Assembly: GCA_902760955.1 (NCBI GenBank)
Contig: CACWIG010000001.1
Coordinates: forward strand, 1 to 64,000
DNA: 64,000 nucleotides
Source of the DNA: an uncultured Ruminococcus sp.
GTDB lineage: Bacteria; Bacillota; Clostridia; Monoglobales; Monoglobaceae
Direction: 5' to 3'
Under the pieces are notes generated by a model. The model saw only the letters and a list, made by a program, of their open reading frames with translations, made no database searches and was not told the origin of the DNA. Position 1 is the first letter of the stretch. Each line of letters starts with the position of its first letter. Of this stretch, positions 1 through 64,000 are shown one piece after another. The position numbers and the translations under genes are program-made.

Positions 1-145
1 TACGCAAAGAAAAAGGTAAAGAAAGTTTAGGGCTCCCACAAAACGCCAACGCAGTGCGATTTGTGGGAAAAAGGAGGAATGACAGAGCGTATGACTGATT
101 TTTCTGCAAAGAAAAATCGGAATGGAGCGATGTCCATTCCGACGC
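1..145. other. Left-edge non-coding stretch with three hairpins
   Basis: The first 30 bases read YAKKKVKKV-stop in frame 1 and could be the tail of a lysine-rich protein, but too little is visible to call a gene. Three perfect hairpins follow: 34-42 with 60-68, 97-105 with 110-118, and 119-126 with 133-140. The last one, followed by a T-rich run on the minus strand, is suitably placed to end tRNA-Trp transcription. Confidence 0.4.
111..140 (-). terminator. Probable terminator of tRNA-Trp
   Basis: On the minus strand an 8-bp stem GGAATGGA/TCCATTCC with a 6-nt loop is followed by GATTTTTCTTT, just downstream of the tRNA-Trp CCA end. Confidence 0.6.
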
Positions 146-221
146 TGGCAGGGGTAGAGAGACTCGAACTCCCGGCACGCGGTTTTGGAGACCGCTGCTC
201 TACCAACTGAGCTATACCCCT
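146..221 (-). tRNA. tRNA-Trp (CCA)
   Basis: The 76-nt cloverleaf reads on the minus strand. The acceptor stem pairs AGGGGTA with TACCCCT, the discriminator is G, and the CCA tail is encoded. The D arm is AGCTCAGTTGGTAGAGC, the anticodon stem-loop is GCGGT-CTCCAAA-ACCGC with anticodon CCA, and the T loop contains GTTCGAGTC. It is transcribed divergently from ftsH. Confidence 0.96.
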
Positions 222-237
222 TCGCTATAACTCGTAA

Positions 238-266
238 ATTATACCACGTAATTCGTTTTTTGTCAA
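238..266 (-). promoter_or_regulatory. Promoter of tRNA-Trp
   Basis: On the minus strand TTGACA (266-261), a 17-bp spacer and TATAAT (243-238) lie about 17 bp before the tRNA 5' end. Confidence 0.8.
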
Positions 267-309
267 GCACTTATTTTTTTAATATTATGTAAATTATTTG
301 CTTTTCGAC

Positions 310-338
310 TTGTTTTTTAGTGTGCCATATGGTATAAT
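310..338 (+). promoter_or_regulatory. Promoter of ftsH
   Basis: TTGTTT (310-315), a 17-bp spacer and TATAAT (333-338). The resulting leader of about 110 nt contains an imperfect GGCGT/GACGCC hairpin near 358-388. Confidence 0.65.
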
Positions 339-453
339 AACCTCACAATAACCTCACGGCGTTGCCAAAATCATAGATTTTGACGCCTGAGAGAACATTT
401 TATTTAATCAGCTCATTAGTTTTGTATCAGAAAATATTATAGGAGGATATAAC

Positions 454-2358
454 GTGAAGAAGTCATTAAAAGGAGTTGCCTTTTATCTGCTTTTGTTTGC
501 GGTCATTGTAGCAATTTTTTCTTTTACATCCGCACCAAAACAAAAGGATAAAGATATATATTCCGATTTAATCTTAAAAATTCAACAAGGAGAAGTTACC
601 GAGCTTTCCGTTGTTGATGATGTTGCTACTGCAACCTTAAAAGACGGCACCAAAATGGAGGTAGAAGTACCAGGCTATTGGATACTAAAAGAAGATGCCG
701 GTTCTGCAATGCAAGACCAAATTAACGAGGGCAGACTTAAGGTTGAAACACCATTGCCTTACAGTCCGCCTTGGTGGCTGACACTTCTTCCTACCTTAGG
801 ATTGTTTATAATCCTTGCGGTATTTTGGTTTATTTTTATGCAACAAGCAGGCGGTGGCGGCGGTGGCGGCCGCAATATGATGAGTTTTGGCAAAAGCAAG
901 GCAAAAGTTACTGCTGACGGCAATACTAAAAAATCATTTGCCGACGTTGCCGGTGCTGATGAAGAAAAAGCCGAATTACAAGAAATTGTTGAGTTCCTTA
1001 AGACTCCCGACCGCTTCCGTATGTTAGGGGCAAGAATACCTAAAGGTGTTTTGTTAGTCGGCCCTCCTGGAACAGGTAAAACCTTGCTTGCTAAGGCAGT
1101 TGCAGGTGAAGCAGGAGTTCCTTTCTTCTCTATTTCAGGTTCGGACTTTGTTGAAATGTTTGTCGGTGTAGGTGCATCACGTGTCAGAGATTTGTTTGAA
1201 ACGGCAAAGAAAAACTCGCCGTGTATTATATTTATCGACGAAATTGACGCCGTTGGACGTCACAGAGGTGCAGGCCTTGGCGGCGGTCACGACGAAAGAG
1301 AACAAACCCTCAATCAGTTGCTTGTTGAGATGGACGGCTTTGGCGAAAACGAAGGTGTTATAATCATTGCCGCAACAAACCGCCCTGACATTCTTGACCC
1401 TGCACTTTTAAGACCTGGCAGATTTGACAGACAGGTTGTTGTTGATGCTCCTGACGTAGTGGGCAGAGAGGCAATCCTGAAGGTTCATTCAAAGGGCAAG
1501 CCCCTTGCCGCTGATGTTGATTTATCGGTTCTTGCCAAAACAACCATCGGTTTTTCGGCTGCTGACCTTGAAAATCTTATGAATGAGGCGGCTCTTCTTT
1601 CTGCACGTAACGGCGAGAAAGAAATTTCAATGGCAAATCTTGAAGAGTCAATAATGAAGGTCGTTGCAGGACCTGAAAAGAAATCACGTAAGATTACCGA
1701 GCGTGAACGTGAACTTACCGCATATCACGAGGCAGGACACGCAGTTGTTTCTAAAATGCTTCCCACTCAGAACAGGGTTCATCAGGTTTCTATTATTCCG
1801 AGAGGCAGAGCAGGCGGATACACCTTATCCCTGCCAAAAGAGGATACATTCTTTAACTCTAAGACAGAAATGCTTGAAGAAATCGTTTCACTTCTTGGCG
1901 GACGTGTTGCCGAGCAGATTTCGCTCAATGATATCAGCACAGGTGCCTCTAATGATATTGAACGTGCCACAAACATTGCAAAATCAATGGTTACCAAATA
2001 TGGTATGAGCGAAACCTTGGGGGCAAGAACCTTTGGCGATCAAAACAACGAAGTATTTATCGGACGTGACTATGGTCACACCGTTGACTACAGCCAGGAC
2101 ACAGCCGCAAAAATTGATAATGAAATTAAAAATATTATTGACGGATGCTATCAGCGTTGTGTAGACATTCTTACCGAAAACCAAGATAAGCTAAACGAAG
2201 TTGCCAAGCTTCTTCTTGAAAAAGAAAAGATTGAAGGCGACGAATTTGACGCTTTGTTTGTAACAGTTGCAGCAACTGCAGATGCAGAGATTGCAACATC
2301 TGTTACAGAGTCGATAATAGATGGCAAAGTATCAGAGGATACTGAAGAAACAGAATAA
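454..2358 (+). CDS. ftsH: ATP-dependent zinc metalloprotease FtsH
   Basis: Membrane-anchored AAA+ protease that degrades misassembled membrane proteins and selected cytosolic regulators. At 634 aa it is normal for the family. Two membrane helices lie near residues 7-26 and 108-130 around a short extracytoplasmic domain. They are followed by a Gly-rich linker, the Walker A motif GPPGTGKT (about 203-210), Walker B IIFIDEID, the second region of homology, and the zinc-binding HEAGH at 425-429. The start is GTG, chosen because AGGAGG sits 7 nt upstream. It stands alone behind its own promoter. A 142-bp inverted-repeat element follows the stop and may also stop transcription. Confidence 0.97.
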
Positions 2359-2367
2359 CAATCAAAG

Positions 2368-2509
2368 AGAGGCTGTTAAAAAAGTAATTTTCGGGACGTC
2401 GAGGACGCCGTCCCCTACAACAATTTTGTATAATAATTAAGAATAATACAAAATGTAGGGGTCGGTGGCTTCCGACAAACCGTTATGTCTGACTTTTTTA
2501 ACAGCCTCT
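2368..2509. repeat. 142-bp MITE-like element with 18-bp perfect terminal inverted repeats
   Basis: The outer arms AGAGGCTGTTAAAAAAGT (2368-2385) and its exact reverse complement (2492-2509) enclose two copies of the GTAGGGG-type palindromic repeat in opposite orientations (2392-2419 and about 2456-2480). It fills the ftsH-ispE gap up to 4 bp before the ispE ribosome-binding site. I see no clear target duplication. The long stem could also act as a transcription barrier. Confidence 0.7.
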
Positions 2510-2525
2510 TCTTGGAGGATTTATT

Positions 2526-3371
2526 ATGAACAGTATAACACTTAATTGTAATGCTAAAATCAATTTGTCATTAGATGTAATCGGCAAAAGGCCTGATGGA
2601 TATCATAATATTGAACTTATCTTTCTTGAAATCAACCTGGCAGACGAAGTAACTGTTTCATTGCGTGATGATGGCAAAATTAATCTCACCTGTAGCGATT
2701 TCACTCTGCCTACCGATGACAGAAATATTGCCTATAAGGCAGCTATAACGTTCTTTTATGAATACGGCAAAAACTACGGAGCAGACATTATTCTTAAAAA
2801 GAACATTCCTCACGGTGCAGGCCTTGCAGGCGGTAGTGCTGATGCCGCAGGTGTACTTAAATCGCTAAATGCACTTTTGTCCAAGCCCTTTTCAAAAGAA
2901 ACACTTATGAGGCTTGGCGCAAGGTTGGGTGCTGACGTTCCCTTCTGCATTATGGGAGGCTGTGCCTTTGCAGAAGGCATTGGTGAAATACTTACTCCTC
3001 TTCCAAAGCCTGTCGGGCTATACTATGTTTTGGTAAAGCCTGAGCAATCAATTTCAACGGCATATGTTTATCAAAACTTAGATTTAAACAACCGATCTGA
3101 TACACTTAACGTGAGAAATATTGCTAATGCAATAAAATTAAATGATAAAGCATCATTATACAAAAATGCAGGCAATATAATGGAATCTGTCACCGCCGTC
3201 AAATACCCTGTCATAAATGAAATCAAGGCCGAACTTGAGAAAAACGGCTCTAAAAAGGCATTAATGAGCGGCAGCGGAACCACAGTATTCGGAATATTTG
3301 AAGATTTCTCAATGGCAAAAAATGCCGCCGAAATTTTGAAGAAGAATTACAAAAATGTATATTTAGTCTGA
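2526..3371 (+). CDS. ispE: 4-diphosphocytidyl-2-C-methyl-D-erythritol kinase IspE
   Basis: Phosphorylates the 2-OH of CDP-methylerythritol in the MEP route to isoprenoid precursors. The 281-aa protein has the N-terminal family signature NAKINLSLDVIGKRPDGYH and the GHMP-kinase glycine-rich loop PHGAGLAGGSADAAG at about residues 95-109. A C-terminal GSGTTVFG loop is also present. The start ATG is preceded by GGAGG at 2514-2518. Another MEP enzyme, ispG, is encoded at 37.6 kb, so this organism appears to use the MEP pathway. A strong terminator follows. Confidence 0.96.
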   Translation: MNSITLNCNAKINLSLDVIGKRPDGYHNIELIFLEINLADEVTVSLRDDGKINLTCSDFTLPTDDRNIAYKAAITFFYEYGKNYGADIILKKNIPHGAGLAGGSADAAGVLKSLNALLSKPFSKETLMRLGARLGADVPFCIMGGCAFAEGIGEILTPLPKPVGLYYVLVKPEQSISTAYVYQNLDLNNRSDTLNVRNIANAIKLNDKASLYKNAGNIMESVTAVKYPVINEIKAELEKNGSKKALMSGSGTTVFGIFEDFSMAKNAAEILKKNYKNVYLV

Positions 3372-3378
3372 TATAAAC

Positions 3379-3414
3379 AAGAGGCAGTACGCAACTGCCT
3401 CTTATATTTTTTTT
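3379..3414 (+). terminator. Terminator of ispE
   Basis: Stem AAGAGGCAGT/ACTGCCTCTT with a short loop, followed by TATATTTTTTTT. Confidence 0.88.
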
Positions 3415-3433
3415 GCCATTTTTCAAAAAACTA

Positions 3434-3462
3434 TTGACAAACTGCACTAACTGTATTATAAT
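3434..3462 (+). promoter_or_regulatory. Consensus promoter of the YtrA-type ABC operon
   Basis: Perfect TTGACA (3434-3439), a 17-bp spacer and perfect TATAAT (3457-3462). The -10 box and most of the spacer lie inside the operator palindrome at 3441-3483, so a bound repressor would block polymerase. Confidence 0.9.
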
Positions 3463-3483
3463 GACTAATACAGTTAGTGCAGT
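3441..3483. promoter_or_regulatory. 18-bp perfect palindromic operator (GntR/YtrA)
   Basis: ACTGCACTAACTGTATTA (3441-3458) is repeated as its exact reverse complement at 3466-3483 with a 7-bp spacer. It spans from just after the -35 box through the -10 to the likely transcription start. Its position directly before the GntR gene indicates autoregulation. Confidence 0.85.
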
Positions 3484-3518
3484 GATTGCAATCAAAAACA
3501 ACTGAAGGGAGGTATCTT

Positions 3519-3923
3519 ATGATACAGATTGACTTGTCGGATCACCGACCGCTATATGAACAGATAAAGGATAAGATAAAAGAGCTTATAATTACAGGCG
3601 CAGTTGCCGAGAACGAAAAAATCCCGTCGGTACGTGAACTCGCCCAGCAGCTTACCATAAATCCCAATACTATACAGCACGCATACAAAGATTTAGAGTT
3701 GGAGGGATTTATATATTCGGTACGTGCCAAGGGGAGCTTTGTGGCATCTGCGTCACACATAAAGAAGAAAACTCAAATGCAGGAGCTTAAAACTGCGTTT
3801 GCAGGCGATGTAAAACAGGCTTGCTTTTTAGGAGTTTCTAAAGACGAACTTATCCGAACAATAAACGAAATATACAGAGAACAGGAGATGACAGCGGATG
3901 ATCAAAGTAACGAATGTTGTTAA
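3519..3923 (+). CDS. GntR-family (YtrA-type) transcriptional regulator
   Basis: A 134-aa repressor of the short YtrA subfamily. An N-terminal winged helix (residues about 8-75, with PLYEQIKDKIKELI and the recognition segment NPNTIQHAYKDLELEGF) is followed by only a short C-terminal dimerisation helix pair and no large effector domain. The start ATG has AAGGGAGG 7 nt upstream; an in-frame TTG further upstream has no ribosome-binding site. The 3' end overlaps the ABC ATPase gene by 26 bp, so translation is probably coupled. It probably represses its own operon through the adjacent palindrome. In Bacillus, YtrA-type operons respond to cell-envelope antibiotics; that role here is inference. Confidence 0.9.
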   Translation: MIQIDLSDHRPLYEQIKDKIKELIITGAVAENEKIPSVRELAQQLTINPNTIQHAYKDLELEGFIYSVRAKGSFVASASHIKKKTQMQELKTAFAGDVKQACFLGVSKDELIRTINEIYREQEMTADDQSNECC

Positions 3924-4794
3924 AACATTTGGTAGTTTTACAGCACTTAACGGAGCGAATATAAATGTAAAAAAAGGCTCTGTTTACGGACTTGTAGGTC
4001 CAAATGGTGCAGGAAAAACTACTGTGATAAAAACTCTGACAGGCGTATACCGCCCTGACAGCGGCAAGATAACCGTTGACGGAGAAGAGGTTTATGAGAA
4101 TACAAAAATAAAAAGCCGTATGGTGTATGTAAGTGATGATCTTTATTTCTTCCCCGGTTATTCCATTAGGGATATGGCATCATACTATCGCGGAATTTAT
4201 TCTGATTGGAGTGATGAGAGATTTAACACCTTGAATAATATATTTAAGATTGATACAAAACGCAACATACGCAGCCTGTCAAAAGGTATGCAGAAGCAAG
4301 TGGCTTTCTGGCTTGGACTTTCGGCAAATCCTGACGTGATGATTTTAGATGAGCCTGTGGACGGACTTGACCCTTTTATGAGGAGAAACGTCTGGAATTT
4401 AATGCTCTCTGACGTTGCAGAGCGTGAACTGACAGTTCTTGTTTCCTCTCACAATTTAAGAGAGCTTGAGGACGTGTGCGACCACATTGGGATTATGAAC
4501 AAGGGTGTTGTGGTCATTGAAAAGGACATTGATGAGGTAAAGGGCAATATTCATAAGGTGCAGACGGCTTTTCCTGACGGATTTCCTGAAAAACTTCGCG
4601 ATGCACTTGATATATTAAATCACGAGAGACACGGCAGCGTGGATATGCTTATTCTTCGTGGCGGATATACGGAAATTGAAGAGAGAATAAGGGCATATTC
4701 ACCACTTATTCTTGATGTTGTTCCCCTTTCCTTAGAGGAAATATTCATTTATGAGATGGGAGGTATGGATTATGACCTTGAAATCATTAGTTAA
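3898..4794 (+). CDS. ABC transporter ATP-binding protein (YtrB/BcrA-like)
   Basis: A 298-aa ATPase subunit of an ABC-2 type exporter. Walker A GPNGAGKTT is at residues 34-42, the signature is LSKGMQKQ, and Walker B is VMILDEP followed by DGLDPFMR and the switch histidine SSHNLRE. The C-terminal ~80 residues are an extra domain typical of such exporters. It lies between the GntR regulator (26-bp overlap) and the permease (23-bp overlap), so the three are one translationally coupled operon. The substrate cannot be read from sequence; antimicrobial peptides or envelope-active drugs are the usual suggestion for this arrangement. Confidence 0.93.
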   Translation: MIKVTNVVKTFGSFTALNGANINVKKGSVYGLVGPNGAGKTTVIKTLTGVYRPDSGKITVDGEEVYENTKIKSRMVYVSDDLYFFPGYSIRDMASYYRGIYSDWSDERFNTLNNIFKIDTKRNIRSLSKGMQKQVAFWLGLSANPDVMILDEPVDGLDPFMRRNVWNLMLSDVAERELTVLVSSHNLRELEDVCDHIGIMNKGVVVIEKDIDEVKGNIHKVQTAFPDGFPEKLRDALDILNHERHGSVDMLILRGGYTEIEERIRAYSPLILDVVPLSLEEIFIYEMGGMDYDLEIIS

Positions 4795-6697
4795 TAAAAG
4801 TGTTGTAAAATCTGATTTACGCCGATATTGGTATTTAGGTGCAATATTTGCAATTTTACTGTTGCTTATCGCTGTTGTGCCTGCATACCATATAGTCAAT
4901 TTCTATGCAGATACGGATATACAAACTACATCAGCTTTTTTGGATGGTATGGGGATGACTTTGTTCGCGGTGCTCACTTGCTGTATTGTAACACCTGCTA
5001 TGATGTTTTCATACTTGCATCATCGCAGTGCGGTACATACAATACACAGTCTGCCCCTGCGACGTGAAACACTGTATTTTTCACATATGGTATCTATGGC
5101 AATTCTTGAGATTATACCCATAATAATAAATATGCTTATAATGCTTACCATCAAGGGCATTCGGCCTTCAAATGTATTTTTGTGGGCAGGATTGACGCTT
5201 GTGTACGTGTTTGTTATAACAGCACTCGGCACGTCAATATCTATACTTACAGCGAATGTGTTTGCCTCCATAGTTATACCATACTGTGTAATGCTGCTGC
5301 CATTATTTATTGAAGGTATTTCGAAGACACTTTGCATCATATATCTTTTTGGCTATCCGAGTAACAATTCTATGTCAATTTCAAGTCACATCTACGCTGA
5401 CTACACCCACATAAGTGATGGTATGATATATGTATATATAGCTCTGGGATTATTACTTTTTGCACTTGGTCTTGTGGCATACAAAAAGCGTGCCCTTGAA
5501 AACCATTCACAGCTTGTGGCGTTTAAATTTTTAAACCCTATATTTATCTATGGCGTGGCAGTGTGTGCAGGACTTCTCGGCTATGTATATGTAGCATCTC
5601 TTTTAGATAATGGAAGACAGTTCTGGATTGCAATCCCCTTTGGTATTATTGGAATTATAGGTGCAAAAATGATTGCGGAACGTACATTCAGACCCAAAAA
5701 AACCATAAAGCCATCGGTTATATACCTTGCAATGCTGTTTACTATATATCTATTTATAGGGTTTGATATAACGGGCTTTGAAAATCGTGTCCCTGATATA
5801 GATAAAATAGCATCCGCAAGCGTTATTGAGTATGGTTATAGTGAAGATTATTATCCCACAGCAGATGCTTTTACACAGGTAAAGCTTGCACCTGAGGCTA
5901 TACACGATTCTGCACTGTATAACTCTGAGGACATAGCGAAGGTAACGGCATTGCATCGTGAAATAATTAAAAATTCGGATATTGCAGATAATACGAATAA
6001 TAGGAATGGTATGCGGAGTATTCCCATAAAATATGTTCTTACAAACGGACATACAATAGAACGCAATTATTACGTCAGCAATATCAATGATGAACTTAAA
6101 ACATTATACGAAAGTGTAATGGAGATAAAGGCTGTCAAGGCAGACCGTTTTCCGATTATTTCTGATGTGGCACAGGAATACATTTCTGCACAGGTTTCGA
6201 CCTGCGGTGCAAATGCGACAAACCTGACAAATGAACAGATGTATGCACTTATTGACACACTGCGTGAAGATATTATTGCCGCATCCTATGACGACTACCG
6301 CACAGATGCTTTGACCTCGGTGAATTTAGTTCGTACTATGCCGAGTATTGATGATACAGGGAACACTATAACCGACAAAAAAGGCTGGGCACAGCAAAGC
6401 TGTACCTATGACATACACCCTGCATACGAAAAAACAATAGCATTGCTCTCCGGCTGGGGACTGTATAATCTAATGCCTGAAACAGATAAAATAAGATATG
6501 TTGAAGTTTGCGGAGGAAATGATGATATAAGAACCGAAACGGACAAGGTATATATTGCTAAATGCCTTGAATATCTCTATAAAAACAGTGATAACCTCGG
6601 AAGATGCGATGATAAAGAGGTAATGTATATTACCATTTGTTACAATGATAATACAGTGTATACCATAAACATCAAGGACAATCTGAATGATATATAA
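4772..6697 (+). CDS. ABC-2 type transporter permease
   Basis: A 641-aa membrane subunit paired with the upstream ATPase. Hydrophobic helices cluster at residues about 20-40, 60-85, 105-130, 140-165, 170-195, 215-235, 255-275, 280-300 and 320-340. A large polar C-terminal region of about 300 residues follows and probably lies outside the membrane. The start ATG at 4772 was chosen because GGGAGG at 4758-4763 gives correct spacing; the in-frame ATG 21 bp upstream has none. The gene overlaps the ATPase reading frame. The long soluble C-terminus has no motif I recognise. Confidence 0.85.
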   Translation: MTLKSLVNKSVVKSDLRRYWYLGAIFAILLLLIAVVPAYHIVNFYADTDIQTTSAFLDGMGMTLFAVLTCCIVTPAMMFSYLHHRSAVHTIHSLPLRRETLYFSHMVSMAILEIIPIIINMLIMLTIKGIRPSNVFLWAGLTLVYVFVITALGTSISILTANVFASIVIPYCVMLLPLFIEGISKTLCIIYLFGYPSNNSMSISSHIYADYTHISDGMIYVYIALGLLLFALGLVAYKKRALENHSQLVAFKFLNPIFIYGVAVCAGLLGYVYVASLLDNGRQFWIAIPFGIIGIIGAKMIAERTFRPKKTIKPSVIYLAMLFTIYLFIGFDITGFENRVPDIDKIASASVIEYGYSEDYYPTADAFTQVKLAPEAIHDSALYNSEDIAKVTALHREIIKNSDIADNTNNRNGMRSIPIKYVLTNGHTIERNYYVSNINDELKTLYESVMEIKAVKADRFPIISDVAQEYISAQVSTCGANATNLTNEQMYALIDTLREDIIAASYDDYRTDALTSVNLVRTMPSIDDTGNTITDKKGWAQQSCTYDIHPAYEKTIALLSGWGLYNLMPETDKIRYVEVCGGNDDIRTETDKVYIAKCLEYLYKNSDNLGRCDDKEVMYITICYNDNTVYTINIKDNLNDI

Positions 6698-6718
6698 AAA
6701 TTTGGTGGATAGAAACGA

Positions 6719-6740
6719 GGGGCAGGATTAATCCTGTCCC
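6719..6740. terminator. Convergent hairpin between the ABC operon and the feo operon
   Basis: GGGGCAGGAT-TA-ATCCTGTCCC forms a compact stem that overlaps the stop codon of the minus-strand 44-aa gene. The T-tracts on either side are weak, so it may be an inefficient bidirectional terminator. Confidence 0.5.
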
Positions 6741-6862
6741 TTGCATTTTATACAGCATTTGTCGCAGTCACAACATTTTTTCTTATTATTTTTTATTCTT
6801 TTTATCACTAATATTGTCAACACAACAATAAGTATAAGTACAGCTACACTTTGTATATTCAT
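6728..6862 (-). CDS. FeoB-associated Cys-rich membrane peptide
   Basis: A 44-aa peptide, too short for most gene finders. Residues about 5-20 form one membrane helix (VAVLILIVVLTILVI). A basic KRIKNNKKK stretch follows, then a cysteine-rich tail (CCDCDKCCIKCK) with six cysteines that could bind metal. It matches the known FeoB-associated Cys-rich membrane protein family. Its ATG overlaps the feoAB stop codon by one base (TAATG), so translation is coupled to FeoB. A role in Fe(II) uptake as a small accessory subunit is inferred from this position. Confidence 0.85.
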   Translation of the reverse strand: MNIQSVAVLILIVVLTILVIKRIKNNKKKCCDCDKCCIKCKGQD

Positions 6863-9216
6863 TATCTCATTCCCAACATCATCAAAACAGTTTGAACGAC
6901 AAAGGCACATACCCACGCTATTGCACATTGGAATACGACTATCCAAACCGCCCATTTTAAGCCAAGCTCTCTCTTAATGGCGGCAATCGCGGCAACACAG
7001 GGTGTATACAATAAACAAAATACAAGTAAAGCAACAGCGGCAAGAGGTGTCAGCAGAGCGGTTATATCTCCCGTACCGCCCGTCAATACTGTCAAGGTTG
7101 ATACCACACTTTCCTTTGCCATAAATCCTGCTATCAATGATGTTGATATTCTCCAATCGCCAAAGCCAAGAGGTTTAAAAATCGGCGAAATCACTCCTGC
7201 AACATATGCGAGAATACTATTCCTTGAATCTTCTACTATGTTTAATCTGAAATCAAAGGTTTGCAAAAACCAAACAACAATCGATGCAACAAAGATTACA
7301 GTAAACGCCCTCTCCAAAAAGTCCTTTGCCTTATCCCAAAGCAGAAAACCGACGTTTTTTGCTCCTGGCATACGATAGTTTGGTAACTCCATAACAAATG
7401 GTACTGCCTCGCCTTTAAATACAGTTCCCTTTGCAATAACAGCAGTCAGGATGCCTGCTGCTATACCTAAAAAGTACAATCCAACCATAATAAGCCCGCT
7501 GTATTCAGGGAAAAATGCATTAGCAAAAAAACCATAAATCGGTAATTTTGCAGTACAGCTCATAAACGGAGTGAGCATTATTGTCATTTTTCTGTCCCTC
7601 TCAGACGGAAGAGTTCTGCTTGCCATTACACCAGGCACAGTACATCCAAAGCCTATTAGCATAGGCACAATGCTTCGTCCCGATAAGCCGATTTTTCTCA
7701 GCATTTTATCCATAACAAAGGCGACACGCGCCATATATCCGCTGTCCTCCAACAGTGATAAAAAGAAGAACAGGACAACTATTATCGGCACAAAACTTAA
7801 GATGCTTCCTACACCGCTGAATATTCCATCTACAACCAACGACTTCAGCACACTATTTACCTGCCACGCCGTAAGTGCATAATCTACCGTTTCGGTTATA
7901 TTTTCAATAGCAACCTCCAAAATTCCCTGTAACCACGCACCTATGACATTGAAGGTCAAATAAAAAACAAGAGCCATAATGCAAACAAAAAGCGGTATTG
8001 CCGTATATCTGCCTGTCAAAACCTTGTCTATTCTTCGGCTACGTTTACGCTCCTTGCTCTCTCTCGGCTTGACCACCGTACTGTCGCACAATTTTTTAAT
8101 AAACGAAAAACGCATATCCGCAATGGCGGCAGACCTGTCAAGCCCTCGTTCCTGCTCCATCTGACAGATAATATGCTCAATCATATCAATCTCGTTTTCT
8201 GACAGCTTAAGGGCAGACATAATCAGTTCGTCGCCCTCAACCAACTTGCTTGCGGCAAACCTGATTGGTATGCCTGCCGCTTTTGCGTGGTCGTCAATTA
8301 AGTGCATAATTCCGTGCAAGCATCTATGTACCGCTCCGCCCATTTCATCATTTTCGCAGAAGTCCATTCTTCCGGGTCTTTCCTGATATTTTGCAACGTG
8401 AATTGCGTGGGCTATAAGCTCATTTACACCTTCGTTTTTTGCGGCAGAAATCGGCACAACAGGTATGCCGAGCATATCCTCCATTGCATTAATATCTATG
8501 GTTCCGCCGTTACCTCTGACCTCGTCCATCATATTGAGTGCCAACACTATTGGAATATTTAATTCCAACAACTGCATAGTAAGGTAGAGATTTCGCTCTA
8601 TGTTTCCTGCGTCTACAATATTTATAATGCCCGTTGGCTTTTCGTCCAATATAAATTGCCTCGAAACAATTTCTTCGCTGGTATACGGGGATAGGGAGTA
8701 TATTCCAGGTAAGTCAGTAACCACTGTATTGGGATATCCCTTTATCGCACCGTTCTTTTGGTCAACGGTTACCCCAGGGAAGTTGCCAACGTGCTGATTT
8801 GCACCCGTCAACTGATTGAACAATGTGGTCTTTCCGCAATTCTGATTGCCTGCAAGAGCAAAGGTCAGAGTCTTGTCCTTTGGCAAAGGTTTTTCTGTTG
8901 CTTTTACGTGATATTTGCCGCTCTCACCAAAGCCTGGGTGTTCTCTCTTTGCCACTTTGCGTTGTTTATTTTGAGGCTGATTTTTTTGCTCACTCACATT
9001 GGTTATCTCTATTTTTTCAGCATCATCAAGTCTTAGCGTCAACTCATATCCGTGTATAAGCAATTCCATAGGGTCGCCCATAGGAGCATACTTAATAAGC
9101 GTGACCTCTACCCCAGGAATTACACCCATATCTATAAAATGCTGACGCAAGGCTCCCTCTCCGCCAACTTTTGATATTATTGCTGTTTTACCTATTCCTA
9201 AATCTTTAAGAGTCAT
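6862..9216 (-). CDS. feoB: FeoA-FeoB fusion ferrous iron transporter
   Basis: A 784-aa protein that imports Fe(II) across the membrane. Residues 1-73 are a complete FeoA (SH3-like) domain, normally a separate gene. A charged linker (about 74-115) leads to the FeoB G domain with G1 GNQNCGKTT (123-131) and G3 DLPG (168-171). The helical regulatory domain follows, then the membrane domain with gate motifs SFVPIIVVLFFFLSLLEDSGYMAR and IGFGCTVPGV. The start has GGAGG 7 nt upstream. It lies 19 bp after the HAD gene and is coupled to the 44-aa peptide, so the three form one operon. Confidence 0.96.
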   Translation of the reverse strand: MTLKDLGIGKTAIISKVGGEGALRQHFIDMGVIPGVEVTLIKYAPMGDPMELLIHGYELTLRLDDAEKIEITNVSEQKNQPQNKQRKVAKREHPGFGESGKYHVKATEKPLPKDKTLTFALAGNQNCGKTTLFNQLTGANQHVGNFPGVTVDQKNGAIKGYPNTVVTDLPGIYSLSPYTSEEIVSRQFILDEKPTGIINIVDAGNIERNLYLTMQLLELNIPIVLALNMMDEVRGNGGTIDINAMEDMLGIPVVPISAAKNEGVNELIAHAIHVAKYQERPGRMDFCENDEMGGAVHRCLHGIMHLIDDHAKAAGIPIRFAASKLVEGDELIMSALKLSENEIDMIEHIICQMEQERGLDRSAAIADMRFSFIKKLCDSTVVKPRESKERKRSRRIDKVLTGRYTAIPLFVCIMALVFYLTFNVIGAWLQGILEVAIENITETVDYALTAWQVNSVLKSLVVDGIFSGVGSILSFVPIIVVLFFFLSLLEDSGYMARVAFVMDKMLRKIGLSGRSIVPMLIGFGCTVPGVMASRTLPSERDRKMTIMLTPFMSCTAKLPIYGFFANAFFPEYSGLIMVGLYFLGIAAGILTAVIAKGTVFKGEAVPFVMELPNYRMPGAKNVGFLLWDKAKDFLERAFTVIFVASIVVWFLQTFDFRLNIVEDSRNSILAYVAGVISPIFKPLGFGDWRISTSLIAGFMAKESVVSTLTVLTGGTGDITALLTPLAAVALLVFCLLYTPCVAAIAAIKRELGLKWAVWIVVFQCAIAWVCAFVVQTVLMMLGMR

Positions 9217-9235
9217 TGCCTTCCTCCATAGCTTA

Positions 9236-10018
9236 TCAAGATAGTTTTTCCTTTAAGTCGCTTACAATCTGATTAATTAGTCCTTCTGCACAGGATACCC
9301 CAACAATATCTGCCGCTTCTTTTGCACCCTCAAAGGCATTTGCAGGCGCATATGATAAATCACTTTCCTCTAACATAGCTATATCGTTTTCATAATCTCC
9401 TGCACATATTACAGTATGAATATTATTAAGTCTTTCACGCAAATATCTTATCATCTGTGCCTTTCCTGCATCTTTATTCCATATTTCAAGACCTGTATCC
9501 CAGGTTCTTTTTAACGAATATTCATCCTTGTATCTGTCCTTAAGATATTTTTTAATTTCAATGGCATCTGCTGGAGTTTCCGTAGTAAACACAACCTTGG
9601 TTATTTTATAATCAAATGACCCATATGCACCATCATAATTTATCTTAGGTGCTTTCTCATATAAAGTTCTGTCCTCCATTCCAACATATGATACCGCTCG
9701 CAACCTATCTTCAAAGCTGTCTATTACATCTTTTACTATTTCCTCCGACCTTAAATCCAGCAGATAATACTTCTCAATCTCCTTTGTCTGAAGATTATAC
9801 AAAATATTTCCGTTGCACGCAATCATATATTTGTCGCAGACAAAGCTGTTTTGCAATTTCTCTAAATAGTTAATAGAACGCCCTGTTGCCAGCACAAACA
9901 TTCCGCCGTTATCCTGAAAATATTTTATCGCCTTTGAATTATTTTCGGGGACATTGCCACCTATCGCCAACGTGCCGTCAAGGTCACTGCATATCATATA
10001 TCCGTCAAACATTCCCAT
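9236..10018 (-). CDS. HAD-superfamily (Cof-type) phosphatase
   Basis: A 260-aa hydrolase of the Cof/YidA group. Motif I is DLDGTLA near residue 13, motif II is ATGRS, the C2 cap lies between, and motif IV is GDYENDIAMLEES, where Cof proteins usually have GDxxNDxxM. These enzymes dephosphorylate sugar phosphates, nucleotides or FMN; the substrate here is unknown. It sits between ferritin and feoAB, with only 26 bp between its start and the ferritin terminator. It is therefore probably transcribed by read-through from the ferritin promoter, which would put it under the same control as the iron genes. Confidence 0.88.
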   Translation of the reverse strand: MGMFDGYMICSDLDGTLAIGGNVPENNSKAIKYFQDNGGMFVLATGRSINYLEKLQNSFVCDKYMIACNGNILYNLQTKEIEKYYLLDLRSEEIVKDVIDSFEDRLRAVSYVGMEDRTLYEKAPKINYDGAYGSFDYKITKVVFTTETPADAIEIKKYLKDRYKDEYSLKRTWDTGLEIWNKDAGKAQMIRYLRERLNNIHTVICAGDYENDIAMLEESDLSYAPANAFEGAKEAADIVGVSCAEGLINQIVSDLKEKLS

Positions 10019-10044
10019 ACTATATCACCCTGGTTATCCTATTA

Positions 10045-10080
10045 CAAAAATTGTCGCGGACAACTATAATCCACGACAAT
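10045..10080 (-). terminator. Terminator of ferritin
   Basis: On the minus strand ATTGTCGTGGA pairs with TCCGCGACAAT (one G-T), followed by TTTTTGTAA. It lies between ferritin and the HAD gene, so downstream iron genes probably depend on partial read-through. Confidence 0.8.
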
Positions 10081-10099
10081 CTAAATGTGCTATCACCCA

Positions 10100-10609
10100 T
10101 TAAAGCACCAACGACGGTGCAGAGTATACGCGTCCTGCAAGCTCGCTATTGAGCAAGTATAATCCCTTGGGGTCAGTACCAAACAGTTCCATCTTGTCAA
10201 TTAAGTCGTTTGCGTTGGTTTCTTCCTCTCCCTGTTCTTTTACAAACCAATCAAGGAACTGCATTGTACGGAAATCCCTTACATCATATGCAGCTGCATA
10301 TATGTCATTAATAAGTGATGTAACATACTTTTCGTGCTTTAAGCCTGCTTTTAATACAGTTAAATCGTCAGTCAACTCAACATCAGGCTTTGCGATTGCA
10401 TCAAGAGTTACCTTTTCGCTGTTGTTTTGTAAATATTTATAGAACAACATAGCGTGGTCCCTTTCCTCTTGTGCCTGAATGTAGTACCAATTTGCAAATC
10501 CGTCTAAACTTCTTTCTTCAAAATAATTTGAAAAATCTAAGTACAAATACGCAGAGTATAACTCCTTATTAATTTGATCGTTTAATAATTCCCTTACTTT
10601 TGAATCCAT
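10100..10609 (-). CDS. ftnA: Ferritin (FtnA-like, non-haem)
   Basis: A 169-aa iron-storage subunit expected to form a 24-mer that oxidises Fe(II) and stores Fe(III). Ferroxidase ligands are visible: Glu16 in NKELYSAYLY, the EERDH motif giving Glu49 and His52, and the later EQGEEE segment. The start ATG has AGGAGGAG 7-8 nt upstream; an in-frame ATG further upstream lacks one. The gene has its own promoter and terminator but heads a tandem set of iron genes that includes the FeoAB importer, so storage and uptake sit side by side. Confidence 0.95.
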   Translation of the reverse strand: MDSKVRELLNDQINKELYSAYLYLDFSNYFEERSLDGFANWYYIQAQEERDHAMLFYKYLQNNSEKVTLDAIAKPDVELTDDLTVLKAGLKHEKYVTSLINDIYAAAYDVRDFRTMQFLDWFVKEQGEEETNANDLIDKMELFGTDPKGLYLLNSELAGRVYSAPSLVL

Positions 10610-10637
10610 AAAAAATCTCCTCCTGTCTTTTTTATTT

Positions 10638-10666
10638 ATTATAACACTCATAATATGTAAAATCAA
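10638..10666 (-). promoter_or_regulatory. Promoter of ferritin
   Basis: Minus strand TTGATT (10666-10661), 17-bp spacer, TATAAT (10643-10638), about 30 bp before the start codon. Confidence 0.7.
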
Positions 10667-10740
10667 GTCGCATTTATAAATTAATCAAATATTTACCATA
10701 TAATAATTATATGTTTTACTGTAATAAAATATATCTGTAA

Positions 10741-10773
10741 AATAGCAAAAGGTCACAGCCAACCGCTATGACC
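10741..10773 (-). terminator. Terminator of the LCP gene
   Basis: Minus strand GGTCATAGC/GCTGTGACC stem with a 5-nt loop, followed by TTTTGCTATT. Confidence 0.6.
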
Positions 10774-10783
10774 TGTATAATCT

Positions 10784-11875
10784 TTAATCCCACGCCGAAC
10801 CGACAGTTGCAGACCTTGCCGTTCCGTCTTCTGCGGTAGTTTCAATTTTGCTGCCGCCTGTCAAACCATACTCTGTTGCCGTTCGGTTATCATTGCTGTT
10901 TTCCGCTCTGTATTTTTCCCACTCCTCTTCATTCATAGGAAGAAATACCTCTTTTATCAGTTCACTTGTTTTATCAGCATCATTGATATACCACCACAGA
11001 GGCGAAATATACTGTGCCTCACCAGGAAGGACATAAGAGCCAACATCATCAAAGTTCAATGTCTTTACAAGTCCAAGGTGCTTAATCAAATCCCTCATAG
11101 TATAATTGGTTCTGACATTCTCTTTTACAACGGCAAACAAGTCGTCTATTTTTGAGATGTACTTCGGTGTGCATTTCTGATTGAACAATTCCTTTAAAAA
11201 TTCTTGCTGCCAATATTCTCTGCCCTCGTCACCCAAAACATACTCGCCTGGGGCAGAGCCGTCATTGTTATGACGAAATCTTACAAAATCGTGTGCCGCC
11301 TGACCATCAAGGTGCTGTTGCCCCGCCTTCAAATGAATGTGCAAATTCTGTGCAGGGTCGTCATAACTCATATCGTACGGCACATTAAAGTCAACTCCGT
11401 CTACTGCATCAATTATATCTTTAAAGCCGTCAAAATCTATGGAAACAAAGTAATGTATAGGTATGCCTGTCAGTTCCTTGACCTGCTCAATCAAAAACTC
11501 CTCAGGTTCAGAAATCTTGCCTTTATTGGCAAGCTCCTTTCCTAAGCCTATCAAAGCATTTATTTTTGTTGTAGCATAGCCCTTAGGCTTAACCATAGTA
11601 TCTCTCGGAATAGACATAAGATTTATTCTGCTGGAATATGAGTCTATTGACAACAACATTATTGTGTCACTGCGATATCCGCCATCATCAACACCGATTA
11701 ATAATACGTTAATCATTCCTAATTCATTATCAGATTCTTCCAAGCCGTCTATATATATTTCTGAGCCTAAAGATATTTCAGATACCTTATGTGCCGCAAG
11801 AACACCAAACATAGCAGAAAAGATTACAAATATTACAGTAAACAATATAACTATAAATCTGAATGTCTTATTCAT
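10784..11875 (-). CDS. LytR-CpsA-Psr (LCP) family cell-wall glycopolymer transferase
   Basis: A 363-aa membrane-anchored enzyme that transfers teichoic-acid-like or capsular polymers from a lipid carrier to peptidoglycan. One N-terminal membrane helix (about residues 7-27) is followed by an extracellular LCP domain with the conserved NVLLIGVDDGGYRSDTIMLLSID, SIPRDT and DFVRFRHNNDG motifs that hold the Mg-pyrophosphate head group. The 40-residue Ser/Thr-rich tail looks disordered. It fits with the Wzt-like ATPase, glycosyltransferases and Wzy-like protein at 48-57 kb. It is a single gene with its own promoter and terminator. Confidence 0.92.
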   Translation of the reverse strand: MNKTFRFIVILFTVIFVIFSAMFGVLAAHKVSEISLGSEIYIDGLEESDNELGMINVLLIGVDDGGYRSDTIMLLSIDSYSSRINLMSIPRDTMVKPKGYATTKINALIGLGKELANKGKISEPEEFLIEQVKELTGIPIHYFVSIDFDGFKDIIDAVDGVDFNVPYDMSYDDPAQNLHIHLKAGQQHLDGQAAHDFVRFRHNNDGSAPGEYVLGDEGREYWQQEFLKELFNQKCTPKYISKIDDLFAVVKENVRTNYTMRDLIKHLGLVKTLNFDDVGSYVLPGEAQYISPLWWYINDADKTSELIKEVFLPMNEEEWEKYRAENSNDNRTATEYGLTGGSKIETTAEDGTARSATVGSAWD

Positions 11876-11914
11876 ATTCTTCCCCTTTTAAAATTAAAAT
11901 TCAATACAGAATAA

Positions 11915-11944
11915 ATGATATCATACAAATAAGAATTTTGTCAA
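11915..11944 (-). promoter_or_regulatory. Promoter of the LCP gene
   Basis: Minus strand TTGACA (11944-11939), 18-bp spacer, TATCAT (11920-11915). Confidence 0.55.
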
Positions 11945-11987
11945 TATTTTAGCAATAATATTCATCAAATTTTAACATAAGAAAGAA

Positions 11988-12020
11988 ATAAAAAAATCTC
12001 CCGAATTAATCGGGAGATTT
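11988..12020 (-). terminator. Terminator of the rpmJ-rplQ operon
   Basis: Minus strand AAATCTCCCGA/TCGGGAGATTT with a 5-nt loop, followed by TTTTTTTATT, 10 bp after the rplQ stop. Confidence 0.92.
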
Positions 12021-12029
12021 AACAACGAA

Positions 12030-12374
12030 CTAATCAACAAGCTCAAGTATAGCCATTTCAGCAGCATCGCCGCGTCTTGGTCCTATCTTGATAATTCTGG
12101 TGTAACCACCATTTCTCTCAGCATATTTTGGAGCTATTTCATCAAATAACTTTGAAACAACGTCGCGCTTTGTAATAAAGCTGAGTGCCTGTCTTTTTGT
12201 GTGAAGTGTGTTGGACTTGCCGAGTGTAACCATCTTATCAGCGAGCTTCTGAACTTCCTTTGCACGTGTAACAGTTGTCTGAACCTTACCATTTTCAAGC
12301 AAAGAAGTTGTCATATTTCTAAGCAATGCCATTCTCTGGTTAGTCGGTCTGCCAAGCTTTCTCTGGTGTGCCAT
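12030..12374 (-). CDS. rplQ: 50S ribosomal protein L17
   Basis: A 114-aa large-subunit protein placed near the exit tunnel. The N-terminal [20 protein letters not shown] and the C-terminal [24 protein letters not shown] are standard. The ATG has GAGGTGAT in front. It is the last gene of the alpha operon, 42 bp after rpoA and just before the terminator. Confidence 0.98.
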
Positions 12375-12416
12375 AATATCACCTCATTCTTTAAATTCTA
12401 AATTAAACAGATTGAA

Positions 12417-13364
12417 TTAGTCATCGTTTGACAAAGACAAATCCATTGCCTCAAGCTTTGCGATAACTTCTTCAAGGGACTTACGTCCAAGATTTCTGAC
12501 TTTCATCATATCGTTCTCAGATCTTGCTGTAAGATCCTGAACAGTATTAATTCCTGCACGTTTAAGACAGTTGTACGAACGAACAGACAGGTCAAGTTCT
12601 TCAATAGTTGTTTCAAGAACTTTCTCCTTCTTAGTTTCTTCTTTCTCTATCATAATTTCAGCATTCTTTGCGTCATCAGACAGGTCAACAAACAAACTCA
12701 TATGTTCGCTGATAATCTTAGCGGCAAGGCTCACAGACTCAGACGGAGTGATTGTGCCATCTGTCCAAACTTCAAGTGTAAGTTTGTCATAATCTGTAAC
12801 ATTACCAACACGTGTGTTATCAACATTATAGTTCACCTTACGTACAGGTGTATAAATTGAATCCGTAGCAATTACGCCAATTACAGGCTGCTGCAACTGA
12901 CCATTACGCTCAGCTGATACGTAACCACGACCTCTGTCAAGTGTGATTTCCATAAATAATCTTGCATCTTCGTTAAGAGTCGCAATATGCAAATCTTCAT
13001 TTATGATTTCAACATCAGAATCGTGCTTAATATCACCGGCAGTAATAACACCTTCGCCCTCATGATTTATATATACAGTCTTAGGTGCATCTGAATGCAG
13101 CTTAACAGCTAAATTCTTTATATTGAGTATTATCTCTGTAACGTCTTCCTTAACGCCGGGGATAGTTGAAAACTCGTGCAAAACACCATCAATCTTAACT
13201 GATGTTGCCGCAACGCCCGGGAGTGAAGAAAGTAACATTCTTCTGAGAGAGTTTCCAAGTGTTGTACCGTAACCTCTCTCCAGAGGCTCAACAACAAACT
13301 TGCCGTACTTGTTATCTTCGGATGCTTCAACGCATTCAATTTTTGGCTTTTCTATTTCTATCAT
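12417..13364 (-). CDS. rpoA: DNA-directed RNA polymerase subunit alpha
   Basis: A 315-aa subunit that nucleates RNA polymerase assembly. The N-terminal domain (1 to about 230) has the dimerisation motif [25 protein letters not shown]. The C-terminal domain (about 248-310) has the helix-hairpin-helix [14 protein letters not shown] and [15 protein letters not shown], which contacts UP elements and activators. The length is normal and AGGAGGG precedes the ATG. It lies between rpsD and rplQ in the usual order. Confidence 0.98.
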
Positions 13365-13414
13365 TGTCAGCCCTCCTAAATTTACAGAGCATATGCTCTG
13401 CTTACAACAGATTA

Positions 13415-14041
13415 TTATTTGCTGTAATACTCAACAATCATATGCTCCTCAATCGGCATATCGATATCATCACGCTCAGCGAGAGCGATAACTTTACCTT
13501 CAAGAGTATCTCTGTTCATATCAAGCCACTTAGGAACAACTCTGCTCTCTGTTGAAGCAAGAATAGCCTCAAACTTTGAGCTGTGACGTGACTTTTCTTT
13601 AACAGCAATAACATCACCCGGCTTTACGAGATAAGAAGGAATATTAATCTTCTTGCCGTTTACTGTGAAATGAGCATGTGATACAAGCTGTCTTGCCTCA
13701 GGTCTTGAAACTGCAAGACCTAATCTAAATACAACATTGTCAAGTCTGCTCTCGAGGATTGTGAGAAGGTTTTCACCTGTAACACCCTCTTTTTTGTTTG
13801 CCATTTCGAAGTAGTGTTCGAACTGACCTTCTAAAACGCCATATGCGCGTCTAACTTTCTGCTTTTCACGGAGCTGAGTTCCGTACTCAGAAAGTTTACG
13901 GCGTCCCTGACCGTGCTGACCAGGTGCGTATGCACGTCTTGATACAGCACACTTATCGGTGTAACATCTGTCACCCTTTAAGAATAATTTCTGACCTTCA
14001 CGTCTGCATATTCTGCAAACAGATTCAGTATATCTTGCCAT
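13415..14041 (-). CDS. rpsD: 30S ribosomal protein S4
   Basis: A 208-aa primary 16S rRNA-binding protein. [23 protein letters not shown] at the N-terminus contains two cysteines (CRIC) and a later Cys (C27/C31 region), so this is a zinc-type S4. The S4 RNA-binding domain covers about residues 98-160 ([31 protein letters not shown]). The start has GGAGGTGAA upstream. It is in the alpha operon, 18 bp after rpsK. In Bacillus S4 represses its own synthesis; I did not find an obvious leader structure here. Confidence 0.98.
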
Positions 14042-14059
14042 AAAATTTCACCTCCGTAA

Positions 14060-14452
14060 TTATACACGTCTTCTCTTTGGCGGTCTGCAACCGTTATGAG
14101 GAATAGGTGTAACGTCCTTAATCATATTTACCTCAAGCCCTGCTACCTGAAGCGCACGAATAGCTGCTTCACGGCCTGAACCAGGACCCTTAACGTATAC
14201 TTCAACGTACTTCAAACCGTGCTCCATAGCTGCTTTTGCCGCAGTTTCTGCTGCCATCTGAGCAGCAAAAGGAGTACTCTTTCTGGAACCTCTGAAACCG
14301 AGGCCGCCGGCTGATGCCCAAGAAATTGCATTTCCGGCTACATCTGTAATTGTAACAATGGTATTATTAAATGTAGATTTGATATGTGCCGCACCGCGTT
14401 CAATATTCTTTTTCTCTCTGCGGCGACGTGTCTTTTTAACTGCCTTTGCCAT
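14060..14452 (-). CDS. rpsK: 30S ribosomal protein S11
   Basis: A 130-aa platform protein of the small subunit. Recognised by [33 protein letters not shown] and the C-terminal [15 protein letters not shown]. The ATG at 14452 was chosen because AGGAGGTGA ends 8 nt before it; an in-frame GTG 12 bp upstream lies inside that ribosome-binding site. A 131-bp gap separates it from rpsM, longer than usual for this pair, and holds two small hairpins (14481-14500 and 14521-14535). Confidence 0.98.
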
Positions 14453-14583
14453 TGTAATTTTCACCTCCTGAAAATACGAATATCTGTAAATCTTTACAGA
14501 AAATAATCAAAATTCATTTTGGCATTAACAATGCCGTGTTTGCATAAGAAAAAATAATGGTAGTACATTCTGTTTGAGAATAA

Positions 14584-14949
14584 TTATTTCTTCTTGTTTG
14601 CGATAGTCTTCTTAGGACCTTTACGTGTTCTTGCATTTGTCTTAGAACGCTGACCTCTAACAGGTAAGCTCTTTCTATGACGCATACCACGGAAGCAGTT
14701 AATCTCTATCAAACGCTTGATATCAAGAGCTACATCACGTCTTAAGTCACCCTCAACGTTGTAGTTGTCGATTTCAGCTCTGAGTTTTGAAACTTCGTCC
14801 TCAGTTAAATCTTTAACTCTTGTATCGGGATTTACACCTGTTGCCGCAAGAATTTTTTTAGAAGTGGAAAGACCTATACCGAAAATGTAAGTAAGACCGA
14901 TTTCTACTCTCTTTTCGTTTGGTAAATCCACACCTGCAATACGTGCCAT
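14584..14949 (-). CDS. rpsM: 30S ribosomal protein S13
   Basis: A 121-aa small-subunit head protein that contacts tRNA and the intersubunit bridge. The N-terminal [26 protein letters not shown] and the basic [25 protein letters not shown] tail are typical. The ribosome-binding site is GGAGGTGAA. It follows rpmJ by about 125 bp in the alpha operon. Confidence 0.98.
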
Positions 14950-15073
14950 AAATTTTCACCTCCATTGATTTTAGAAAAAAACAATCGGAGCAGAATTTCA
15001 CCCGCTGATGCGGAATCAGCTTAAAAGTAATTGTGGTTCATAAGCCTGACCCTGCCCCATAAGAACCTTTGCA

Positions 15074-15187
<114 letters not shown>

Positions 15188-15259
15188 TTAATCCTTCACC
15201 TCCTAATTTTGACTCGCCCGATATTTATACATACTACCACATATAAATCGAACTGTATT

Positions 15260-15288
15260 ATCATATCATATTTTTTTCAAGATGTCAA
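15260..15288 (-). promoter_or_regulatory. Promoter of the rpmJ-rpsM-rpsK-rpsD-rpoA-rplQ operon
   Basis: Minus strand TTGACA (15288-15283), 17-bp spacer, TATGAT (15265-15260). The transposon target duplication begins only 8 bp upstream of the -35, so any UP element or upstream read-through has been replaced by transposon DNA. Confidence 0.75.
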
Positions 15289-15295
15289 GCAATTT

Positions 15296-15303
15296 TATTA
15301 AAG
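15296..15303. repeat. Left copy of the 8-bp target-site duplication TATTAAAG
   Basis: TATTAAAG lies directly outside the left inverted repeat and is repeated exactly at 18350-18357 outside the right inverted repeat. Eight bases is the duplication size known for IS1595-family insertion. Confidence 0.88.
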
Positions 15304-15362
15304 CCTATAACTTTATTTTCTGTGGAATAATTTTTTCGTTGAGATTTCACGCAGAAAATTGA
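15304..15362 (+). repeat. Left terminal inverted repeat of the transposon
   Basis: Shares with the right end the blocks CCTATAACT, ATTTTCTGTGGAA and TTTTCGTTGA at identical spacing. That is 32 matches in the first 39 bases, and weaker similarity continues to about base 58. Confidence 0.88.
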
Positions 15363-15370
15363 TTTTTGCA

Positions 15371-15406
15371 TAACAAAAATGGGTAAAGTTCATTACTTTA
15401 CCCATT
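15371..15406 (-). terminator. Terminator of the DUF4180 gene
   Basis: Minus strand AAATGGGTAAAG/CTTTACCCATTT stem with a 6-nt loop, followed by TTGTTATG. It lies just inside the left inverted repeat. Confidence 0.75.
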
Positions 15407-15417
15407 TAGATTAGAGT

Positions 15418-15780
15418 TTATTGTGTCAGCATATTTATTGCATCCTCTTTTGTAGAAACAAAAAACACATTATTTCCGTTGTTACTCTCATATATAAAAT
15501 CTTTAAGCGGTTTGCTTGTGTAGCGGGAGTAATCACCATAAATTGCTATGCGACCACCATAATTGATATATTTTTGTAAAATCTCCCCTGCAAGACCTGT
15601 GCTAAGTATAAAGAAATCTTCTACAATTAACCTTTTATCAATAACAATGTTCTTGGTTCCTATATCATATTTTGCACTCATAAGTATGTCAAGCGCTGAT
15701 TGTGTATCTTCAAAAACCTTTTTCTCACTATTCAACACCGCACATACTACATTATTTTTTTCGATTTTCTCAAATTGCAT
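15418..15780 (-). CDS. DUF4180 family protein (transposon passenger)
   Basis: A 120-aa protein of unknown function. The family signature is clear in its second half: EDFFILSTGLAGEILQKYINYGG, then RIAIYGDYSRYTSKPLKDFIYESNNGN and the VFFVSTKEDAINML end. It has no signal peptide or membrane helix. The start ATG has GAGGAAT 7 nt upstream, a consensus promoter lies at 15882-15910 and a terminator follows. It sits inside the transposon, between the left inverted repeat and the transposase, in the same orientation. It is therefore a passenger or accessory gene. A role in transposition or in protecting the element is possible but not shown by the sequence. Confidence 0.85.
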   Translation of the reverse strand: MQFEKIEKNNVVCAVLNSEKKVFEDTQSALDILMSAKYDIGTKNIVIDKRLIVEDFFILSTGLAGEILQKYINYGGRIAIYGDYSRYTSKPLKDFIYESNNGNNVFFVSTKEDAINMLTQ

Positions 15781-15881
15781 TTCTTATTCCTCACTAAAAT
15801 CCAAGTTCATATATTAAGAAATAAGACTTATTTCCGCAAAATATACAAACAAAGTAACTATATTAATCATTTTCTGCTTAT

Positions 15882-15910
15882 ATTATAACACCTTTTCATA
15901 GTTCAGTCAA
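15882..15910 (-). promoter_or_regulatory. Promoter of the DUF4180 gene
   Basis: Minus strand TTGACT (15910-15905), 17-bp spacer, TATAAT (15887-15882). It leaves a leader of about 95 nt. Confidence 0.75.
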
Positions 15911-16119
15911 TGGGTTTACTGCATTTTTAGCAATGTGCCCTGTTATGGTTATCACCTTCTGGTGGATATCCCCGAAGAAAGTAAAAAACGACACTTATGT
16001 ATATTTGCCCATTAATTTTTCTAAAAACTCTATGCTTTTATGGGGTAAAATCAATAAAAAATATGGGTTCGGAAAATCTTCCGGGAAAAACCGACACCTA
16101 TAAATGACACTTTTGAGAT
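15911..16119. other. Internal transposon spacer
   Basis: This 209-bp stretch between the DUF4180 promoter and the transposase stop has no reading frame I can support. It holds a GGTT-CGGAA/TTCCG-AACC hairpin (16066-16092) and two CGACAC words. The phased octamer array is absent here. Confidence 0.5.
16054..16092 (-). terminator. Possible terminator of the transposase gene
   Basis: Minus strand: nested stems with CGGAA/TTCCG at the core, followed by CATATTTTTTATTG, about 30 bp after the transposase stop. Confidence 0.5.
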
Positions 16120-17754
16120 CTAGTCAAGTTCTTCTGCTTGTTGTATCATAAGTTGTATATCTTCCATAAATTGTGAATGCAAGTGGTCTGCGGCAACAAG
16201 TCCAAGAAAAATGTCATTAACTTGTGGTAATTCACAGATTAACTTTGCCAATCTCTCTTTACTGTCAATGGCAGTATAGCCTTTTATATGGTATTCCTTG
16301 CATATCTGCTTTAACTTTGTTATTCCGCAATTCCTGAAATATTTTCTCTTGTTAAATGTCAAAAGCCTGTCATTCTCGTCAAAAGTAAAGCCCATAATAT
16401 TTGATTTTCTTCTCATTTCTTCCGTCAGTTCTTGCAGATTGTTTATATAATGGGTGGTAGGCTTTACATAATCAAGGATATTCCCAGCCTTTATATCCTC
16501 ACTTCGGTATGCCGTTCCTTTATTTTGCAGTAAGTCAATCAGTATGTTTTCAGCGTCATGTCGGGAGGTGGGGTGTTCTTTGTTGTGGCTAATACTCCAA
16601 TTATGCTTGAATACATACAATGCAAGGTATAAAGGTAAATATACAGTAGCAACACCAGTCAAGTTTTTGTTGATATGTCGCTTTAATTGAATGTGAAAAC
16701 TGTCAATGTTATTCAATGTCAAGTGTTTTTCGGCTTTTAATCTCTCAAACTCTGCAAAACTTAATCTTCCGTAGTTTTCAACTCTGTCAAGCCCTTGTGT
16801 TTGATAATATCTTTTAAGGATTGTTTCTTCTGCCAATTCTCTGCCATTATGCGTTTCTGCCCAGTCCTTTTGCTCTTTTCTAACTATCTTCCTCATATCG
16901 GAAGGTTGTATGTAGTGGGGAATTGCATTATTATCACAATACCGAGTGTAGGCGTCATAATCGTCACTACAAAGGAAGGTTATATCCCCTAAATAATCAC
17001 TAAAATAATCTTCAAGTATTTGAGAACTGCTTTTTCCCAAACCCGACAGAACTGCGGCAACATAGCCATTACTGTCTATTCCCGTAACTACACAAGCAAA
17101 CTCTGGTCCAAAAATCCCAAGCTCGGAGGGTATATGTGTGTTTTCAAGTCGGGGTTTTCTCTCTTTTACTGCGGTTGGTGCAACATTGACTAATTCCATT
17201 GCACCCTTTTGATTTTCCCTGAAATATGTTTCGTCAACTTGAACTACACCAGATAATTTCGGCATTCCGTAGTGTTCTAAAAGGGCTTTTAAGAACTTAT
17301 GTCTGTATAGCAAAATTGTGCCTTCTGAGGTATGCCACCCGTAGTCAACCTCCAAATTACGCCGACAAGCGGATAAGGATAAGCCCATTAAAGTATAGTT
17401 AATAACTGCAATCTGCACAGGTAGGGGGAATGTAGATTTGTCTGCAAAAGAACCTGTCATTATAGTATATGTTTTCCCACATTTTCTGCACTTATATCGG
17501 GTTTTTCCATAATCGTCTAATCCGTGTGGGTAATATAATCGGCTTGTGCAGTAAGGACAAGCAGGTTTTAACCCATATTTGTCAATAAAGATTTCATAAT
17601 CTGTTGGTGGTCGGGTTGGCTTTTTCTCGGGTGGCAAAAAGCCCTTTAACACCCACGCCAAGTCTTCTTTTGACAAGGATTTTAATTCTCTTTTTAATTC
17701 TTTTAACCTTTTATCTATTTTAGGATATTTTTCCATTAATTTCTTTAATTGCAT
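16120..17754 (-). CDS. Long IS1595/ISXO2-like DDE transposase with SAP-like C-terminus
   Basis: A 544-aa transposase, much longer than the roughly 300 aa usual for ISXO2-like proteins. Residues 1-50 are helical and basic. A zinc ribbon uses Cys66, Cys69, Cys89 and Cys92. The catalytic core shows Asp174 (VQVDETYF) and Asp264 (CSDDYDAY). The NNIDSF segment at 348-353 stands where family members usually have NxxExF, so the third acidic residue would be Asp351. About 70 extra residues (about 285-345) lie before it. Residues 477-511 (GITKLKQICKEYHIKGYTA and on to KLICELP) resemble a SAP DNA-binding helix pair. It sits inside the transposon next to the phased TTATAAAA array. AGGGGGTG precedes the ATG. 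Confidence 0.9.
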   Translation of the reverse strand: MQLKKLMEKYPKIDKRLKELKRELKSLSKEDLAWVLKGFLPPEKKPTRPPTDYEIFIDKYGLKPACPYCTSRLYYPHGLDDYGKTRYKCRKCGKTYTIMTGSFADKSTFPLPVQIAVINYTLMGLSLSACRRNLEVDYGWHTSEGTILLYRHKFLKALLEHYGMPKLSGVVQVDETYFRENQKGAMELVNVAPTAVKERKPRLENTHIPSELGIFGPEFACVVTGIDSNGYVAAVLSGLGKSSSQILEDYFSDYLGDITFLCSDDYDAYTRYCDNNAIPHYIQPSDMRKIVRKEQKDWAETHNGRELAEETILKRYYQTQGLDRVENYGRLSFAEFERLKAEKHLTLNNIDSFHIQLKRHINKNLTGVATVYLPLYLALYVFKHNWSISHNKEHPTSRHDAENILIDLLQNKGTAYRSEDIKAGNILDYVKPTTHYINNLQELTEEMRRKSNIMGFTFDENDRLLTFNKRKYFRNCGITKLKQICKEYHIKGYTAIDSKERLAKLICELPQVNDIFLGLVAADHLHSQFMEDIQLMIQQAEELD

Positions 17755-17783
17755 ACCAATACACCCCCTTTTTCGATACTTAT

Positions 17784-17812
17784 ATTATATAAAAGTATGC
17801 AAATATTGTCAA
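17784..17812 (-). promoter_or_regulatory. Promoter of the transposase gene
   Basis: Minus strand TTGACA (17812-17807), 17-bp spacer, TATAAT (17789-17784): a full consensus match. The first array octamer begins 20 bp upstream of the -35, so proteins on the array could touch this promoter. Confidence 0.85.
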
Positions 17813-17832
17813 ATCGGCATTTCTAACAGTTA

Positions 17833-18240
17833 TTATAAAATAACGGACATTTTTTATAAAACATCGGTAACTGTTTATAAAAGGGTAGGACAGAGAATAT
17901 AAAACTCCAGAACTGAAATTATAAAAAATTACGGAAGGAATTATAAAATCTTTATACTGAAATTATAAAACAATCAAGCAATTTTTATAAAATGTCGGCA
18001 TTAGTTTTATAAAAGGTTATTCCTGAAATTATAAAAGGTCTGCGGTAATATTATAAAAATCCGTCTTTAATTTTATAAAAAGTCGGTCAATGATTTATAA
18101 AAGTCTAAATGTTTTTTATAAATCTTCTGCAATCTTTTATAAAAGAGTAGGGATTTTTTATAATCGGTTTTATAAAAAACAAAAGAGATTTTATAAAACT
18201 TTCGACAGATTTTATAAAATCCCTAATATTGTTTATAATA
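17833..18240. repeat. Helically phased array of 20 TTATAAAA octamers
   Basis: Octamers begin at 17833, 17854, 17875, 17897, 17919, 17941, 17963, 17985, 18007, 18029, 18051, 18073, 18095, 18116, 18137, 18158, 18170, 18191, 18212 and 18233. Sixteen are exact TTATAAAA; those at 17897, 18116, 18158 and 18233 differ at one or two bases. Intervals are 21, 21, then ten of 22, then three of 21, one of 12, and three of 21. Spacers of 13-14 bp are all different, usually A/T at the edges and richer in G/C in the middle. The period equals two helical turns, placing every octamer on one face of the DNA. There are no cas genes, and the 22-bp intervals break any reading frame. A cooperative protein-binding site is the best reading. 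Confidence 0.95.
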
Positions 18241-18291
18241 TGTGGAACTTTGCAACACAACCAATTATGCATATAAAAATGCCTTTACAAT

Positions 18292-18349
18292 TCAATTTCT
18301 CTTTGAGATTTCAACGAAAAGTCCGTTCCACAGAAAATCGAGTTATAGG
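18292..18349 (-). repeat. Right terminal inverted repeat of the transposon
   Basis: Read on the minus strand it begins CCTATAACT, then ATTTTCTGTGGAA after two mismatches, then TTTTCGTTGA after five, matching the left end without gaps over 39 bases. It starts 51 bp beyond the last array octamer. Confidence 0.88.
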
Positions 18350-18357
18350 TATTAAAG
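18350..18357. repeat. Right copy of the 8-bp target-site duplication TATTAAAG
   Basis: Exact copy of 15296-15303, directly outside the right inverted repeat. Confidence 0.88.
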
Positions 18358-18385
18358 TTATTAAAATAATTTGTTATGACACAGA

Positions 18386-18418
18386 AAAAATCCGCAAGAA
18401 CAATAGTCTTGCGGATTT
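18386..18418 (-). terminator. Terminator of the 939-aa SLH gene
   Basis: Minus strand AATCCGCAAGACTA, short loop, TTGCGGATT stem, followed by TTTTTTCTGTG. It lies outside the transposon, 16 bp after the SLH gene stop. Confidence 0.85.
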
Positions 18419-18434
18419 TGGGTTTATTCATCAA

Positions 18435-21254
18435 TTATTCAGGCAAAATTACGAAAAGTTTAGCTGAATTCTTATAGAAATAGATGAGAATCTTGCTTGG
18501 TTCTACTCCGTCATCATATGCACTCAATGCATCGATTGCAGAAGTACGCTCGTCACTTGGTATTTCGATAATCTCTAATTCCTTACCTGTGTTATCATAC
18601 TTTAGAACTGTTGCATTGCTAAAGTTCTTAATGTTATAGAGCAGTAAATCTTTTCCGCTATACTCCTCACTGTCTTTTGTAAGTTTTGTAGGAGCTATGG
18701 ATATAGCATCTTCGTCTTTTGCATAAACGCTTCCTATGATTACACCATATTTTGATGACTCATTAATCTTGCCGAATATACCATAATCATTATCTTCGCC
18801 TACACGATAAATGAACTGTGTTCTTTCCTCGTCATCAACAAATGTGGTGTATCCATCAGAATCCGTACCCGCTCTGAATATATCACCCATTGAAAGTGAA
18901 TCAACTAAGCTATCATCAGAGTCTTTCGATACCCACATAGAATCAAATGTACTTGTTGAAGAACTGCTTGTCTTATAGCCTCCCAACTTATACATACTGG
19001 TATCATCATTTGTTGCCTGTGTCTTACTTGTCATAATATATATAGGTGATGACTCCTCTATCTTCTTCGAGCTATCAACTCCGTAAGCTACAACTACCTT
19101 AGGAACATTTACGGCTGAAACATCGAATACTTCTACCATATACTTGCCTGTTGTACTAAACACAGATGATACAGTTGACTTTTTAAAGTTATTATAAACA
19201 CCGTCTTCGGGGACTACAAATACAGTAGCATTACTTAAGTTTACCTTTGTACCATCGTAGGTAATAGTAGAAGTCGAACTGCTATAATCTGACGCAACAT
19301 CCCTTGTAATAGTTGACAAAGTAGTAAGCTTATCTGATACAACTTCGCTGCCCTTGTCAACAGGAGTAGCAGTATAAACCTTATCTAATACAGTTTCACC
19401 GCTTACAGTCTTTGTTGTGTATTTGATTAACTGCTGAACGCCCTCAACACCTGTCTTACCATTGTCTGCAGCAATTCTTAATGCTTCCACTACATCTGTA
19501 CCCTTTGAACAAGGCTCGCCATCAACTGATGTGCTTCTGTATGTTTTGAGGTATTGTGTACTGCCTGCAGAATTTATTATTCTGAATGTAACATCGCCGT
19601 CAAATGATTCTTTGTCCTCTGCATAGGCAACCACATAACCATAATATGTATTTACAGATGTCACATTTTTTGTATACGCAACAACATCTCCGTTCAGGTC
19701 AAGATAATATACACCTGAATCCTGATTCTGAGGAGCTTCATCCAGCTTTCCACCGTTCAACCAAGGTGCCGCATTTGATATATAATAATCTTTGCCTGAT
19801 ATTGTTATTGTGTCGTTCTGAACTGCACTGATTGTTCCTGTAACCTTATCGCTTAATACTATTGCCTTTTTCAACGGAGCAACGCCATTGCTCTTTGTGT
19901 AGCAAATAATATTTCCAACTGCTATTGAACTGAATTCAAGTTCCTTACCATTTTTGTCTACGATTGATAAATTTGAATCAGATGTCTTATCGAGCTTTAA
20001 TGTTTTATTTTCAGCAGGCTGAATTACATTGTCAACAATTTCGTATGAAGTTGATGATTTGCTTGAAACATAATATACATCATAAGCCGTAATATCAATC
20101 ACGTCATATGTTCTGTCATTATCGGAATCAATAAGTTTTACCTGACCGATAAGAGGAATCATACTTACATCAAAACGGCTTGCTCTTCCGTTGTTGCCGT
20201 AGAGCTTACCATTATAGATAACTACGTTATCCGATGAAATATTTGCAATCTTTTCTTTATTGTCATCCTTGTTCAAATAATATTTAATCTGATTGTTAGA
20301 TGAAGTGCCGGTCTCAACATCAGAAGCACTTATAACAAGAGGCTCTGCATCACTTAAGACACACAACGCAATTGTTCTTGTGGAACCCGAAGTTGTGTAG
20401 TAGAAGTCAACCTCATATCCCATATAATTCTTTAAAGTGGTATCTGTTGTTACATATGTATGCAACTCATAGCTATTTGTGTCAGGCTCTTTTGCATAAA
20501 TCATTATCTCGTTCTCACGAAGATTTATATCCTGCGAGTCCATACTTGTTACATCATTTGAGTATATTATACCTGTTGTCTTTTCATAATTTAAGTAGTC
20601 GTTCAAGATTGTTTTGTTTGTAACCTCGTTGTTCTCAACGATTCTAACATCAAGAGAATCGTAAAGAAGCTGTGCAATACAAGCACGGCTTGCAGGTGTT
20701 TCCGCAGCACCGATTTGAGAAGCCACTTTTGTAACACCCTTTTGAGCCGCAATACTGATATAGTTTGCATACCAAGGTGTAACATCCACAGATGTAGTAT
20801 ACCCTAAAGTACACATTATCATCTTAATTGCTTCCTCATATGCAACATTTGCACTCGGCTTAAACGTGCCATCATCATATCCGTTAATAACACCCTTTGC
20901 ATACGCTGTATTAATGTTTGGGATTGCCCAATTATAATCGCCATTATTATCATCAATATCAGTAAACGGCAACTCAGCAGCACTTGTGTTTCCGATTGCC
21001 CCAAGTTTCAGCGTTCTCATAAGCATAGCTGTAAACTCTGCCCTTGTAACATTTTGGTCAGGTCTGAATGTGCTATCCTCATAGCCGTTAATTACGCCCA
21101 TTGCATTTAACGTCTTGACAGCATCATAGTACACACTGTCAGATGTAACATCTGTCAGTTTTCCTGTTGTTGTTTCATCAGCAAAAGCAACAAAGCACGA
21201 CAGTACCATAGCAACTGATAAAACAACACTTATAAAGTGTCTCATTTTTTTCAT
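18435..21254 (-). CDS. SLH-domain surface protein
   Basis: A 939-aa secreted protein. Signal peptide residues 1-25 (MKKMRHFISVVLSVAMVLSC, then cleavage near AFA-DE). Three SLH domains follow at about 30-90, 95-150 and 155-210, with VINGYEDSTFRPDQNVTRAE and VINGYDDGTFKPSANVAYEE; these bind pyruvylated secondary cell-wall polymers. The remaining 700 residues are Ser/Thr/Asp-rich beta-strand-like sequence with no domain I recognise. Length and composition parallel the 987-aa SLH protein at 33.7-36.6 kb, so the two are probably S-layer paralogues. It has its own promoter and terminator. Confidence 0.9.
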   Translation of the reverse strand: MKKMRHFISVVLSVAMVLSCFVAFADETTTGKLTDVTSDSVYYDAVKTLNAMGVINGYEDSTFRPDQNVTRAEFTAMLMRTLKLGAIGNTSAAELPFTDIDDNNGDYNWAIPNINTAYAKGVINGYDDGTFKPSANVAYEEAIKMIMCTLGYTTSVDVTPWYANYISIAAQKGVTKVASQIGAAETPASRACIAQLLYDSLDVRIVENNEVTNKTILNDYLNYEKTTGIIYSNDVTSMDSQDINLRENEIMIYAKEPDTNSYELHTYVTTDTTLKNYMGYEVDFYYTTSGSTRTIALCVLSDAEPLVISASDVETGTSSNNQIKYYLNKDDNKEKIANISSDNVVIYNGKLYGNNGRASRFDVSMIPLIGQVKLIDSDNDRTYDVIDITAYDVYYVSSKSSTSYEIVDNVIQPAENKTLKLDKTSDSNLSIVDKNGKELEFSSIAVGNIICYTKSNGVAPLKKAIVLSDKVTGTISAVQNDTITISGKDYYISNAAPWLNGGKLDEAPQNQDSGVYYLDLNGDVVAYTKNVTSVNTYYGYVVAYAEDKESFDGDVTFRIINSAGSTQYLKTYRSTSVDGEPCSKGTDVVEALRIAADNGKTGVEGVQQLIKYTTKTVSGETVLDKVYTATPVDKGSEVVSDKLTTLSTITRDVASDYSSSTSTITYDGTKVNLSNATVFVVPEDGVYNNFKKSTVSSVFSTTGKYMVEVFDVSAVNVPKVVVAYGVDSSKKIEESSPIYIMTSKTQATNDDTSMYKLGGYKTSSSSTSTFDSMWVSKDSDDSLVDSLSMGDIFRAGTDSDGYTTFVDDEERTQFIYRVGEDNDYGIFGKINESSKYGVIIGSVYAKDEDAISIAPTKLTKDSEEYSGKDLLLYNIKNFSNATVLKYDNTGKELEIIEIPSDERTSAIDALSAYDDGVEPSKILIYFYKNSAKLFVILPE

Positions 21255-21310
21255 AGATATATAACCTCCGTAAATTTATATTTTCCTTACTATAACATTC
21301 TTTTTCTTTC

Positions 21311-21339
21311 ATTCTATCATCTTTGATACAAAAAGTCAA
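21311..21339 (-). promoter_or_regulatory. Promoter of the 939-aa SLH gene
   Basis: Minus strand TTGACT (21339-21334), 17-bp spacer, TAGAAT (21316-21311), then a leader of about 50 nt ending in GGAGG. Confidence 0.7.
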
Positions 21340-21388
21340 TTACGATAGTATGTCAATGTTTTACAAATTTGTAACACAATGTATCGTC

Positions 21389-22639
21389 TCAATCATTTGA
21401 ACGTTTTTTTCTCATAAAAGAACTTTTTTCGGCCTTTTTATCCGTCTTTATATACACTATACTTTGCGGTCTGTTTGCGACCTCTATTACGTTTCCGTTT
21501 TCATCAATAATCTCATTAATCTTTTGTGTAAAAAAGCTACCGTCAGGACATAAGAATTCGACCTCGTCGCCAACAAAAAATCTGTTCTTCTGAACAACCT
21601 TTGCCGTCATACTCTCTTCGTCAAAGTCATCAACAGTTCCAACCATATCATAGTTGCGGATATACGAACTGCTGGCATAGTGCTGTTCCGAACCGCCTGG
21701 CTTGCCAAAATAAAAGCCTGTAGTATAATCTCTGTGACTTACCTTTTTAAGTTCGTCATACCACTCCTGTTTAAATTTCCAATTCTCAGGGTCGGCTATA
21801 TATGAATCTATAGCTTGCCTATATGCCGCAACAACTGTTGCCACATAAAATTCCGACTTGACTCTTCCCTCGATTTTAAAACTCGAAAGACCACATTCCA
21901 CAAGTTTATCTATATGTTCTATCATACATAAGTCCTTTGAATTATAAATGAATGTTCCCCTCTCATTTTCGTATACGGGCATATATTCTCCTGGGCGTTG
22001 TTCTTCCATCAAATAATACTTCCATCTGCAAGGATGAGCACAGGCGCCCTGGTTACTGTCGCGTCCCGACATATAGTTACTGAGCAAGCATCTGCCCGAA
22101 TAGGATATACACATTGCCCCGTGCACAAAAGCCTCAAGCTCTAAGTTTGAATCTGTGCGTTCACGGATTTCCGATATCTCATCAAGGGACATTTCTCTTG
22201 CAAGAATAACACGCTTTGCTCCCATCTCATACCACTTGTTTGCACTTCTGTAATTCACGTTATTCGCCTGAGTGCTTATGTGAACATCAAGCTCAGGTGC
22301 GACTTCACGGGTTATGTCAAACATACCCAGATCCGACAGTATAACTGCATCTATTCCGATATCCTTGACCTCACGCAAAAATTTTTCATATTCGTCTATG
22401 TCCTTATTATGCGGAATAATATTTGCTGTAAGATACACTTTTTTTCCTCTGCTTTTGGCAAATTCCACACCCTGCCGTATCTCATCATTTGTAAAGTTAT
22501 CAGCCGCAACTCTTAAAGAAAATTCTTCTCCTCCTATATACACTGCATCTGCACCATACGTCAATGCAGTTTTCAGTTTTTCTAAATTTCCTGCAGGGGC
22601 AAGAAGTTCCGGTTTTGCTAATTTTTTATTGCTATTCAT
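21389..22639 (-). CDS. Peptidase U32 family protein (TrhP/RlhA-like)
   Basis: A 416-aa protein. The start LAKPELLAPAGNLEKLKTAL and YGADAVYIGG are classic U32 signatures, and the four-Cys set is visible (AMCISYSGRCLLS, GACAHPCRW). It also has the FKIEGRVKSEFYVATVV motif. Members of this family install 5-hydroxyuridine in tRNA wobble position 34 (TrhP) or 5-hydroxycytidine in 23S rRNA (RlhA). TrhP is the more likely role in a Firmicute. The ATG at 22639 has GGAGG 5 nt upstream; a TTG 18 bp earlier has none. It lies 68 bp after the amidase gene. Confidence 0.9.
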   Translation of the reverse strand: MNSNKKLAKPELLAPAGNLEKLKTALTYGADAVYIGGEEFSLRVAADNFTNDEIRQGVEFAKSRGKKVYLTANIIPHNKDIDEYEKFLREVKDIGIDAVILSDLGMFDITREVAPELDVHISTQANNVNYRSANKWYEMGAKRVILAREMSLDEISEIRERTDSNLELEAFVHGAMCISYSGRCLLSNYMSGRDSNQGACAHPCRWKYYLMEEQRPGEYMPVYENERGTFIYNSKDLCMIEHIDKLVECGLSSFKIEGRVKSEFYVATVVAAYRQAIDSYIADPENWKFKQEWYDELKKVSHRDYTTGFYFGKPGGSEQHYASSSYIRNYDMVGTVDDFDEESMTAKVVQKNRFFVGDEVEFLCPDGSFFTQKINEIIDENGNVIEVANRPQSIVYIKTDKKAEKSSFMRKKRSND

Positions 22640-22659
22640 TTTATCCTCCGTCATCAATC

Positions 22660-22701
22660 TGTTATTACAAATACCGACGGCAATTTGCTGCCGTCGGTAT
22701 T
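22660..22701 (-). terminator. Hairpin after the amidase gene
   Basis: A perfect 13-bp stem AATACCGACGGCA/TGCCGTCGGTATT with a 6-nt loop lies just after the amidase stop. Only a short T-run (TTTGTAATAAC) follows on the minus strand, so read-through into the U32 gene is possible. Confidence 0.6.
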
Positions 22702-22707
22702 AAAATC

Positions 22708-24147
22708 TTATCGATATTCTATGCCAACATAATTACAAATACCTTTTGCAATTCCCTCAGCAAAAGCCTGCTGATATTTTTCACTGCCTAAGTACTTAGC
22801 ATCATTTGCAGAATCAATAAATCCTGTTTCAACCAATGCTGCTGTCATATTAGTATTTCTTAAAACGGCATATCTGGCATTCTTGACTCCGCGGTTTCTC
22901 AAACCAACCTCGTCAAGCATTCCCTCTTGAATATATGTTGCAAACACTTTTCCATCATTTGAACCTGTACAGTAGTATGTTTCTGTACCTGTACCCCCAC
23001 CTGCATTACAGTGGATAGAAACAAACAAATCTGCTCCGTTTCTGTTGGCAATGTCCGCTCTGCGAGCAAGGCTGGCACTTACCGACTCAGTTGATACATT
23101 TTCCTTAACAGAATTTCTTGTCATTATTACCTGGAAACCATTTCTTTCAAGGAGAGGTTTAAGCTTCTCTGCAATATAGAATGTAATATCCTGCTCCCTC
23201 AAGCCATTGCCTGTGGCACCTGTGTCAACACCGCTGTTGTTATGTCCAGGGTCAATTACTATTAACATTCCATCAGAAGAACCGATAGGTATATACTCAT
23301 ATTCATTATCACTATCCGCAACAGTATAATTATTACTGTTCTCTTCTTCTTTTATATACTGCTCGTAATCTTCACCATAGTATTGAACCTTCTGATAATA
23401 TTCGCGTTCAAGTGCCTCAGCATCTGTCGGCTCCCATATATCCTCAGGCTCATATGTGTTTGTAACAGTGCTGTCAACAACAGCAACAGTTGTTCCGCCT
23501 GATAATCTGTTTCCGCTTACATCAACCGCATCTGTTCCTGTCGCCTTATTCTCGCCCTTTATAAGCATCGAATTATAAACAATCTGAGCAACAAACGCTC
23601 TTGTTGCAGGCAACCCTATTGTGTATATTCCTCCGTCAAGTAATCCGCTTTTCTTTGCAACATCAACGTAACCCGAATACCACATAGGTCCAACCTTTGA
23701 AAGGGAGTCATCCCCTAAGCCGCTGGCACATACTACAACCTTAATTGCCTGCTCTGCTGTTACATTATCATTGGGCGAAAAACTTGTTTCCGTCATTCCG
23801 TTAACATAGCCGTTTTCATAACAATATGATATATATCCCTGTGCCCAACTGTCGCTTGCAACATCTGTAAATGGCGTTCCGCTTGTGGTATAATAATTTT
23901 CATTATAGTTATTCGCCCTTGCAACAAATGCACAAAACTCCGCACGTGTCGTCTTATCTCTGGGACCAAATCTACCGTCGCCTCTGCCCTGTATGATTCC
24001 TTCATTGCTAAGCTTATTTACAGCATTATAATATGTAGCAGTAATCGGAACATCTGAAAACTCCATACCAAATACTGCACTCTGTGCAAGCACAATAGCT
24101 AATATACATATTGTGCATACAACAACTGTCTTAATACGCATTCGCAT
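22708..24147 (-). CDS. SLH-anchored N-acetylmuramoyl-L-alanine amidase
   Basis: A 479-aa secreted wall hydrolase. The signal peptide is about residues 1-28. Three SLH domains follow (to about 205: IIQGRGDGRFGPRDKTTRAE; YVNGMTETSFSPNDNVTAEQ; a third degenerate one). A Glu/Tyr-rich linker leads to an Amidase_3 domain from about residue 285. Zinc and catalytic residues are visible as DPGHNN, GLREQD, SIHCNAGG and VETGFID. It cleaves the bond between MurNAc and the peptide stem. SLH domains should keep it on the cell surface. The ATG at 24147 was chosen for GAGGTGG 7-8 nt upstream; a TTG 15 bp earlier overlaps that site. Confidence 0.93.
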   Translation of the reverse strand: MRMRIKTVVVCTICILAIVLAQSAVFGMEFSDVPITATYYNAVNKLSNEGIIQGRGDGRFGPRDKTTRAEFCAFVARANNYNENYYTTSGTPFTDVASDSWAQGYISYCYENGYVNGMTETSFSPNDNVTAEQAIKVVVCASGLGDDSLSKVGPMWYSGYVDVAKKSGLLDGGIYTIGLPATRAFVAQIVYNSMLIKGENKATGTDAVDVSGNRLSGGTTVAVVDSTVTNTYEPEDIWEPTDAEALEREYYQKVQYYGEDYEQYIKEEENSNNYTVADSDNEYEYIPIGSSDGMLIVIDPGHNNSGVDTGATGNGLREQDITFYIAEKLKPLLERNGFQVIMTRNSVKENVSTESVSASLARRADIANRNGADLFVSIHCNAGGGTGTETYYCTGSNDGKVFATYIQEGMLDEVGLRNRGVKNARYAVLRNTNMTAALVETGFIDSANDAKYLGSEKYQQAFAEGIAKGICNYVGIEYR

Positions 24148-24162
24148 TAATATCCACCTCAA

Positions 24163-24480
24163 AATTAATTTCTTTTTATCTAAAAAATTTTGCCATTGTG
24201 CATATTATAGCACATTTTAGCCCTTAAATCAATAGTTTTCCGTCGTTTTTTTATATTTTAAATTCAATATTCAACATTTTTTGTTAGTTTTGCATAAATA
24301 TGCTCTGTTTGTCATACAAATGTAATATTTACACAATTCCGCTTTATAGTGTGTTCGGCTAATTATTATAACTCAAAATATTGTGTCAATGGTGTATTTG
24401 TCTGATAAAAAGAGTTTTTTGGCTGAACTCATTTTTTTGACAAATCTCGCTTGGTTTTTTTGTGCATATTTTCAACGTAA
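24163..24480. other. AT-rich intergenic region between divergent genes
   Basis: Divergent gap between the amidase and SLOG genes. Beyond the amidase promoter at 24204-24232 I see only AT-rich sequence without repeats or a supportable reading frame. Confidence 0.5.
24204..24232 (-). promoter_or_regulatory. Promoter of the SLH-amidase gene
   Basis: Minus strand TTGATT (24232-24227), 17-bp spacer, TATAAT (24209-24204). Confidence 0.75.
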
Positions 24481-24509
24481 TTGACTTAAATTCACGTTTG
24501 TGGTATACT
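24481..24509 (+). promoter_or_regulatory. Promoter of the SLOG-family gene
   Basis: TTGACT (24481-24486), 17-bp spacer, TATACT (24504-24509), about 25 bp before the ribosome-binding site AAGGAG. Confidence 0.8.
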
Positions 24510-24541
24510 TTTTTTAATCCTCTACATTAAGGAGAACGAAT

Positions 24542-25033
24542 ATGTGTGAAAAATCAAAGACCTGTTGTTTTACGGGTCATAGGATAATAAAAACCGAACA
24601 TAAAGACACAATAACTCAAAATTTGTTGAAATTAATTAATACGCTTACCGAAAGAGGAGTGTATAACTTCATTGCAGGCGGAGCCTTAGGCTTTGATACT
24701 CTTGCGGCAAAGGCGGTTATTGCCACGAGAGAGCATAACCCCAACATCAAACTTACACTTGCGTTGCCCTGCAGAGAGCAAGCTAATAATTGGAATTTAA
24801 AAAACATAAATGAATATAACAATATTTTAGCTCTTGCAGATAACATCGTCTATGTTTCAGACAAATATTATGATGGATGTATGCAAAAACGCAACCGGTA
24901 TATGATAGACAACAGCGACCACTGCATATTCTATATGTCCTCACCCAGAGGCGGTACCGCATATACAATCAAATACGCACTTACCTGCAATACAAATCTT
25001 CACAATGTAATAACAGGCATTACAAATATATAA
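24542..25033 (+). CDS. SLOG (DUF1273/YpsA-like) family protein
   Basis: A 163-aa Rossmann-like protein. The signatures are CCFTGHRI at the N-terminus, FIAGGALGFDTLAAKAVI and LALPCREQANNW in the middle, and RNRYMIDNSDHCIFYMSSPRGGTAYTIKYA near the end. This is the pattern of the DUF1273 branch of the SLOG superfamily, which is thought to bind nucleotides or nucleotide-derived ligands. Bacillus YpsA influences cell division and oxidative stress, but the biochemical role is unknown. It is a single gene with its own promoter and a shared terminator. Confidence 0.88.
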   Translation: MCEKSKTCCFTGHRIIKTEHKDTITQNLLKLINTLTERGVYNFIAGGALGFDTLAAKAVIATREHNPNIKLTLALPCREQANNWNLKNINEYNNILALADNIVYVSDKYYDGCMQKRNRYMIDNSDHCIFYMSSPRGGTAYTIKYALTCNTNLHNVITGITNI

Positions 25034-25070
25034 AAATTGACGGAGCAGTAGAATTTGCTCCGTCAATTTA
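25032..25070. terminator. Bidirectional terminator between the SLOG gene and metG
   Basis: Stem AAATTGACGGAGCA/TGCTCCGTCAATTT with a 7-nt loop. T-runs follow on both strands, so it serves both converging genes. Confidence 0.9.
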
Positions 25071-25079
25071 TTACTGTTT

Positions 25080-27008
25080 TTATACTATTTGTGCACCGCT
25101 TTGAATATCATCAAGGGTTGATGTAACCACCAATTTTCCGTCGTACTCTGCTGATAAAATCATTCCGTTTGACTCATAACCCATCATCTTTCTTGGTGGG
25201 AAGTTAGCAATAAACAACACATTCTTGCCAATCAAATCTTCAGGCTCATAGTATTTTGCTATTCCCGAAAGAATCTGACGGCGTTCCGAACCGACCTCTA
25301 ACTCAAATCTCAAAAGCTTGGAGGACTTGGGCACCTTCTCGCATACAACGACTTTTCCCACTCTTATGTCAAGTTTATCAAAATCATCTATGGTAACATT
25401 TTCTTTGTATGGTTCGATTTCAATTTTTTCTTCCTTGGGCATCAATTCGTCTTCAAGCTCCTTAAGTTTCTGCTCCGCGTCAATACGGGCAAACAAAGGT
25501 TCAGCCGCTCCTACCTTTACACCCGACTTTGTCTTTCCAAACTCGGCAAGGCTCTCCCATGACAACTCATCCACTCCTGTTTGCTTTGCAATGGCAACCT
25601 GAGTATCAGGCATAAACGAGCCGAGAAGTGATGTGATAAATCTAATGGCTTCAATCAGGTTATACATAACCGTCTTAAGCTGCTCACGGCCCTCATCAGA
25701 CTTCGCAAGTACCCACGGCATTGTTTCGTCTATATACTTGTTGGCACGGTTTACAATTCCCCAAATGCAGTCCATTGCATCTGCCACCTTTAACTTATCC
25801 ATACACTCGGCGGTTTTCTTTGCATTGTTTACGCAAAGTTCTGCAAGACTGTCGTCAAAATCTGTTTTTTCCGCAGGTGCAGGAATAACTCCGTCAAAAT
25901 ACTTGTTGACCATAGACACAGTTCTGTTCACAAGATTTCCGAGAGTGTTTGCAAGCTCTGAGTTATATCTTGAAATCAAAGTTTCAAAAGTGATTGTGCC
26001 GTCTGATGCAAAAGGCATTTCGTGCAACAGATAATATCTTACTGCATCGACACCGAAATTCTTCACCAAATCGTCTGCGTAGATAACATTGCCTATTGAC
26101 TTACTCATTTTGTCCTCGCCGTTTAAAAGCCACGGATGACCGAAAATCTGTTTCGGCAACGGCTCTCCCAACGCCATAAGGAAGATTGGCCAATATATTG
26201 TATGGAACCTTAAGATATCCTTTCCTATAATATGCACATCAGCAGGCCAATACTTATCGTAATTTTCGCCCTTTTCGTCACAGCGATAGCCAAGAGCAGT
26301 TATATAGTTTGTCAACGCATCAAGCCATACATAAACTGTATGCTTTGGATTCATAGGAACTTTAATTCCCCAATCAATTTTTGTTCTTGACACACACAAA
26401 TCCTGTAATCCGGGCTTTAAGAAATTGTTTACCATCTCTTTTTTTCGGGACTCGGGCTGAATGAAGTCAGGATTTTCTTCTATATATTTCATCAACCTGT
26501 CGGCATACTTGCTCATTTTAAAGAAGTATGCTTCCTCGTGCTGTTTGTGAACCTCGCGTCCGCAATCGGGACATTTGCCGTCTACAAGCTGAGTTTCTGT
26601 CCAGAACGACTCACAGGGCGTGCAGTACCAATCCTCATAAGAGTCAAGATATATGTCACCTTGGTCATATAACTTTTGGAAAATCTTTTGTACTGTTTCA
26701 ACGTGATAGTCGTCTGTTGTTCTGATAAACTTATCATAACTTGTATTCATCAAATCCCAAATATTTTTGATTTCCGACGCAACGCCGTCAACGTATTCCT
26801 TAGGACTAATGCCTGAGGCTTCAGCCAACTCCTGAATTTTCTGTCCGTGCTCGTCTGTTCCCGTACAGAAGAATACATCATATCCCATATATCTTTTAAA
26901 TCTTGCAATAGCGTCTGTCAGCACTATCTCATAGGTATTGCCTATATGCGGTTTTCTTGAAGTATACGCAATGGCTGTGGTAATATAAAACTTTTTCTTA
27001 TCTTCCAT
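25080..27008 (-). CDS. metG: Methionyl-tRNA synthetase
   Basis: A 642-aa class I synthetase that charges tRNA-Met. The HIGH-type motif is HIGN at residues 21-24. A zinc-binding insertion has CTPCESFW and CPDCGREV. KMSKS appears in GEDKMSKSIGNVIY. The anticodon-binding helical domain spans about 370-500. The last ~105 residues are a fused EMAP-II/Arc1p-type tRNA-binding domain (DFDKLDIRVGKVVVCEKVPKSSKLLRFELEVG), as in many Firmicutes. GGAGGAAA precedes the ATG. It is the third gene of a ruvA-ruvB-metG operon, 36 bp after ruvB. Confidence 0.97.
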   Translation of the reverse strand: MEDKKKFYITTAIAYTSRKPHIGNTYEIVLTDAIARFKRYMGYDVFFCTGTDEHGQKIQELAEASGISPKEYVDGVASEIKNIWDLMNTSYDKFIRTTDDYHVETVQKIFQKLYDQGDIYLDSYEDWYCTPCESFWTETQLVDGKCPDCGREVHKQHEEAYFFKMSKYADRLMKYIEENPDFIQPESRKKEMVNNFLKPGLQDLCVSRTKIDWGIKVPMNPKHTVYVWLDALTNYITALGYRCDEKGENYDKYWPADVHIIGKDILRFHTIYWPIFLMALGEPLPKQIFGHPWLLNGEDKMSKSIGNVIYADDLVKNFGVDAVRYYLLHEMPFASDGTITFETLISRYNSELANTLGNLVNRTVSMVNKYFDGVIPAPAEKTDFDDSLAELCVNNAKKTAECMDKLKVADAMDCIWGIVNRANKYIDETMPWVLAKSDEGREQLKTVMYNLIEAIRFITSLLGSFMPDTQVAIAKQTGVDELSWESLAEFGKTKSGVKVGAAEPLFARIDAEQKLKELEDELMPKEEKIEIEPYKENVTIDDFDKLDIRVGKVVVCEKVPKSSKLLRFELEVGSERRQILSGIAKYYEPEDLIGKNVLFIANFPPRKMMGYESNGMILSAEYDGKLVVTSTLDDIQSGAQIV

Positions 27009-27044
27009 TATATATTTTCCTCCGACTTATAATTAATTACTGTT

Positions 27045-28061
27045 TCATTGCTCCCCATCAAATGGTACGCCAAAATGCTTATAGGCAAGGGGTGTAACAA
27101 CCCTGCCCCGAGGCGTCCTGCTCAAAAAACCAATCTGCATCAGATACGGCTCGTAAACATCCTCAATGGTATCGCTTTCCTCGCCGATTGTGGCGGCAAG
27201 AGTGTCAAGTCCGACCGGTCCTCCGTTATATAGACGGATTACGGTCATAAGCATTCGTTTATCTATTGCATCAAGGCCAAGAGGGTCAACCTCCATTCTG
27301 CCAAGTGCATCATTTGCCACATCAGCAGTTATCATTCCGTCAGCCTCAATTTCCGCAAAATCCCTGACACGTTTGAGTAACCTGTTGGCTATTCTCGGCG
27401 TTCCTCGGGAACGAGAAGCAATCTCAGCCGCACCATCTTTATCTATTCCGATATTTAAAATGTCGGCACTGCGGGTTATTATCTCTGAAAGTTCGTCCCT
27501 TGTATACATCTCCAAACGGGAAATCACACCAAATCTATCTCTCAGCGGAGCCGTCAGTGCCCCCGCCTTAGTTGTTGCACCTATCAGCGTAAAATGTGGT
27601 AAATCGAGGCGTATAGACCTTGCTGACGGGCCCTTACCTATAATAATATCTAAGGCATAGTCCTCCATAGCAGGATATAATATCTCTTCTACGCTACGGC
27701 TTAAACGATGAATTTCATCTACAAAGAGAACATCACCCTCACCTAAATTAGTGAGCAACGCTGCAAGGTCACCCTGCTTCTCAATGGCAGGGCCTGAGGT
27801 TATCCTGAGATTAACACCCATCTCGTTTGCTATTATACCTGCAAGGGTTGTTTTTCCCAACCCTGGGGGACCATATAGCAACACGTGGTCAAGACTGTCG
27901 CCTCTCTTTTTGGCCGCATCAATATAAATCTTCAGATTTTCCTTCGCCTTTTTTTGACCTATATACTCAGACAGTTTCTTTGGGCGTAAGCTATATTCAA
28001 TTTCGCTGTCACCGTTCATCTCTGATGATGTGACAATTCTGTTTTCATTTTCAAGCTCCAT
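27045..28061 (-). CDS. ruvB: Holliday junction branch-migration ATPase RuvB
   Basis: A 338-aa AAA+ motor that pulls DNA through the RuvA-bound Holliday junction. [12 protein letters not shown], Walker [14 protein letters not shown] (lysine at residue 70), Walker [11 protein letters not shown], sensor 1 [17 protein letters not shown] and the C-terminal winged helix ([31 protein letters not shown]) are all present. The ATG at 28061 was preferred over the adjacent in-frame TTG. It lies 12 bp after ruvA and is surely co-transcribed. Confidence 0.97.
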
Positions 28062-28073
28062 CAAATCAAACCC

Positions 28074-28664
28074 TTACATCAAATTCTTTAAAGCATACTT
28101 TATTCTGTCCTCTACATAACCGCTTGCACCCTTTAATGCCTTTTCCGCCTCAGCAGAGCTGTAACCCAGAACAACCAAGGCAGACAACGCCTCATCACCC
28201 TCTGAGGTTACAGGCGAGAACTGCTCCTCAACATCTTTATTATCAATCTCTACGTTTTTGAATTTATCTTTTAATTCAAGTATTATTCTTTGCGCACCCT
28301 TAGGACCTAACCCGGGTGTGTTTGAGGATAGATATTTACTGTCACCTGTCACCACACACAACGCAAATTTAGATGTGGAAATATGCGAGAGCAACGCCGC
28401 CGCCGTCTTTGCACCCACTCCCGATACACCAAGTATCATTTCAAAGGTTTTTCGCTCCTCCTGAGTAGTAAAACCATACAGCGAAAATATATCCGAGTTC
28501 GTATTTATATGAACGTAAATATACAGCTTAACCGTTTCTCCGACCTCTCCCACATTTGCAAGGGATGTCAGAGTTGAATATATACGATATCCTATTCCGT
28601 TGCACTCAACAACAGCATAGTTATCGTTTTTTTGTATTAATTTTCCTGAAATATACTCAAACAT
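28074..28664 (-). CDS. ruvA: Holliday junction DNA helicase subunit RuvA
   Basis: A 196-aa protein that binds the four-way junction and loads RuvB. The OB-fold N-terminal domain MFEYISGKLIQKNDNYAVVE is followed by two helix-hairpin-helix motifs (SGVGAKTAAALLS and TPGLGPKGAQRIILELK) and the mobile C-terminal domain III (EALSALVVLGYSSAEAEKAL). It is first in the ruvA-ruvB-metG operon. Confidence 0.97.
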   Translation of the reverse strand: MFEYISGKLIQKNDNYAVVECNGIGYRIYSTLTSLANVGEVGETVKLYIYVHINTNSDIFSLYGFTTQEERKTFEMILGVSGVGAKTAAALLSHISTSKFALCVVTGDSKYLSSNTPGLGPKGAQRIILELKDKFKNVEIDNKDVEEQFSPVTSEGDEALSALVVLGYSSAEAEKALKGASGYVEDRIKYALKNLM

Positions 28665-28684
28665 ACTTTGCCCTCCGTCCTATT

Positions 28685-28713
28685 ATTTTATCACATATAA
28701 TCCTTATAATCAA
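28685..28713 (-). promoter_or_regulatory. Promoter of ruvA-ruvB-metG
   Basis: Minus strand TTGATT (28713-28708), 17-bp spacer, TAAAAT (28690-28685), with the ribosome-binding site GGAGG soon after. Confidence 0.55.
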
Positions 28714-28763
28714 GGCATATTTAACATTTTTTTACCAATACGTCCGAAATAGCTTTTTCAGCC

Positions 28764-28798
28764 ACAAAAAAACGACTCGGACAAACCGAGTCGTTTTT
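28764..28798 (-). terminator. Terminator after rplL
   Basis: Minus strand AAACGACTCGG/CCGAGTCGTTT stem with a short loop, followed by TTTTTGTGGC, 17 bp past the rplL stop. No rpoB follows; transcription ends here. Confidence 0.92.
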
Positions 28799-28814
28799 AT
28801 TGACATAAGTTAGA

Positions 28815-29186
28815 TTACTTAAGTTCAACAGTTGCGCCAACTTCTTCAAGCTTAGTCTTGATTTCTTCAGCTTCTTCTTTAGCAGCACCCTCTTTAAGAG
28901 TCTTAGGAGCGCCATCAACAAGAGCCTTAGCATCAGCAAGACCTAAACCTGTGATTTCTCTAACAACTTTGATTACCTTAATCTTCTGGTCACCTGCGCT
29001 TGCGAGAACAACATCAAAATCTGTCTTCTCTTCAGCAGCAGCACCGCCAGCAGCAGCACCGCCTGCAACCATAACGGGAGCAGCAGCAGATACACCAAAC
29101 TCTTCCTCTAATGCCTTTACAAGGTCATTTACTTCAAGTAATGTTAATTCTTTTATTTCATCAAGAATCTTTGTTACGTCAGCCAT
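28815..29186 (-). CDS. rplL: 50S ribosomal protein L7/L12
   Basis: A 123-aa acidic stalk protein that recruits translation GTPases. The N-terminal dimerisation helices ([20 protein letters not shown]) are joined by an Ala/Gly hinge ([18 protein letters not shown]) to the C-terminal domain ([20 protein letters not shown]). The ATG at 29186 has GGAGG 8 nt upstream; the ATG 15 bp earlier overlaps that site. It is last in its operon, whereas rpoB and rpoC normally follow. Confidence 0.98.
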
Positions 29187-29246
29187 TTTAATTTCCTCCA
29201 TATTTTAAAATTTTCTAAAGTTTTCTAAATATAATTTACTATTAGC

Positions 29247-29819
29247 TTATGCCTCTGTTGTTTCTTCAACAGGAGCCACTTCCTCAGCGGGAGCAGCCTC
29301 TTCAGCGGCACCGCCCTGACCTGGAACAGCCTCCTCATCAACAATAGCCTGCAATGTTCTTGCAAGAGCGCTGATAGGTGACTGCAATGAACCAAGCATC
29401 TTTGAGATAAGAACTTCTTTTGACGGAATAGATGCATACATCTTAATTTCATCAACAGATACTACCTTACCATCAATAAAACCTGATTTGATTTCAAGAG
29501 CCTCGTTGGCCTTTGCAAATTCAACAAGAACCTTAGCAGGTGCAATAACATCTGCATCACTTGTTGCAATAGCAGTAGGTCCGTGCAAAATCGGATCTAA
29601 CTCCTCAAGTCCAACTTCCTTAGCAGCAAGACGGGTAAGATTGTTCTTTACAACAGTATAGTTAACGCCTGCTTCTCTTAACTTAGCACGAAGCTCAGTA
29701 TCCTGTGCAACGGTAAGTCCTCTGTAATCGGCAACTACACCTGCCTGTGCATTCTGAAATCTCTCTTTAAGCTGTTCAACAATCGCCTTTTTGCTTTCTA
29801 ATACTTTTTCACTTGGCAA
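29247..29819 (-). CDS. rplJ: 50S ribosomal protein L10
   Basis: A 190-aa stalk base protein that binds 23S rRNA and carries L7/L12 dimers. The start is TTG at 29819 (MPSEKVLESKKAIVEQLKER), supported by AGGAGG 8 nt upstream. In-frame codons further upstream fall within the leader attenuator. VVADYRGLTVAQDTELRAKL and VVKNNLTRLA are family motifs, and the C-terminal tail is an Ala/Glu/Pro-rich extension. Expression is controlled by the L10 leader before it. Confidence 0.96.
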   Translation of the reverse strand: MPSEKVLESKKAIVEQLKERFQNAQAGVVADYRGLTVAQDTELRAKLREAGVNYTVVKNNLTRLAAKEVGLEELDPILHGPTAIATSDADVIAPAKVLVEFAKANEALEIKSGFIDGKVVSVDEIKMYASIPSKEVLISKMLGSLQSPISALARTLQAIVDEEAVPGQGGAAEEAAPAEEVAPVEETTEA

Positions 29820-29975
29820 TGTGATATCCTCCTTTCCGAATTTAATTCCGCTCGGAATATCAACAAAAACCCCGAATGTCGCAAACATTCGGGGAATAGT
29901 GCAATATTGCATCTGTATCCTCGGCAGGACTTACGGCATAGCCACCTGCTGTCTGCGGAACATATAATTTAATTA
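29820..29975 (-). ncRNA. Ribosomal protein L10 leader with attenuator
   Basis: The untranslated region before rplJ contains a conserved-looking element (CAGCAGGTGGCTATGCCGTA near 29955-29933 and CCTGCCGAGGA after it). The strong hairpin CCCCGAATGT/ACATTCGGGG (29870-29894) follows, with TTTTTGTTG as in an intrinsic terminator. In Firmicutes, L10 (with L7/L12) binds such a leader to stop its own synthesis by attenuation. The assignment rests on position and this architecture. Confidence 0.8.
29861..29894 (-). terminator. Attenuator terminator in the L10 leader
   Basis: 10-bp perfect stem with a 5-nt loop and a T-run, 40 bp before the rplJ start. It probably sets the rplKA to rplJL ratio. Confidence 0.85.
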
Positions 29976-29983
29976 TTTTTTAA

Positions 29984-30676
29984 TTAAGCAAGTTTAGTTG
30001 GGTTAATTTTAATACCAGGTCCCATTGTTGAAGCAACAGTAACCGATCTTAAATACTGACCCTTTGCAGCTGCAGGCTTAGCCTTGATAACTGCACTCAT
30101 AAGTGCTTCAAAGTTTCCTGCAAGTTTTTCTGCACCGAAAGAAGCCTTACCAATCGGACAGTGAATGATGTTGCTCTTATCAAGACGATACTCTATCTTA
30201 CCTGACTTAATCTCAGCAATAGCCTTTGCAACGTCAGGAGTAACAGTGCCCGCTTTCGGGTTAGGCATCAATCCCTTAGGACCGAGTATTCTACCTATTC
30301 TACCAACAACACCCATCATATCAGGTGTTGCAACAACAACATCAAAATCAAACCAGTTCTCAGACTGAATTTTCTGTGCAAGTTCTTCTGCACCAACATA
30401 ATCTGCACCTGCAGCCTTAGCCTCATCAGCCTTGCCCTCACGTGCAAATACCAAAACACGAACGTCCTTACCTGTACCGTTAGGAAGAACAACAGCACCT
30501 CTTACCTGCTGATCAGCGTGTCTTGAGTCAACACCCAGCTTAACGTGTAATTCAACTGTTTCATCGAACTTAGCTGTTGCAGTTTTGCAAACTAAATCCA
30601 AAGCGTCAGCAGGGTCATATAACTTTCCTTTTTCAAGCAGCTTAACGCTGTCCTGATACTTTTTACCTTTCTTCAA
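29984..30676 (-). CDS. rplA: 50S ribosomal protein L1
   Basis: A 230-aa L1-stalk protein that helps release tRNA from the E site. Motifs include [20 protein letters not shown], the [22 protein letters not shown] block and [18 protein letters not shown]. The start codon is TTG, with AGGAGG 8 nt upstream. It lies 70 bp after rplK in the rpmG-secE-nusG-rplK-rplA series. Confidence 0.98.
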
Positions 30677-30746
30677 TGTATAATCCTCCTATGGTGGTTC
30701 TGCAGGGTATCTCCTACCCCTCCCACTATTTTAGAAATGTTAAAGA

Positions 30747-31172
30747 TTACTCTTCAACAGTGATGCCCATTGAACGGGCTGTACCTGCAACCATTGACAT
30801 AGCTGCTTCGATAGATGCAGCATTAAGGTCAGGCATCTTTGTTTCAGCAATACTCTTAAGGTCTTCCTTGCTGAGTGTTGCAACCTTTTCTTTGTTAGGA
30901 ACACCTGATGCTTTCTGTATCTTACAAGCCTTTTTGATAAGAACAGGAGCAGGCGGAGTCTTTGTAACAAAAGTAAAGGAACGGTCCTGATAAACTGTGA
31001 TTACAACAGGAATAACAAGACCTGCATCTTTCTGTGTCTTTTCATTAAACTGCTTGGTGAAGTCCATAATGTTTACACCGTGCTGACCGAGTGCAGGACC
31101 AACCGGTGGAGCCGGAGTAGCCTTACCTGCAGGGATCTGGAGTTTAATGTAACCTGTGACTTTCTGTGCCAT
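30747..31172 (-). CDS. rplK: 50S ribosomal protein L11
   Basis: A 141-aa protein of the GTPase-associated centre. The N-terminal [20 protein letters not shown] and [15 protein letters not shown] and the C-terminal rRNA-binding domain ([20 protein letters not shown]) are standard. GAGGTG precedes the ATG. It follows nusG by about 150 bp and heads the L11/L1 pair. Confidence 0.98.
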
Positions 31173-31319
31173 TATAAATACACCTCCTCATTTCACAAAC
31201 GTGGTAATATCGGGATTGCCTCTCTGACAAACCCTCCCACCAATCGCTGTCGCGATTTTATAAAAACGGACTCAGCCGTGTGGGTAACTTTTTTATGATT
31301 ATATCAAAATTTGAAATGT

Positions 31320-31844
31320 TTACACTAAAGCTTCTACCTGATTAAATTCAAGCTCAACATCTGTATCTCTGCCAAACATTGATACTTTTGCTTTAATCTT
31401 TTTCTTTTCCATATCAATGTCGGTAATTACACCAACAAATCCTTCAAGTGCACCATATTTAACTCTGATACTATCACCTGTGTTAAAGTCGAGCTTAATA
31501 ACCTGATGTTCAAGTCCCATATTAATGACCTCCGCCTCAGTGAGAGGAACAGGCTTAGAACCTGGGCCAACAAAACCCGTAACACCACGGCAGTTTCTGA
31601 CAATATACCAGCTTTCATCTGTCATAATCATTTTAATCATAACATAGCTTGGAAATATTTTGCGTTCAACCACCTTTTTTTGGTTATCCTTAATCTCGAC
31701 GACTTCTTCCATCGGAATCTTAATATCCTGAATTATATCAGACATATTACGATTTTCGACAGTCTTCATAATATCGGCCATTACTTTGTTTTCATAGCCG
31801 GAATAAGTATGTGCAACATACCATTTAGCTTCTTTTGCCGCCAT
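31320..31844 (-). CDS. nusG: Transcription termination/antitermination protein NusG
   Basis: A 174-aa factor that binds RNA polymerase and links it to ribosomes or Rho. The NGN domain starts KWYVAHTYSGYENKVMADI and continues through FPSYVMIKMIMTDESWYIVRNCRGVTGFVG. The C-terminal KOW motif (DSIRVKYGALEGFVGVITDID) is complete. It lies 34 bp after secE, the usual order. Confidence 0.97.
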   Translation of the reverse strand: MAAKEAKWYVAHTYSGYENKVMADIMKTVENRNMSDIIQDIKIPMEEVVEIKDNQKKVVERKIFPSYVMIKMIMTDESWYIVRNCRGVTGFVGPGSKPVPLTEAEVINMGLEHQVIKLDFNTGDSIRVKYGALEGFVGVITDIDMEKKKIKAKVSMFGRDTDVELEFNQVEALV

Positions 31845-31878
31845 AATATTCGGGAAAAATCCCCTTCCCTCCTATCAG

Positions 31879-32088
31879 TTATCTGTTAAACATCAATGAC
31901 ATTAACCAAGTAAAGAGCCAATCCAAACCGCAGATAACTACACCGACAATCAAAACATAGACTATAACTGTGATTGTATTCTGTCTGACCTTAGCAAAGG
32001 TAGGCCATACAACCTTTTTCATTTCTGCCTTCACATCTTTAAAGTAGTTAACCATTCTTGCAAAAGCATTTGGTTTTGTCTTATCCAT
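31879..32088 (-). CDS. secE: Preprotein translocase subunit SecE
   Basis: A 69-aa single-helix subunit of the SecYEG channel. The amphipathic segment NYFKDVKAEMKKVVWPTFAKV is the SecE signature, followed by one membrane helix (TVIVYVLIVGVVICGLDWLF). It sits between rpmG and nusG as in most Firmicutes. Confidence 0.96.
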   Translation of the reverse strand: MDKTKPNAFARMVNYFKDVKAEMKKVVWPTFAKVRQNTITVIVYVLIVGVVICGLDWLFTWLMSLMFNR

Positions 32089-32102
32089 ATTAATAATCTC
32101 CC

Positions 32103-32252
32103 TTACTTTGTTTCCTTATGCAGGGTGTGCTTTCTGCAGAAAGGACAATACTTATTTAATTCGAGTCTGTCAGGGCAGTTCTGCTTATTTTTGGTTGTAT
32201 CGTAATTTCTCTGCTTACATTCAGTGCAAGCTAATGTAATTTTTGTTTGCAT
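32103..32252 (-). CDS. rpmG: 50S ribosomal protein L33
   Basis: A 49-aa zinc-type L33: [20 protein letters not shown] and the later [14 protein letters not shown] give two Cys pairs. The ATG at 32252 is supported by GAGGTGAAG. In-frame codons upstream belong to the leader. It is first in the rpmG-secE-nusG-rplK-rplA-rplJ-rplL run. Confidence 0.96.
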
Positions 32253-32359
32253 TTTCTTCACCTCATTATTTAGATTTAAAAAGCAATGCAAACATTTTTT
32301 ATCAAGGTCAAGCATCGCTTTCCACAACACAAATAAAACCTCTTTTGAGAGGTGTAATT

Positions 32360-32388
32360 ATTATAGCAGATTTTATTAGGTTTGTCAA
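32360..32388 (-). promoter_or_regulatory. Promoter of the rpmG-secE-nusG operon
   Basis: Minus strand perfect TTGACA (32388-32383), 17-bp spacer, perfect TATAAT (32365-32360). A CCTCTCAAAAGAGG hairpin lies right at the expected 5' end of the transcript. Confidence 0.9.
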
Positions 32389-32563
32389 CATATTTTTTTA
32401 AATAAATGGGAATTTACGTTGATTTACTATATATTGTTGTTTTTAGGATTGCGTATGTAAATATGTTGTATCTAAATCCATTGCGTTTTATAATATGAAT
32501 TCAAAATAATTTTTTAATTTTGTGTATTGTAGGGCAGGGGCTTGCTCCTGCCGAGTAATGCGT

Positions 32564-32649
32564 AAATTCAAAATAATTTTATTTGATTAATTGCCCAAAG
32601 CCCATACATTCGCCAAGCCCAACCGCAATGAAAGAATTATTTTGAATTT
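32564..32649 (+). repeat. 85-bp inverted-end element, copy 1
   Basis: Ends AAATTCAAAATAATTTT and its complement enclose a conserved middle containing GCCCATACATTCGCCAAGCC. Related copies are at 33216-33300 and, reversed, at 37109-37193. Half-copies lie at about 53686-53724 and 57546-57584. Confidence 0.85.
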
Positions 32650-33215
32650 ATATATTGTAGGGGCGATTCACGAATCGCCCGTTTGTAGTGTCGGCAATAG
32701 CCTCACTTGCGTATTCGTAGGGGACGGCGTCCTCGACGTCCCGCAAGCTCCCTTACGCATCTGTAGGGTTCGGCGTCCTCGACGAACCGCAGGATCCCTT
32801 GCGTATTTGTAGGGGACGGCGTCCTCGACGTCCCGCAAGCTCCCTTACGCATCTGTAGGGTTCGGCGTCCTCGACGAACCGAATACAGTTGCGATTGTAA
32901 TTTACGTTATGCATTAGTGGGAATATATCCGCCAATCCTTCAATCAGCTTTCGCTGACAGTTCCCTCTACGCAAGTGTTACACTTGTGTTGGCAATTTCA
33001 CATATTTGCGGGACGTCGGGGACGCCGTCCCCTACAAAAAGAACAACAATTATTCATTAAAATACTTTGATTTTCGGAACAGCAAACGGGACGTCGAGGA
33101 CGCCGTCCCATACAGATTTTTGGGGCAATAATTTAATGAAATTATTTTGAATTCATATATTACGGGGTATTCCGATTGGTTTTCGGCAGGAGCAAGCCCC
33201 TGCCCTACAATGCGT

Positions 33216-33300
33216 AAAACCAAAATAATTTTGTTGAATAATTGCCCTTCGCCCATACATTCGCCAAGCCCGAATGCAATGAAAAAATTATTTTGGTTTT
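33216..33300 (+). repeat. 85-bp inverted-end element, copy 2
   Basis: Same middle as copy 1, with end arms AAAACCAAAATAATTTT and a matching complement. The arm change is mirrored on both sides, so pairing of the ends is conserved. Confidence 0.85.
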
Positions 33301-33599
33301 ACAGGAAAAGGCATATTTGGTTTCATTGCCGCCGCGGTAGGCAAGGCGGAACAGGGTACGGCGATTATTCAAAACCAAATATGCCTTAAATTATATTTAG
33401 AATTTCACATATTTGCGGGACGTCGGGGACGCCGTCCCCTACAAAAAAACATCATTTATTCATTAAAATACTTTGATTTTCGGAACAGCAAACGGGACGT
33501 CGAGGACGCCGTCCCCTACAGATGTTATGGATAATTATAATGAAAAAATTTTTGACATACTGTAGGGGCGATTCACGAATCGCCCGTTTGTCAATATGC

Positions 33600-33630
33600 A
33601 AAAAAAGAGAGATCCGAAGATCTCTCTTTT
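33600..33630 (-). terminator. Terminator of the 987-aa SLH gene
   Basis: Minus strand AAGAGAGATC-TTCG-GATCTCTCTT with the stable TTCG loop, followed by TTTTTT. Confidence 0.92.
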
Positions 33631-33661
33631 ATTATAAACTAATCTATACAATCAGTTTAGA

Positions 33662-36625
33662 TTATTTTACGTTGTACTTACCAAAGTCGTTAGCCTTGTA
33701 GATTACAACATCCTGTACATCACCATCATAAGAGATAGCAAGTACGAAGTCCATCATACCAAGTGCATCTTCATCTGCAGCAACCCAAACATCATCAGCG
33801 TCTGCTCTGCTTACAACCTTAAGTGTAGATGAGTTAGCCTGTTCGATAAGATCTTTGTCGTAAGATACATCAGAAGCAGCACCAACATATACGTTACCTG
33901 ATCTTCTTGCAGGGTCAACAACGTATACATTTACGCCATCGCCAACCTTGATTGTTTCTGAGTTACCATCAGCGAAGTCATATCCACCTGAAACAACAGG
34001 AGCATACTGAATCTTCTTACCTACTGATGTGTAACCTACAACAGGACCATATTCGTAACTTTCCTTACCGGAAATATTCATAGCTAATGTGATGTCACCA
34101 TCTTCATCATGTTTGGTAATGTCTCTGCTGTATGCAGCAACTTTTCTACCTTCTGTAATGGTTGTACCATTGATAGCGAGCTTCCAAGCATCACCCTGTG
34201 CAGTGCTATCCTTGTCAAGTGCATCACCATCATAATCTGCATCTGTGTAAGCTGTAGCCTTAACACCGTTCATCCAATATGTTACAGAAGCTACCTTTGT
34301 TCCGTCAACTGTTGCTTCACCAACAGAGTCGATGATTGCAATGTTGCTTGAACCTGAGATACCGCCTGAAGTATTGAAGAGAACGAGTACGCCTACTGTG
34401 TCATCATAATCATATACTTGAGCGAAGTCATAGTCATCAGCTAAAGCTGCAACTGTACCAACCTTAGATGCTGTCTTAGAAGCATCACCGTTAATTTCTT
34501 CTGCAACTGTATCGTATACCTTTTCGCCTGAAGAACCATTGATAAAGAATACGATTGTAGAATCGTCTATATCATACTTCTTAGTGCCAACAGCCATTCT
34601 CTGGTTGTCTTCGTCATAAGAAGCTGCTCCTTCTTTGTTGAGGCACAATGAACCATCATCAGGATCATCCTGTGCGAATGTGATTGTCTTAATGTAGTTA
34701 CCGCTTAAGCTATAAGTAACGAGCTTGTTCTTTAAAGCAGTTGCTAACTTATCAGCATTTGTAGCTGAAAGGTTTTCAACCTTAACAGTATCCTTTTCAG
34801 CATCTATGCTAAGAGCTGATGCTAATGTAGAACCTGCATTTTCAACTGTTACAGTTGTTGAGAAGTAAACATCACCAACAGCACCTGTCTTGTCAAGATA
34901 CTGAACTCTGATGTTCTGCTTACCAAAGTCATCAGATGTAGCTACTGCATTAAGGATGTATGCATAAGCATCTGAACCTGTTGTGCCACCCTTCTTGTCA
35001 TATGCTACGATCTTACCATACTTGTCGATGTAGAATACACCACTTGCATCAGATGAAAGTTTTCCGCTGAGCTCAGCGTTTTCAGCTACATCATAGAATG
35101 TGCCGTCAATCATATATTCCTTGCCATCTGCTGAAGATGTAGATGAACCAACTTCTGAAATCTTGCTTGAAATCTTACCTGCATCAATTACTTCTGCTAC
35201 ATAGTAGTCATTCTTATCATTTGCAAGAACTGAGAGAACATCCCACTCTGTGAGCTGGGTGTAATCATAAGCTTCACCATTCTTTGTGAGTTCGATAATC
35301 TGTGTATCATCATCTTCATCAAAGATAAGTTCAATCTTCTTGCCATCTTTACCTGATGGTGAATTCTTGAATGAAACTTTACCATTACCACTTACTTCGT
35401 CAACAACTGCTGCTGCAGCAATTTCTATTGACATTACGTTGTAAGTTGTTCCAACACCATTATCAAGAAGTGTGATCTGACCACTCCAAGTTTTGGTGTC
35501 TAAAAGATCCTTAACATCTGATACTTCTGTTGAGTATGCAACACCATTGTAGAGAACATAGTCGATATCAACCTTTACATCAGTTGTTGAACGAGCAGAA
35601 TCGTCTTTGTAATACTTGAAAGTTGTACCATCATAGTCATCAAACAAATCGAGAGAAACAGTGATTTCCTTGTTCTTGTTTGTTTCAGCTACGCTGAGAA
35701 CATTGTATTCACCGCTCTTTGATGTTTCCTTAAGGTAGAAGGTAACTTCCTTACCAATTGATGCACCTGCATTTGAGCCGTTTGCATAAATTGTAGAAAC
35801 CTTACTTAACTCATAGTTACTATAATCGTCATCAGCATTGAAGTCGATTTTGATTTCTTCTTCCTTATCTGTATCGATTGTCTTAGCACTTTCTAAAGTT
35901 GTAACAGCATTAGCTTCAACAACACCTGTACCCTTTACAACGCCGAGATCTCTTGTTAAGAGAGTTTCGAAATCATTACCGTTCTTACCATGGTAGATAA
36001 CATACTCAGCTTTGTCACCATAGGTGTATCTGTCCATAAGAGGTGTGTCGATTGCGTTGTAAACCAACTGAGCAACCTGACCTCTTGTAGCCTTAGCACC
36101 GATTGCACCGCCAACTACGCCATCAAGAACGCCGTATCTCTGAGCTGCGAGAAGGTGACCTGCATAGTAACCGCCGTTATCCTTTACGAAAGGAGCATAA
36201 CCGATAGCTTCAACAACCATCTTTATAACCTGCTCATAAAGAACTTCGTCTTCAGGACCGAAAGTACCATCGCCGTAACCATTAATGATACCTGCAGCTG
36301 CTGCCTGTGCGATGTAACCTGAAGCCCAGTGACTTGAAGGTACATCTGTAAACTCTGTTGCTGAGTTTGAAGCAGCGTTGATATTCTGCATTCTTTCAAC
36401 GATTGCTGCTACCTCAGCTCTTGTGATTGTGTCGTTAGGTCTGAACACCGCATTACCGTTGTCATCTTTATCACCGGTTAAGATGTTGAGACTGCTTAAC
36501 ATTTCGATAGCTTCAGCATAATTGTCGCCATCTTTAACATCAGTATAACTCTGAGCGAAAGCTACAGTGCTAACTAACATAGCGAAAACTGCTACTAAAG
36601 CAATTACCTTTTTGAGATTTTTCAT
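33662..36625 (-). CDS. Large SLH-domain surface protein (probable S-layer protein)
   Basis: A 987-aa secreted protein. The signal peptide is about residues 1-25 (MKNLKKVIALVAVFAMLVST, cleavage near AFA-QS). Three SLH domains occupy about 25-215 (SLNILTGDKDDNGNAVFRPND; GIINGYGDGTFGPEDEVLYE; YGVLDGVVGGAIGAKATRGQ). The rest is Asp/Thr/Ser-rich with no recognised domain. Codon choice is strongly biased and the promoter and ribosome-binding site (AAGGAGG) are near-ideal, suggesting very high expression as expected for an S-layer. The ATG at 36625 is used; a TTG 6 bp earlier is less well spaced. Repeat clusters lie on both sides. Confidence 0.92.
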   Translation of the reverse strand: MKNLKKVIALVAVFAMLVSTVAFAQSYTDVKDGDNYAEAIEMLSSLNILTGDKDDNGNAVFRPNDTITRAEVAAIVERMQNINAASNSATEFTDVPSSHWASGYIAQAAAAGIINGYGDGTFGPEDEVLYEQVIKMVVEAIGYAPFVKDNGGYYAGHLLAAQRYGVLDGVVGGAIGAKATRGQVAQLVYNAIDTPLMDRYTYGDKAEYVIYHGKNGNDFETLLTRDLGVVKGTGVVEANAVTTLESAKTIDTDKEEEIKIDFNADDDYSNYELSKVSTIYANGSNAGASIGKEVTFYLKETSKSGEYNVLSVAETNKNKEITVSLDLFDDYDGTTFKYYKDDSARSTTDVKVDIDYVLYNGVAYSTEVSDVKDLLDTKTWSGQITLLDNGVGTTYNVMSIEIAAAAVVDEVSGNGKVSFKNSPSGKDGKKIELIFDEDDDTQIIELTKNGEAYDYTQLTEWDVLSVLANDKNDYYVAEVIDAGKISSKISEVGSSTSSADGKEYMIDGTFYDVAENAELSGKLSSDASGVFYIDKYGKIVAYDKKGGTTGSDAYAYILNAVATSDDFGKQNIRVQYLDKTGAVGDVYFSTTVTVENAGSTLASALSIDAEKDTVKVENLSATNADKLATALKNKLVTYSLSGNYIKTITFAQDDPDDGSLCLNKEGAASYDEDNQRMAVGTKKYDIDDSTIVFFINGSSGEKVYDTVAEEINGDASKTASKVGTVAALADDYDFAQVYDYDDTVGVLVLFNTSGGISGSSNIAIIDSVGEATVDGTKVASVTYWMNGVKATAYTDADYDGDALDKDSTAQGDAWKLAINGTTITEGRKVAAYSRDITKHDEDGDITLAMNISGKESYEYGPVVGYTSVGKKIQYAPVVSGGYDFADGNSETIKVGDGVNVYVVDPARRSGNVYVGAASDVSYDKDLIEQANSSTLKVVSRADADDVWVAADEDALGMMDFVLAISYDGDVQDVVIYKANDFGKYNVK

Positions 36626-36745
36626 TCCCAAGTCCTCCTTAAAAATATAAATTTAATTTTTTTCCAACTCTAACTACGTCTGTTTACAACGTAGATAAGT
36701 CAACAACACATACCGATTTGCAGTATAGTCATTAACTTATTTTAC

Positions 36746-36775
36746 ATTATAGCACCTTGAGGGTGTAAATGTCAA
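36746..36775 (-). promoter_or_regulatory. Promoter of the large SLH gene
   Basis: Minus strand TTGACA (36775-36770), 18-bp spacer, TATAAT (36751-36746). The leader of about 115 nt contains a CTACGTT/AACGTAG-type stem near 36673-36693 that could stabilise the mRNA. Confidence 0.8.
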
Positions 36776-36779
36776 TAAT

Positions 36780-37040
36780 AATTTAAAATTTTAATAGTTT
36801 TGTAACAAACTTACCAAAAAATTTCAATTTAAGATCGTTTACTTAAAGCTATTTCCCAACAAAATGGGCTATTTTTGTTTATTTTGTGGCTTTATGCTGT
36901 GTTATCGGCAATGTTTGAAACAAATCCATATATCTTTTTGTATTATTTTAATACCACAGGCAAGATATGTCAAGTGATTTTTTTATTTGTAAATTTATTT
37001 TAATTTTTATTTTACCATAACGTATAAATTATAAATATAA
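36780..37040. other. AT-rich intergenic stretch
   Basis: Upstream of the SLH promoter I see only AT-rich sequence with no repeat, RNA or reading frame I can support. Confidence 0.4.
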
Positions 37041-37046
37041 ATATTT

Positions 37047-37430
37047 CGGCGGGAGCAAGCCCCCGCCCTACGACGGCGGCAATGAAACCAAATATGCCTT
37101 CGGACAACAAATTCAAAATAATTTTTCATTGCATTCGGGCTTGGCGAATGTATGGGCGAAGGGCAATTAATCAAATAAAATTATTTTGAATTTTGTGTAT
37201 CGTTCGGCAGGAGCAAGCCCCTGCCCTACAACATTATGTAATATGTTTCAGGGTATCTCTGACAAACGGGCGATTCGTGAATCGCCCCTACAAATATTCA
37301 GGAGAGCTTGCGGGACGTCGAGGACGGCGTCCCCTACAAATACGCAACGGATCTTCCGGGACGTCGAGGACGCCGAACACTACAAATACGCAGGAGAGCC
37401 TGCGGGACGCCGAGGACGCCGTCCCCGACA
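37047..37430. repeat. Repeat cluster 2, between the large SLH gene and ispG
   Basis: A second mosaic with the same families as cluster 1: GC-palindromes at 37047 and 37205, the GATTC palindrome at 37267, GACGTC-type palindromes at 37311, 37357 and 37403 separated by CTACAAATACGCA-like linkers, and a reversed 85-bp element at 37109-37193. Together with cluster 1 it brackets the SLH gene with homologous DNA. Confidence 0.9.
37109..37193 (-). repeat. 85-bp inverted-end element, copy 3 (reversed)
   Basis: Reverse complement of copy 1 over almost its full length, including the GGCTTGGCGAATGTATGGGC middle. Confidence 0.85.
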
Positions 37431-37501
37431 AATACGCAAGGGAGCCTATATATTAAGGAAGAGATTTGGTTGTAACAAAAAAATAATTAATTAAATATAG
37501 C

Positions 37502-37530
37502 TTGAAGATGGTATTTTATTATGATATAAT
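37502..37530 (+). promoter_or_regulatory. Promoter of ispG
   Basis: TTGAAG (37502-37507), 17-bp spacer, TATAAT (37525-37530), about 35 bp before the start codon. Confidence 0.75.
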
Positions 37531-37564
37531 CTAATGAGTATATTTTATTGTGGCGGTGGTTTAT

Positions 37565-38599
37565 ATGAAAAAGGTATTTATAAATAACATTGCAATAGGC
37601 GGAGGGGAACCTATTGCGATACAGTCTATGCTTAATGTTCCCACAACAGATATAGGTTTGGCTGTTTCGCAAATCAACCGCTTATATGATGCAGGCTGTG
37701 ACATTGTGCGTCTTGCTGTTCCCGACGACAAAGCGGCTGACGCTATGGCTGAGATTGTCAAGCAATCGCCATTGCCCATAGTTGCCGACATACACTTTGA
37801 CTATCGTTTAGCCCTGAAGTGTATTGACAACGGAGTGAGCAAAATCAGGATTAATCCAGGTAATTTAGGCGGTGAGGAAAGAGCCGCCGCAGTTGCAAAA
37901 GCCGCAAGTGCCGCCAACATTCCTATCAGGATTGGTGTAAACGGCGGTTCTTTAGAGGAAGGCTTATTGGAAAAGTGCAACGGTGACCTTGCTCGTGCAA
38001 TGGTTGAGAGTGCGCGCCGACACATTGACATACTTAACAAAAACAATTTTGACGATATTGTGCTTTCTATGAAGTCCTCTGATGTTAAGACCACCATAAA
38101 CGCCTATCGGCTTGCAAGAGAAGAGTTTGACTATCCCTTGCATTTAGGCGTTACCGAGGCAGGCACTACCGAAGCAGGCATAGTTAAATCGGCAATCGGT
38201 ATTGGCTCGCTTTTAGCAGACGGAATTGGCGATACCATACGTGTTTCGCTGACTGACGACCCTGTGAAAGAGGTTGAGGCGGCAGCACAGATACTTAAAG
38301 CTCTTGATATGTACGGCGACTGCATCAACATTGTTTCGTGTCCCACCTGTGGCCGAACCAAGATTGATTTAATCAAAATTGCCAACGAAGTAAATGATGC
38401 TGTTAAAAATATTCGCAAAAAGCTGAAGGTTGCCGTTATGGGTTGTGTTGTCAACGGACCAGGCGAAGCATCAGATGCGGATATTGGTATTGCAGGCGGT
38501 GACGGCTGTGCAGTTCTTTTCAAAAAAGGCAATATTATCGGCAAAATTGCCGAAGATAAAATTGTGGAAACTCTTGTAGAAGAGATAAATAAAATGTGA
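37565..38599 (+). CDS. ispG: 4-hydroxy-3-methylbut-2-enyl diphosphate synthase IspG
   Basis: A 344-aa Fe4S4 enzyme that converts MEcPP to HMBPP in the MEP pathway, using reduced ferredoxin or flavodoxin. The N-terminal TIM barrel has PIAIQSMLNVPTTD, IVADIHFDYRLAL and KIRINPGNLG. The cluster ligands lie in SCPTCGRT and in VMGCVVNGPGEASDADIG. The ATG at 37565 was chosen; an in-frame GTG 15 bp upstream is possible, and the ribosome-binding site (GGCGGTGG) is weak. It starts the ispG-polC-tex run; polC follows after 25 bp. Confidence 0.95.
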   Translation: MKKVFINNIAIGGGEPIAIQSMLNVPTTDIGLAVSQINRLYDAGCDIVRLAVPDDKAADAMAEIVKQSPLPIVADIHFDYRLALKCIDNGVSKIRINPGNLGGEERAAAVAKAASAANIPIRIGVNGGSLEEGLLEKCNGDLARAMVESARRHIDILNKNNFDDIVLSMKSSDVKTTINAYRLAREEFDYPLHLGVTEAGTTEAGIVKSAIGIGSLLADGIGDTIRVSLTDDPVKEVEAAAQILKALDMYGDCINIVSCPTCGRTKIDLIKIANEVNDAVKNIRKKLKVAVMGCVVNGPGEASDADIGIAGGDGCAVLFKKGNIIGKIAEDKIVETLVEEINKM

Positions 38600-38624
38600 G
38601 TATATTATTAAAGGAAGATTATAG

Positions 38625-41600
38625 ATGCAAAACGGAATTTTAGACTTGTTTGACCGAGTGTCAGTTAAAGAAAGCTTTGCCCAACAGCTTGAAAAAACGG
38701 AAGTTATTTCGTGCAAGGTAGACCTTGAAGGCAACAGAATAGATATATCTTTGCTGTGCGACAAGCCCTTGTGTCGACTTGATTTGCTTGAATATTCAGA
38801 CGCTGTAATGTCTGTCTATCATTTAAGCGACATAGATATCAGCTTGAGTTTACCGAATTTTACTCCTGATGAGGAATATCTAAACGGCTTGATTGACGCT
38901 TTTTTATACAACTGTAAGGTATGTCAGCCTTTTCTTGCAAGTGCAAAATGCACTTTAGACAACGATACTGTTACAGTATCGGAAATCCTTGGAGGAGAAA
39001 CCCTTTTATCTCGCAACAACTTTTGCGAATTTATCCGCTCTGCAATATTAAAGGAGCTTGGTAAGGACTATGATATTGCTTTGGAATTTAAAAATATAGA
39101 TATGGACAACTTTATCGCGGAGCACGACAAAATTGAAAGGGAAATCAGCGAAAAAAAGGCTGTTCGTGCTGTTGCAACAGAGGAAAATACTACGATAAAA
39201 TCAGGGTTATTATACGGCAGACCCATACCCACACCTGCTGTACCGATTATTTCGCTGAGCCTTGCACCCGACGGGGCATCGCCCGAAACATATGTTATTG
39301 CAGGCGAGGTTTTGACCTTAGAAATCAGAGAAATAAAGGGAAATGAACGCTTTGGCGGAGGTCCGAGAAATTCCATTACCTTTGCTGTGGGTGATGACTC
39401 ATACGCTTGCACCTGCAATATTTTTGCTGATGCTGAAAGGCTGTCATCAGTTAAAAAATATGTGGCTGAAGGAAAGATTGTCAAGGTTTCTGGCACATAT
39501 GAATTTGACAAATTTGCACGCAAGCCTATTCTGAAAGCACGCTCTATTGAGCTTTTGGAAAGTCCGCCAATTCCAATGGACACCGCAGAAGAAAAGCGTG
39601 TTGAACTGCACCTGCACACAAAGATGAGTGCAATGGACGCTGTATCCTCCGCAGGAGATTTAATAAAGCGTGCCGCAAAGTGGGGGCATAAAGCTATTGC
39701 GATTACCGACCACGGCGTTGCACAGGCTTTTCCTGATGCACACAAGGCTGTATCTAATATAAAGAAAAGCGGTCAGGACTTTAAAGTTATATATGGTATG
39801 GAGGGGTATCTGATTAACGATTGTGACTCGTCATCAGCTTTTGCCGCCCTTGACCCCAATGCTGACTACGTTGTTTTTGATATTGAAACAACAGGACTTT
39901 CGGCAAGCAACTGCAAAATAACGGAAATCGGTGCTGTTAAAATCGAAAAGGGCAAGGCTGTCGACAACTTCTCTCAGCTTATCAACCCTGAGGTACATAT
40001 CCCTGACAACATTACAGATTTGACAGGTATTTCTGATGATATGGTTATGGACAAGCCTAAGATTGACGAGGTTTTGCCTAAATTCCTTGACTTCTGCAAG
40101 GGCTGTACTGTTGTGGCACACAACGCCTCCTTTGATTGCGGGTTTATTCGCTATAACGCAACCGCTCTCGGTTTGGAATTTCATAACAAAATTGCTGACA
40201 CTCTGCTTATGTCAAGAGAGCTTTTCCCCAACGAAAAGAAACATTCCCTTGACGCTGTTTGCGACCGCTTAGGCGTCAGTCTGGAAAACCACCACCGCGC
40301 TGTTGATGATGCCACGGCTACGGCTGAGATTTTTCTTAAGCTGATGGAAATTCACAGCAAGTCTTCATCCGAATACAAAGAAAAGAACATTAACTCTAAC
40401 CCCGATATGATTAGGAGTTTGCCCAGATATCACATTATTTTGCTTGCAAAAAATTATGTAGGATTAAAGAATTTATACAAGCTTATATCCTGTTCAAACC
40501 TGAAATATTTTTACAAAAAACCGTTGTTACCCAAAAGCGTAATTGAAAAGCACCGCGACGGAATTATAATAGGCTCTGCCTGCGAGGCAGGTGAGCTTTA
40601 CCGCTCAATAATCGGCAAAAAAAGCAAGGAAGAGCTTAAAAAGATTGCCTCCTTCTACGATTATCTCGAAATACAGCCTATTTGCAACAACTCGTTTATG
40701 CTTCGCAACGGCACTGTGGCATCTGAGGCGGATCTGATTGACATTAACAAGCAGATAGTTGCCTTGGGCGACAATTTGAATATTCCCACAGTTGCCACCT
40801 GTGACGTGCATTTTATGGACAAGTCTGATGCAATATACAGGCAGGTTTTACTTGGGGCGCAAGGCTTTTCCGATGCTGATGACCAACCTATGCTGTACCT
40901 TCGGACAACCAATGAGATGCTTGAGGAATTCTCGTACTTAGGCGAGGAAAAGGCATATGAAGTTGTCGTTTCAAATACAAATATGATTGCTGATATGTGT
41001 GAAGAAATTCAGCCTGTTAAAGACGGCTCCTATCCGCCGTCAATCGAAAACTGTGAAGAGGACCTTATCAATATGTGTCACGAAAAGGCTCACAGAATAT
41101 ACGGCGAGGTTCTGCCCGATATTGTACAGAAGCGTATGGATAAGGAGCTTGATTGTATTACCAAATATGGATATTCCGTTATGTATATGATCGCTCACAA
41201 GCTGGTAAAGAAGTCAAACGAAGCAGGATACCTGGTTGGTTCCCGTGGCAGTGTGGGCTCGTCATTTGCCGCTTTTTTATCCGATATTACCGAGGTAAAT
41301 GCCTTATGTCCCCACTATATTTGCCCCAACTGCAAGCACAGTGAATGGTTTGAACACGGCGAATATCCCACAGGCATTGATATGCCTGACAAGCTGTGTC
41401 CTGAGTGCGGTACCAAAATGAAGAAGGACGGACTTATGATTCCTTTTGAAACCTTTCTCGGTTTTAAAGGCGACAAAGTACCTGATATTGACTTGAACTT
41501 CTCGGGCGAATATCAGGCAACGGCTCACAAATACGTCGGTGAGTTATTCGGTGATGAATATGTTTTTAAGGCAGGTACAATCAGCACAATTGCCGACAAA

Positions 41601-42926
41601 ACTGCAATTGGTTTTGCAAAAAAGTACTATGAATTAAAGGGAATTACCGCACCTGAGGAGGAGCTTCTACGTATTTCAAGAGGTATTGTTGATGTTAAGC
41701 GAACAACAGGACAGCACCCTGGCGGTATTATAGTATGCCCTAAAACTATGAATATTCACGACTTCTGTCCAATTCAGCACCCTGCCGACAAAAAGGATTC
41801 GGATATTATAACGACACACTTTGACTTCCACTCAATCCACGACAACCTTTTAAAGCTGGACATTCTCGGTCACGACGACCCTTCTACAATACGTATGTTG
41901 GAGGATTTAACAGGGATAAACGCACTTGAACTGCCTCTTGATGACGAAAAGGTTATGAGCCTGTTTTCAAGCACAGAGGCTCTCGGCATTACTCCTGAGC
42001 AAATAGACAGCCCCGTAGGTACTTTCGGTATTCCTGAGTTTGGAACCTCCTTTGTACGAGGTATGTTAGTGGACACAAAACCTACCAAGTTTGTTGAACT
42101 TCTGATTATATCAGGTCTGTCACACGGCACTGACGTTTGGCTTAACAATGCTCAGGACCTTGTTAAAAACAAAACTGCTACTCTTTCTGAAGTTATTGGT
42201 CTGCGTGATGATATTATGGTTTATCTTATTCAACACAACTTAGACCCAAGTATGTCCTTTAAGATAATGGAGTTTGTCAGAAAAGGACGTGCCGCAAAAG
42301 AGGGTATGCCCGAAGAATACGAAAAGGCTATGATTGAAAACAACGTGCCTGATTGGTATATTCAATCCTGTAAAAAGATTAAGTATATGTTCCCTAAGGC
42401 ACACGCCGCCGCATACGTTATGATGGCTCTGCGTATTGCTTACTTTAAGGTATACTATCCCGTAGAGTTCTACATAGCCTACTTTACTGTAAGAGCCGAC
42501 CTTTTCGACGCCGCCATAATGACACACGGGGTTGAAACAGTAAAAAGAGAAATGCAACGCATCAGTATGAGCGACACGCCCACCACAGCTAACGAAAAAT
42601 CGCTCTATACAATACTTGAGCTTTGCCGAGAGATGTACGAACGGGGAATTGAGTTCCTGCCCGTTGATATATATGAGTCACACGCAGTTAAATTCCGTAA
42701 GGTTGACGGCAAAATTCTGCCGCCCCTTAACGCCTTTGCAGGCGTTGGGGAATCCGCCGCTTATTCGATTATGGAGGCGGCAAAACAGGGCAAATTCTTA
42801 TCCATTGACGACCTGAAAAACCGTGCAGGAATAACGAAAGCAGTAATTGAAACGCTTAAGGAAAACGGCGTATTAAACGGCATTCCCGAGACAAGTCAGT
42901 TAGACTTTTTTGGTAATATATTCTAA
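38625..42926 (+). CDS. polC: DNA polymerase III subunit alpha, PolC type
   Basis: The 1433-aa replicative polymerase typical of Firmicutes, with its own proofreading. An N-terminal domain and OB fold (about 225-310) are followed by a PHP domain (VELHLHTKMSAMDAV from about 325). Inserted in it is a DEDDh exonuclease starting DYVVFDIETTGL (Asp419, Glu421). A four-Cys zinc motif (CPNCKHS and CPECGTK) precedes the polymerase core with PDIDLNF (Asp954 and Asp956). The C-terminal thumb/fingers include KAHAAAYVMMALRIAYFKVYYP. The length matches known PolC proteins. It is co-directional with ispG and tex. Confidence 0.97.
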   Translation: MQNGILDLFDRVSVKESFAQQLEKTEVISCKVDLEGNRIDISLLCDKPLCRLDLLEYSDAVMSVYHLSDIDISLSLPNFTPDEEYLNGLIDAFLYNCKVCQPFLASAKCTLDNDTVTVSEILGGETLLSRNNFCEFIRSAILKELGKDYDIALEFKNIDMDNFIAEHDKIEREISEKKAVRAVATEENTTIKSGLLYGRPIPTPAVPIISLSLAPDGASPETYVIAGEVLTLEIREIKGNERFGGGPRNSITFAVGDDSYACTCNIFADAERLSSVKKYVAEGKIVKVSGTYEFDKFARKPILKARSIELLESPPIPMDTAEEKRVELHLHTKMSAMDAVSSAGDLIKRAAKWGHKAIAITDHGVAQAFPDAHKAVSNIKKSGQDFKVIYGMEGYLINDCDSSSAFAALDPNADYVVFDIETTGLSASNCKITEIGAVKIEKGKAVDNFSQLINPEVHIPDNITDLTGISDDMVMDKPKIDEVLPKFLDFCKGCTVVAHNASFDCGFIRYNATALGLEFHNKIADTLLMSRELFPNEKKHSLDAVCDRLGVSLENHHRAVDDATATAEIFLKLMEIHSKSSSEYKEKNINSNPDMIRSLPRYHIILLAKNYVGLKNLYKLISCSNLKYFYKKPLLPKSVIEKHRDGIIIGSACEAGELYRSIIGKKSKEELKKIASFYDYLEIQPICNNSFMLRNGTVASEADLIDINKQIVALGDNLNIPTVATCDVHFMDKSDAIYRQVLLGAQGFSDADDQPMLYLRTTNEMLEEFSYLGEEKAYEVVVSNTNMIADMCEEIQPVKDGSYPPSIENCEEDLINMCHEKAHRIYGEVLPDIVQKRMDKELDCITKYGYSVMYMIAHKLVKKSNEAGYLVGSRGSVGSSFAAFLSDITEVNALCPHYICPNCKHSEWFEHGEYPTGIDMPDKLCPECGTKMKKDGLMIPFETFLGFKGDKVPDIDLNFSGEYQATAHKYVGELFGDEYVFKAGTISTIADKTAIGFAKKYYELKGITAPEEELLRISRGIVDVKRTTGQHPGGIIVCPKTMNIHDFCPIQHPADKKDSDIITTHFDFHSIHDNLLKLDILGHDDPSTIRMLEDLTGINALELPLDDEKVMSLFSSTEALGITPEQIDSPVGTFGIPEFGTSFVRGMLVDTKPTKFVELLIISGLSHGTDVWLNNAQDLVKNKTATLSEVIGLRDDIMVYLIQHNLDPSMSFKIMEFVRKGRAAKEGMPEEYEKAMIENNVPDWYIQSCKKIKYMFPKAHAAAYVMMALRIAYFKVYYPVEFYIAYFTVRADLFDAAIMTHGVETVKREMQRISMSDTPTTANEKSLYTILELCREMYERGIEFLPVDIYESHAVKFRKVDGKILPPLNAFAGVGESAAYSIMEAAKQGKFLSIDDLKNRAGITKAVIETLKENGVLNGIPETSQLDFFGNIF

Positions 42927-42955
42927 ATATAATCTATTACACAGAGGTGATACAA

Positions 42956-45109
42956 ATGACAATTAACGAACAGCTTGCAAAAGAGCTTGATTTAAAGCTA
43001 TGGCAAGTAGAACATACAGTTGCTCTTATCGACGAGGGCAACACCATACCCTTTATTGCAAGATACAGAAAGGAAGCAACGGGAGAGCTTGATGACGAAA
43101 TCTTAAGAGTTCTCTCTGAAAGGCTTACTTATCTTCGCAATATGGAGGAAAGAAAGGCTGATGTAAAGCGTATTATAGAGGAACAAGGTAATCTGACACC
43201 TGAGCTTGCTGCCGCTATTGATGCCTGTGTTAAGCTAACTGAAATTGAGGACATATACAGGCCATTCAGACCAAAACGCAAGACACGTGCTACCATTGCA
43301 AAAGCGAAAGGTTTACAGCCTTTGGCTGATATATTATACGCACAAAATCCCGAAGATACAGACATAGAAACAATCGCAGAACAATACATAAGCGAAGAAA
43401 AAGAGGTTGCCTCTGTCGGAGATGCCCTTCAAGGTGCAATGGATATTATTGCAGAGACAATATCCGACAACGCTGAACACAGAAAGAAAATCAGAGAAAT
43501 TACCTTTTCAACAGGACTTATCCAAAGCCTTGCGGCAAAGGAAGATGACAGCGTATATCGTATGTACTACGACTTTGCTGAGGCTTGCTCTAAAATTGCA
43601 CCGCACCGCGTTCTTGCCATAGACAGAGGCGAAAAAGAAGGGTTCTTATCCGTCCATATAGAATGTGACACAGATAAGATATTAAATTATTTATTCAAGA
43701 AGGAATTAAAGAAAACGCCTTCCGCATCCACCCGATATGTTGAAGAAGCGGTTAAAGATGCGTACTCACGCTTGATTGAGCCATCAATAGAACGTGAAAT
43801 ACGCGGTGAGCTTACCGATACTGCTCAGGAGCAGGCAATGACAGTATTTAAGGTTAATCTTAAAAATCTGCTTATGCAGCCGCCCATACCAAACAAGGTT
43901 GTAATAGGTCTTGACCCAGGATATCGTACAGGATGCAAAGTTGGAGTTGTTGACGGAACAGGCAAGGTATTGGACACAGGTGTTATATTTGTCACACATT
44001 CTGAGGCACAAAAACAATCCGCCGCAGAATATATAAAAGGATTGATTGTAAAATATGACGTTGACCTGATATCAATCGGAAACGGTACCGCCTCAAAGGA
44101 AACAGAGATGTTTGCGGCAGAAGTTCTTAAATCTCTGCCCAACACAAAGGTAAAATATATTATTACAAACGAGGCAGGTGCGTCCGTATATTCAGCATCA
44201 AAGCTGGGTGCTGAGGAGTTTCCCGACTTTGATGTAACAAAGCGAAGTGCCATATCAATTGCACGCCGTGTTCAAGACCCCCTTGCCGAGCTTGTTAAAA
44301 TTGAGCCAAAAGCCATTGGCGTCGGTCAATATCAGCACGATATGAACCAAAAACGTCTTGGCGAAATCTTAGGCGGTGTTGTGGAAGATGCTGTAAACAG
44401 CGTTGGCGCGGACTTAAACACCGCATCTGCACCGCTTTTATCCCATATTTCAGGCATCTCGGGAGCCCTTGCCAAAAATATTGTCACTTACAGAGAAGAA
44501 AACGGAGCCTTTACCTCAAGGGCACAACTGAAAAAGGTTCCCAAGCTTGGTCCTAAAGCATTTGAACAATGTGCAGGCTTTTTGAGAATAAAAGACGGCA
44601 AAAACCCTCTCGACAATACCTCTGTTCACCCCGAAAGCTACAATGCGGCTAAAGTCATATTGGAAAAATGCGATTACACCGCCGCAGATATAAGCTCCAA
44701 CAACCTTGGCGACTTGGCGGAAAAAGCAAAAAAGTACGGACTTGAGAAATTGGCAGAAGAGGCAGAAGTAGGTATTCCGACTTTAAACGACATTATAAAT
44801 GAGCTTATAAAACCCGGGCGTGACCCACGTGACGAAGTTGAACAGCCTATACTAAAAACAGACGTTATGGGAATTGACGATTTGAAAGAAGGTATGATTT
44901 TAACAGGAACAGTCCGAAATGTAATAGATTTTGGTGCGTTTGTTGATATCGGTGTTCATCAGGACGGTTTGGTCCATATCTCTCAACTTGCCGATAAATA
45001 TGTTAAGCATCCTATGGATATCGTTTCAATCGGCGATATAGTTAAGGTTAAAGTTCTTGAGGTTGATACCCAGAAAAACAGAATAAGTCTGACTATGAAG
45101 GGACTGTAA
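42956..45109 (+). CDS. tex: Tex-family transcription/RNA-binding protein
   Basis: A 717-aa protein related to Tex and Spt6. The N-terminal helical region NEQLAKELDLKLWQVEHTVALIDEGNTIPFIARYRKEATG is followed by a YqgF/RNase H-like domain (VIGLDPGYRTGCKVGVVD), helix-hairpin-helix modules (SGISGALAKNIVTYREENGAF; VPKLGPKAFEQCAGFLRI) and a C-terminal S1 domain (TGTVRNVIDFGAFVDIGVHQ). It binds nucleic acids and associates with transcription; the exact role is unsettled. The ATG at 42956 follows AGAGGTGA; a GTG 9 bp earlier is part of that site. Confidence 0.96.
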   Translation: MTINEQLAKELDLKLWQVEHTVALIDEGNTIPFIARYRKEATGELDDEILRVLSERLTYLRNMEERKADVKRIIEEQGNLTPELAAAIDACVKLTEIEDIYRPFRPKRKTRATIAKAKGLQPLADILYAQNPEDTDIETIAEQYISEEKEVASVGDALQGAMDIIAETISDNAEHRKKIREITFSTGLIQSLAAKEDDSVYRMYYDFAEACSKIAPHRVLAIDRGEKEGFLSVHIECDTDKILNYLFKKELKKTPSASTRYVEEAVKDAYSRLIEPSIEREIRGELTDTAQEQAMTVFKVNLKNLLMQPPIPNKVVIGLDPGYRTGCKVGVVDGTGKVLDTGVIFVTHSEAQKQSAAEYIKGLIVKYDVDLISIGNGTASKETEMFAAEVLKSLPNTKVKYIITNEAGASVYSASKLGAEEFPDFDVTKRSAISIARRVQDPLAELVKIEPKAIGVGQYQHDMNQKRLGEILGGVVEDAVNSVGADLNTASAPLLSHISGISGALAKNIVTYREENGAFTSRAQLKKVPKLGPKAFEQCAGFLRIKDGKNPLDNTSVHPESYNAAKVILEKCDYTAADISSNNLGDLAEKAKKYGLEKLAEEAEVGIPTLNDIINELIKPGRDPRDEVEQPILKTDVMGIDDLKEGMILTGTVRNVIDFGAFVDIGVHQDGLVHISQLADKYVKHPMDIVSIGDIVKVKVLEVDTQKNRISLTMKGL

Positions 45110-45117
45110 AACGACAA

Positions 45118-45133
45118 TGTTTCACGTGAAACA
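45118..45133. promoter_or_regulatory. parS site 1
   Basis: TGTTTCACGTGAAACA is a perfect 16-bp palindrome matching the Firmicute parS consensus (TGTTNCACGTGAAACA). It is 130 bp upstream of parA. Confidence 0.97.
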
Positions 45134-45153
45134 CAACAAACAGACATAAAATT

Positions 45154-45169
45154 TGTTTCACGTGAAACA
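45154..45169. promoter_or_regulatory. parS site 2
   Basis: Identical TGTTTCACGTGAAACA, 36 bp centre to centre from site 1. ParB loads at such sites and spreads, marking the origin region for segregation. Confidence 0.97.
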
Positions 45170-45188
45170 TTTATTATTTTTTTCTAAA

Positions 45189-45225
45189 TACAAGGCTATA
45201 AAGCCTTGTATTTTCTTTTTTTCTG
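45189..45225 (+). terminator. Terminator between tex and parA
   Basis: ACAAGGCT-ATAA-AGCCTTGT stem followed by ATTTTCTTTTTTT. Confidence 0.8.
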
Positions 45226-45234
45226 TGGTATTAT
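45206..45234 (+). promoter_or_regulatory. Possible parA promoter
   Basis: TTGTAT (45206-45211), 17-bp spacer, TATTAT (45229-45234). It overlaps the preceding terminator and is a weak match. Confidence 0.4.
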
Positions 45235-45263
45235 ATATGTATTAAGTATTTAAGAGGTGCGAT

Positions 45264-46028
45264 ATGGCGAAAGTTATTGCAATAGCAAATCAAAAAGGCG
45301 GTGTAGGCAAAACAACAACCTCAGTAAACCTTAGTGCTTGTCTTGGACTTCGCAAGAAAAAGGTTCTTGTAATTGATGCCGACCCACAAGGAAACACAAC
45401 AGCAGGATTGGGCGTTTCAGTTGATGATGACGCTCTTACAACATATGATTGCATTGTAGGTGATACCTCTATCGAAGAGGCAATGATAAAGACAGATTAT
45501 GATAATCTTTGGGTTTGCCCAGGTTCTATATCCCTTGCGGGAGCAGAGGTAGAGCTTGTTGAAGTTGAAAAAAGAGAATATTGTTTAAAAAATAAGATTG
45601 ATGAGACACGTGATGATTTTGATTTTATAATTATTGATTGTCCGCCTTCCCTTGGTCTTATTACTATTAACTGTCTTTGCGGTGCTGACAGCGTTCTTAT
45701 TCCTATTCAATGCGAATATTACGCTTTGGAGGGCTTGAGTCAGCTTACAAAAACAGTTAAAACAATGAAACAGCATCTCAATAAAGGATTGAAAATAGAG
45801 GGTGTTCTTTTAACAATGTACGACTCACGCACAAAGCTGTCGGGATTGGTTGTTGACGAAGTAAAAAAATACTTCGGTTCAACAGTATATGATACGCTTA
45901 TTCCACGCAATGTTCGTTTATCGGAAGCTCCGAGCTATGGTCAACCCATTATAGCCTATGACAAAAATTCAAAGGGTGCTAAGTGTTATAAAAAACTTGC
46001 ACTTGAAGTTGTAAAAAGAAATTCCTGA
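45264..46028 (+). CDS. parA: Chromosome partitioning ATPase ParA (Soj)
   Basis: A 254-aa Walker-type ATPase that moves ParB-parS complexes and can regulate DnaA. The deviant Walker A KGGVGKTT is at residues 11-18, with switch motif VIDADPQGN and Walker B FIIIDCPPSLG. It has no N-terminal DNA-binding helix-turn-helix, as usual for chromosomal Soj. It precedes parB by 34 bp and follows two parS sites, forming a complete partition locus. Confidence 0.97.
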   Translation: MAKVIAIANQKGGVGKTTTSVNLSACLGLRKKKVLVIDADPQGNTTAGLGVSVDDDALTTYDCIVGDTSIEEAMIKTDYDNLWVCPGSISLAGAEVELVEVEKREYCLKNKIDETRDDFDFIIIDCPPSLGLITINCLCGADSVLIPIQCEYYALEGLSQLTKTVKTMKQHLNKGLKIEGVLLTMYDSRTKLSGLVVDEVKKYFGSTVYDTLIPRNVRLSEAPSYGQPIIAYDKNSKGAKCYKKLALEVVKRNS

Positions 46029-46062
46029 TTATTAGATAATTATTTGAAAGGAAAGTGATTAA

Positions 46063-46944
46063 ATGGCTGAAAAGAAAGTTAAGAAGTCTGCACTTGGCAA
46101 AGGGCTTGGCTCATTGTTTCCCGATAATGCCGAAGAATTAATTGATGAAATTAAAAGCGAAAAATTATCCAATACAATTCCTCTTGCCGATATTGAGCCA
46201 AATAAAAATCAGCCGAGAAAGAGCTTTGATAAAGAAAAATTGGAGGCATTGGCAGACTCTATTAAGGAACACGGCGTTGTGTCACCTATAATAGTAACCC
46301 CTTCTAAAAACGGGACTTATAAGATTGTTGCAGGCGAGAGAAGATGGCGTGCCGCAAGGCTTGCAGGTTTGCGTGAAGTTCCTTGCATAGTAAAAGACTT
46401 TGATGAAAAGGAAGCATCTGAAATTGCTCTTGTGGAAAACCTTCAGCGTGATGACCTAAATCCAATAGAGGAGTCTGACGGTTATCGATATTTGATGGAG
46501 CGTTTCTCACTCACACAGGATGAAGTGGCACAAAAGGTTGGCAAGAGCAGAAGTGCAGTTGCTAATTCCCTGCGTCTTTCAAATCTGTGCGATGATGTCA
46601 AAAAACTCGTTCAGGAGGACAAGCTGACACAAGGACACGCAAGAGCATTACTGCCGTTATCTGACGACAAGCAGATTGAACTTGCACAAAAAATAATTGA
46701 CGGAGATTTAAACGTCAGACAAACTGAGGCTTTGGTGAAGTCCGCATCAACAACACAAAACAAGTCTTCACACAAAACATCAAACCCTCTTACTCAAAAA
46801 TACTATAAAGAGCTTGAAAGTACCCTGTCGTCAAGATTTGGCACAAAGGTAAAAATCAGTGAGGGTTCCAAAAAAGGAAAAATCGAAATCGAATATTACA
46901 GCAAAGACGATTTAGAGAGAATTTTATTTGAACTTAAACGCTGA
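46063..46944 (+). CDS. parB: Chromosome partitioning protein ParB (Spo0J)
   Basis: A 293-aa CTP-dependent DNA clamp. The N-terminal KGLGSLFPD box is followed by the ParB/Srx CTP-binding domain with PNKNQPRKSFD, GERRWRAARLAG and ALVENLQRDDLNPIEE. The helix-turn-helix that reads parS (SLTQDEVAQKVGKSRSAVANSLRL) and the C-terminal dimerisation domain are present. GAAAGG precedes the ATG. It is in an operon with parA. Confidence 0.97.
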   Translation: MAEKKVKKSALGKGLGSLFPDNAEELIDEIKSEKLSNTIPLADIEPNKNQPRKSFDKEKLEALADSIKEHGVVSPIIVTPSKNGTYKIVAGERRWRAARLAGLREVPCIVKDFDEKEASEIALVENLQRDDLNPIEESDGYRYLMERFSLTQDEVAQKVGKSRSAVANSLRLSNLCDDVKKLVQEDKLTQGHARALLPLSDDKQIELAQKIIDGDLNVRQTEALVKSASTTQNKSSHKTSNPLTQKYYKELESTLSSRFGTKVKISEGSKKGKIEIEYYSKDDLERILFELKR

Positions 46945-47128
46945 TTTTCTGTTTCGACATTTTTCGACACTTCAAAACAGTATCTATTTTGGCAAAAACA
47001 GATACGAGCTATAAATTAATATTAAAAATCACAAAAATTGATTTAAGACACGATTTTGAGCTTGTTAGTCACTTGCTCAAATATTGAATGATTTACAACT
47101 GCAAAATAATAAAAAAGAGGCGATAACT

Positions 47129-47539
47129 TTGGGTAAAGATAAAAAAGGCGAAAAAAAACTTGCATCTTACGCAATTGTACTTATCTTGATGGTAATAATT
47201 GTAATTATAATTGCTTCTATGGCTGATGACCGTGAAAGAACATTTCAAACGCAAATCGACCAGACAACACAGACTAATATGACAATACAAGATGAGATTG
47301 TTGGGTTGAAAGATGAAAATTATAAATTAAAGCAACAAATTGACACACTTCAGCCTAAGGCAGAGAATAATGATAAGATTGCTGAACAATTACCGATTTT
47401 AAATGAGGTTATTCAGTTATTTAATGACGGAAAAATCGAAGAGGCAAACGCAAAATATGCAGAGATAAATTCTGCTGAAATTTCCGAGTCGCTTGTGGAA
47501 TTATATAATTCAATCGGAGAAATAATTGCTGTTCAGTGA
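47129..47539 (+). CDS. Hypothetical membrane-anchored coiled-coil protein
   Basis: A 136-aa protein I do not recognise. A lysine-rich N-terminus (GKDKKGEKK) leads to one membrane helix (about 14-33, SYAIVLILMVIIVIIIASMA). A Gln/Asn/Leu-rich coiled coil follows (about 45-85) and then a helical C-terminus with TPR-like spacing (LFNDGKIEEANAKYAEI). The start is uncertain: TTG at 47129 has GAGGCG in front, while TTG at 47084 has no ribosome-binding site. It sits between parB and serS on the same strand. A divisome or wall role is conceivable from its shape but unproven. Confidence 0.65.
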   Translation: MGKDKKGEKKLASYAIVLILMVIIVIIIASMADDRERTFQTQIDQTTQTNMTIQDEIVGLKDENYKLKQQIDTLQPKAENNDKIAEQLPILNEVIQLFNDGKIEEANAKYAEINSAEISESLVELYNSIGEIIAVQ

Positions 47540-47584
47540 TATTGTACAAAGATAATGATTTAAAAATAAGAAAGGAAATATAAA

Positions 47585-48865
47585 ATGATTGATTTAAAAC
47601 TTGTAAGAACAGAAACCGAAAAAGTTAAAAAGGCACTTTCACGCAGAAAGGAAGTTGTAGATATTGACGGACTTTTAGAGCTTGACTCTAAACGCCGTGA
47701 ACTGACATATGAGGTTGAACAGAAAAAAGCTCAGCAGAATACTGTTTCCAAGCAAATTCCTGCACTTAAGAAAGCAGGGGAGGACACAACCGCTATATTT
47801 GAAGAAATGAAGAATTTGTCTGAGTCAATAAAAGAAACAGACGAAAAAATCCACGAGCTTGACGAGAAAATTCAAACAATAATGTATTCAATTCCGAATA
47901 TTCCTAACGATACTGTTCCCGACGGCGACACAGACGAAGACAATGTTGAAGTTCGTCGTTTTATGGAGCCTACAAAATTTGATTTTGAACCAAAGGCTCA
48001 TTGGGATTTAGGTGCTGATTTAGGTATACTTGACCCCGAAACAGCCGCTAAAATAACAGGTACACGTTTTACTGTTTATAAAGACTTAGGTGCACGCCTT
48101 GAACGTGCTATTATGAACTTCTATCTTGATACTCACACGTCAAGAAACGGCTATGAAGAAATCTTCCCGCCGTTTATGGTTCACAGAAACAGTATGGTAG
48201 GTACAGGTCAGTTGCCAAAGTTTGAAGAAGATGCATTTAAAGTAGCAAATACCGAATATTTCCTTGTTCCGACCGCTGAAGTTCCTGTTACAAATATGCA
48301 CAGAGATGAGATACTTGACGGAAATAAACTCCCTCTTAAATATTGTGCATATACCGCTTGTTTCCGTGCAGAAGCAGGCTCTGCAGGCCGTGATACAAGA
48401 GGTTTAATCCGTCAGCATCAGTTCAATAAGGTTGAATTGGTTAAATTCACAAAGCCTGAGGACTCATATGCTGAGCTTGAAAAGCTGGTAAATGACGCTG
48501 AATCTGTACTTCAGCTTTTAAAACTTCCTTACAGAGTTGTTAAAATCTGTATTGGCGACTTAGGTTTTACTGCGGCTATGAAATATGATATAGAGGTTTG
48601 GATGCCAAGCTACAATCGTTTTGTAGAGATTTCTTCTTGCAGTAACTTTGAGGACTTCCAGGCTCGCCGTGCAAACATTAAGTTTAAAAATTCACCTAAG
48701 GACAAGGCACAGCTTGTTCATACATTAAACGGCTCTGGCGTTGCAATCGGCAGAACAACCGCGGCTATTTTAGAAAACTATCAGAACGCTGACGGAAGTA
48801 TTACAATTCCCGAAGTTCTCCGTCCTTATATGGGTGGCCTTGAAAAAATTGAAGTTAATAAATAA
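47585..48865 (+). CDS. serS: Seryl-tRNA synthetase
   Basis: A 426-aa class II synthetase for tRNA-Ser. The N-terminal antiparallel coiled coil that grips the long variable arm covers about 30-100. Motif 2 ([26 protein letters not shown]) and motif 3 ([18 protein letters not shown]) are intact. AAAGGAAA precedes the ATG. I see no T-box in the short upstream gap. Its TAA stop overlaps the ATG of the Wzt-like gene by one base (TAATG). Confidence 0.97.
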
Positions 48866-49992
48866 TGATTGTTTCAGCAAATAACTTGACTAAAGTATAT
48901 AATAACAAGCCTCTGCATAAAAATGCGGCAGGCTTGTTTGCAATACAGAACATAAGTTTTGAAATTGACAAAGGTGAATGTGTGGGCATTATCGGAACAA
49001 ACGGCTCAGGCAAATCAACATTGCTTAAAGTTTTGTGCGGAATAACCTCACCGACAAGTGGCGAATATTCCGTAAACGGCAGAATTTCTGCTCTTTTGGA
49101 GCTTGGAACGGGCTTTAACCCGGAATATAACGGAATTTCTAACATATACTTAAATGGGGCAATTCAAGGTCTTTCAAAAAAAGAGATTAAAAATATTATT
49201 CCCGAAATATGCGAATTTTCAGAACTTGGCGATTTTATAAACGCACCTATCAAGACATATTCAGACGGAATGTTTTTGAGGTTGGCTTTTGCCTGTGCAA
49301 TAGCTTTAAAACCTGATGTTCTGATTATTGACGAGGCATTGGCGGTAGGTGACTTTAAATTCAGACAAAAGTGCTTTGCCAAAATAGAGGAACTTCGCAA
49401 AGGCGGTGTCACAATACTGATGGTAAGTCACGATATTGACATTATACGCCGTTTTGGTGACAGAACAATATGGCTTGATAAAGGTGTTCTGCAAGCAGAC
49501 GGCGATACTCGCACTGTCAGTTCTGCCTATATGGAAAGCATTACAGGCTGTCCCGACGGCAGTACCTTAATCAGTACAAAAAATCATTTCGGTTCTGTGG
49601 TGGGTTCGGTTAAATCAGTTGAAATTCTCCCATTTATCTCAACGGGTGAAAGCTGCAAAATATCGTGCATCTTTAATATTCCAAACGGAATTGATATAGC
49701 CAATACCGCTTTGTCCGTATCGGTCAAAAACGTATTCGGACTTGATTTATTTGTTTTGTCAACCTATGACAACAATATAAATTTCACGCATTACGGCAAG
49801 CATAACATTTCCTTTGAATTTATATGCAATCTGTGTCCTGGAAGGTACTCTCTCAGCGTTTCCCTTGAGGACAGGTCAACCGTGCCTATAAAATATTATG
49901 ACTACTTTGATTGCGCCGCTGTTTTTGATGTCATATCCGATAAAAATTATTTTGGTGTTTTTCATACCGATTGCAAAATTGATTTAGAGTAA
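48865..49992 (+). CDS. Wzt/TagH-like polysaccharide ABC transporter ATPase
   Basis: A 375-aa ATPase. Walker A GTNGSGKST is at residues 44-52, the signature is YSDGMFLRLAFA and Walker B is VLIIDEALAVGD, a form typical of polysaccharide and teichoic-acid exporters. The C-terminal ~140 residues form a beta-sandwich like the Wzt carbohydrate-binding domain. It is translationally coupled to serS. The membrane partner (Wzm/TagG) that such ATPases need is not in this window. The two glycosyltransferases that follow suggest it exports their polymer. Confidence 0.88.
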   Translation: MIVSANNLTKVYNNKPLHKNAAGLFAIQNISFEIDKGECVGIIGTNGSGKSTLLKVLCGITSPTSGEYSVNGRISALLELGTGFNPEYNGISNIYLNGAIQGLSKKEIKNIIPEICEFSELGDFINAPIKTYSDGMFLRLAFACAIALKPDVLIIDEALAVGDFKFRQKCFAKIEELRKGGVTILMVSHDIDIIRRFGDRTIWLDKGVLQADGDTRTVSSAYMESITGCPDGSTLISTKNHFGSVVGSVKSVEILPFISTGESCKISCIFNIPNGIDIANTALSVSVKNVFGLDLFVLSTYDNNINFTHYGKHNISFEFICNLCPGRYSLSVSLEDRSTVPIKYYDYFDCAAVFDVISDKNYFGVFHTDCKIDLE

Positions 49993-50016
49993 AACACTTT
50001 TAAGGAGTCAATATTT

Positions 50017-51075
50017 ATGAAGAAGAACAAGGCAAACATTTCTCTTAAAAATTTGTCCGATTATGATAATATCGGCTTTTTCCTGTCTTTGAAAAAGGGA
50101 CTTTGCGAATTGCTTATTCGACGTTTTAATAAGAGAATAAAGAATAAAAAGCCTGCAACCAAAACATCATATAATGATTTGGTTTCGGTAATCATTTGCA
50201 CCTCCAATCGTTGCGAACAATCTGTTGACTCTGTAAAATCAATATTAAATCAAAGCTTAGACCCTGAGAAGTACGAAATAATTTTGGTCAATAACTCAAA
50301 AACAGTCATTCCCGATAACTATTATTCGGACAGAGTAAAAATCGTATCGGAGCCTTCTCTCGGTCTTTCAAACGCTCGAAATACAGGTGCCGCCGCCGCA
50401 AAGGGTGAATACCTTTTATACATAGATGATGATGCTGTAGCAGACGAAAATTTGTTATCTGCAATCTATTATTCATTTAAAGAACATAGCAAAATTTCAA
50501 TTATCGGCGGTCAGATTATTTTAGAGCTCCCCGACCCTAAACCTAACGTGTTTTTAGAGGGCAGAGAGTCGGTCTGGAGTGGCTACACAGTTCCCTATAA
50601 AATTTTCAGGGAGGTCCGCGAGCAGTATGAGTTCCCCTATGGTGCCTGTTTTGCAGTAAAACATTCGGTGCTTGATGCATTGGGCGGATTTTCAACAGAA
50701 TACGGAAGATGTGGAAATAACTATGCAGGCGGTGAAGAAACGGCATTGTGCTTTAAAGCACAAAAATTAGGTTTTAAAATAGGGATTGAGCCTAATGCAT
50801 ATGTCCGCCATTGTGTTGCGGAAAAGAGGTTTTCCAAGGAGCATATCCAAAAAACGATTTACGAGGGAATAATGACCACATATCGTTTGTGCTGTGATGG
50901 TTATACTCCCTACAAATGGACTCACTCATATATAAACGAAAGAATAAAAATACTGCATTCAGAGATAGAACTGTTAAAAAAGCAGTATAAAGCCTTGCCT
51001 GTATTCTACAAGGAATGTGAACTTGATGCTTTTCAAGATATAAAAAATATGATTGTAAGTGAAAAACATAAATAA
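50017..51075 (+). CDS. Family 2 glycosyltransferase
   Basis: A 352-aa cytoplasmic or membrane-associated enzyme. A ~55-residue basic N-terminal segment precedes the GT-A fold: VSVIICTSNRCEQSVDSVKS, then SLGLSNARNTGAAAAKGEYLLYIDDDA with the metal-binding DDD. The later GGEETALCFKAQKLGF is the usual catalytic acid region. The donor and acceptor sugars cannot be inferred. AAGGAG precedes the ATG. It lies 24 bp after the Wzt-like gene and 36 bp before the next glycosyltransferase. Confidence 0.88.
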   Translation: MKKNKANISLKNLSDYDNIGFFLSLKKGLCELLIRRFNKRIKNKKPATKTSYNDLVSVIICTSNRCEQSVDSVKSILNQSLDPEKYEIILVNNSKTVIPDNYYSDRVKIVSEPSLGLSNARNTGAAAAKGEYLLYIDDDAVADENLLSAIYYSFKEHSKISIIGGQIILELPDPKPNVFLEGRESVWSGYTVPYKIFREVREQYEFPYGACFAVKHSVLDALGGFSTEYGRCGNNYAGGEETALCFKAQKLGFKIGIEPNAYVRHCVAEKRFSKEHIQKTIYEGIMTTYRLCCDGYTPYKWTHSYINERIKILHSEIELLKKQYKALPVFYKECELDAFQDIKNMIVSEKHK

Positions 51076-51111
51076 TTTGCTGATATGAGTTAGCGGAACG
51101 GAGAATAGACT

Positions 51112-52317
51112 ATGAAGTTTTTATTTAAAAAAGATAAAACCTTTCAAAAGATGAAGTCTGAGTTAAACCGAAGATTACCTCTAAATAGTGCAGACCTGAG
51201 ATGTAACTGTGAAAAAAATCTTGTTTCCGTTATACTGCCCGTTTACAACTGTGAAAAATATCTTGATGAGGCAATAATTTCAATATTGTCACAAACTTAT
51301 ACCAATTTTGAATTGATTATTGTTGATGATGGCTCCACCGATTTATCAGGAAGTATTGCGGACAGTTATATTGACGTTGATGACCGTGTGCGTGTTATTC
51401 ATCAAAAAAATATGAAGTTGCCGAATGCGTTAAACACAGGGTTTGGGTTGGCAAAAGGCGAATTTTTGACCTGGACAAGTGCCGATAACCGAATGTTGTC
51501 CATATGTCTTGAAACCCTTGCAACCGAACTTATGCGTAATCGGGATTGCGATATGGTATTCGGAAATATGCGTCTTATTGACGAAAACGGAAATATCTTA
51601 AAGGGTTACGGTTGGTATGAGCTGCCGCTCCTTTCAGGCAATGTTATTCTTCCTGACTCAACAGCTGATTTAAATACCTATGCCAACAACACAATCGGTG
51701 CGGCGTTTATGTATCGTGCAGGTGTTGAAAAAGTTTTGGGCGGATATGATGAGAATTTTTATACTCTTGAAGATTATGACTACTTTATGAGAATAAATTA
51801 TATCTTCAATATTAAACACACTCTGTATAAACGCCCCATATACGAATATCGTTTTCACGAAAATTCTTTGACAGCTCACGACCAGGAATTGGGTATAACC
51901 GCATCACGTCCTGCACTTATGTCCTTTGACAAGGAACGCTGCGCAGGATTTTTAAAACCTGTTTACTATTTTGCTGACGGCTGTGACAAGACCTTAGAAA
52001 AATATTTATCACATTCCGCCTGCCGTATATACTCAGATCAAATAATAAAAAAGTTACAGGAAAATTCAGAAAATCACATTATATATATAAACTTCGGAAA
52101 TACAAAACCTACACTTGAAATTCCTCACAATATACCAAAATTTTTGCTGACAGACACTCCCACAAGCAACACCTTTGGTTATGACTTTTTACTGTGCAAA
52201 AGTATGCTTAATAACAAAAATCAAAATTGGATAAATCCATCAAACGATAGTTCGATGGCTTCATTTATAATATTAAAAGCAAAATGCCAATATTATAATT
52301 CAGTTAAGAAAAGGTAA
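51112..52317 (+). CDS. Family 2 glycosyltransferase
   Basis: A 401-aa GT-A enzyme. VSVILPVYNCEKYLDEAIIS, SILSQTYTNFELIIVDDGSTD and the TSADNRM segment, where DxD-like metal binding is expected, mark the donor site. YTLEDYDYFMRIN is the acceptor/base region. The C-terminal ~100 residues are unlike the core and unrecognised. It ends the serS-Wzt-GT-GT set and probably builds a surface glycan with the previous gene. Confidence 0.88.
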   Translation: MKFLFKKDKTFQKMKSELNRRLPLNSADLRCNCEKNLVSVILPVYNCEKYLDEAIISILSQTYTNFELIIVDDGSTDLSGSIADSYIDVDDRVRVIHQKNMKLPNALNTGFGLAKGEFLTWTSADNRMLSICLETLATELMRNRDCDMVFGNMRLIDENGNILKGYGWYELPLLSGNVILPDSTADLNTYANNTIGAAFMYRAGVEKVLGGYDENFYTLEDYDYFMRINYIFNIKHTLYKRPIYEYRFHENSLTAHDQELGITASRPALMSFDKERCAGFLKPVYYFADGCDKTLEKYLSHSACRIYSDQIIKKLQENSENHIIYINFGNTKPTLEIPHNIPKFLLTDTPTSNTFGYDFLLCKSMLNNKNQNWINPSNDSSMASFIILKAKCQYYNSVKKR

Positions 52318-52334
52318 TTTATGTATTGCCGTTG

Positions 52335-52363
52335 TTGACATTGATTATAGTATCTGATATAAT
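52335..52363 (+). promoter_or_regulatory. Promoter of the CNNM/CorC gene
   Basis: TTGACA (52335-52340), 17-bp spacer, TATAAT (52358-52363): perfect consensus. Confidence 0.88.
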
Positions 52364-52402
52364 TGACACAAATTTTATGTTATTATTTGAGGTGAAATTT
52401 TT

Positions 52403-53659
52403 ATGGATAGTGACAGTATAAAGCAGATTATATATATTGCTGTACTGATTTTTATGTCCGCTTACTTTTCTGCGACGGAAACAGCCTTTTTTTCTATGAA
52501 TAAAATCCGCATTAAAAATATGGCATCAGGCGGTGACAAACGCGCAAAACTCGTACTAAAACTCTCTGACGACTACGACAAACTTTTATCTTCTATATTA
52601 ATCGGAAACAACATTGTAAATATTGCATCATCAGCAATCGCAACAGTTCTGTTTATCAAACTGTTCAAGGACAACGGACCTTCCGTGTCTACTGCGGTTA
52701 TGACTATTTTGGTGCTGTTGTTCGGTGAGATAACTCCTAAATCAATAGCCAAAAATTCACCTGAGAAGTTCGCTCTTTTTTCAGCTCCCGTGTTAAATGT
52801 TTTAAATATCATACTTACTCCGTTTAATTTTATTTTTATTAAGTGGCAAAAACTTGTTAATATGATTTTTAAGCCAAGTGATGACAGAGGCGTAACTGAA
52901 GAAGAGCTTTTAACTATGGTCGAGGAAGCACAAAATGACGGCGAAATCGACGATTATGAAAGTGAGCTTATTAAAAACGCAATTGAATTTAACGATATTG
53001 AGGTTATTGATATTCACACAAACCGAGTTGACCTTGTTGCCGTAAACGAGGACAGCGACTTGGATAAGGTAAACGAAATCTTTACGGAAAGCGGATATTC
53101 AAGACTTCCTGTTTATAAAAAGTCCATAGACAATATTGTAGGTATAATCAACCAAAAGGACTTTAATCGTGAATTTTCAAGCGGTAAAAAACTGACAGAC
53201 ATAATGACAAAACCTGTCTTTATCATTCCGTCAATGAAAATTTCACAGCTACTTACTCTCCTGCAAAAAAATCAATCGCATATGGCAGTTATTATTGATG
53301 AATACGGCGGCACAGTAGGTATTGTTACATTAGAGGATATTATTGAGGAGCTTGTTGGCGAAATTTGGGACGAGCACGACGAAATAGTACAAAGCTTTGT
53401 AAAAATAAGCGATACCAAATATAAGGTTTTGTGCAGTGCCAATCTCGACGATATGCTTGAAAAATTCGGTTTCGAAAACGAATTTGATATGCCGACTGTA
53501 AGCGGATGGGTTATTGACACCTTAAAGCATATTCCAAAAGTCGGAGAGTCCTTTGTATACAAAAATTTAAAAATTACTGTTACTGACAGCGATTTAAAAC
53601 AAGTTCACGAAATAACAGCAGAAATCCTGCCCGAAAGTGAAGTTGAGGAAGAAGATTAA
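52403..53659 (+). CDS. CNNM/CorC-family membrane protein (TlyC/YhdP-like)
   Basis: A 418-aa protein. The N-terminal DUF21/CNNM membrane domain (about 1-180) has AYFSATETAFFSMNKIRIKN and LFGEITPKSIAKNSPEKFAL. Two CBS domains follow (about 205-320; SRLPVYKKSIDNIVGIINQKD and SHMAVIIDEYGGTVGIVTLEDIIEELVG), and then a CorC_HlyC domain. Members export or regulate Mg2+ and Co2+; older names call them hemolysins. It is a single gene with a consensus promoter. Confidence 0.93.
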   Translation: MDSDSIKQIIYIAVLIFMSAYFSATETAFFSMNKIRIKNMASGGDKRAKLVLKLSDDYDKLLSSILIGNNIVNIASSAIATVLFIKLFKDNGPSVSTAVMTILVLLFGEITPKSIAKNSPEKFALFSAPVLNVLNIILTPFNFIFIKWQKLVNMIFKPSDDRGVTEEELLTMVEEAQNDGEIDDYESELIKNAIEFNDIEVIDIHTNRVDLVAVNEDSDLDKVNEIFTESGYSRLPVYKKSIDNIVGIINQKDFNREFSSGKKLTDIMTKPVFIIPSMKISQLLTLLQKNQSHMAVIIDEYGGTVGIVTLEDIIEELVGEIWDEHDEIVQSFVKISDTKYKVLCSANLDDMLEKFGFENEFDMPTVSGWVIDTLKHIPKVGESFVYKNLKITVTDSDLKQVHEITAEILPESEVEEED

Positions 53660-53757
53660 GTAGGGGCGATTCACGAATCGCCCGTAAAGCCCAACTGCAA
53701 TGTAAAAATTATTTTGGATTTTCGGAATGTTGGGGACTCCGTCCCATACACGCATAT
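53660..53757. repeat. Composite GTAGGGG repeat unit after the CorC gene
   Basis: A GATTC palindrome (53660-53684), a half copy of the 85-bp element (GCCCAACTGCAATGTAAAAATTATTTTGGATTTTCGG region) and a degenerate GTCCCATACA end. Nearly the same composite recurs at 57518-57613, so the unit has been copied as a block. Confidence 0.8.
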
Positions 53758-53785
53758 GAGCCAAAACATAATAAAGAATAAATAA

Positions 53786-53819
53786 AAATCTCACCAACCT
53801 TGTGTTAGTGAGATTTTTT
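53786..53819 (+). terminator. Terminator-like hairpin before the truncated tRNA copy
   Basis: AAATCTCACCAAC/GTTAGTGAGATTT stem with one mismatch and a 5-nt loop, followed by TTT of the att-like repeat. Confidence 0.7.
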
Positions 53820-53852
53820 GGAGCTGGTGGCGTGACTTGAACACGTGACCTT
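53814..53852 (-). repeat. Left 39-bp att-like direct repeat (tRNA-Thr 3' fragment)
   Basis: Identical to 55220-55258. It comprises six T plus the last 34 nt of tRNA-Thr (variable loop, T arm, acceptor strand, CCA). The 5' half of the tRNA is missing, so it is not a functional tRNA. This is the classic footprint of integration into the 3' end of a tRNA gene. Confidence 0.9.
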
Positions 53853-53881
53853 TAATACTATTTCCCAAAAATGAAAATTTA

Positions 53882-53910
53882 TTGACTTTGGGAAGTAGAT
53901 ATGTTATGAT
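53882..53910 (+). promoter_or_regulatory. Promoter of the ATPase gene
   Basis: TTGACT (53882-53887), 17-bp spacer, TATGAT (53905-53910), only about 23 bp before the start codon. TTCCCAAA/TTTGGGAA arms (about 53862-53894) enclose the -35 and may be an operator. Confidence 0.75.
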
Positions 53911-53933
53911 ATATATACGAGGTGAGAAAAATT

Positions 53934-55127
53934 ATGAAACTGATAGAGCGTGAAAATTATCTAAATAAGATGATAAATGTTATCGGCACTCCAGACATTA
54001 AAGTTATAACAGGTGTAAGAAGAAGCGGTAAATCAAAACTGCTTGAAGCATTTCGGGATTATGTGTCTGAAAATGTTTCTGATGCAAACATTGTTCATAT
54101 CAATTTCAATCTTTCAAAGTTCGATGAACTTAAAAACTACAAGTCTTTGAATAATTATATAGAAAATGCTTATATTAAAGACAAGGATAACTTTGTTCTC
54201 ATTGACGAGGTACAGATGTGTAATGGTTTTGAGCTAACAATCAACAATCTTCACGCAACCGAGAAGTATGATATTTATATTACAGGCTCCAATGCTTTTC
54301 TTTTAAGTTCTGACCTTGCAACCTTATTCACAGGAAGAACTTTTGAAATAAAGGTGTATCCCTTCTCATTCTCCGAATACGTAAAATATTTTGGCTGTAC
54401 CGACAAATATTCTGCATTTGACAGTTTTGTAAAAGAAGGTGGAATGGCAGGGTCTTACCTCTATAAAGACCAGGAAGCAAAATATGATTATATAAAGAAT
54501 ATCTATGATACTCTTATTGTAAGAGATATCAAGACTAAATACAAAATAAGAAATTCTATTCTTATGGACAGAATTTCAAATTTCCTTATGGATAACATCT
54601 CTAACCTGACTTCCGCAAGAAGTATTACCGACACTCTTGCAGGTCACAAGGATAAAATTAACCATAAGACAGTTGGAAAATACATTGAGTATTTGTGTAA
54701 TGCCTTTGCTTTTTACAAAGTACGCAGATATGATATTAAAGGCAAGAAATATTTATCCACAAACGATAAATACTATCTCTCCGACCATACCTTCAGATAT
54801 GCAACACTTGGTACAAAAAATATGGACTATGGCAGAATTATCGAAAATATTATTGCCTTAGAATTATTAAGAAGAGGCTATGAAGTGTATGTAGGTATTT
54901 TATATAAAAAAGAAATTGACTTTGTTGCTATCAAGCGTAATGAAAAAATTTATATTCAGGTATCGGATAATATCAGCGATGAGAAAACCTTCGAGAGAGA
55001 GGTTAATCCTCTTTTGAAGATAAAGGATGCATATCCTAAAATGGTTATCGCCCGTACTCAGCACGAAGAATATCAATATGAAGGCATAAAAATAATTGAT
55101 GTTTCCGATTGGTTATTAGATAAATAA
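53934..55127 (+). CDS. AAA-family ATPase with DUF4143 domain
   Basis: A 397-aa protein. The N-terminal AAA_14 ATPase has Walker A VITGVRRSGKSKLL, Walker B NFVLIDEVQM and sensor YDIYITGSNAFLLSS followed by LFTGRTFEIKVYPFSFSEY. The C-terminal DUF4143 region includes a helix-turn-helix-like segment and an EIDFVAIKRNEKIYIQVS strand pattern resembling a PD-(D/E)XK fold. The function of this family is unknown. The ATG at 53934 follows GAGGTGA; an in-frame GTG is inside that site. The gene is boxed in by the two tRNA-Thr 3' repeats, which points to acquisition by integration. Confidence 0.9.
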   Translation: MKLIERENYLNKMINVIGTPDIKVITGVRRSGKSKLLEAFRDYVSENVSDANIVHINFNLSKFDELKNYKSLNNYIENAYIKDKDNFVLIDEVQMCNGFELTINNLHATEKYDIYITGSNAFLLSSDLATLFTGRTFEIKVYPFSFSEYVKYFGCTDKYSAFDSFVKEGGMAGSYLYKDQEAKYDYIKNIYDTLIVRDIKTKYKIRNSILMDRISNFLMDNISNLTSARSITDTLAGHKDKINHKTVGKYIEYLCNAFAFYKVRRYDIKGKKYLSTNDKYYLSDHTFRYATLGTKNMDYGRIIENIIALELLRRGYEVYVGILYKKEIDFVAIKRNEKIYIQVSDNISDEKTFEREVNPLLKIKDAYPKMVIARTQHEEYQYEGIKIIDVSDWLLDK

Positions 55128-55132
55128 TTTCT

Positions 55133-55178
55133 ATTTCCCAAAAACAAACTTTATATGTTTTTGGGAAATATTTTTTTA
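55133..55178 (+). terminator. Terminator of the ATPase gene
   Basis: A 14-bp stem, ATTTCCCAAAAACA with TGTTTTTGGGAAAT, and then ATTTTTTTAC. Confidence 0.9.
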
Positions 55179-55189
55179 CTTAAGAGTAT

Positions 55190-55222
55190 TTAAAAAACGA
55201 CTTGCCGAAACAAGTCGTTTTT
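55190..55222 (-). terminator. Terminator of tRNA-Thr
   Basis: AAAACGACTTG/CAAGTCGTTTT stem with A- and T-runs on the two sides; on the minus strand it directly follows the tRNA CCA end. Confidence 0.88.
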
Positions 55223-55258
55223 TTTGGAGCTGGTGGCGTGACTTGAACACGTGACCTT
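55220..55258 (-). repeat. Right 39-bp att-like direct repeat (within tRNA-Thr)
   Basis: The copy that forms the intact 3' end of tRNA-Thr; identical to 53814-53852. Confidence 0.9.
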
Positions 55259-55300
55259 CTCATTACGAGTGAGATGCTCTACCAACTGAGCTACACCAGC
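55225..55300 (-). tRNA. tRNA-Thr (CGT)
   Basis: A 76-nt cloverleaf on the minus strand. The acceptor stem is GCTGGTG/CACCAGC, the discriminator is T and the CCA tail is encoded. The D arm is AGCTCAGTTGGTAGAGC, the anticodon stem-loop is TCTCA-CTCGTAA-TGAGA with anticodon CGT, and the T loop is GTTCAAGTC. Its last 34 nt are duplicated 1.4 kb away. Confidence 0.96.
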
Positions 55301-55319
55301 AATTTTATCAACAAGATGT

Positions 55320-55348
55320 AATATATCATATTTATCAATTTTTGTCAA
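55320..55348 (-). promoter_or_regulatory. Promoter of tRNA-Thr
   Basis: Minus strand TTGACA (55348-55343), 17-bp spacer, TATATT (55325-55320). It overlaps the 3' end of the Wzy-like gene. Confidence 0.75.
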
Positions 55349-56754
55349 GACTCGTATACCCCAAAACTCATTGTTCTTACCGCTCTTAATATTCCCAACA
55401 TTCCCCAATATATAAGCATTGTTCTGGGCGAAAACATTGTGGCTTCCATAAAAGACGAAACCGATATACCTATGAGCATAGCAAGTCCTGCGGCAAAAAA
55501 TCTTTTATATTTCTTTTCCGCGGTAAACAGTCTTGTAAGAGTTGAATGTGCCAACCTCAATATATAAAACATAAATACTATTATAAAAAGTACTCCTATA
55601 TCCAATATGAAATTTATATATATTCCGTTTATTTTAATATTAGGAATAATGCCGATAGCATTTTTTTCAATACTTTCTATATTACTTAAATTATACATCT
55701 CCATTATTTTTTCGCTGTTTATGCCAAAGCCTGTATTCCAAAATCTTTTAAATAGTCCAATAACATTAAATATATTTCCGTATGATGTTGTCGTATTCCA
55801 CATCTTGCGAAAGTTATCTATTATGGTATTTAATCCAAGAGGCATCAACAGTACAACAAATGGTAAATAAGCAGGATATGCCAAAATAAAAATCAATACC
55901 TCAATCAAAAACCCGATAAACGCCGCCTTGGATTGCGTTACTGTTATTGAATTTAAAAACAATATAAAGGTAATAGCCATATATATTACTCTTCTTTTTC
56001 CTGTATAGAATTCATTTGAGTACGCAAAAACAAAAGGAAAAATTACCACAAGAATTTCACCCAAGGTTATTCCGTTATAAAAAGTTGCATATGCCGCTTT
56101 TGATGTGATTATATTTTGTATATATGCAAATGTACACAAAACTGCTGTCGCTATAAATAACAGCTCTGACACATCTTTTAAATCATCATAGTTCTTTATT
56201 GCAAATGACACTAAAAAGAAGAAGTCTATTCCTACAATCAGATATACCAATGTGGAAAATACTCTGCTTGGCAACGCTATTTTAGTCAATAATATAAACA
56301 TAATTATCAACATATTTATAAATAAAAAAACCATTCCCTGTCTGTGTCTTAAATTTCTTGACATATACAATAATACCAAAGCCAAAAAAAGAGGAATTAA
56401 AAGAAGATTACTCCACAATCCGTCAGGTATAAGTAAAATTAAAGCAAAGAATATTCCGATAAAGCTTACCTTAAAATTAATTCTCGTCTTTGGTATATGA
56501 GCGGATATTTTTCTTACCCTATACATTAATCTTCTGTAAAAATAACTCTTGTACCATATCTCAGAGATAAAAGTGGTATTAAAAAAAAGTTTTACTATTT
56601 TACTTTCAAGAAAGACATTATTATACCAATCAAATATTTTAACACCTGTTTTGAAAAGATATGAGTCTAAAAAGGCAGACAAAAAATTTTTAAAGAAATC
56701 AACAAAAAAGCCTATAATATAGCTTTCACTTATTTGCTCCTTTAAAAATTTCAT
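55345..56754 (-). CDS. O-antigen ligase/Wzy-like polytopic membrane protein
   Basis: A 469-aa protein with a soluble N-terminal stretch and 10-12 predicted membrane helices from about residue 95 onward. A large loop (about 330-385) sits between late helices, the layout of O-antigen polymerases and ligases. The GxNSEKI segment (FWNTGFGINSEKIMEMYNL) and the long extracellular loop are consistent with that family. It would polymerise or attach a glycan outside the membrane, matching the Wzt-like ATPase and glycosyltransferases upstream. It starts 12 bp after yigZ on the same strand. The specific substrate is unknown. Confidence 0.78.
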   Translation of the reverse strand: MKFLKEQISESYIIGFFVDFFKNFLSAFLDSYLFKTGVKIFDWYNNVFLESKIVKLFFNTTFISEIWYKSYFYRRLMYRVRKISAHIPKTRINFKVSFIGIFFALILLIPDGLWSNLLLIPLFLALVLLYMSRNLRHRQGMVFLFINMLIIMFILLTKIALPSRVFSTLVYLIVGIDFFFLVSFAIKNYDDLKDVSELLFIATAVLCTFAYIQNIITSKAAYATFYNGITLGEILVVIFPFVFAYSNEFYTGKRRVIYMAITFILFLNSITVTQSKAAFIGFLIEVLIFILAYPAYLPFVVLLMPLGLNTIIDNFRKMWNTTTSYGNIFNVIGLFKRFWNTGFGINSEKIMEMYNLSNIESIEKNAIGIIPNIKINGIYINFILDIGVLFIIVFMFYILRLAHSTLTRLFTAEKKYKRFFAAGLAMLIGISVSSFMEATMFSPRTMLIYWGMLGILRAVRTMSFGVYES

Positions 56755-56766
56755 CTCTCTTCCTCC

Positions 56767-57399
56767 TTAAATTTTTTCAAAATATTCTATGCCTGACTTT
56801 TCGATTTCAACATTTCCATTCGTCTTATCAATTAATTTTGCAATAAAACCATCAACACAATCAACAGGAATATATACTGTCATATACACACTTTCTCCAT
56901 ATTCTGTATTGCCTGTTATTGCACTTTTAAATTCCGCAACCTCATATTGAACCTTACCTACAAAGCTGTAATCACACTTTATTATAACCTTGCAGCACAA
57001 GACCATTTCTTTTATCTTTGCATCTTCTATTCCCAGCTTTGCGGACTTTGAATAAGCGTGAACAAGACCGCCCGTTCCCAACAATATCCCGCCAAAATAT
57101 CTTGTGACAACAACTACTATATCCGTTAAATTCTCTTTTTTAAGTATTTCCAGAACAGGAACCCCTGCTGTACCGCTTGGCTCTCCGTCATCACTATACC
57201 TCATTATATTATTTTCTCTGATAATATAAGCGTAAACATTATGACGTGCGTCCCAATATTTTTGCTTTAACTCATTAATGTAACTTATGGCTTCTTCTTC
57301 ACAGGTTACAGGCTTAACATTTGCAATAAATCTTGAGCGTTTTTCAACAAGCTCACCGCACCCCTCACCTTTAATTGTTCTGTATCTCTTCGCTTCCAT
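56767..57399 (-). CDS. yigZ: YigZ/IMPACT (UPF0029) family protein
   Basis: A 210-aa protein. The N-terminal Impact domain has VEKRSRFIANVKPVTCEEEA, the signature DARHNVYAYII, YSDDGEPSGTAGVPVLEIL and TRYFGGILLGTGGLVHAYS. The C-terminal ferredoxin-like DUF1949 domain follows. Its role may be in translation or stress control; the biochemical function is unclear. It shares a transcript with the Wzy-like gene downstream. Confidence 0.93.
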   Translation of the reverse strand: MEAKRYRTIKGEGCGELVEKRSRFIANVKPVTCEEEAISYINELKQKYWDARHNVYAYIIRENNIMRYSDDGEPSGTAGVPVLEILKKENLTDIVVVVTRYFGGILLGTGGLVHAYSKSAKLGIEDAKIKEMVLCCKVIIKCDYSFVGKVQYEVAEFKSAITGNTEYGESVYMTVYIPVDCVDGFIAKLIDKTNGNVEIEKSGIEYFEKI

Positions 57400-57433
57400 T
57401 TCAATTTTCCTTTTGCATATTATTTCTCATTAC

Positions 57434-57462
57434 ATAATAACATATTAATATCATTTTGTAAA
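57434..57462 (-). promoter_or_regulatory. Promoter of yigZ
   Basis: Minus strand TTTACA (57462-57457), 17-bp spacer, TATTAT (57439-57434). Confidence 0.5.
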
Positions 57463-57517
57463 ATAAAAATAAAATGATTTTTTATTATTTATTTTCTTTG
57501 CCGGCTCCCTTGCGTAT

Positions 57518-57613
57518 TGTAGGGGCGATTCACGAATCGTCCGTAAAGCCCAACTGCAATGTAAAAATTATTTTGGATTTTCGGGACAAAAGAGGACGAC
57601 GTCCCATACAAAA
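57518..57613. repeat. Composite GTAGGGG repeat unit upstream of the reductase gene
   Basis: The same order of pieces as at 53660-53757: GATTC palindrome, half 85-bp element, degenerate GTCCCATACA. The TTGCGTATTGTAGGGG entry sequence also matches the linkers of cluster 1. Confidence 0.8.
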
Positions 57614-57687
57614 TATTAACATACACTCCAACATATAATATTTGGCATTAATAATATCGAAATAACATATATTTTAGTATTCCTTTG

Positions 57688-57716
57688 TTGACAAATTCCA
57701 TATAAAATAATAAAAT
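57688..57716 (+). promoter_or_regulatory. Promoter of the flavodoxin-like reductase gene
   Basis: TTGACA (57688-57693), 17-bp spacer, TAAAAT (57711-57716). Confidence 0.65.
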
Positions 57717-57749
57717 AAATATATTATTAATTTGAAAGGATATGATTTT

Positions 57750-58376
57750 GTGAAGGTATTATTACTAAACGGAAGTCCGAGAGGAAATAAATGCACAAGA
57801 ACAGCACTTGAAATAGTTGCAGCCGAAATTAATAAAGCTAATATAGAAACCGAAATTTTCGATATCGGTCCCAAGGCTATACAGGGCTGTATCGGCTGTG
57901 GCGGCTGTGTAAAAAAAGGTTGCTGTGTATTCGGTGAAAATGACGGCGTTAATGAATTTGTAAATAAAATGAAGGAATGTGACGGCTTGATTGTGGGTTC
58001 GCCTGTTCACTACGCTGCTGCAAGCGGTGCCGTTACTTCTTTTTTGGACAGAGCCTTTTATTCAGGAAAATCAGCCTTTGCATATAAGCCTGCATCAGCA
58101 ATTGTAAGCTGCAGACGCGGTGGTGCAACTGCGGCATTTGAACAGCTTAATAAATATTTTTCGATTTCCAATATGCCTATTGTTTCATCAAATTATTGGA
58201 ATATGGTTCACGGCAACACCCCCGAAGATGTTTTAAAAGACGAAGAGGGCGTTCAGACAATGCGTATGCTTGGAAAAAATATGGCGTGGCTTTTAAACTG
58301 CATTAAGGCCGGTAAAGAAAATGGCATTGATATTCCTGAGCAGGAAGCAAAAATTAAAACAAATTATATCAGATAA
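57750..58376 (+). CDS. Flavodoxin-family NAD(P)H-dependent reductase
   Basis: A 208-aa FMN-binding protein. The phosphate loop LLLNGSPRGNKCTRTAL is followed by the Cys-rich IQGCIGCGGCVKKGCCVFG characteristic of the iron-sulfur flavoprotein-like branch. GLIVGSPVHYAAASGAVTSFLDRAFY contacts the isoalloxazine ring. The start is GTG at 57750 with AAAGGAT upstream; a TTG 18 bp earlier overlaps that region. Its partner is unknown; it probably works in anaerobic redox metabolism. QueH follows 17 bp downstream. Confidence 0.9.
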   Translation: MKVLLLNGSPRGNKCTRTALEIVAAEINKANIETEIFDIGPKAIQGCIGCGGCVKKGCCVFGENDGVNEFVNKMKECDGLIVGSPVHYAAASGAVTSFLDRAFYSGKSAFAYKPASAIVSCRRGGATAAFEQLNKYFSISNMPIVSSNYWNMVHGNTPEDVLKDEEGVQTMRMLGKNMAWLLNCIKAGKENGIDIPEQEAKIKTNYIR

Positions 58377-58393
58377 TTTAAAGGTGTTCAAAT

Positions 58394-59002
58394 ATGTCAC
58401 AAAAGGTAAACTATCAAAAAATATTGGATAAATTTATTAAAGATTTAAATTTCAATGTACCAAAATTATTAGTACATAGCTGTTGTGCACCCTGCAGCAG
58501 CTATGTACTTGAATACCTTAATAAATATTTTAATATTACTGTTCTGTATTATAATCCGAACATATATCCTTTGGAAGAATATGAATACAGAAAGAATGAA
58601 CAAAAAAGACTGATTTCAGAAATGAAGTTTGAAAACCCCGTCAGCTTCATTGATTGTGATTACGACAACAATTCCTTCAATAAAGCCGTAAAAGGTTTAG
58701 AGGCTGAACCTGAGGGCGGTAAAAGATGCGAAAAATGCTTTGAACTCAGACTTAATAAAACCGCAGAAGTCGCCAAGGAAAACGGCTTTGACTACTTTGT
58801 TACAACCCTGAGTATAAGTCCCCTTAAAAATGCCGAAACCTTAAACCGAATAGGCAAAGAGGCAGGAGAAAAGTATGGTGTAAAATATCTTTTGTCTGAT
58901 TTTAAAAAAAATAACGGCTATAAGCGTTCCATAGAATTATCACGCGAATATTCTTTATACAGACAAAATTTCTGCGGTTGTGTATATTCCAAACAAAAAT
59001 AA
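58394..59002 (+). CDS. queH: Epoxyqueuosine reductase QueH
   Basis: A 202-aa enzyme that reduces epoxyqueuosine to queuosine in tRNA; it is the non-cobalamin alternative to QueG. HSCCAPCSSYVLEYL and YYNPNIYPLEEYEYRKNEQ are the QueH (DUF208) signatures. Further cysteines in GKRCEKCFELR and NFCGCVYSK would hold the Fe4S4 cluster and second metal. It is co-transcribed with the flavodoxin-like reductase, which could donate electrons (inference from adjacency). Confidence 0.92.
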   Translation: MSQKVNYQKILDKFIKDLNFNVPKLLVHSCCAPCSSYVLEYLNKYFNITVLYYNPNIYPLEEYEYRKNEQKRLISEMKFENPVSFIDCDYDNNSFNKAVKGLEAEPEGGKRCEKCFELRLNKTAEVAKENGFDYFVTTLSISPLKNAETLNRIGKEAGEKYGVKYLLSDFKKNNGYKRSIELSREYSLYRQNFCGCVYSKQK

Positions 59003-59006
59003 TTTT

Positions 59007-60782
59007 TTATATCTGATTATTAATAGGCAGAGTTATAGTCACCCTTGTGTACTTGGTGTATTCGCTTTCTATCTTAATCTTTCCGCCGTGGTTTTCTATA
59101 ATCTCTTTAGCAATGGAAAGTCCAAGTCCCGTTCCGCCTTTATCTCTGCTTCTCGCCTCTTCTTCAACCCGATAAAATCTCTCAAATAAGTGGCTTATTT
59201 TATTTGCAGGAATCCCCCAGCCTGTGTCCTCTACTTTGATATAGATTTCATTATTAAGCCTGCCTGAGAAAATTCTTATTTTATCCCCTCTTGACGTGTA
59301 CTTTATTGAGTTTGATATAATATTTTTTACCGCTCTTTCTATATCTCCTCTGTTGCCAACAAAATCGGGTATCTCTGTCATTCTGTTATAGGTAAGTGAT
59401 AATTCTTTTTTCTCGGCCTCCATTTTAAAAATTTCCACTAAAGAATTAAGCATATCATCTATAGAGAATGGGTCTTTCTTTTGGTTTACAGCATTCATCT
59501 CATATCTGCTTATATCAAGTAAGTTTTGAATAAGCTCTGTCATTTTTCCCGCTTCCTGATATACGATATTTAATAAATTTGCTGTCATTGTCTTATCATC
59601 TATATAACTGTTTAAAACAGTTTCGGTATAAGAGCTTATAACAGTAATAGGAGTCTTTAATTCGTGGGATACATCTGCCACAAACTTACGCATTGCCTCC
59701 ATAACATTAAACTGCTCTGTTATATCCTCTAAAACACAGACAACACCTGCATTTCTTTCGCTGTCCATCTTAAACGGAATAAACCATATTTTAATCTTTT
59801 GTTTGTCATATGTTATTTCTTTTTCAATTATTGACGATTTTTCAAGATACGAAAATTCAGCCATACATACATCTATATTAAATTTTTTAAAAAAACTGTC
59901 AAATTTTATATTTTCATCATTGGTTTTTAATATACGCTTTGCGGCAGAATTTATCTGAATAAGATTTTGATAATTATCAAAGGTAATTATTCCGTTATTT
60001 ATATGCTCTAAAATAACTTCTACCCTATGCTTATCGCCATTCATTTTCTGTATACTGCCTGCCATAACATAACCCATATGATTTACGGCTCTGATTAAGT
60101 CCTCGAAATCACTGCATTTTAAATCATCAATATTTTCATTCAGCTCACCCTTTTCAAAGCCTTCTGCCCTTTTGGTAATCTTATTTAAGGGACTTACTAC
60201 TCTTTTGGTTAAAAGATAAGCTATAATCAAAGCAAAAAGTATTGCAGGAATTAATGACCATAATAAAAATTTTAATATATTAAATAATTCTGCTCTCAGA
60301 TTTGTTTTATTATCACGCAGATATAGTATATATTTACTTTCCGATGCATTAAAAGACAAGGCACAATCTAAATAGTTGCCCGTAAATTGAATTTTATTTC
60401 CTGTTCCATCATCAGATGCAGTCGTTATATTGTTTGTAACTGTTATCTGCTCACCCATAAGCGACGAAGGTGTGACTATCTTCATATCTGATGAATTTAT
60501 AATATAAATTTTTCTGTTTTCATCAATACCTAAAATTCCGTTATATGAGATTAAAACATTTTCTATTTCCTTTGACTTTTCTTTTATCTCGGATTGAGAA
60601 TTAATAATGTACTCAAAAGAAGATATCAGGTTACTTTCTGATACCGATTGCATTTTGTTGGTCATATTCTTATAGTAAAATATATAGGTACCCACAGAAA
60701 ATAACAATGAAAATATAATCAAAAATATTAAAAATGCCGTTACGCATCTTATTGCAAAATTAAAATATACCTTTTTAAACAA
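59007..60782 (-). CDS. Sensor histidine kinase (PhoR/WalK type)
   Basis: A 591-aa membrane kinase. Helix 1 is at about 10-30, an extracytoplasmic sensor of about 140 residues follows, and helix 2 is at about 175-200. Next come a HAMP linker (RVVSPLNKITKRAEGFEKGEL), a PAS domain (about 270-370), the HisKA box FVADVSHELKTPITVI with the phosphorylated His, and the ATPase domain (NIISNSIKYTSRGD; DTGWGIP; GGTGLGLSIAKEI). The start is TTG at 60782, with GAAGGTG 6-7 nt upstream. No response regulator is encoded nearby, so it is an orphan in this window. Confidence 0.93.
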   Translation of the reverse strand: MFKKVYFNFAIRCVTAFLIFLIIFSLLFSVGTYIFYYKNMTNKMQSVSESNLISSFEYIINSQSEIKEKSKEIENVLISYNGILGIDENRKIYIINSSDMKIVTPSSLMGEQITVTNNITTASDDGTGNKIQFTGNYLDCALSFNASESKYILYLRDNKTNLRAELFNILKFLLWSLIPAILFALIIAYLLTKRVVSPLNKITKRAEGFEKGELNENIDDLKCSDFEDLIRAVNHMGYVMAGSIQKMNGDKHRVEVILEHINNGIITFDNYQNLIQINSAAKRILKTNDENIKFDSFFKKFNIDVCMAEFSYLEKSSIIEKEITYDKQKIKIWFIPFKMDSERNAGVVCVLEDITEQFNVMEAMRKFVADVSHELKTPITVISSYTETVLNSYIDDKTMTANLLNIVYQEAGKMTELIQNLLDISRYEMNAVNQKKDPFSIDDMLNSLVEIFKMEAEKKELSLTYNRMTEIPDFVGNRGDIERAVKNIISNSIKYTSRGDKIRIFSGRLNNEIYIKVEDTGWGIPANKISHLFERFYRVEEEARSRDKGGTGLGLSIAKEIIENHGGKIKIESEYTKYTRVTITLPINNQI

Positions 60783-60814
60783 TTTAACACCTTCTTTTTT
60801 TAGTAACAATAATT

Positions 60815-60843
60815 AGTATAGCATAATGCTTTTTTATAGTAAA
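60815..60843 (-). promoter_or_regulatory. Promoter of the histidine kinase gene
   Basis: Minus strand TTTACT (60843-60838), 17-bp spacer, TATACT (60820-60815). Confidence 0.6.
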
Positions 60844-60930
60844 GAATTTTTTTGATTATTATTTTATTAGATTTTTTTTAAATTAAAAAACACGTATTAT
60901 AAATCCTAAATAATTGTCTTATGACCATAT

Positions 60931-61045
60931 GTAGGGGACGGCGTCCTCGACGTCCCGCAGAAAACTCACCTTGTAAAATAAATCATACATTGATATAAAA
61001 AAGTTATCAATTTCTCACGGGACGTCGAGGACGCCGTCCCCTACA
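60931..61045. repeat. Inverted pair of GACGTC-type palindromic repeats
   Basis: GTAGGGG-type repeat at 60931-60958 and its reverse complement at 61018-61045, 59 bp apart, could fold into one large stem. They lie in the divergent gap between the kinase and the HAD gene. Confidence 0.88.
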
Positions 61046-61336
61046 TATTTGTTTTTGGTTACTATTTATTTTATAATATATATATTATATTTATGTTGTT
61101 GATGCTGTTGTTGTAATGGTAATAATGTGGATAACTGTTATAACCCTTTAAATTGCGTGGTTTGTTAAATTATTTAAGTTGTTATATTCTGTTGTTTTAA
61201 TTCACTTCTTTCAACAGCTGAAAATTTAATAATTTTTAATCAACAATCCATACACAGGTTATCCTTGTGGAAAGTGTGAATTATAATAATAAATTTTGTT
61301 TTTTCTGTGTTTTTATATTTTTTTCTTTGATTTGTA
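61046..61336. other. AT-rich divergent intergenic region with a DnaA-box match
   Basis: TGTGGATAA at 61126-61134 is a perfect DnaA box on the complementary strand. Weaker matches follow near 61248-61256, 61259-61267 and 61266-61274. The rest is AT-rich with TTGTTG words. No dnaA or dnaN gene is in the window, so an origin is only a remote possibility. Confidence 0.3.
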
Positions 61337-61365
61337 TTGACTTTTATTAAAATATGTTGTATAGT
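61337..61365 (+). promoter_or_regulatory. Promoter of the HAD-glycyl radical enzyme operon
   Basis: TTGACT (61337-61342), 17-bp spacer, TATAGT (61360-61365), 26 bp before the HAD start. Confidence 0.75.
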
Positions 61366-61391
61366 AATAAAAAAGACAATGGAGAAAATAT

Positions 61392-62114
61392 ATGATAAAG
61401 ATGGTCGTATCCGATGTTGACGGAACTCTCCTTAAAAAAGGTGAGAAAACTGTCAATGATGAGTTGATGGAAGTTATAGAAAAATTAAAGAGTAAAAATA
61501 TTATTTTTGCTGTGGCAAGCGGTCGTCATTTAAGTGAGCTTAAAGATATTTTTCGCAATTCAAAAGGTATTTATTATATATGTTCAGACGGCGGTTGTAT
61601 AGAGTTTGACGGTGACATAATTTATCATAATGATATTGACAATTACATCATAGAAAATCTGAAAGATAGAGAAAACTATTTATTCCAATGCTCTAAATAT
61701 ACATACTACAACGGAAAAGATATACGGCTTTTAAATATATTAATGAATAAGTATAAAGAAAATTTAAAACTGACAGATAATATAAGTAACGTTATAAAGA
61801 TAATAAAATACGGTGCAGGATATTCGGAAACACCACCCTGTACATATGAGATATATAAAGACAGTAATTGGCGTGAATGGATAAAAAACGGCACAAGCAA
61901 AGGAAGTGCCCTATCCTTTCTGCAAAACAGATTGGCTATTAATGTAAAGGAAACTCTTGTCATAGGTGATAATTTTAATGATTTAAGTATGATGAGATAT
62001 GGGGGAGAAAAAGTGTGTATGGAAGGCTCTCCTCCTCAGCTTAAGCTTATGTGCGAAAGAGTGTGTTATAAAATAGATGAAGAACTACTTAAAATAGGAG
62101 GTTATTATGAGTAA
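61392..62114 (+). CDS. HAD-superfamily (Cof-type) phosphatase
   Basis: A 240-aa hydrolase. Motif I is VSDVDGTLLKKG, motif II is AVASGRHLSELK, the lysine motif III is KGSALSFL, and motif IV is VIGDNFNDLSMMRYGG, the standard Cof signature. The substrate is unknown. It overlaps the glycyl radical enzyme gene by 8 bp and shares its promoter, so the two are co-translated. It is a distant relative of the HAD protein in the iron cluster. Confidence 0.9.
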   Translation: MIKMVVSDVDGTLLKKGEKTVNDELMEVIEKLKSKNIIFAVASGRHLSELKDIFRNSKGIYYICSDGGCIEFDGDIIYHNDIDNYIIENLKDRENYLFQCSKYTYYNGKDIRLLNILMNKYKENLKLTDNISNVIKIIKYGAGYSETPPCTYEIYKDSNWREWIKNGTSKGSALSFLQNRLAINVKETLVIGDNFNDLSMMRYGGEKVCMEGSPPQLKLMCERVCYKIDEELLKIGGYYE

Positions 62115-64000
62115 ATTTTACAGCGGTTCAATAAAGAAAACAGATAGAATTACACATCTTGTTGAAAATCTTTTTAAGAAGATGCCTGAAATAGAAGCAG
62201 AACGTGCGGTGCTGTTAACCGAAAGCTATAAATGCACCGAGGGTGAGCCAATAATAATGAGAAGGGCAAAAGCTTTTAAACACATCTGCGATAATATTCC
62301 TATTTACATCAGAGAAGAAGAATTGATAGTGGGAAGTACAAACAAAAATCCACGTGGTTGTCAGACCTTCCCTGAATTTTCTTATGAATGGCTCCAGGAC
62401 GAGTTTGATACAATAGAAAAGAGAGCTGCCGACCCCTTCTATATCTCAGAGGAAACAAAACAAAAACTCACAGAGGTACATAAATATTGGAAGGGCAAGA
62501 CAAGTTCTGAGCTTGCGACATCATATATGGACGAGAGAGCAAAGGCCGCTATCGACCATAATATATTTACTCCAGGTAACTACTTCTATAACGGAATAGG
62601 ACACGTTACCGTTAAATATGAAGAAGTTCTTAAAATAGGCTACAAGGGAATAATGAATAAAGCCGCAGAAGAACTTGCTCTTTTAAGTGTTGCAGACGGC
62701 GATTACGCTGAAAGACACACATTTTTAGAGGCGGTAATTATTAGTTGTAATGCCGCAATAAATTACGCAAAAAGATATTCTGCACTTGCATATCAGATGG
62801 CTGAAAAGACCAGTGATATAACACGCAAGAGTGAGCTTTTAAAGATTGCTGAAAACTGTGACAGGGTTCCTGAATATGGTGCAAGAAGCTTTTATGAGGC
62901 TTGTCAGTCTTTTTGGTTTGTTCAGATGCTTATTCAGGTTGAATCAAGCGGCCATTCTATCTCACCCGGAAGATTTGACCAATATATGTATCCGTACTAC
63001 AAAAAGGATATGGACGAGGGCAAAATCACAAGAGAGTTTGCCCAGGAGCTTATGGATTGTATATGGGTTAAACTCAATGACTTAAATAAGGCGAGAGATG
63101 CCGCCTCTGCAGAGGGATTTGCAGGTTACAGCTTGTTCCAGAACTTAATTGCAGGCGGACAGACATCTGAGGGATTAGACGCTACAAATGATTTGTCATT
63201 TATGTGCGTTGAGGCTTGCTTACACGTTATGCTCCCTCAGCCTTCCTTCTCAATAAGAGTATGGAATGGTACCCCCCACGAATTTATGTTAAAGGCTGCT
63301 ACCCTTACAAGAACGGGTATAGGTTTGCCTGCATATTACAATGATGAAGTTATTATACCTGCACTTATCAGCAGAGGTTTAACCATTGAAGATGCACGTG
63401 ATTATAACATTATAGGTTGTGTTGAACCCCAAAAGAGCGGTAAGACAGACGGCTGGCACGATGCGGCGTTCTTTAATATGTGCAGACCTCTTGAACTTGT
63501 TTTCTCAAATGGTGTTGACAAGGGATATCAGCTTGGCAAGAGAACGGGCGAGATTGATGATTTTAAAACCTTTGATGATTTCTATGATGCATATAAAGCT
63601 CAATCTAAAGATATGATTGAACTTTTGGTAAATGCAGATAATGCAATAGATGTGGCTCATTCCGAAAGATGTCCTCTGCCTTTCCTTTCATCAATGGTTG
63701 ATGATTGTATAAAGAGAGGCAAAAGTGTTCAGAACGGCGGTGCTGTTTATAACTTTACAGGACCTCAGGGCTTTGGTGTTGCAAATATGGCTGACTCTCT
63801 CTATGCCATAAAGAAGTTGGTTTATGATGAGAAAAAAGTAACTCTTAAGGAGTATAAAGAGGCACTTGAAAATAACTACGGCAGACCTGTTTCAAACAGT
63901 CAGGCAGAGAAAACAGCAATAGAGGCTTTAAAGAGATTGAATGACTCGGGAATAGAGATAACCGAAAAAATAGTTGCAGAGGTTGTAAAAGAGGTTTCTG
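62107..64000 (+). CDS. Glycyl radical enzyme, glycerol/1,2-propanediol dehydratase type (partial)
   Basis: The first 631 codons of an enzyme of about 790; the glycyl-radical domain lies beyond the window. The text closely follows B12-independent glycerol dehydratase (DhaB1) as I remember it: TEGEPIIMRRAKAFKHICDN, YFYNGIGHVTVKYEEVLKIG, HSISPGRFDQYMYPYY, RVWNGTPHEF and IIGCVEPQKSGKTDGWHD. The thiyl-radical cysteine is Cys438. His166, Ser284, Glu440 and Asp452 match the diol-binding residues of that enzyme. It converts a vicinal diol to an aldehyde by dehydration. GGAGGT precedes the ATG, which overlaps the HAD stop. The activating radical-SAM enzyme is not in the window. Confidence 0.85.
   Translation, partial: MSKFYSGSIKKTDRITHLVENLFKKMPEIEAERAVLLTESYKCTEGEPIIMRRAKAFKHICDNIPIYIREEELIVGSTNKNPRGCQTFPEFSYEWLQDEFDTIEKRAADPFYISEETKQKLTEVHKYWKGKTSSELATSYMDERAKAAIDHNIFTPGNYFYNGIGHVTVKYEEVLKIGYKGIMNKAAEELALLSVADGDYAERHTFLEAVIISCNAAINYAKRYSALAYQMAEKTSDITRKSELLKIAENCDRVPEYGARSFYEACQSFWFVQMLIQVESSGHSISPGRFDQYMYPYYKKDMDEGKITREFAQELMDCIWVKLNDLNKARDAASAEGFAGYSLFQNLIAGGQTSEGLDATNDLSFMCVEACLHVMLPQPSFSIRVWNGTPHEFMLKAATLTRTGIGLPAYYNDEVIIPALISRGLTIEDARDYNIIGCVEPQKSGKTDGWHDAAFFNMCRPLELVFSNGVDKGYQLGKRTGEIDDFKTFDDFYDAYKAQSKDMIELLVNADNAIDVAHSERCPLPFLSSMVDDCIKRGKSVQNGGAVYNFTGPQGFGVANMADSLYAIKKLVYDEKKVTLKEYKEALENNYGRPVSNSQAEKTAIEALKRLNDSGIEITEKIVAEVVKEVS

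Follow-up and report, generated by a model that had tools for sequence, protein, structure and literature searches.

The locus analysed here raises the question of what use a transposon might make of twenty phased octamers placed between its transposase promoter and one of its ends. In the window, that is, the whole stretch of 64,000 nucleotides from an uncultured Ruminococcus sp. that was analysed, positions 17833-18240 carry 20 octamers, 16 of them exact, at steps of 21 or 22 bp and with a single 12-bp step. The octamers start at 17833, 17854, 17875, 17897 and 17919, then every 22 bp up to 18095, and further at 18116, 18137, 18158 (TTATAATC), 18170 (after the 12-bp step), 18191, 18212 and 18233; this recount of starts bears out the number, period and single slip given in an earlier, sequence-only reading of the locus. 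The promoter-side block (17833-18165) comprises 16 octamers TTATAAAA at 21/22-bp steps, the tip-side block (18170-18240) comprises four and is mostly kept in one group of non-autonomous derivatives, and the 12-bp slip with the sequence TTATAATCGGTTTTATAAAA (18158-18177) is retained in relatives of 47-49% identity. The longest unbroken 21/22-bp run contains nine exact units, whereas such runs never held more than one exact unit in third-order Markov simulations of the window (n = 60), or more than two in sequences simulated with the composition of the array (n = 2,000). No match to known RNA families was obtained.

All spacers of the array differ, as had been claimed earlier, with a mean identity of 0.35 and only a weak positional bias (0.294 versus 0.252 expected, p = 0.0005). 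Because their mean identity is this low, the array is not a plain tandem repeat, in which the whole unit would be conserved; here the octamers are conserved and the spacers drift. The placement of all octamers on one face of the DNA, also claimed earlier, requires a helical repeat of about 10.85-10.9 bp (Rayleigh R 0.88); at 10.5 bp per turn R is 0.44, and the octamers rotate progressively around the helix along the extended run of 22-bp steps.

Mapping of the ends confirmed that the array lies within a transposon, between the transposase promoter and the right inverted repeat. The element spans 15304-18349 (3,046 bp), with inverted repeats of about 61 bp and an 8-bp target duplication, TATTAAAG, present on either side at 15296-15303 and 18350-18357; the inverted repeat and the target duplication together prove the left end at 15304. 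The left repeat (15304-15364, plus strand, tip CCTATAACTTTATTTTCTGTGG) was recognised by repeat pairing and pattern match, has the same tip in the complete copies L158 and L163, and pairs with the right repeat (18289-18349, tip CCTATAACTCGATTTTCTGTGG on the minus strand). Only two proteins are encoded, both on the minus strand: a passenger DUF4180 protein of 120 aa (15418-15780; Pfam PF13788, E 1e-37) and an IS1595-type transposase of 544 aa (16120-17754; NCBIfam NF033547, E 2e-22, together with structure comparison). The transposase promoter, on the same strand (17784-17812), is a perfect sigma-70-type TTGACA-N17-TATAAT with 12/12 matches. A single copy of the transposase is present in the available contigs of the incomplete source genome, and contig 5 carries a transposase-less derivative with the same ends. 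The element is located directly upstream of a putative rpmJ (window 15052-15303) within a ribosomal protein cluster of rpsM, rpsK, rpsD, rpoA and rplQ, and an S-layer-like gene (18435-21254) occupies its other flank.

The element can be assigned to the IS1595 family by its transposase profile and its 8-bp target duplication. The transposase scores 80 bits against NF033547, the IS1595 profile, at a cut-off of 75, and its match to the Pfam IS1595 domain falls below that domain's own cut-off. An N-terminal zinc ribbon is followed by a putative DDE-type core and a C-terminal SAP/Rho_N-like domain, the latter a weak assignment with Z scores of 5.4-5.9 against SAP/Rho_N folds in structure comparison, below the level at which such a match stands alone. 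Members of this fold class can bind AT-rich DNA. The motifs DE(T/C)xFRExQKG, C(S/T)D and (D/N)S(F/L)H..L were lined up by eye with the published DDE/DDN pattern, in a core modelled at low confidence, and the predicted fold of the whole transposase (pLDDT 63, low confidence) gave no strong structural match. The transposase profile, zinc ribbon, 8-bp duplication and passenger gene are shared with the IS1595 family, including its members with passenger genes; however, the element's transposase is twice as long and has the C-terminal domain, its inverted repeats are long, and the array is not reported for the family in the literature searched. ISApl4, from the same family, likewise has an 8-bp target duplication, and its tips read GGGGCTGT.., compared with CCTATAAC.. 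in the element.

A transposase search in 391 Clostridia genomes recovered near-identical copies (~96%) in other families as well as more distant ones, and L158, L163 and L090, which are complete copies inserted elsewhere, are each flanked by a perfect 8-bp duplication. The passenger genes in the left-end slot vary between lineages while the transposase does not, and the slot is, as far as its gene content tells, an exchangeable cargo site. Its contents (window 15418-15780; L163, L090, L054, L157, L197, L199) include DUF4180, lipoprotein-like, zinc-finger, XRE regulator and other genes. The left end had been described as lacking a counterpart of the array, and indeed no left-end array was found in the window element, L158, L163 or L090; the description does not extend, however, to a relative of 47-48% identity, L134, a complete element of 4,661 bp with an 8-9 bp duplication (TTTAGCCG/T), which carries arrays of 10 and 11 units at its two ends in inverted orientation. 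Natural variants of the array include forms with 20, 5, 2 and 0 units, and both one-ended and two-ended forms.

A search with the right end turned up numerous elements that have these ends and no transposase. One group of them keeps 2-6 tip-side octamers and the other has an end of about 52 bp with no octamer array; perfect target duplications are present in both groups. In L201, L202, L203, L206, L209 and L212, for instance, the ends are the same and the target duplications perfect, yet there is no array; the array is therefore not needed for mobilization in trans. The array-less, non-autonomous elements (these six and L207) occur in several Clostridia families, and most have a DUF559-like second gene. 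L164, a complete relative of 36% identity with target duplications and a passenger gene, also has no array, and array-less relatives carry the same transposase C-terminal domain. End recognition had been among the functions suggested earlier for the array; a strict need for it there is not supported, in view both of the non-autonomous elements, which have the same 52-bp ends, perfect target duplications and no array, and of L164. Array-less homologous transposons, which the sequence-only reading had itself named as evidence against its proposal, thus exist (L164 and the non-autonomous elements), but within the transposase clade the array is conserved, and it is present in a sister clade as well. 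Array-bearing and array-less transposases separate with full support in a tree of few sequences with long branches.

Among eight aligned copies of the array, the variable columns amount to 10/160 in octamers (6%) and 79/248 in spacers (32%; Fisher p 1e-10 for octamers versus spacers), with 4/61 (7%) in the inverted repeat, and the length differences between copies are whole units. The octamers are, judging from this alignment, under purifying selection. In nearly all elements that carry an array, the outermost octamer begins 117 bp inside the tip (117-119 bp in all complete array-bearing ends), and the steps across these ends are of 21 bp (103), 22 bp (61), 12 bp (20) and 20 bp (2), with no others. 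At the opposite side, a distance of exactly 20 bp separates the first octamer from the -35 box, both in the window and in L014 and L160, two relatives with transposases 47-49% identical to that of the window. The array is, by these comparisons, clade-specific and in a fixed geometry with tip and promoter. Conserved octamers, the tip and promoter register and the two-ended relative together argue for selected subterminal sites coupled to the promoter, and the array is a selected trait shared by long IS1595-type transposons of one clade, apparently undescribed in that family. No earlier description of TTTTATAAAA repeats or of such transposon arrays was found in the open part of PubMed Central, in agreement with the earlier statement that no described insertion sequence is known to have such an array.

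It is plausible, with a probability of about one half, that the octamers form a subterminal array of putative protein-binding sites to which the transposase binds, pairing the ends and regulating its own promoter. The octamers are probably docking sites for a protein, through which transposition would be tied to self-control, and this putative binder is most likely the transposase, as it is the sole element-encoded protein common to all copies. The transposase would bind the octamers, possibly via its C-terminal SAP-like domain, and several copies of the protein would assemble cooperatively into a filament that extends from the end in the direction of the promoter. End pairing would be assisted by the tip-side sites, as in IS1535 (discussed below), and those near the promoter would serve to repress or meter the amount of transposase made. 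The two-ended inverted arrays of L134, the 117-bp and 20-bp registers and the constancy of the transposase beside varying passengers count in favour of this explanation, whereas the mobility of array-less elements and the lack of an array in L164 despite the same C-terminal domain count against it. The array makes it testable how a bacterial DDE transposon might use a long series of regularly spaced sites to couple end pairing to transcriptional self-control, and the natural variants, with their different unit numbers and one or two arrayed ends, are usable for such a test. As the element family shuttles exchangeable passengers among gut Clostridia, its control bears on gene flow there.

Several known systems resemble the array in part. 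The ends of Tn7 and phage Mu carry several transposase sites of about 22 bp in an asymmetric arrangement, few in number and each conserved over most of its length, whereas merely 8 bp of each 21-22 are conserved in the element. The phased subterminal repeats of IS1535 may be regarded as the closest analogue. TnpA of this IS607-family element attaches at one end to direct repeats that are subterminal and in helical phase, and captures a second end that is naked (PMC6188088). The left end of IS1535 and the array share short phased subterminal direct repeats that are asymmetric between ends, while the cooperative binding and the one-ended filament by which the second end is captured belong to IS1535 (PMC6188088); a similar capture of a naked end would fit a one-ended array. 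However, IS1535 uses a serine transposase, lacks both inverted repeats and a target duplication, and has four 9-bp motifs 20-60 bp from the end, in contrast to the putative DDE-type transposase and the 2-20 octamers extending from 117 bp inside the tip to the promoter. The IS1595-type transposase, 61-bp inverted repeats and 8-bp duplication place the element outside IS607. Transposons of the hAT and piggyBac type, such as piggyBat, also have several transposase sites inside their ends (PMC11707139), and in piggyBat extra subterminal sites can restrict activity (PMC11707139), but these elements are eukaryotic, belong to other transposase classes and have few sites with no uniform two-turn phasing.

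When species genomes were scanned without bias for three octamers in phase, at least 117 stretches were returned. Among the matches listed, arrays that reach seven units and have a spacer identity under 0.5 all belong to this transposon family, most other long arrays are tandem repeats, and many five-unit arrays are iteron-like and lie beside Rep genes. The long Bacteroidota arrays L034, L041, L103 and L119 proved to be ordinary tandem repeats. The phased pattern was present in 16/371 Clostridia genomes. A genome search of arrays against the transposase had been proposed earlier, and its outcome is divided: the association holds for the long arrays among the matches listed but is not exclusive, since short TTTTATAAAA arrays are also found beside serine-recombinase genes and as iteron-like arrays of plasmids. 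The short arrays next to recombinase genes have unrelated spacers and are intergenic beside small serine recombinases, in some cases accompanied by a tyrosine integrase or by a large serine recombinase; examples by serine-recombinase genes are L038 5768-5858, L046 5821-5914, L072 7350-7443, L118 1043-1180, L128 2393-2464, L023 4019-4068, L086 6184-6233 and L062 1929-2080. At L045 2730-3080, some 17 TTTTATAAAA-like units form a less strict array, with a large serine recombinase on one side and a DUF262-like gene on the other. The occurrence of similar short arrays near unrelated recombinase genes suggests another binder and counts against binding by the transposase.

Because short arrays of this kind also occur beside serine-recombinase genes in other elements of Clostridia, a host factor may be shared among them. 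Under this explanation, which we consider less likely than binding by the transposase, a Clostridia host protein recognises phased TTTTATAAAA sites, and unrelated mobile elements placed such sites at recombinase genes for silencing or control. The same palindromic motif at 20-22 bp spacing occurs within 340 bp of 10/13 serine-recombinase frames present in the 117 loci listed, although these loci had also supplied the seed for the recombinase profile; moreover, the motif is common to different recombinase chemistries, and the reversed control pattern was found in 0/371 genomes. However, an array is present at only 1/16 loci of the recombinase's close relatives, and it was thus ruled out as a fixed feature of small serine recombinases. 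The 117-bp tip register and the both-end arrays of L134 better fit an end-binding protein of the element, and no candidate host protein is known. It is rather unlikely that phased TTTTATAAAA arrays are the recognition code of one Clostridia protein, which DDE transposons and serine or tyrosine recombinase elements would use to control both recombinase genes and ends.

A purely transcriptional role, as an operator or upstream promoter region with no part in the transposition reaction, appears doubtful. It would agree with the perfect promoter at a fixed 20-bp distance, with the restriction of long arrays to elements with the transposase gene and with the movement of array-less elements, but it leaves unexplained why one transposase-less group keeps 2-6 tip-side units, why the transposase-distal end of L134 carries an array, and why the distance to the tip is fixed.

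Sites for resolution (res-like) or replication (iteron-like), served in trans by a serine recombinase or a Rep protein, are very improbable in spite of the similar motif spacing near small serine recombinases and Rep genes. Rep_3-type plasmid iterons likewise have 21-22 bp steps, and some in Bacteroidota plasmids share the TTATAAAA core; however, the whole repeat is usually conserved in these, in 4-7 units beside a rep gene, whereas the element has no adjacent replication initiator gene and no complete copy contains a recombinase or Rep gene. No phage or plasmid homologues of the array were found, and those of the transposase have only about 23-28% identity. Intrinsic curvature from phased A-tracts, which AT-rich octamers about two helical turns apart might have produced, is hardly credible, as predicted curvature does not exceed that of dinucleotide shuffles (end-to-end ratio 0.826 versus 0.722, sd 0.131), so that static bending is not supported, and the motif consists of a T-tract, TA steps and then an A-tract. 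A functionless, degenerate tandem repeat left by slippage, for which whole-unit copy-number changes, the weak residual spacer similarity and true tandem repeats with the same motif in Bacteroidota could be cited, can be dismissed with similar assurance, because the octamers are as conserved as the inverted repeat while the spacers drift, and spacing, slip and anchor distances are conserved across a clade of about 50% identity. Elsewhere in the window, two arrays of a 46-bp GC-rich repeat occur at 32706-32881 and 37285-37445 in roughly inverted orientation.
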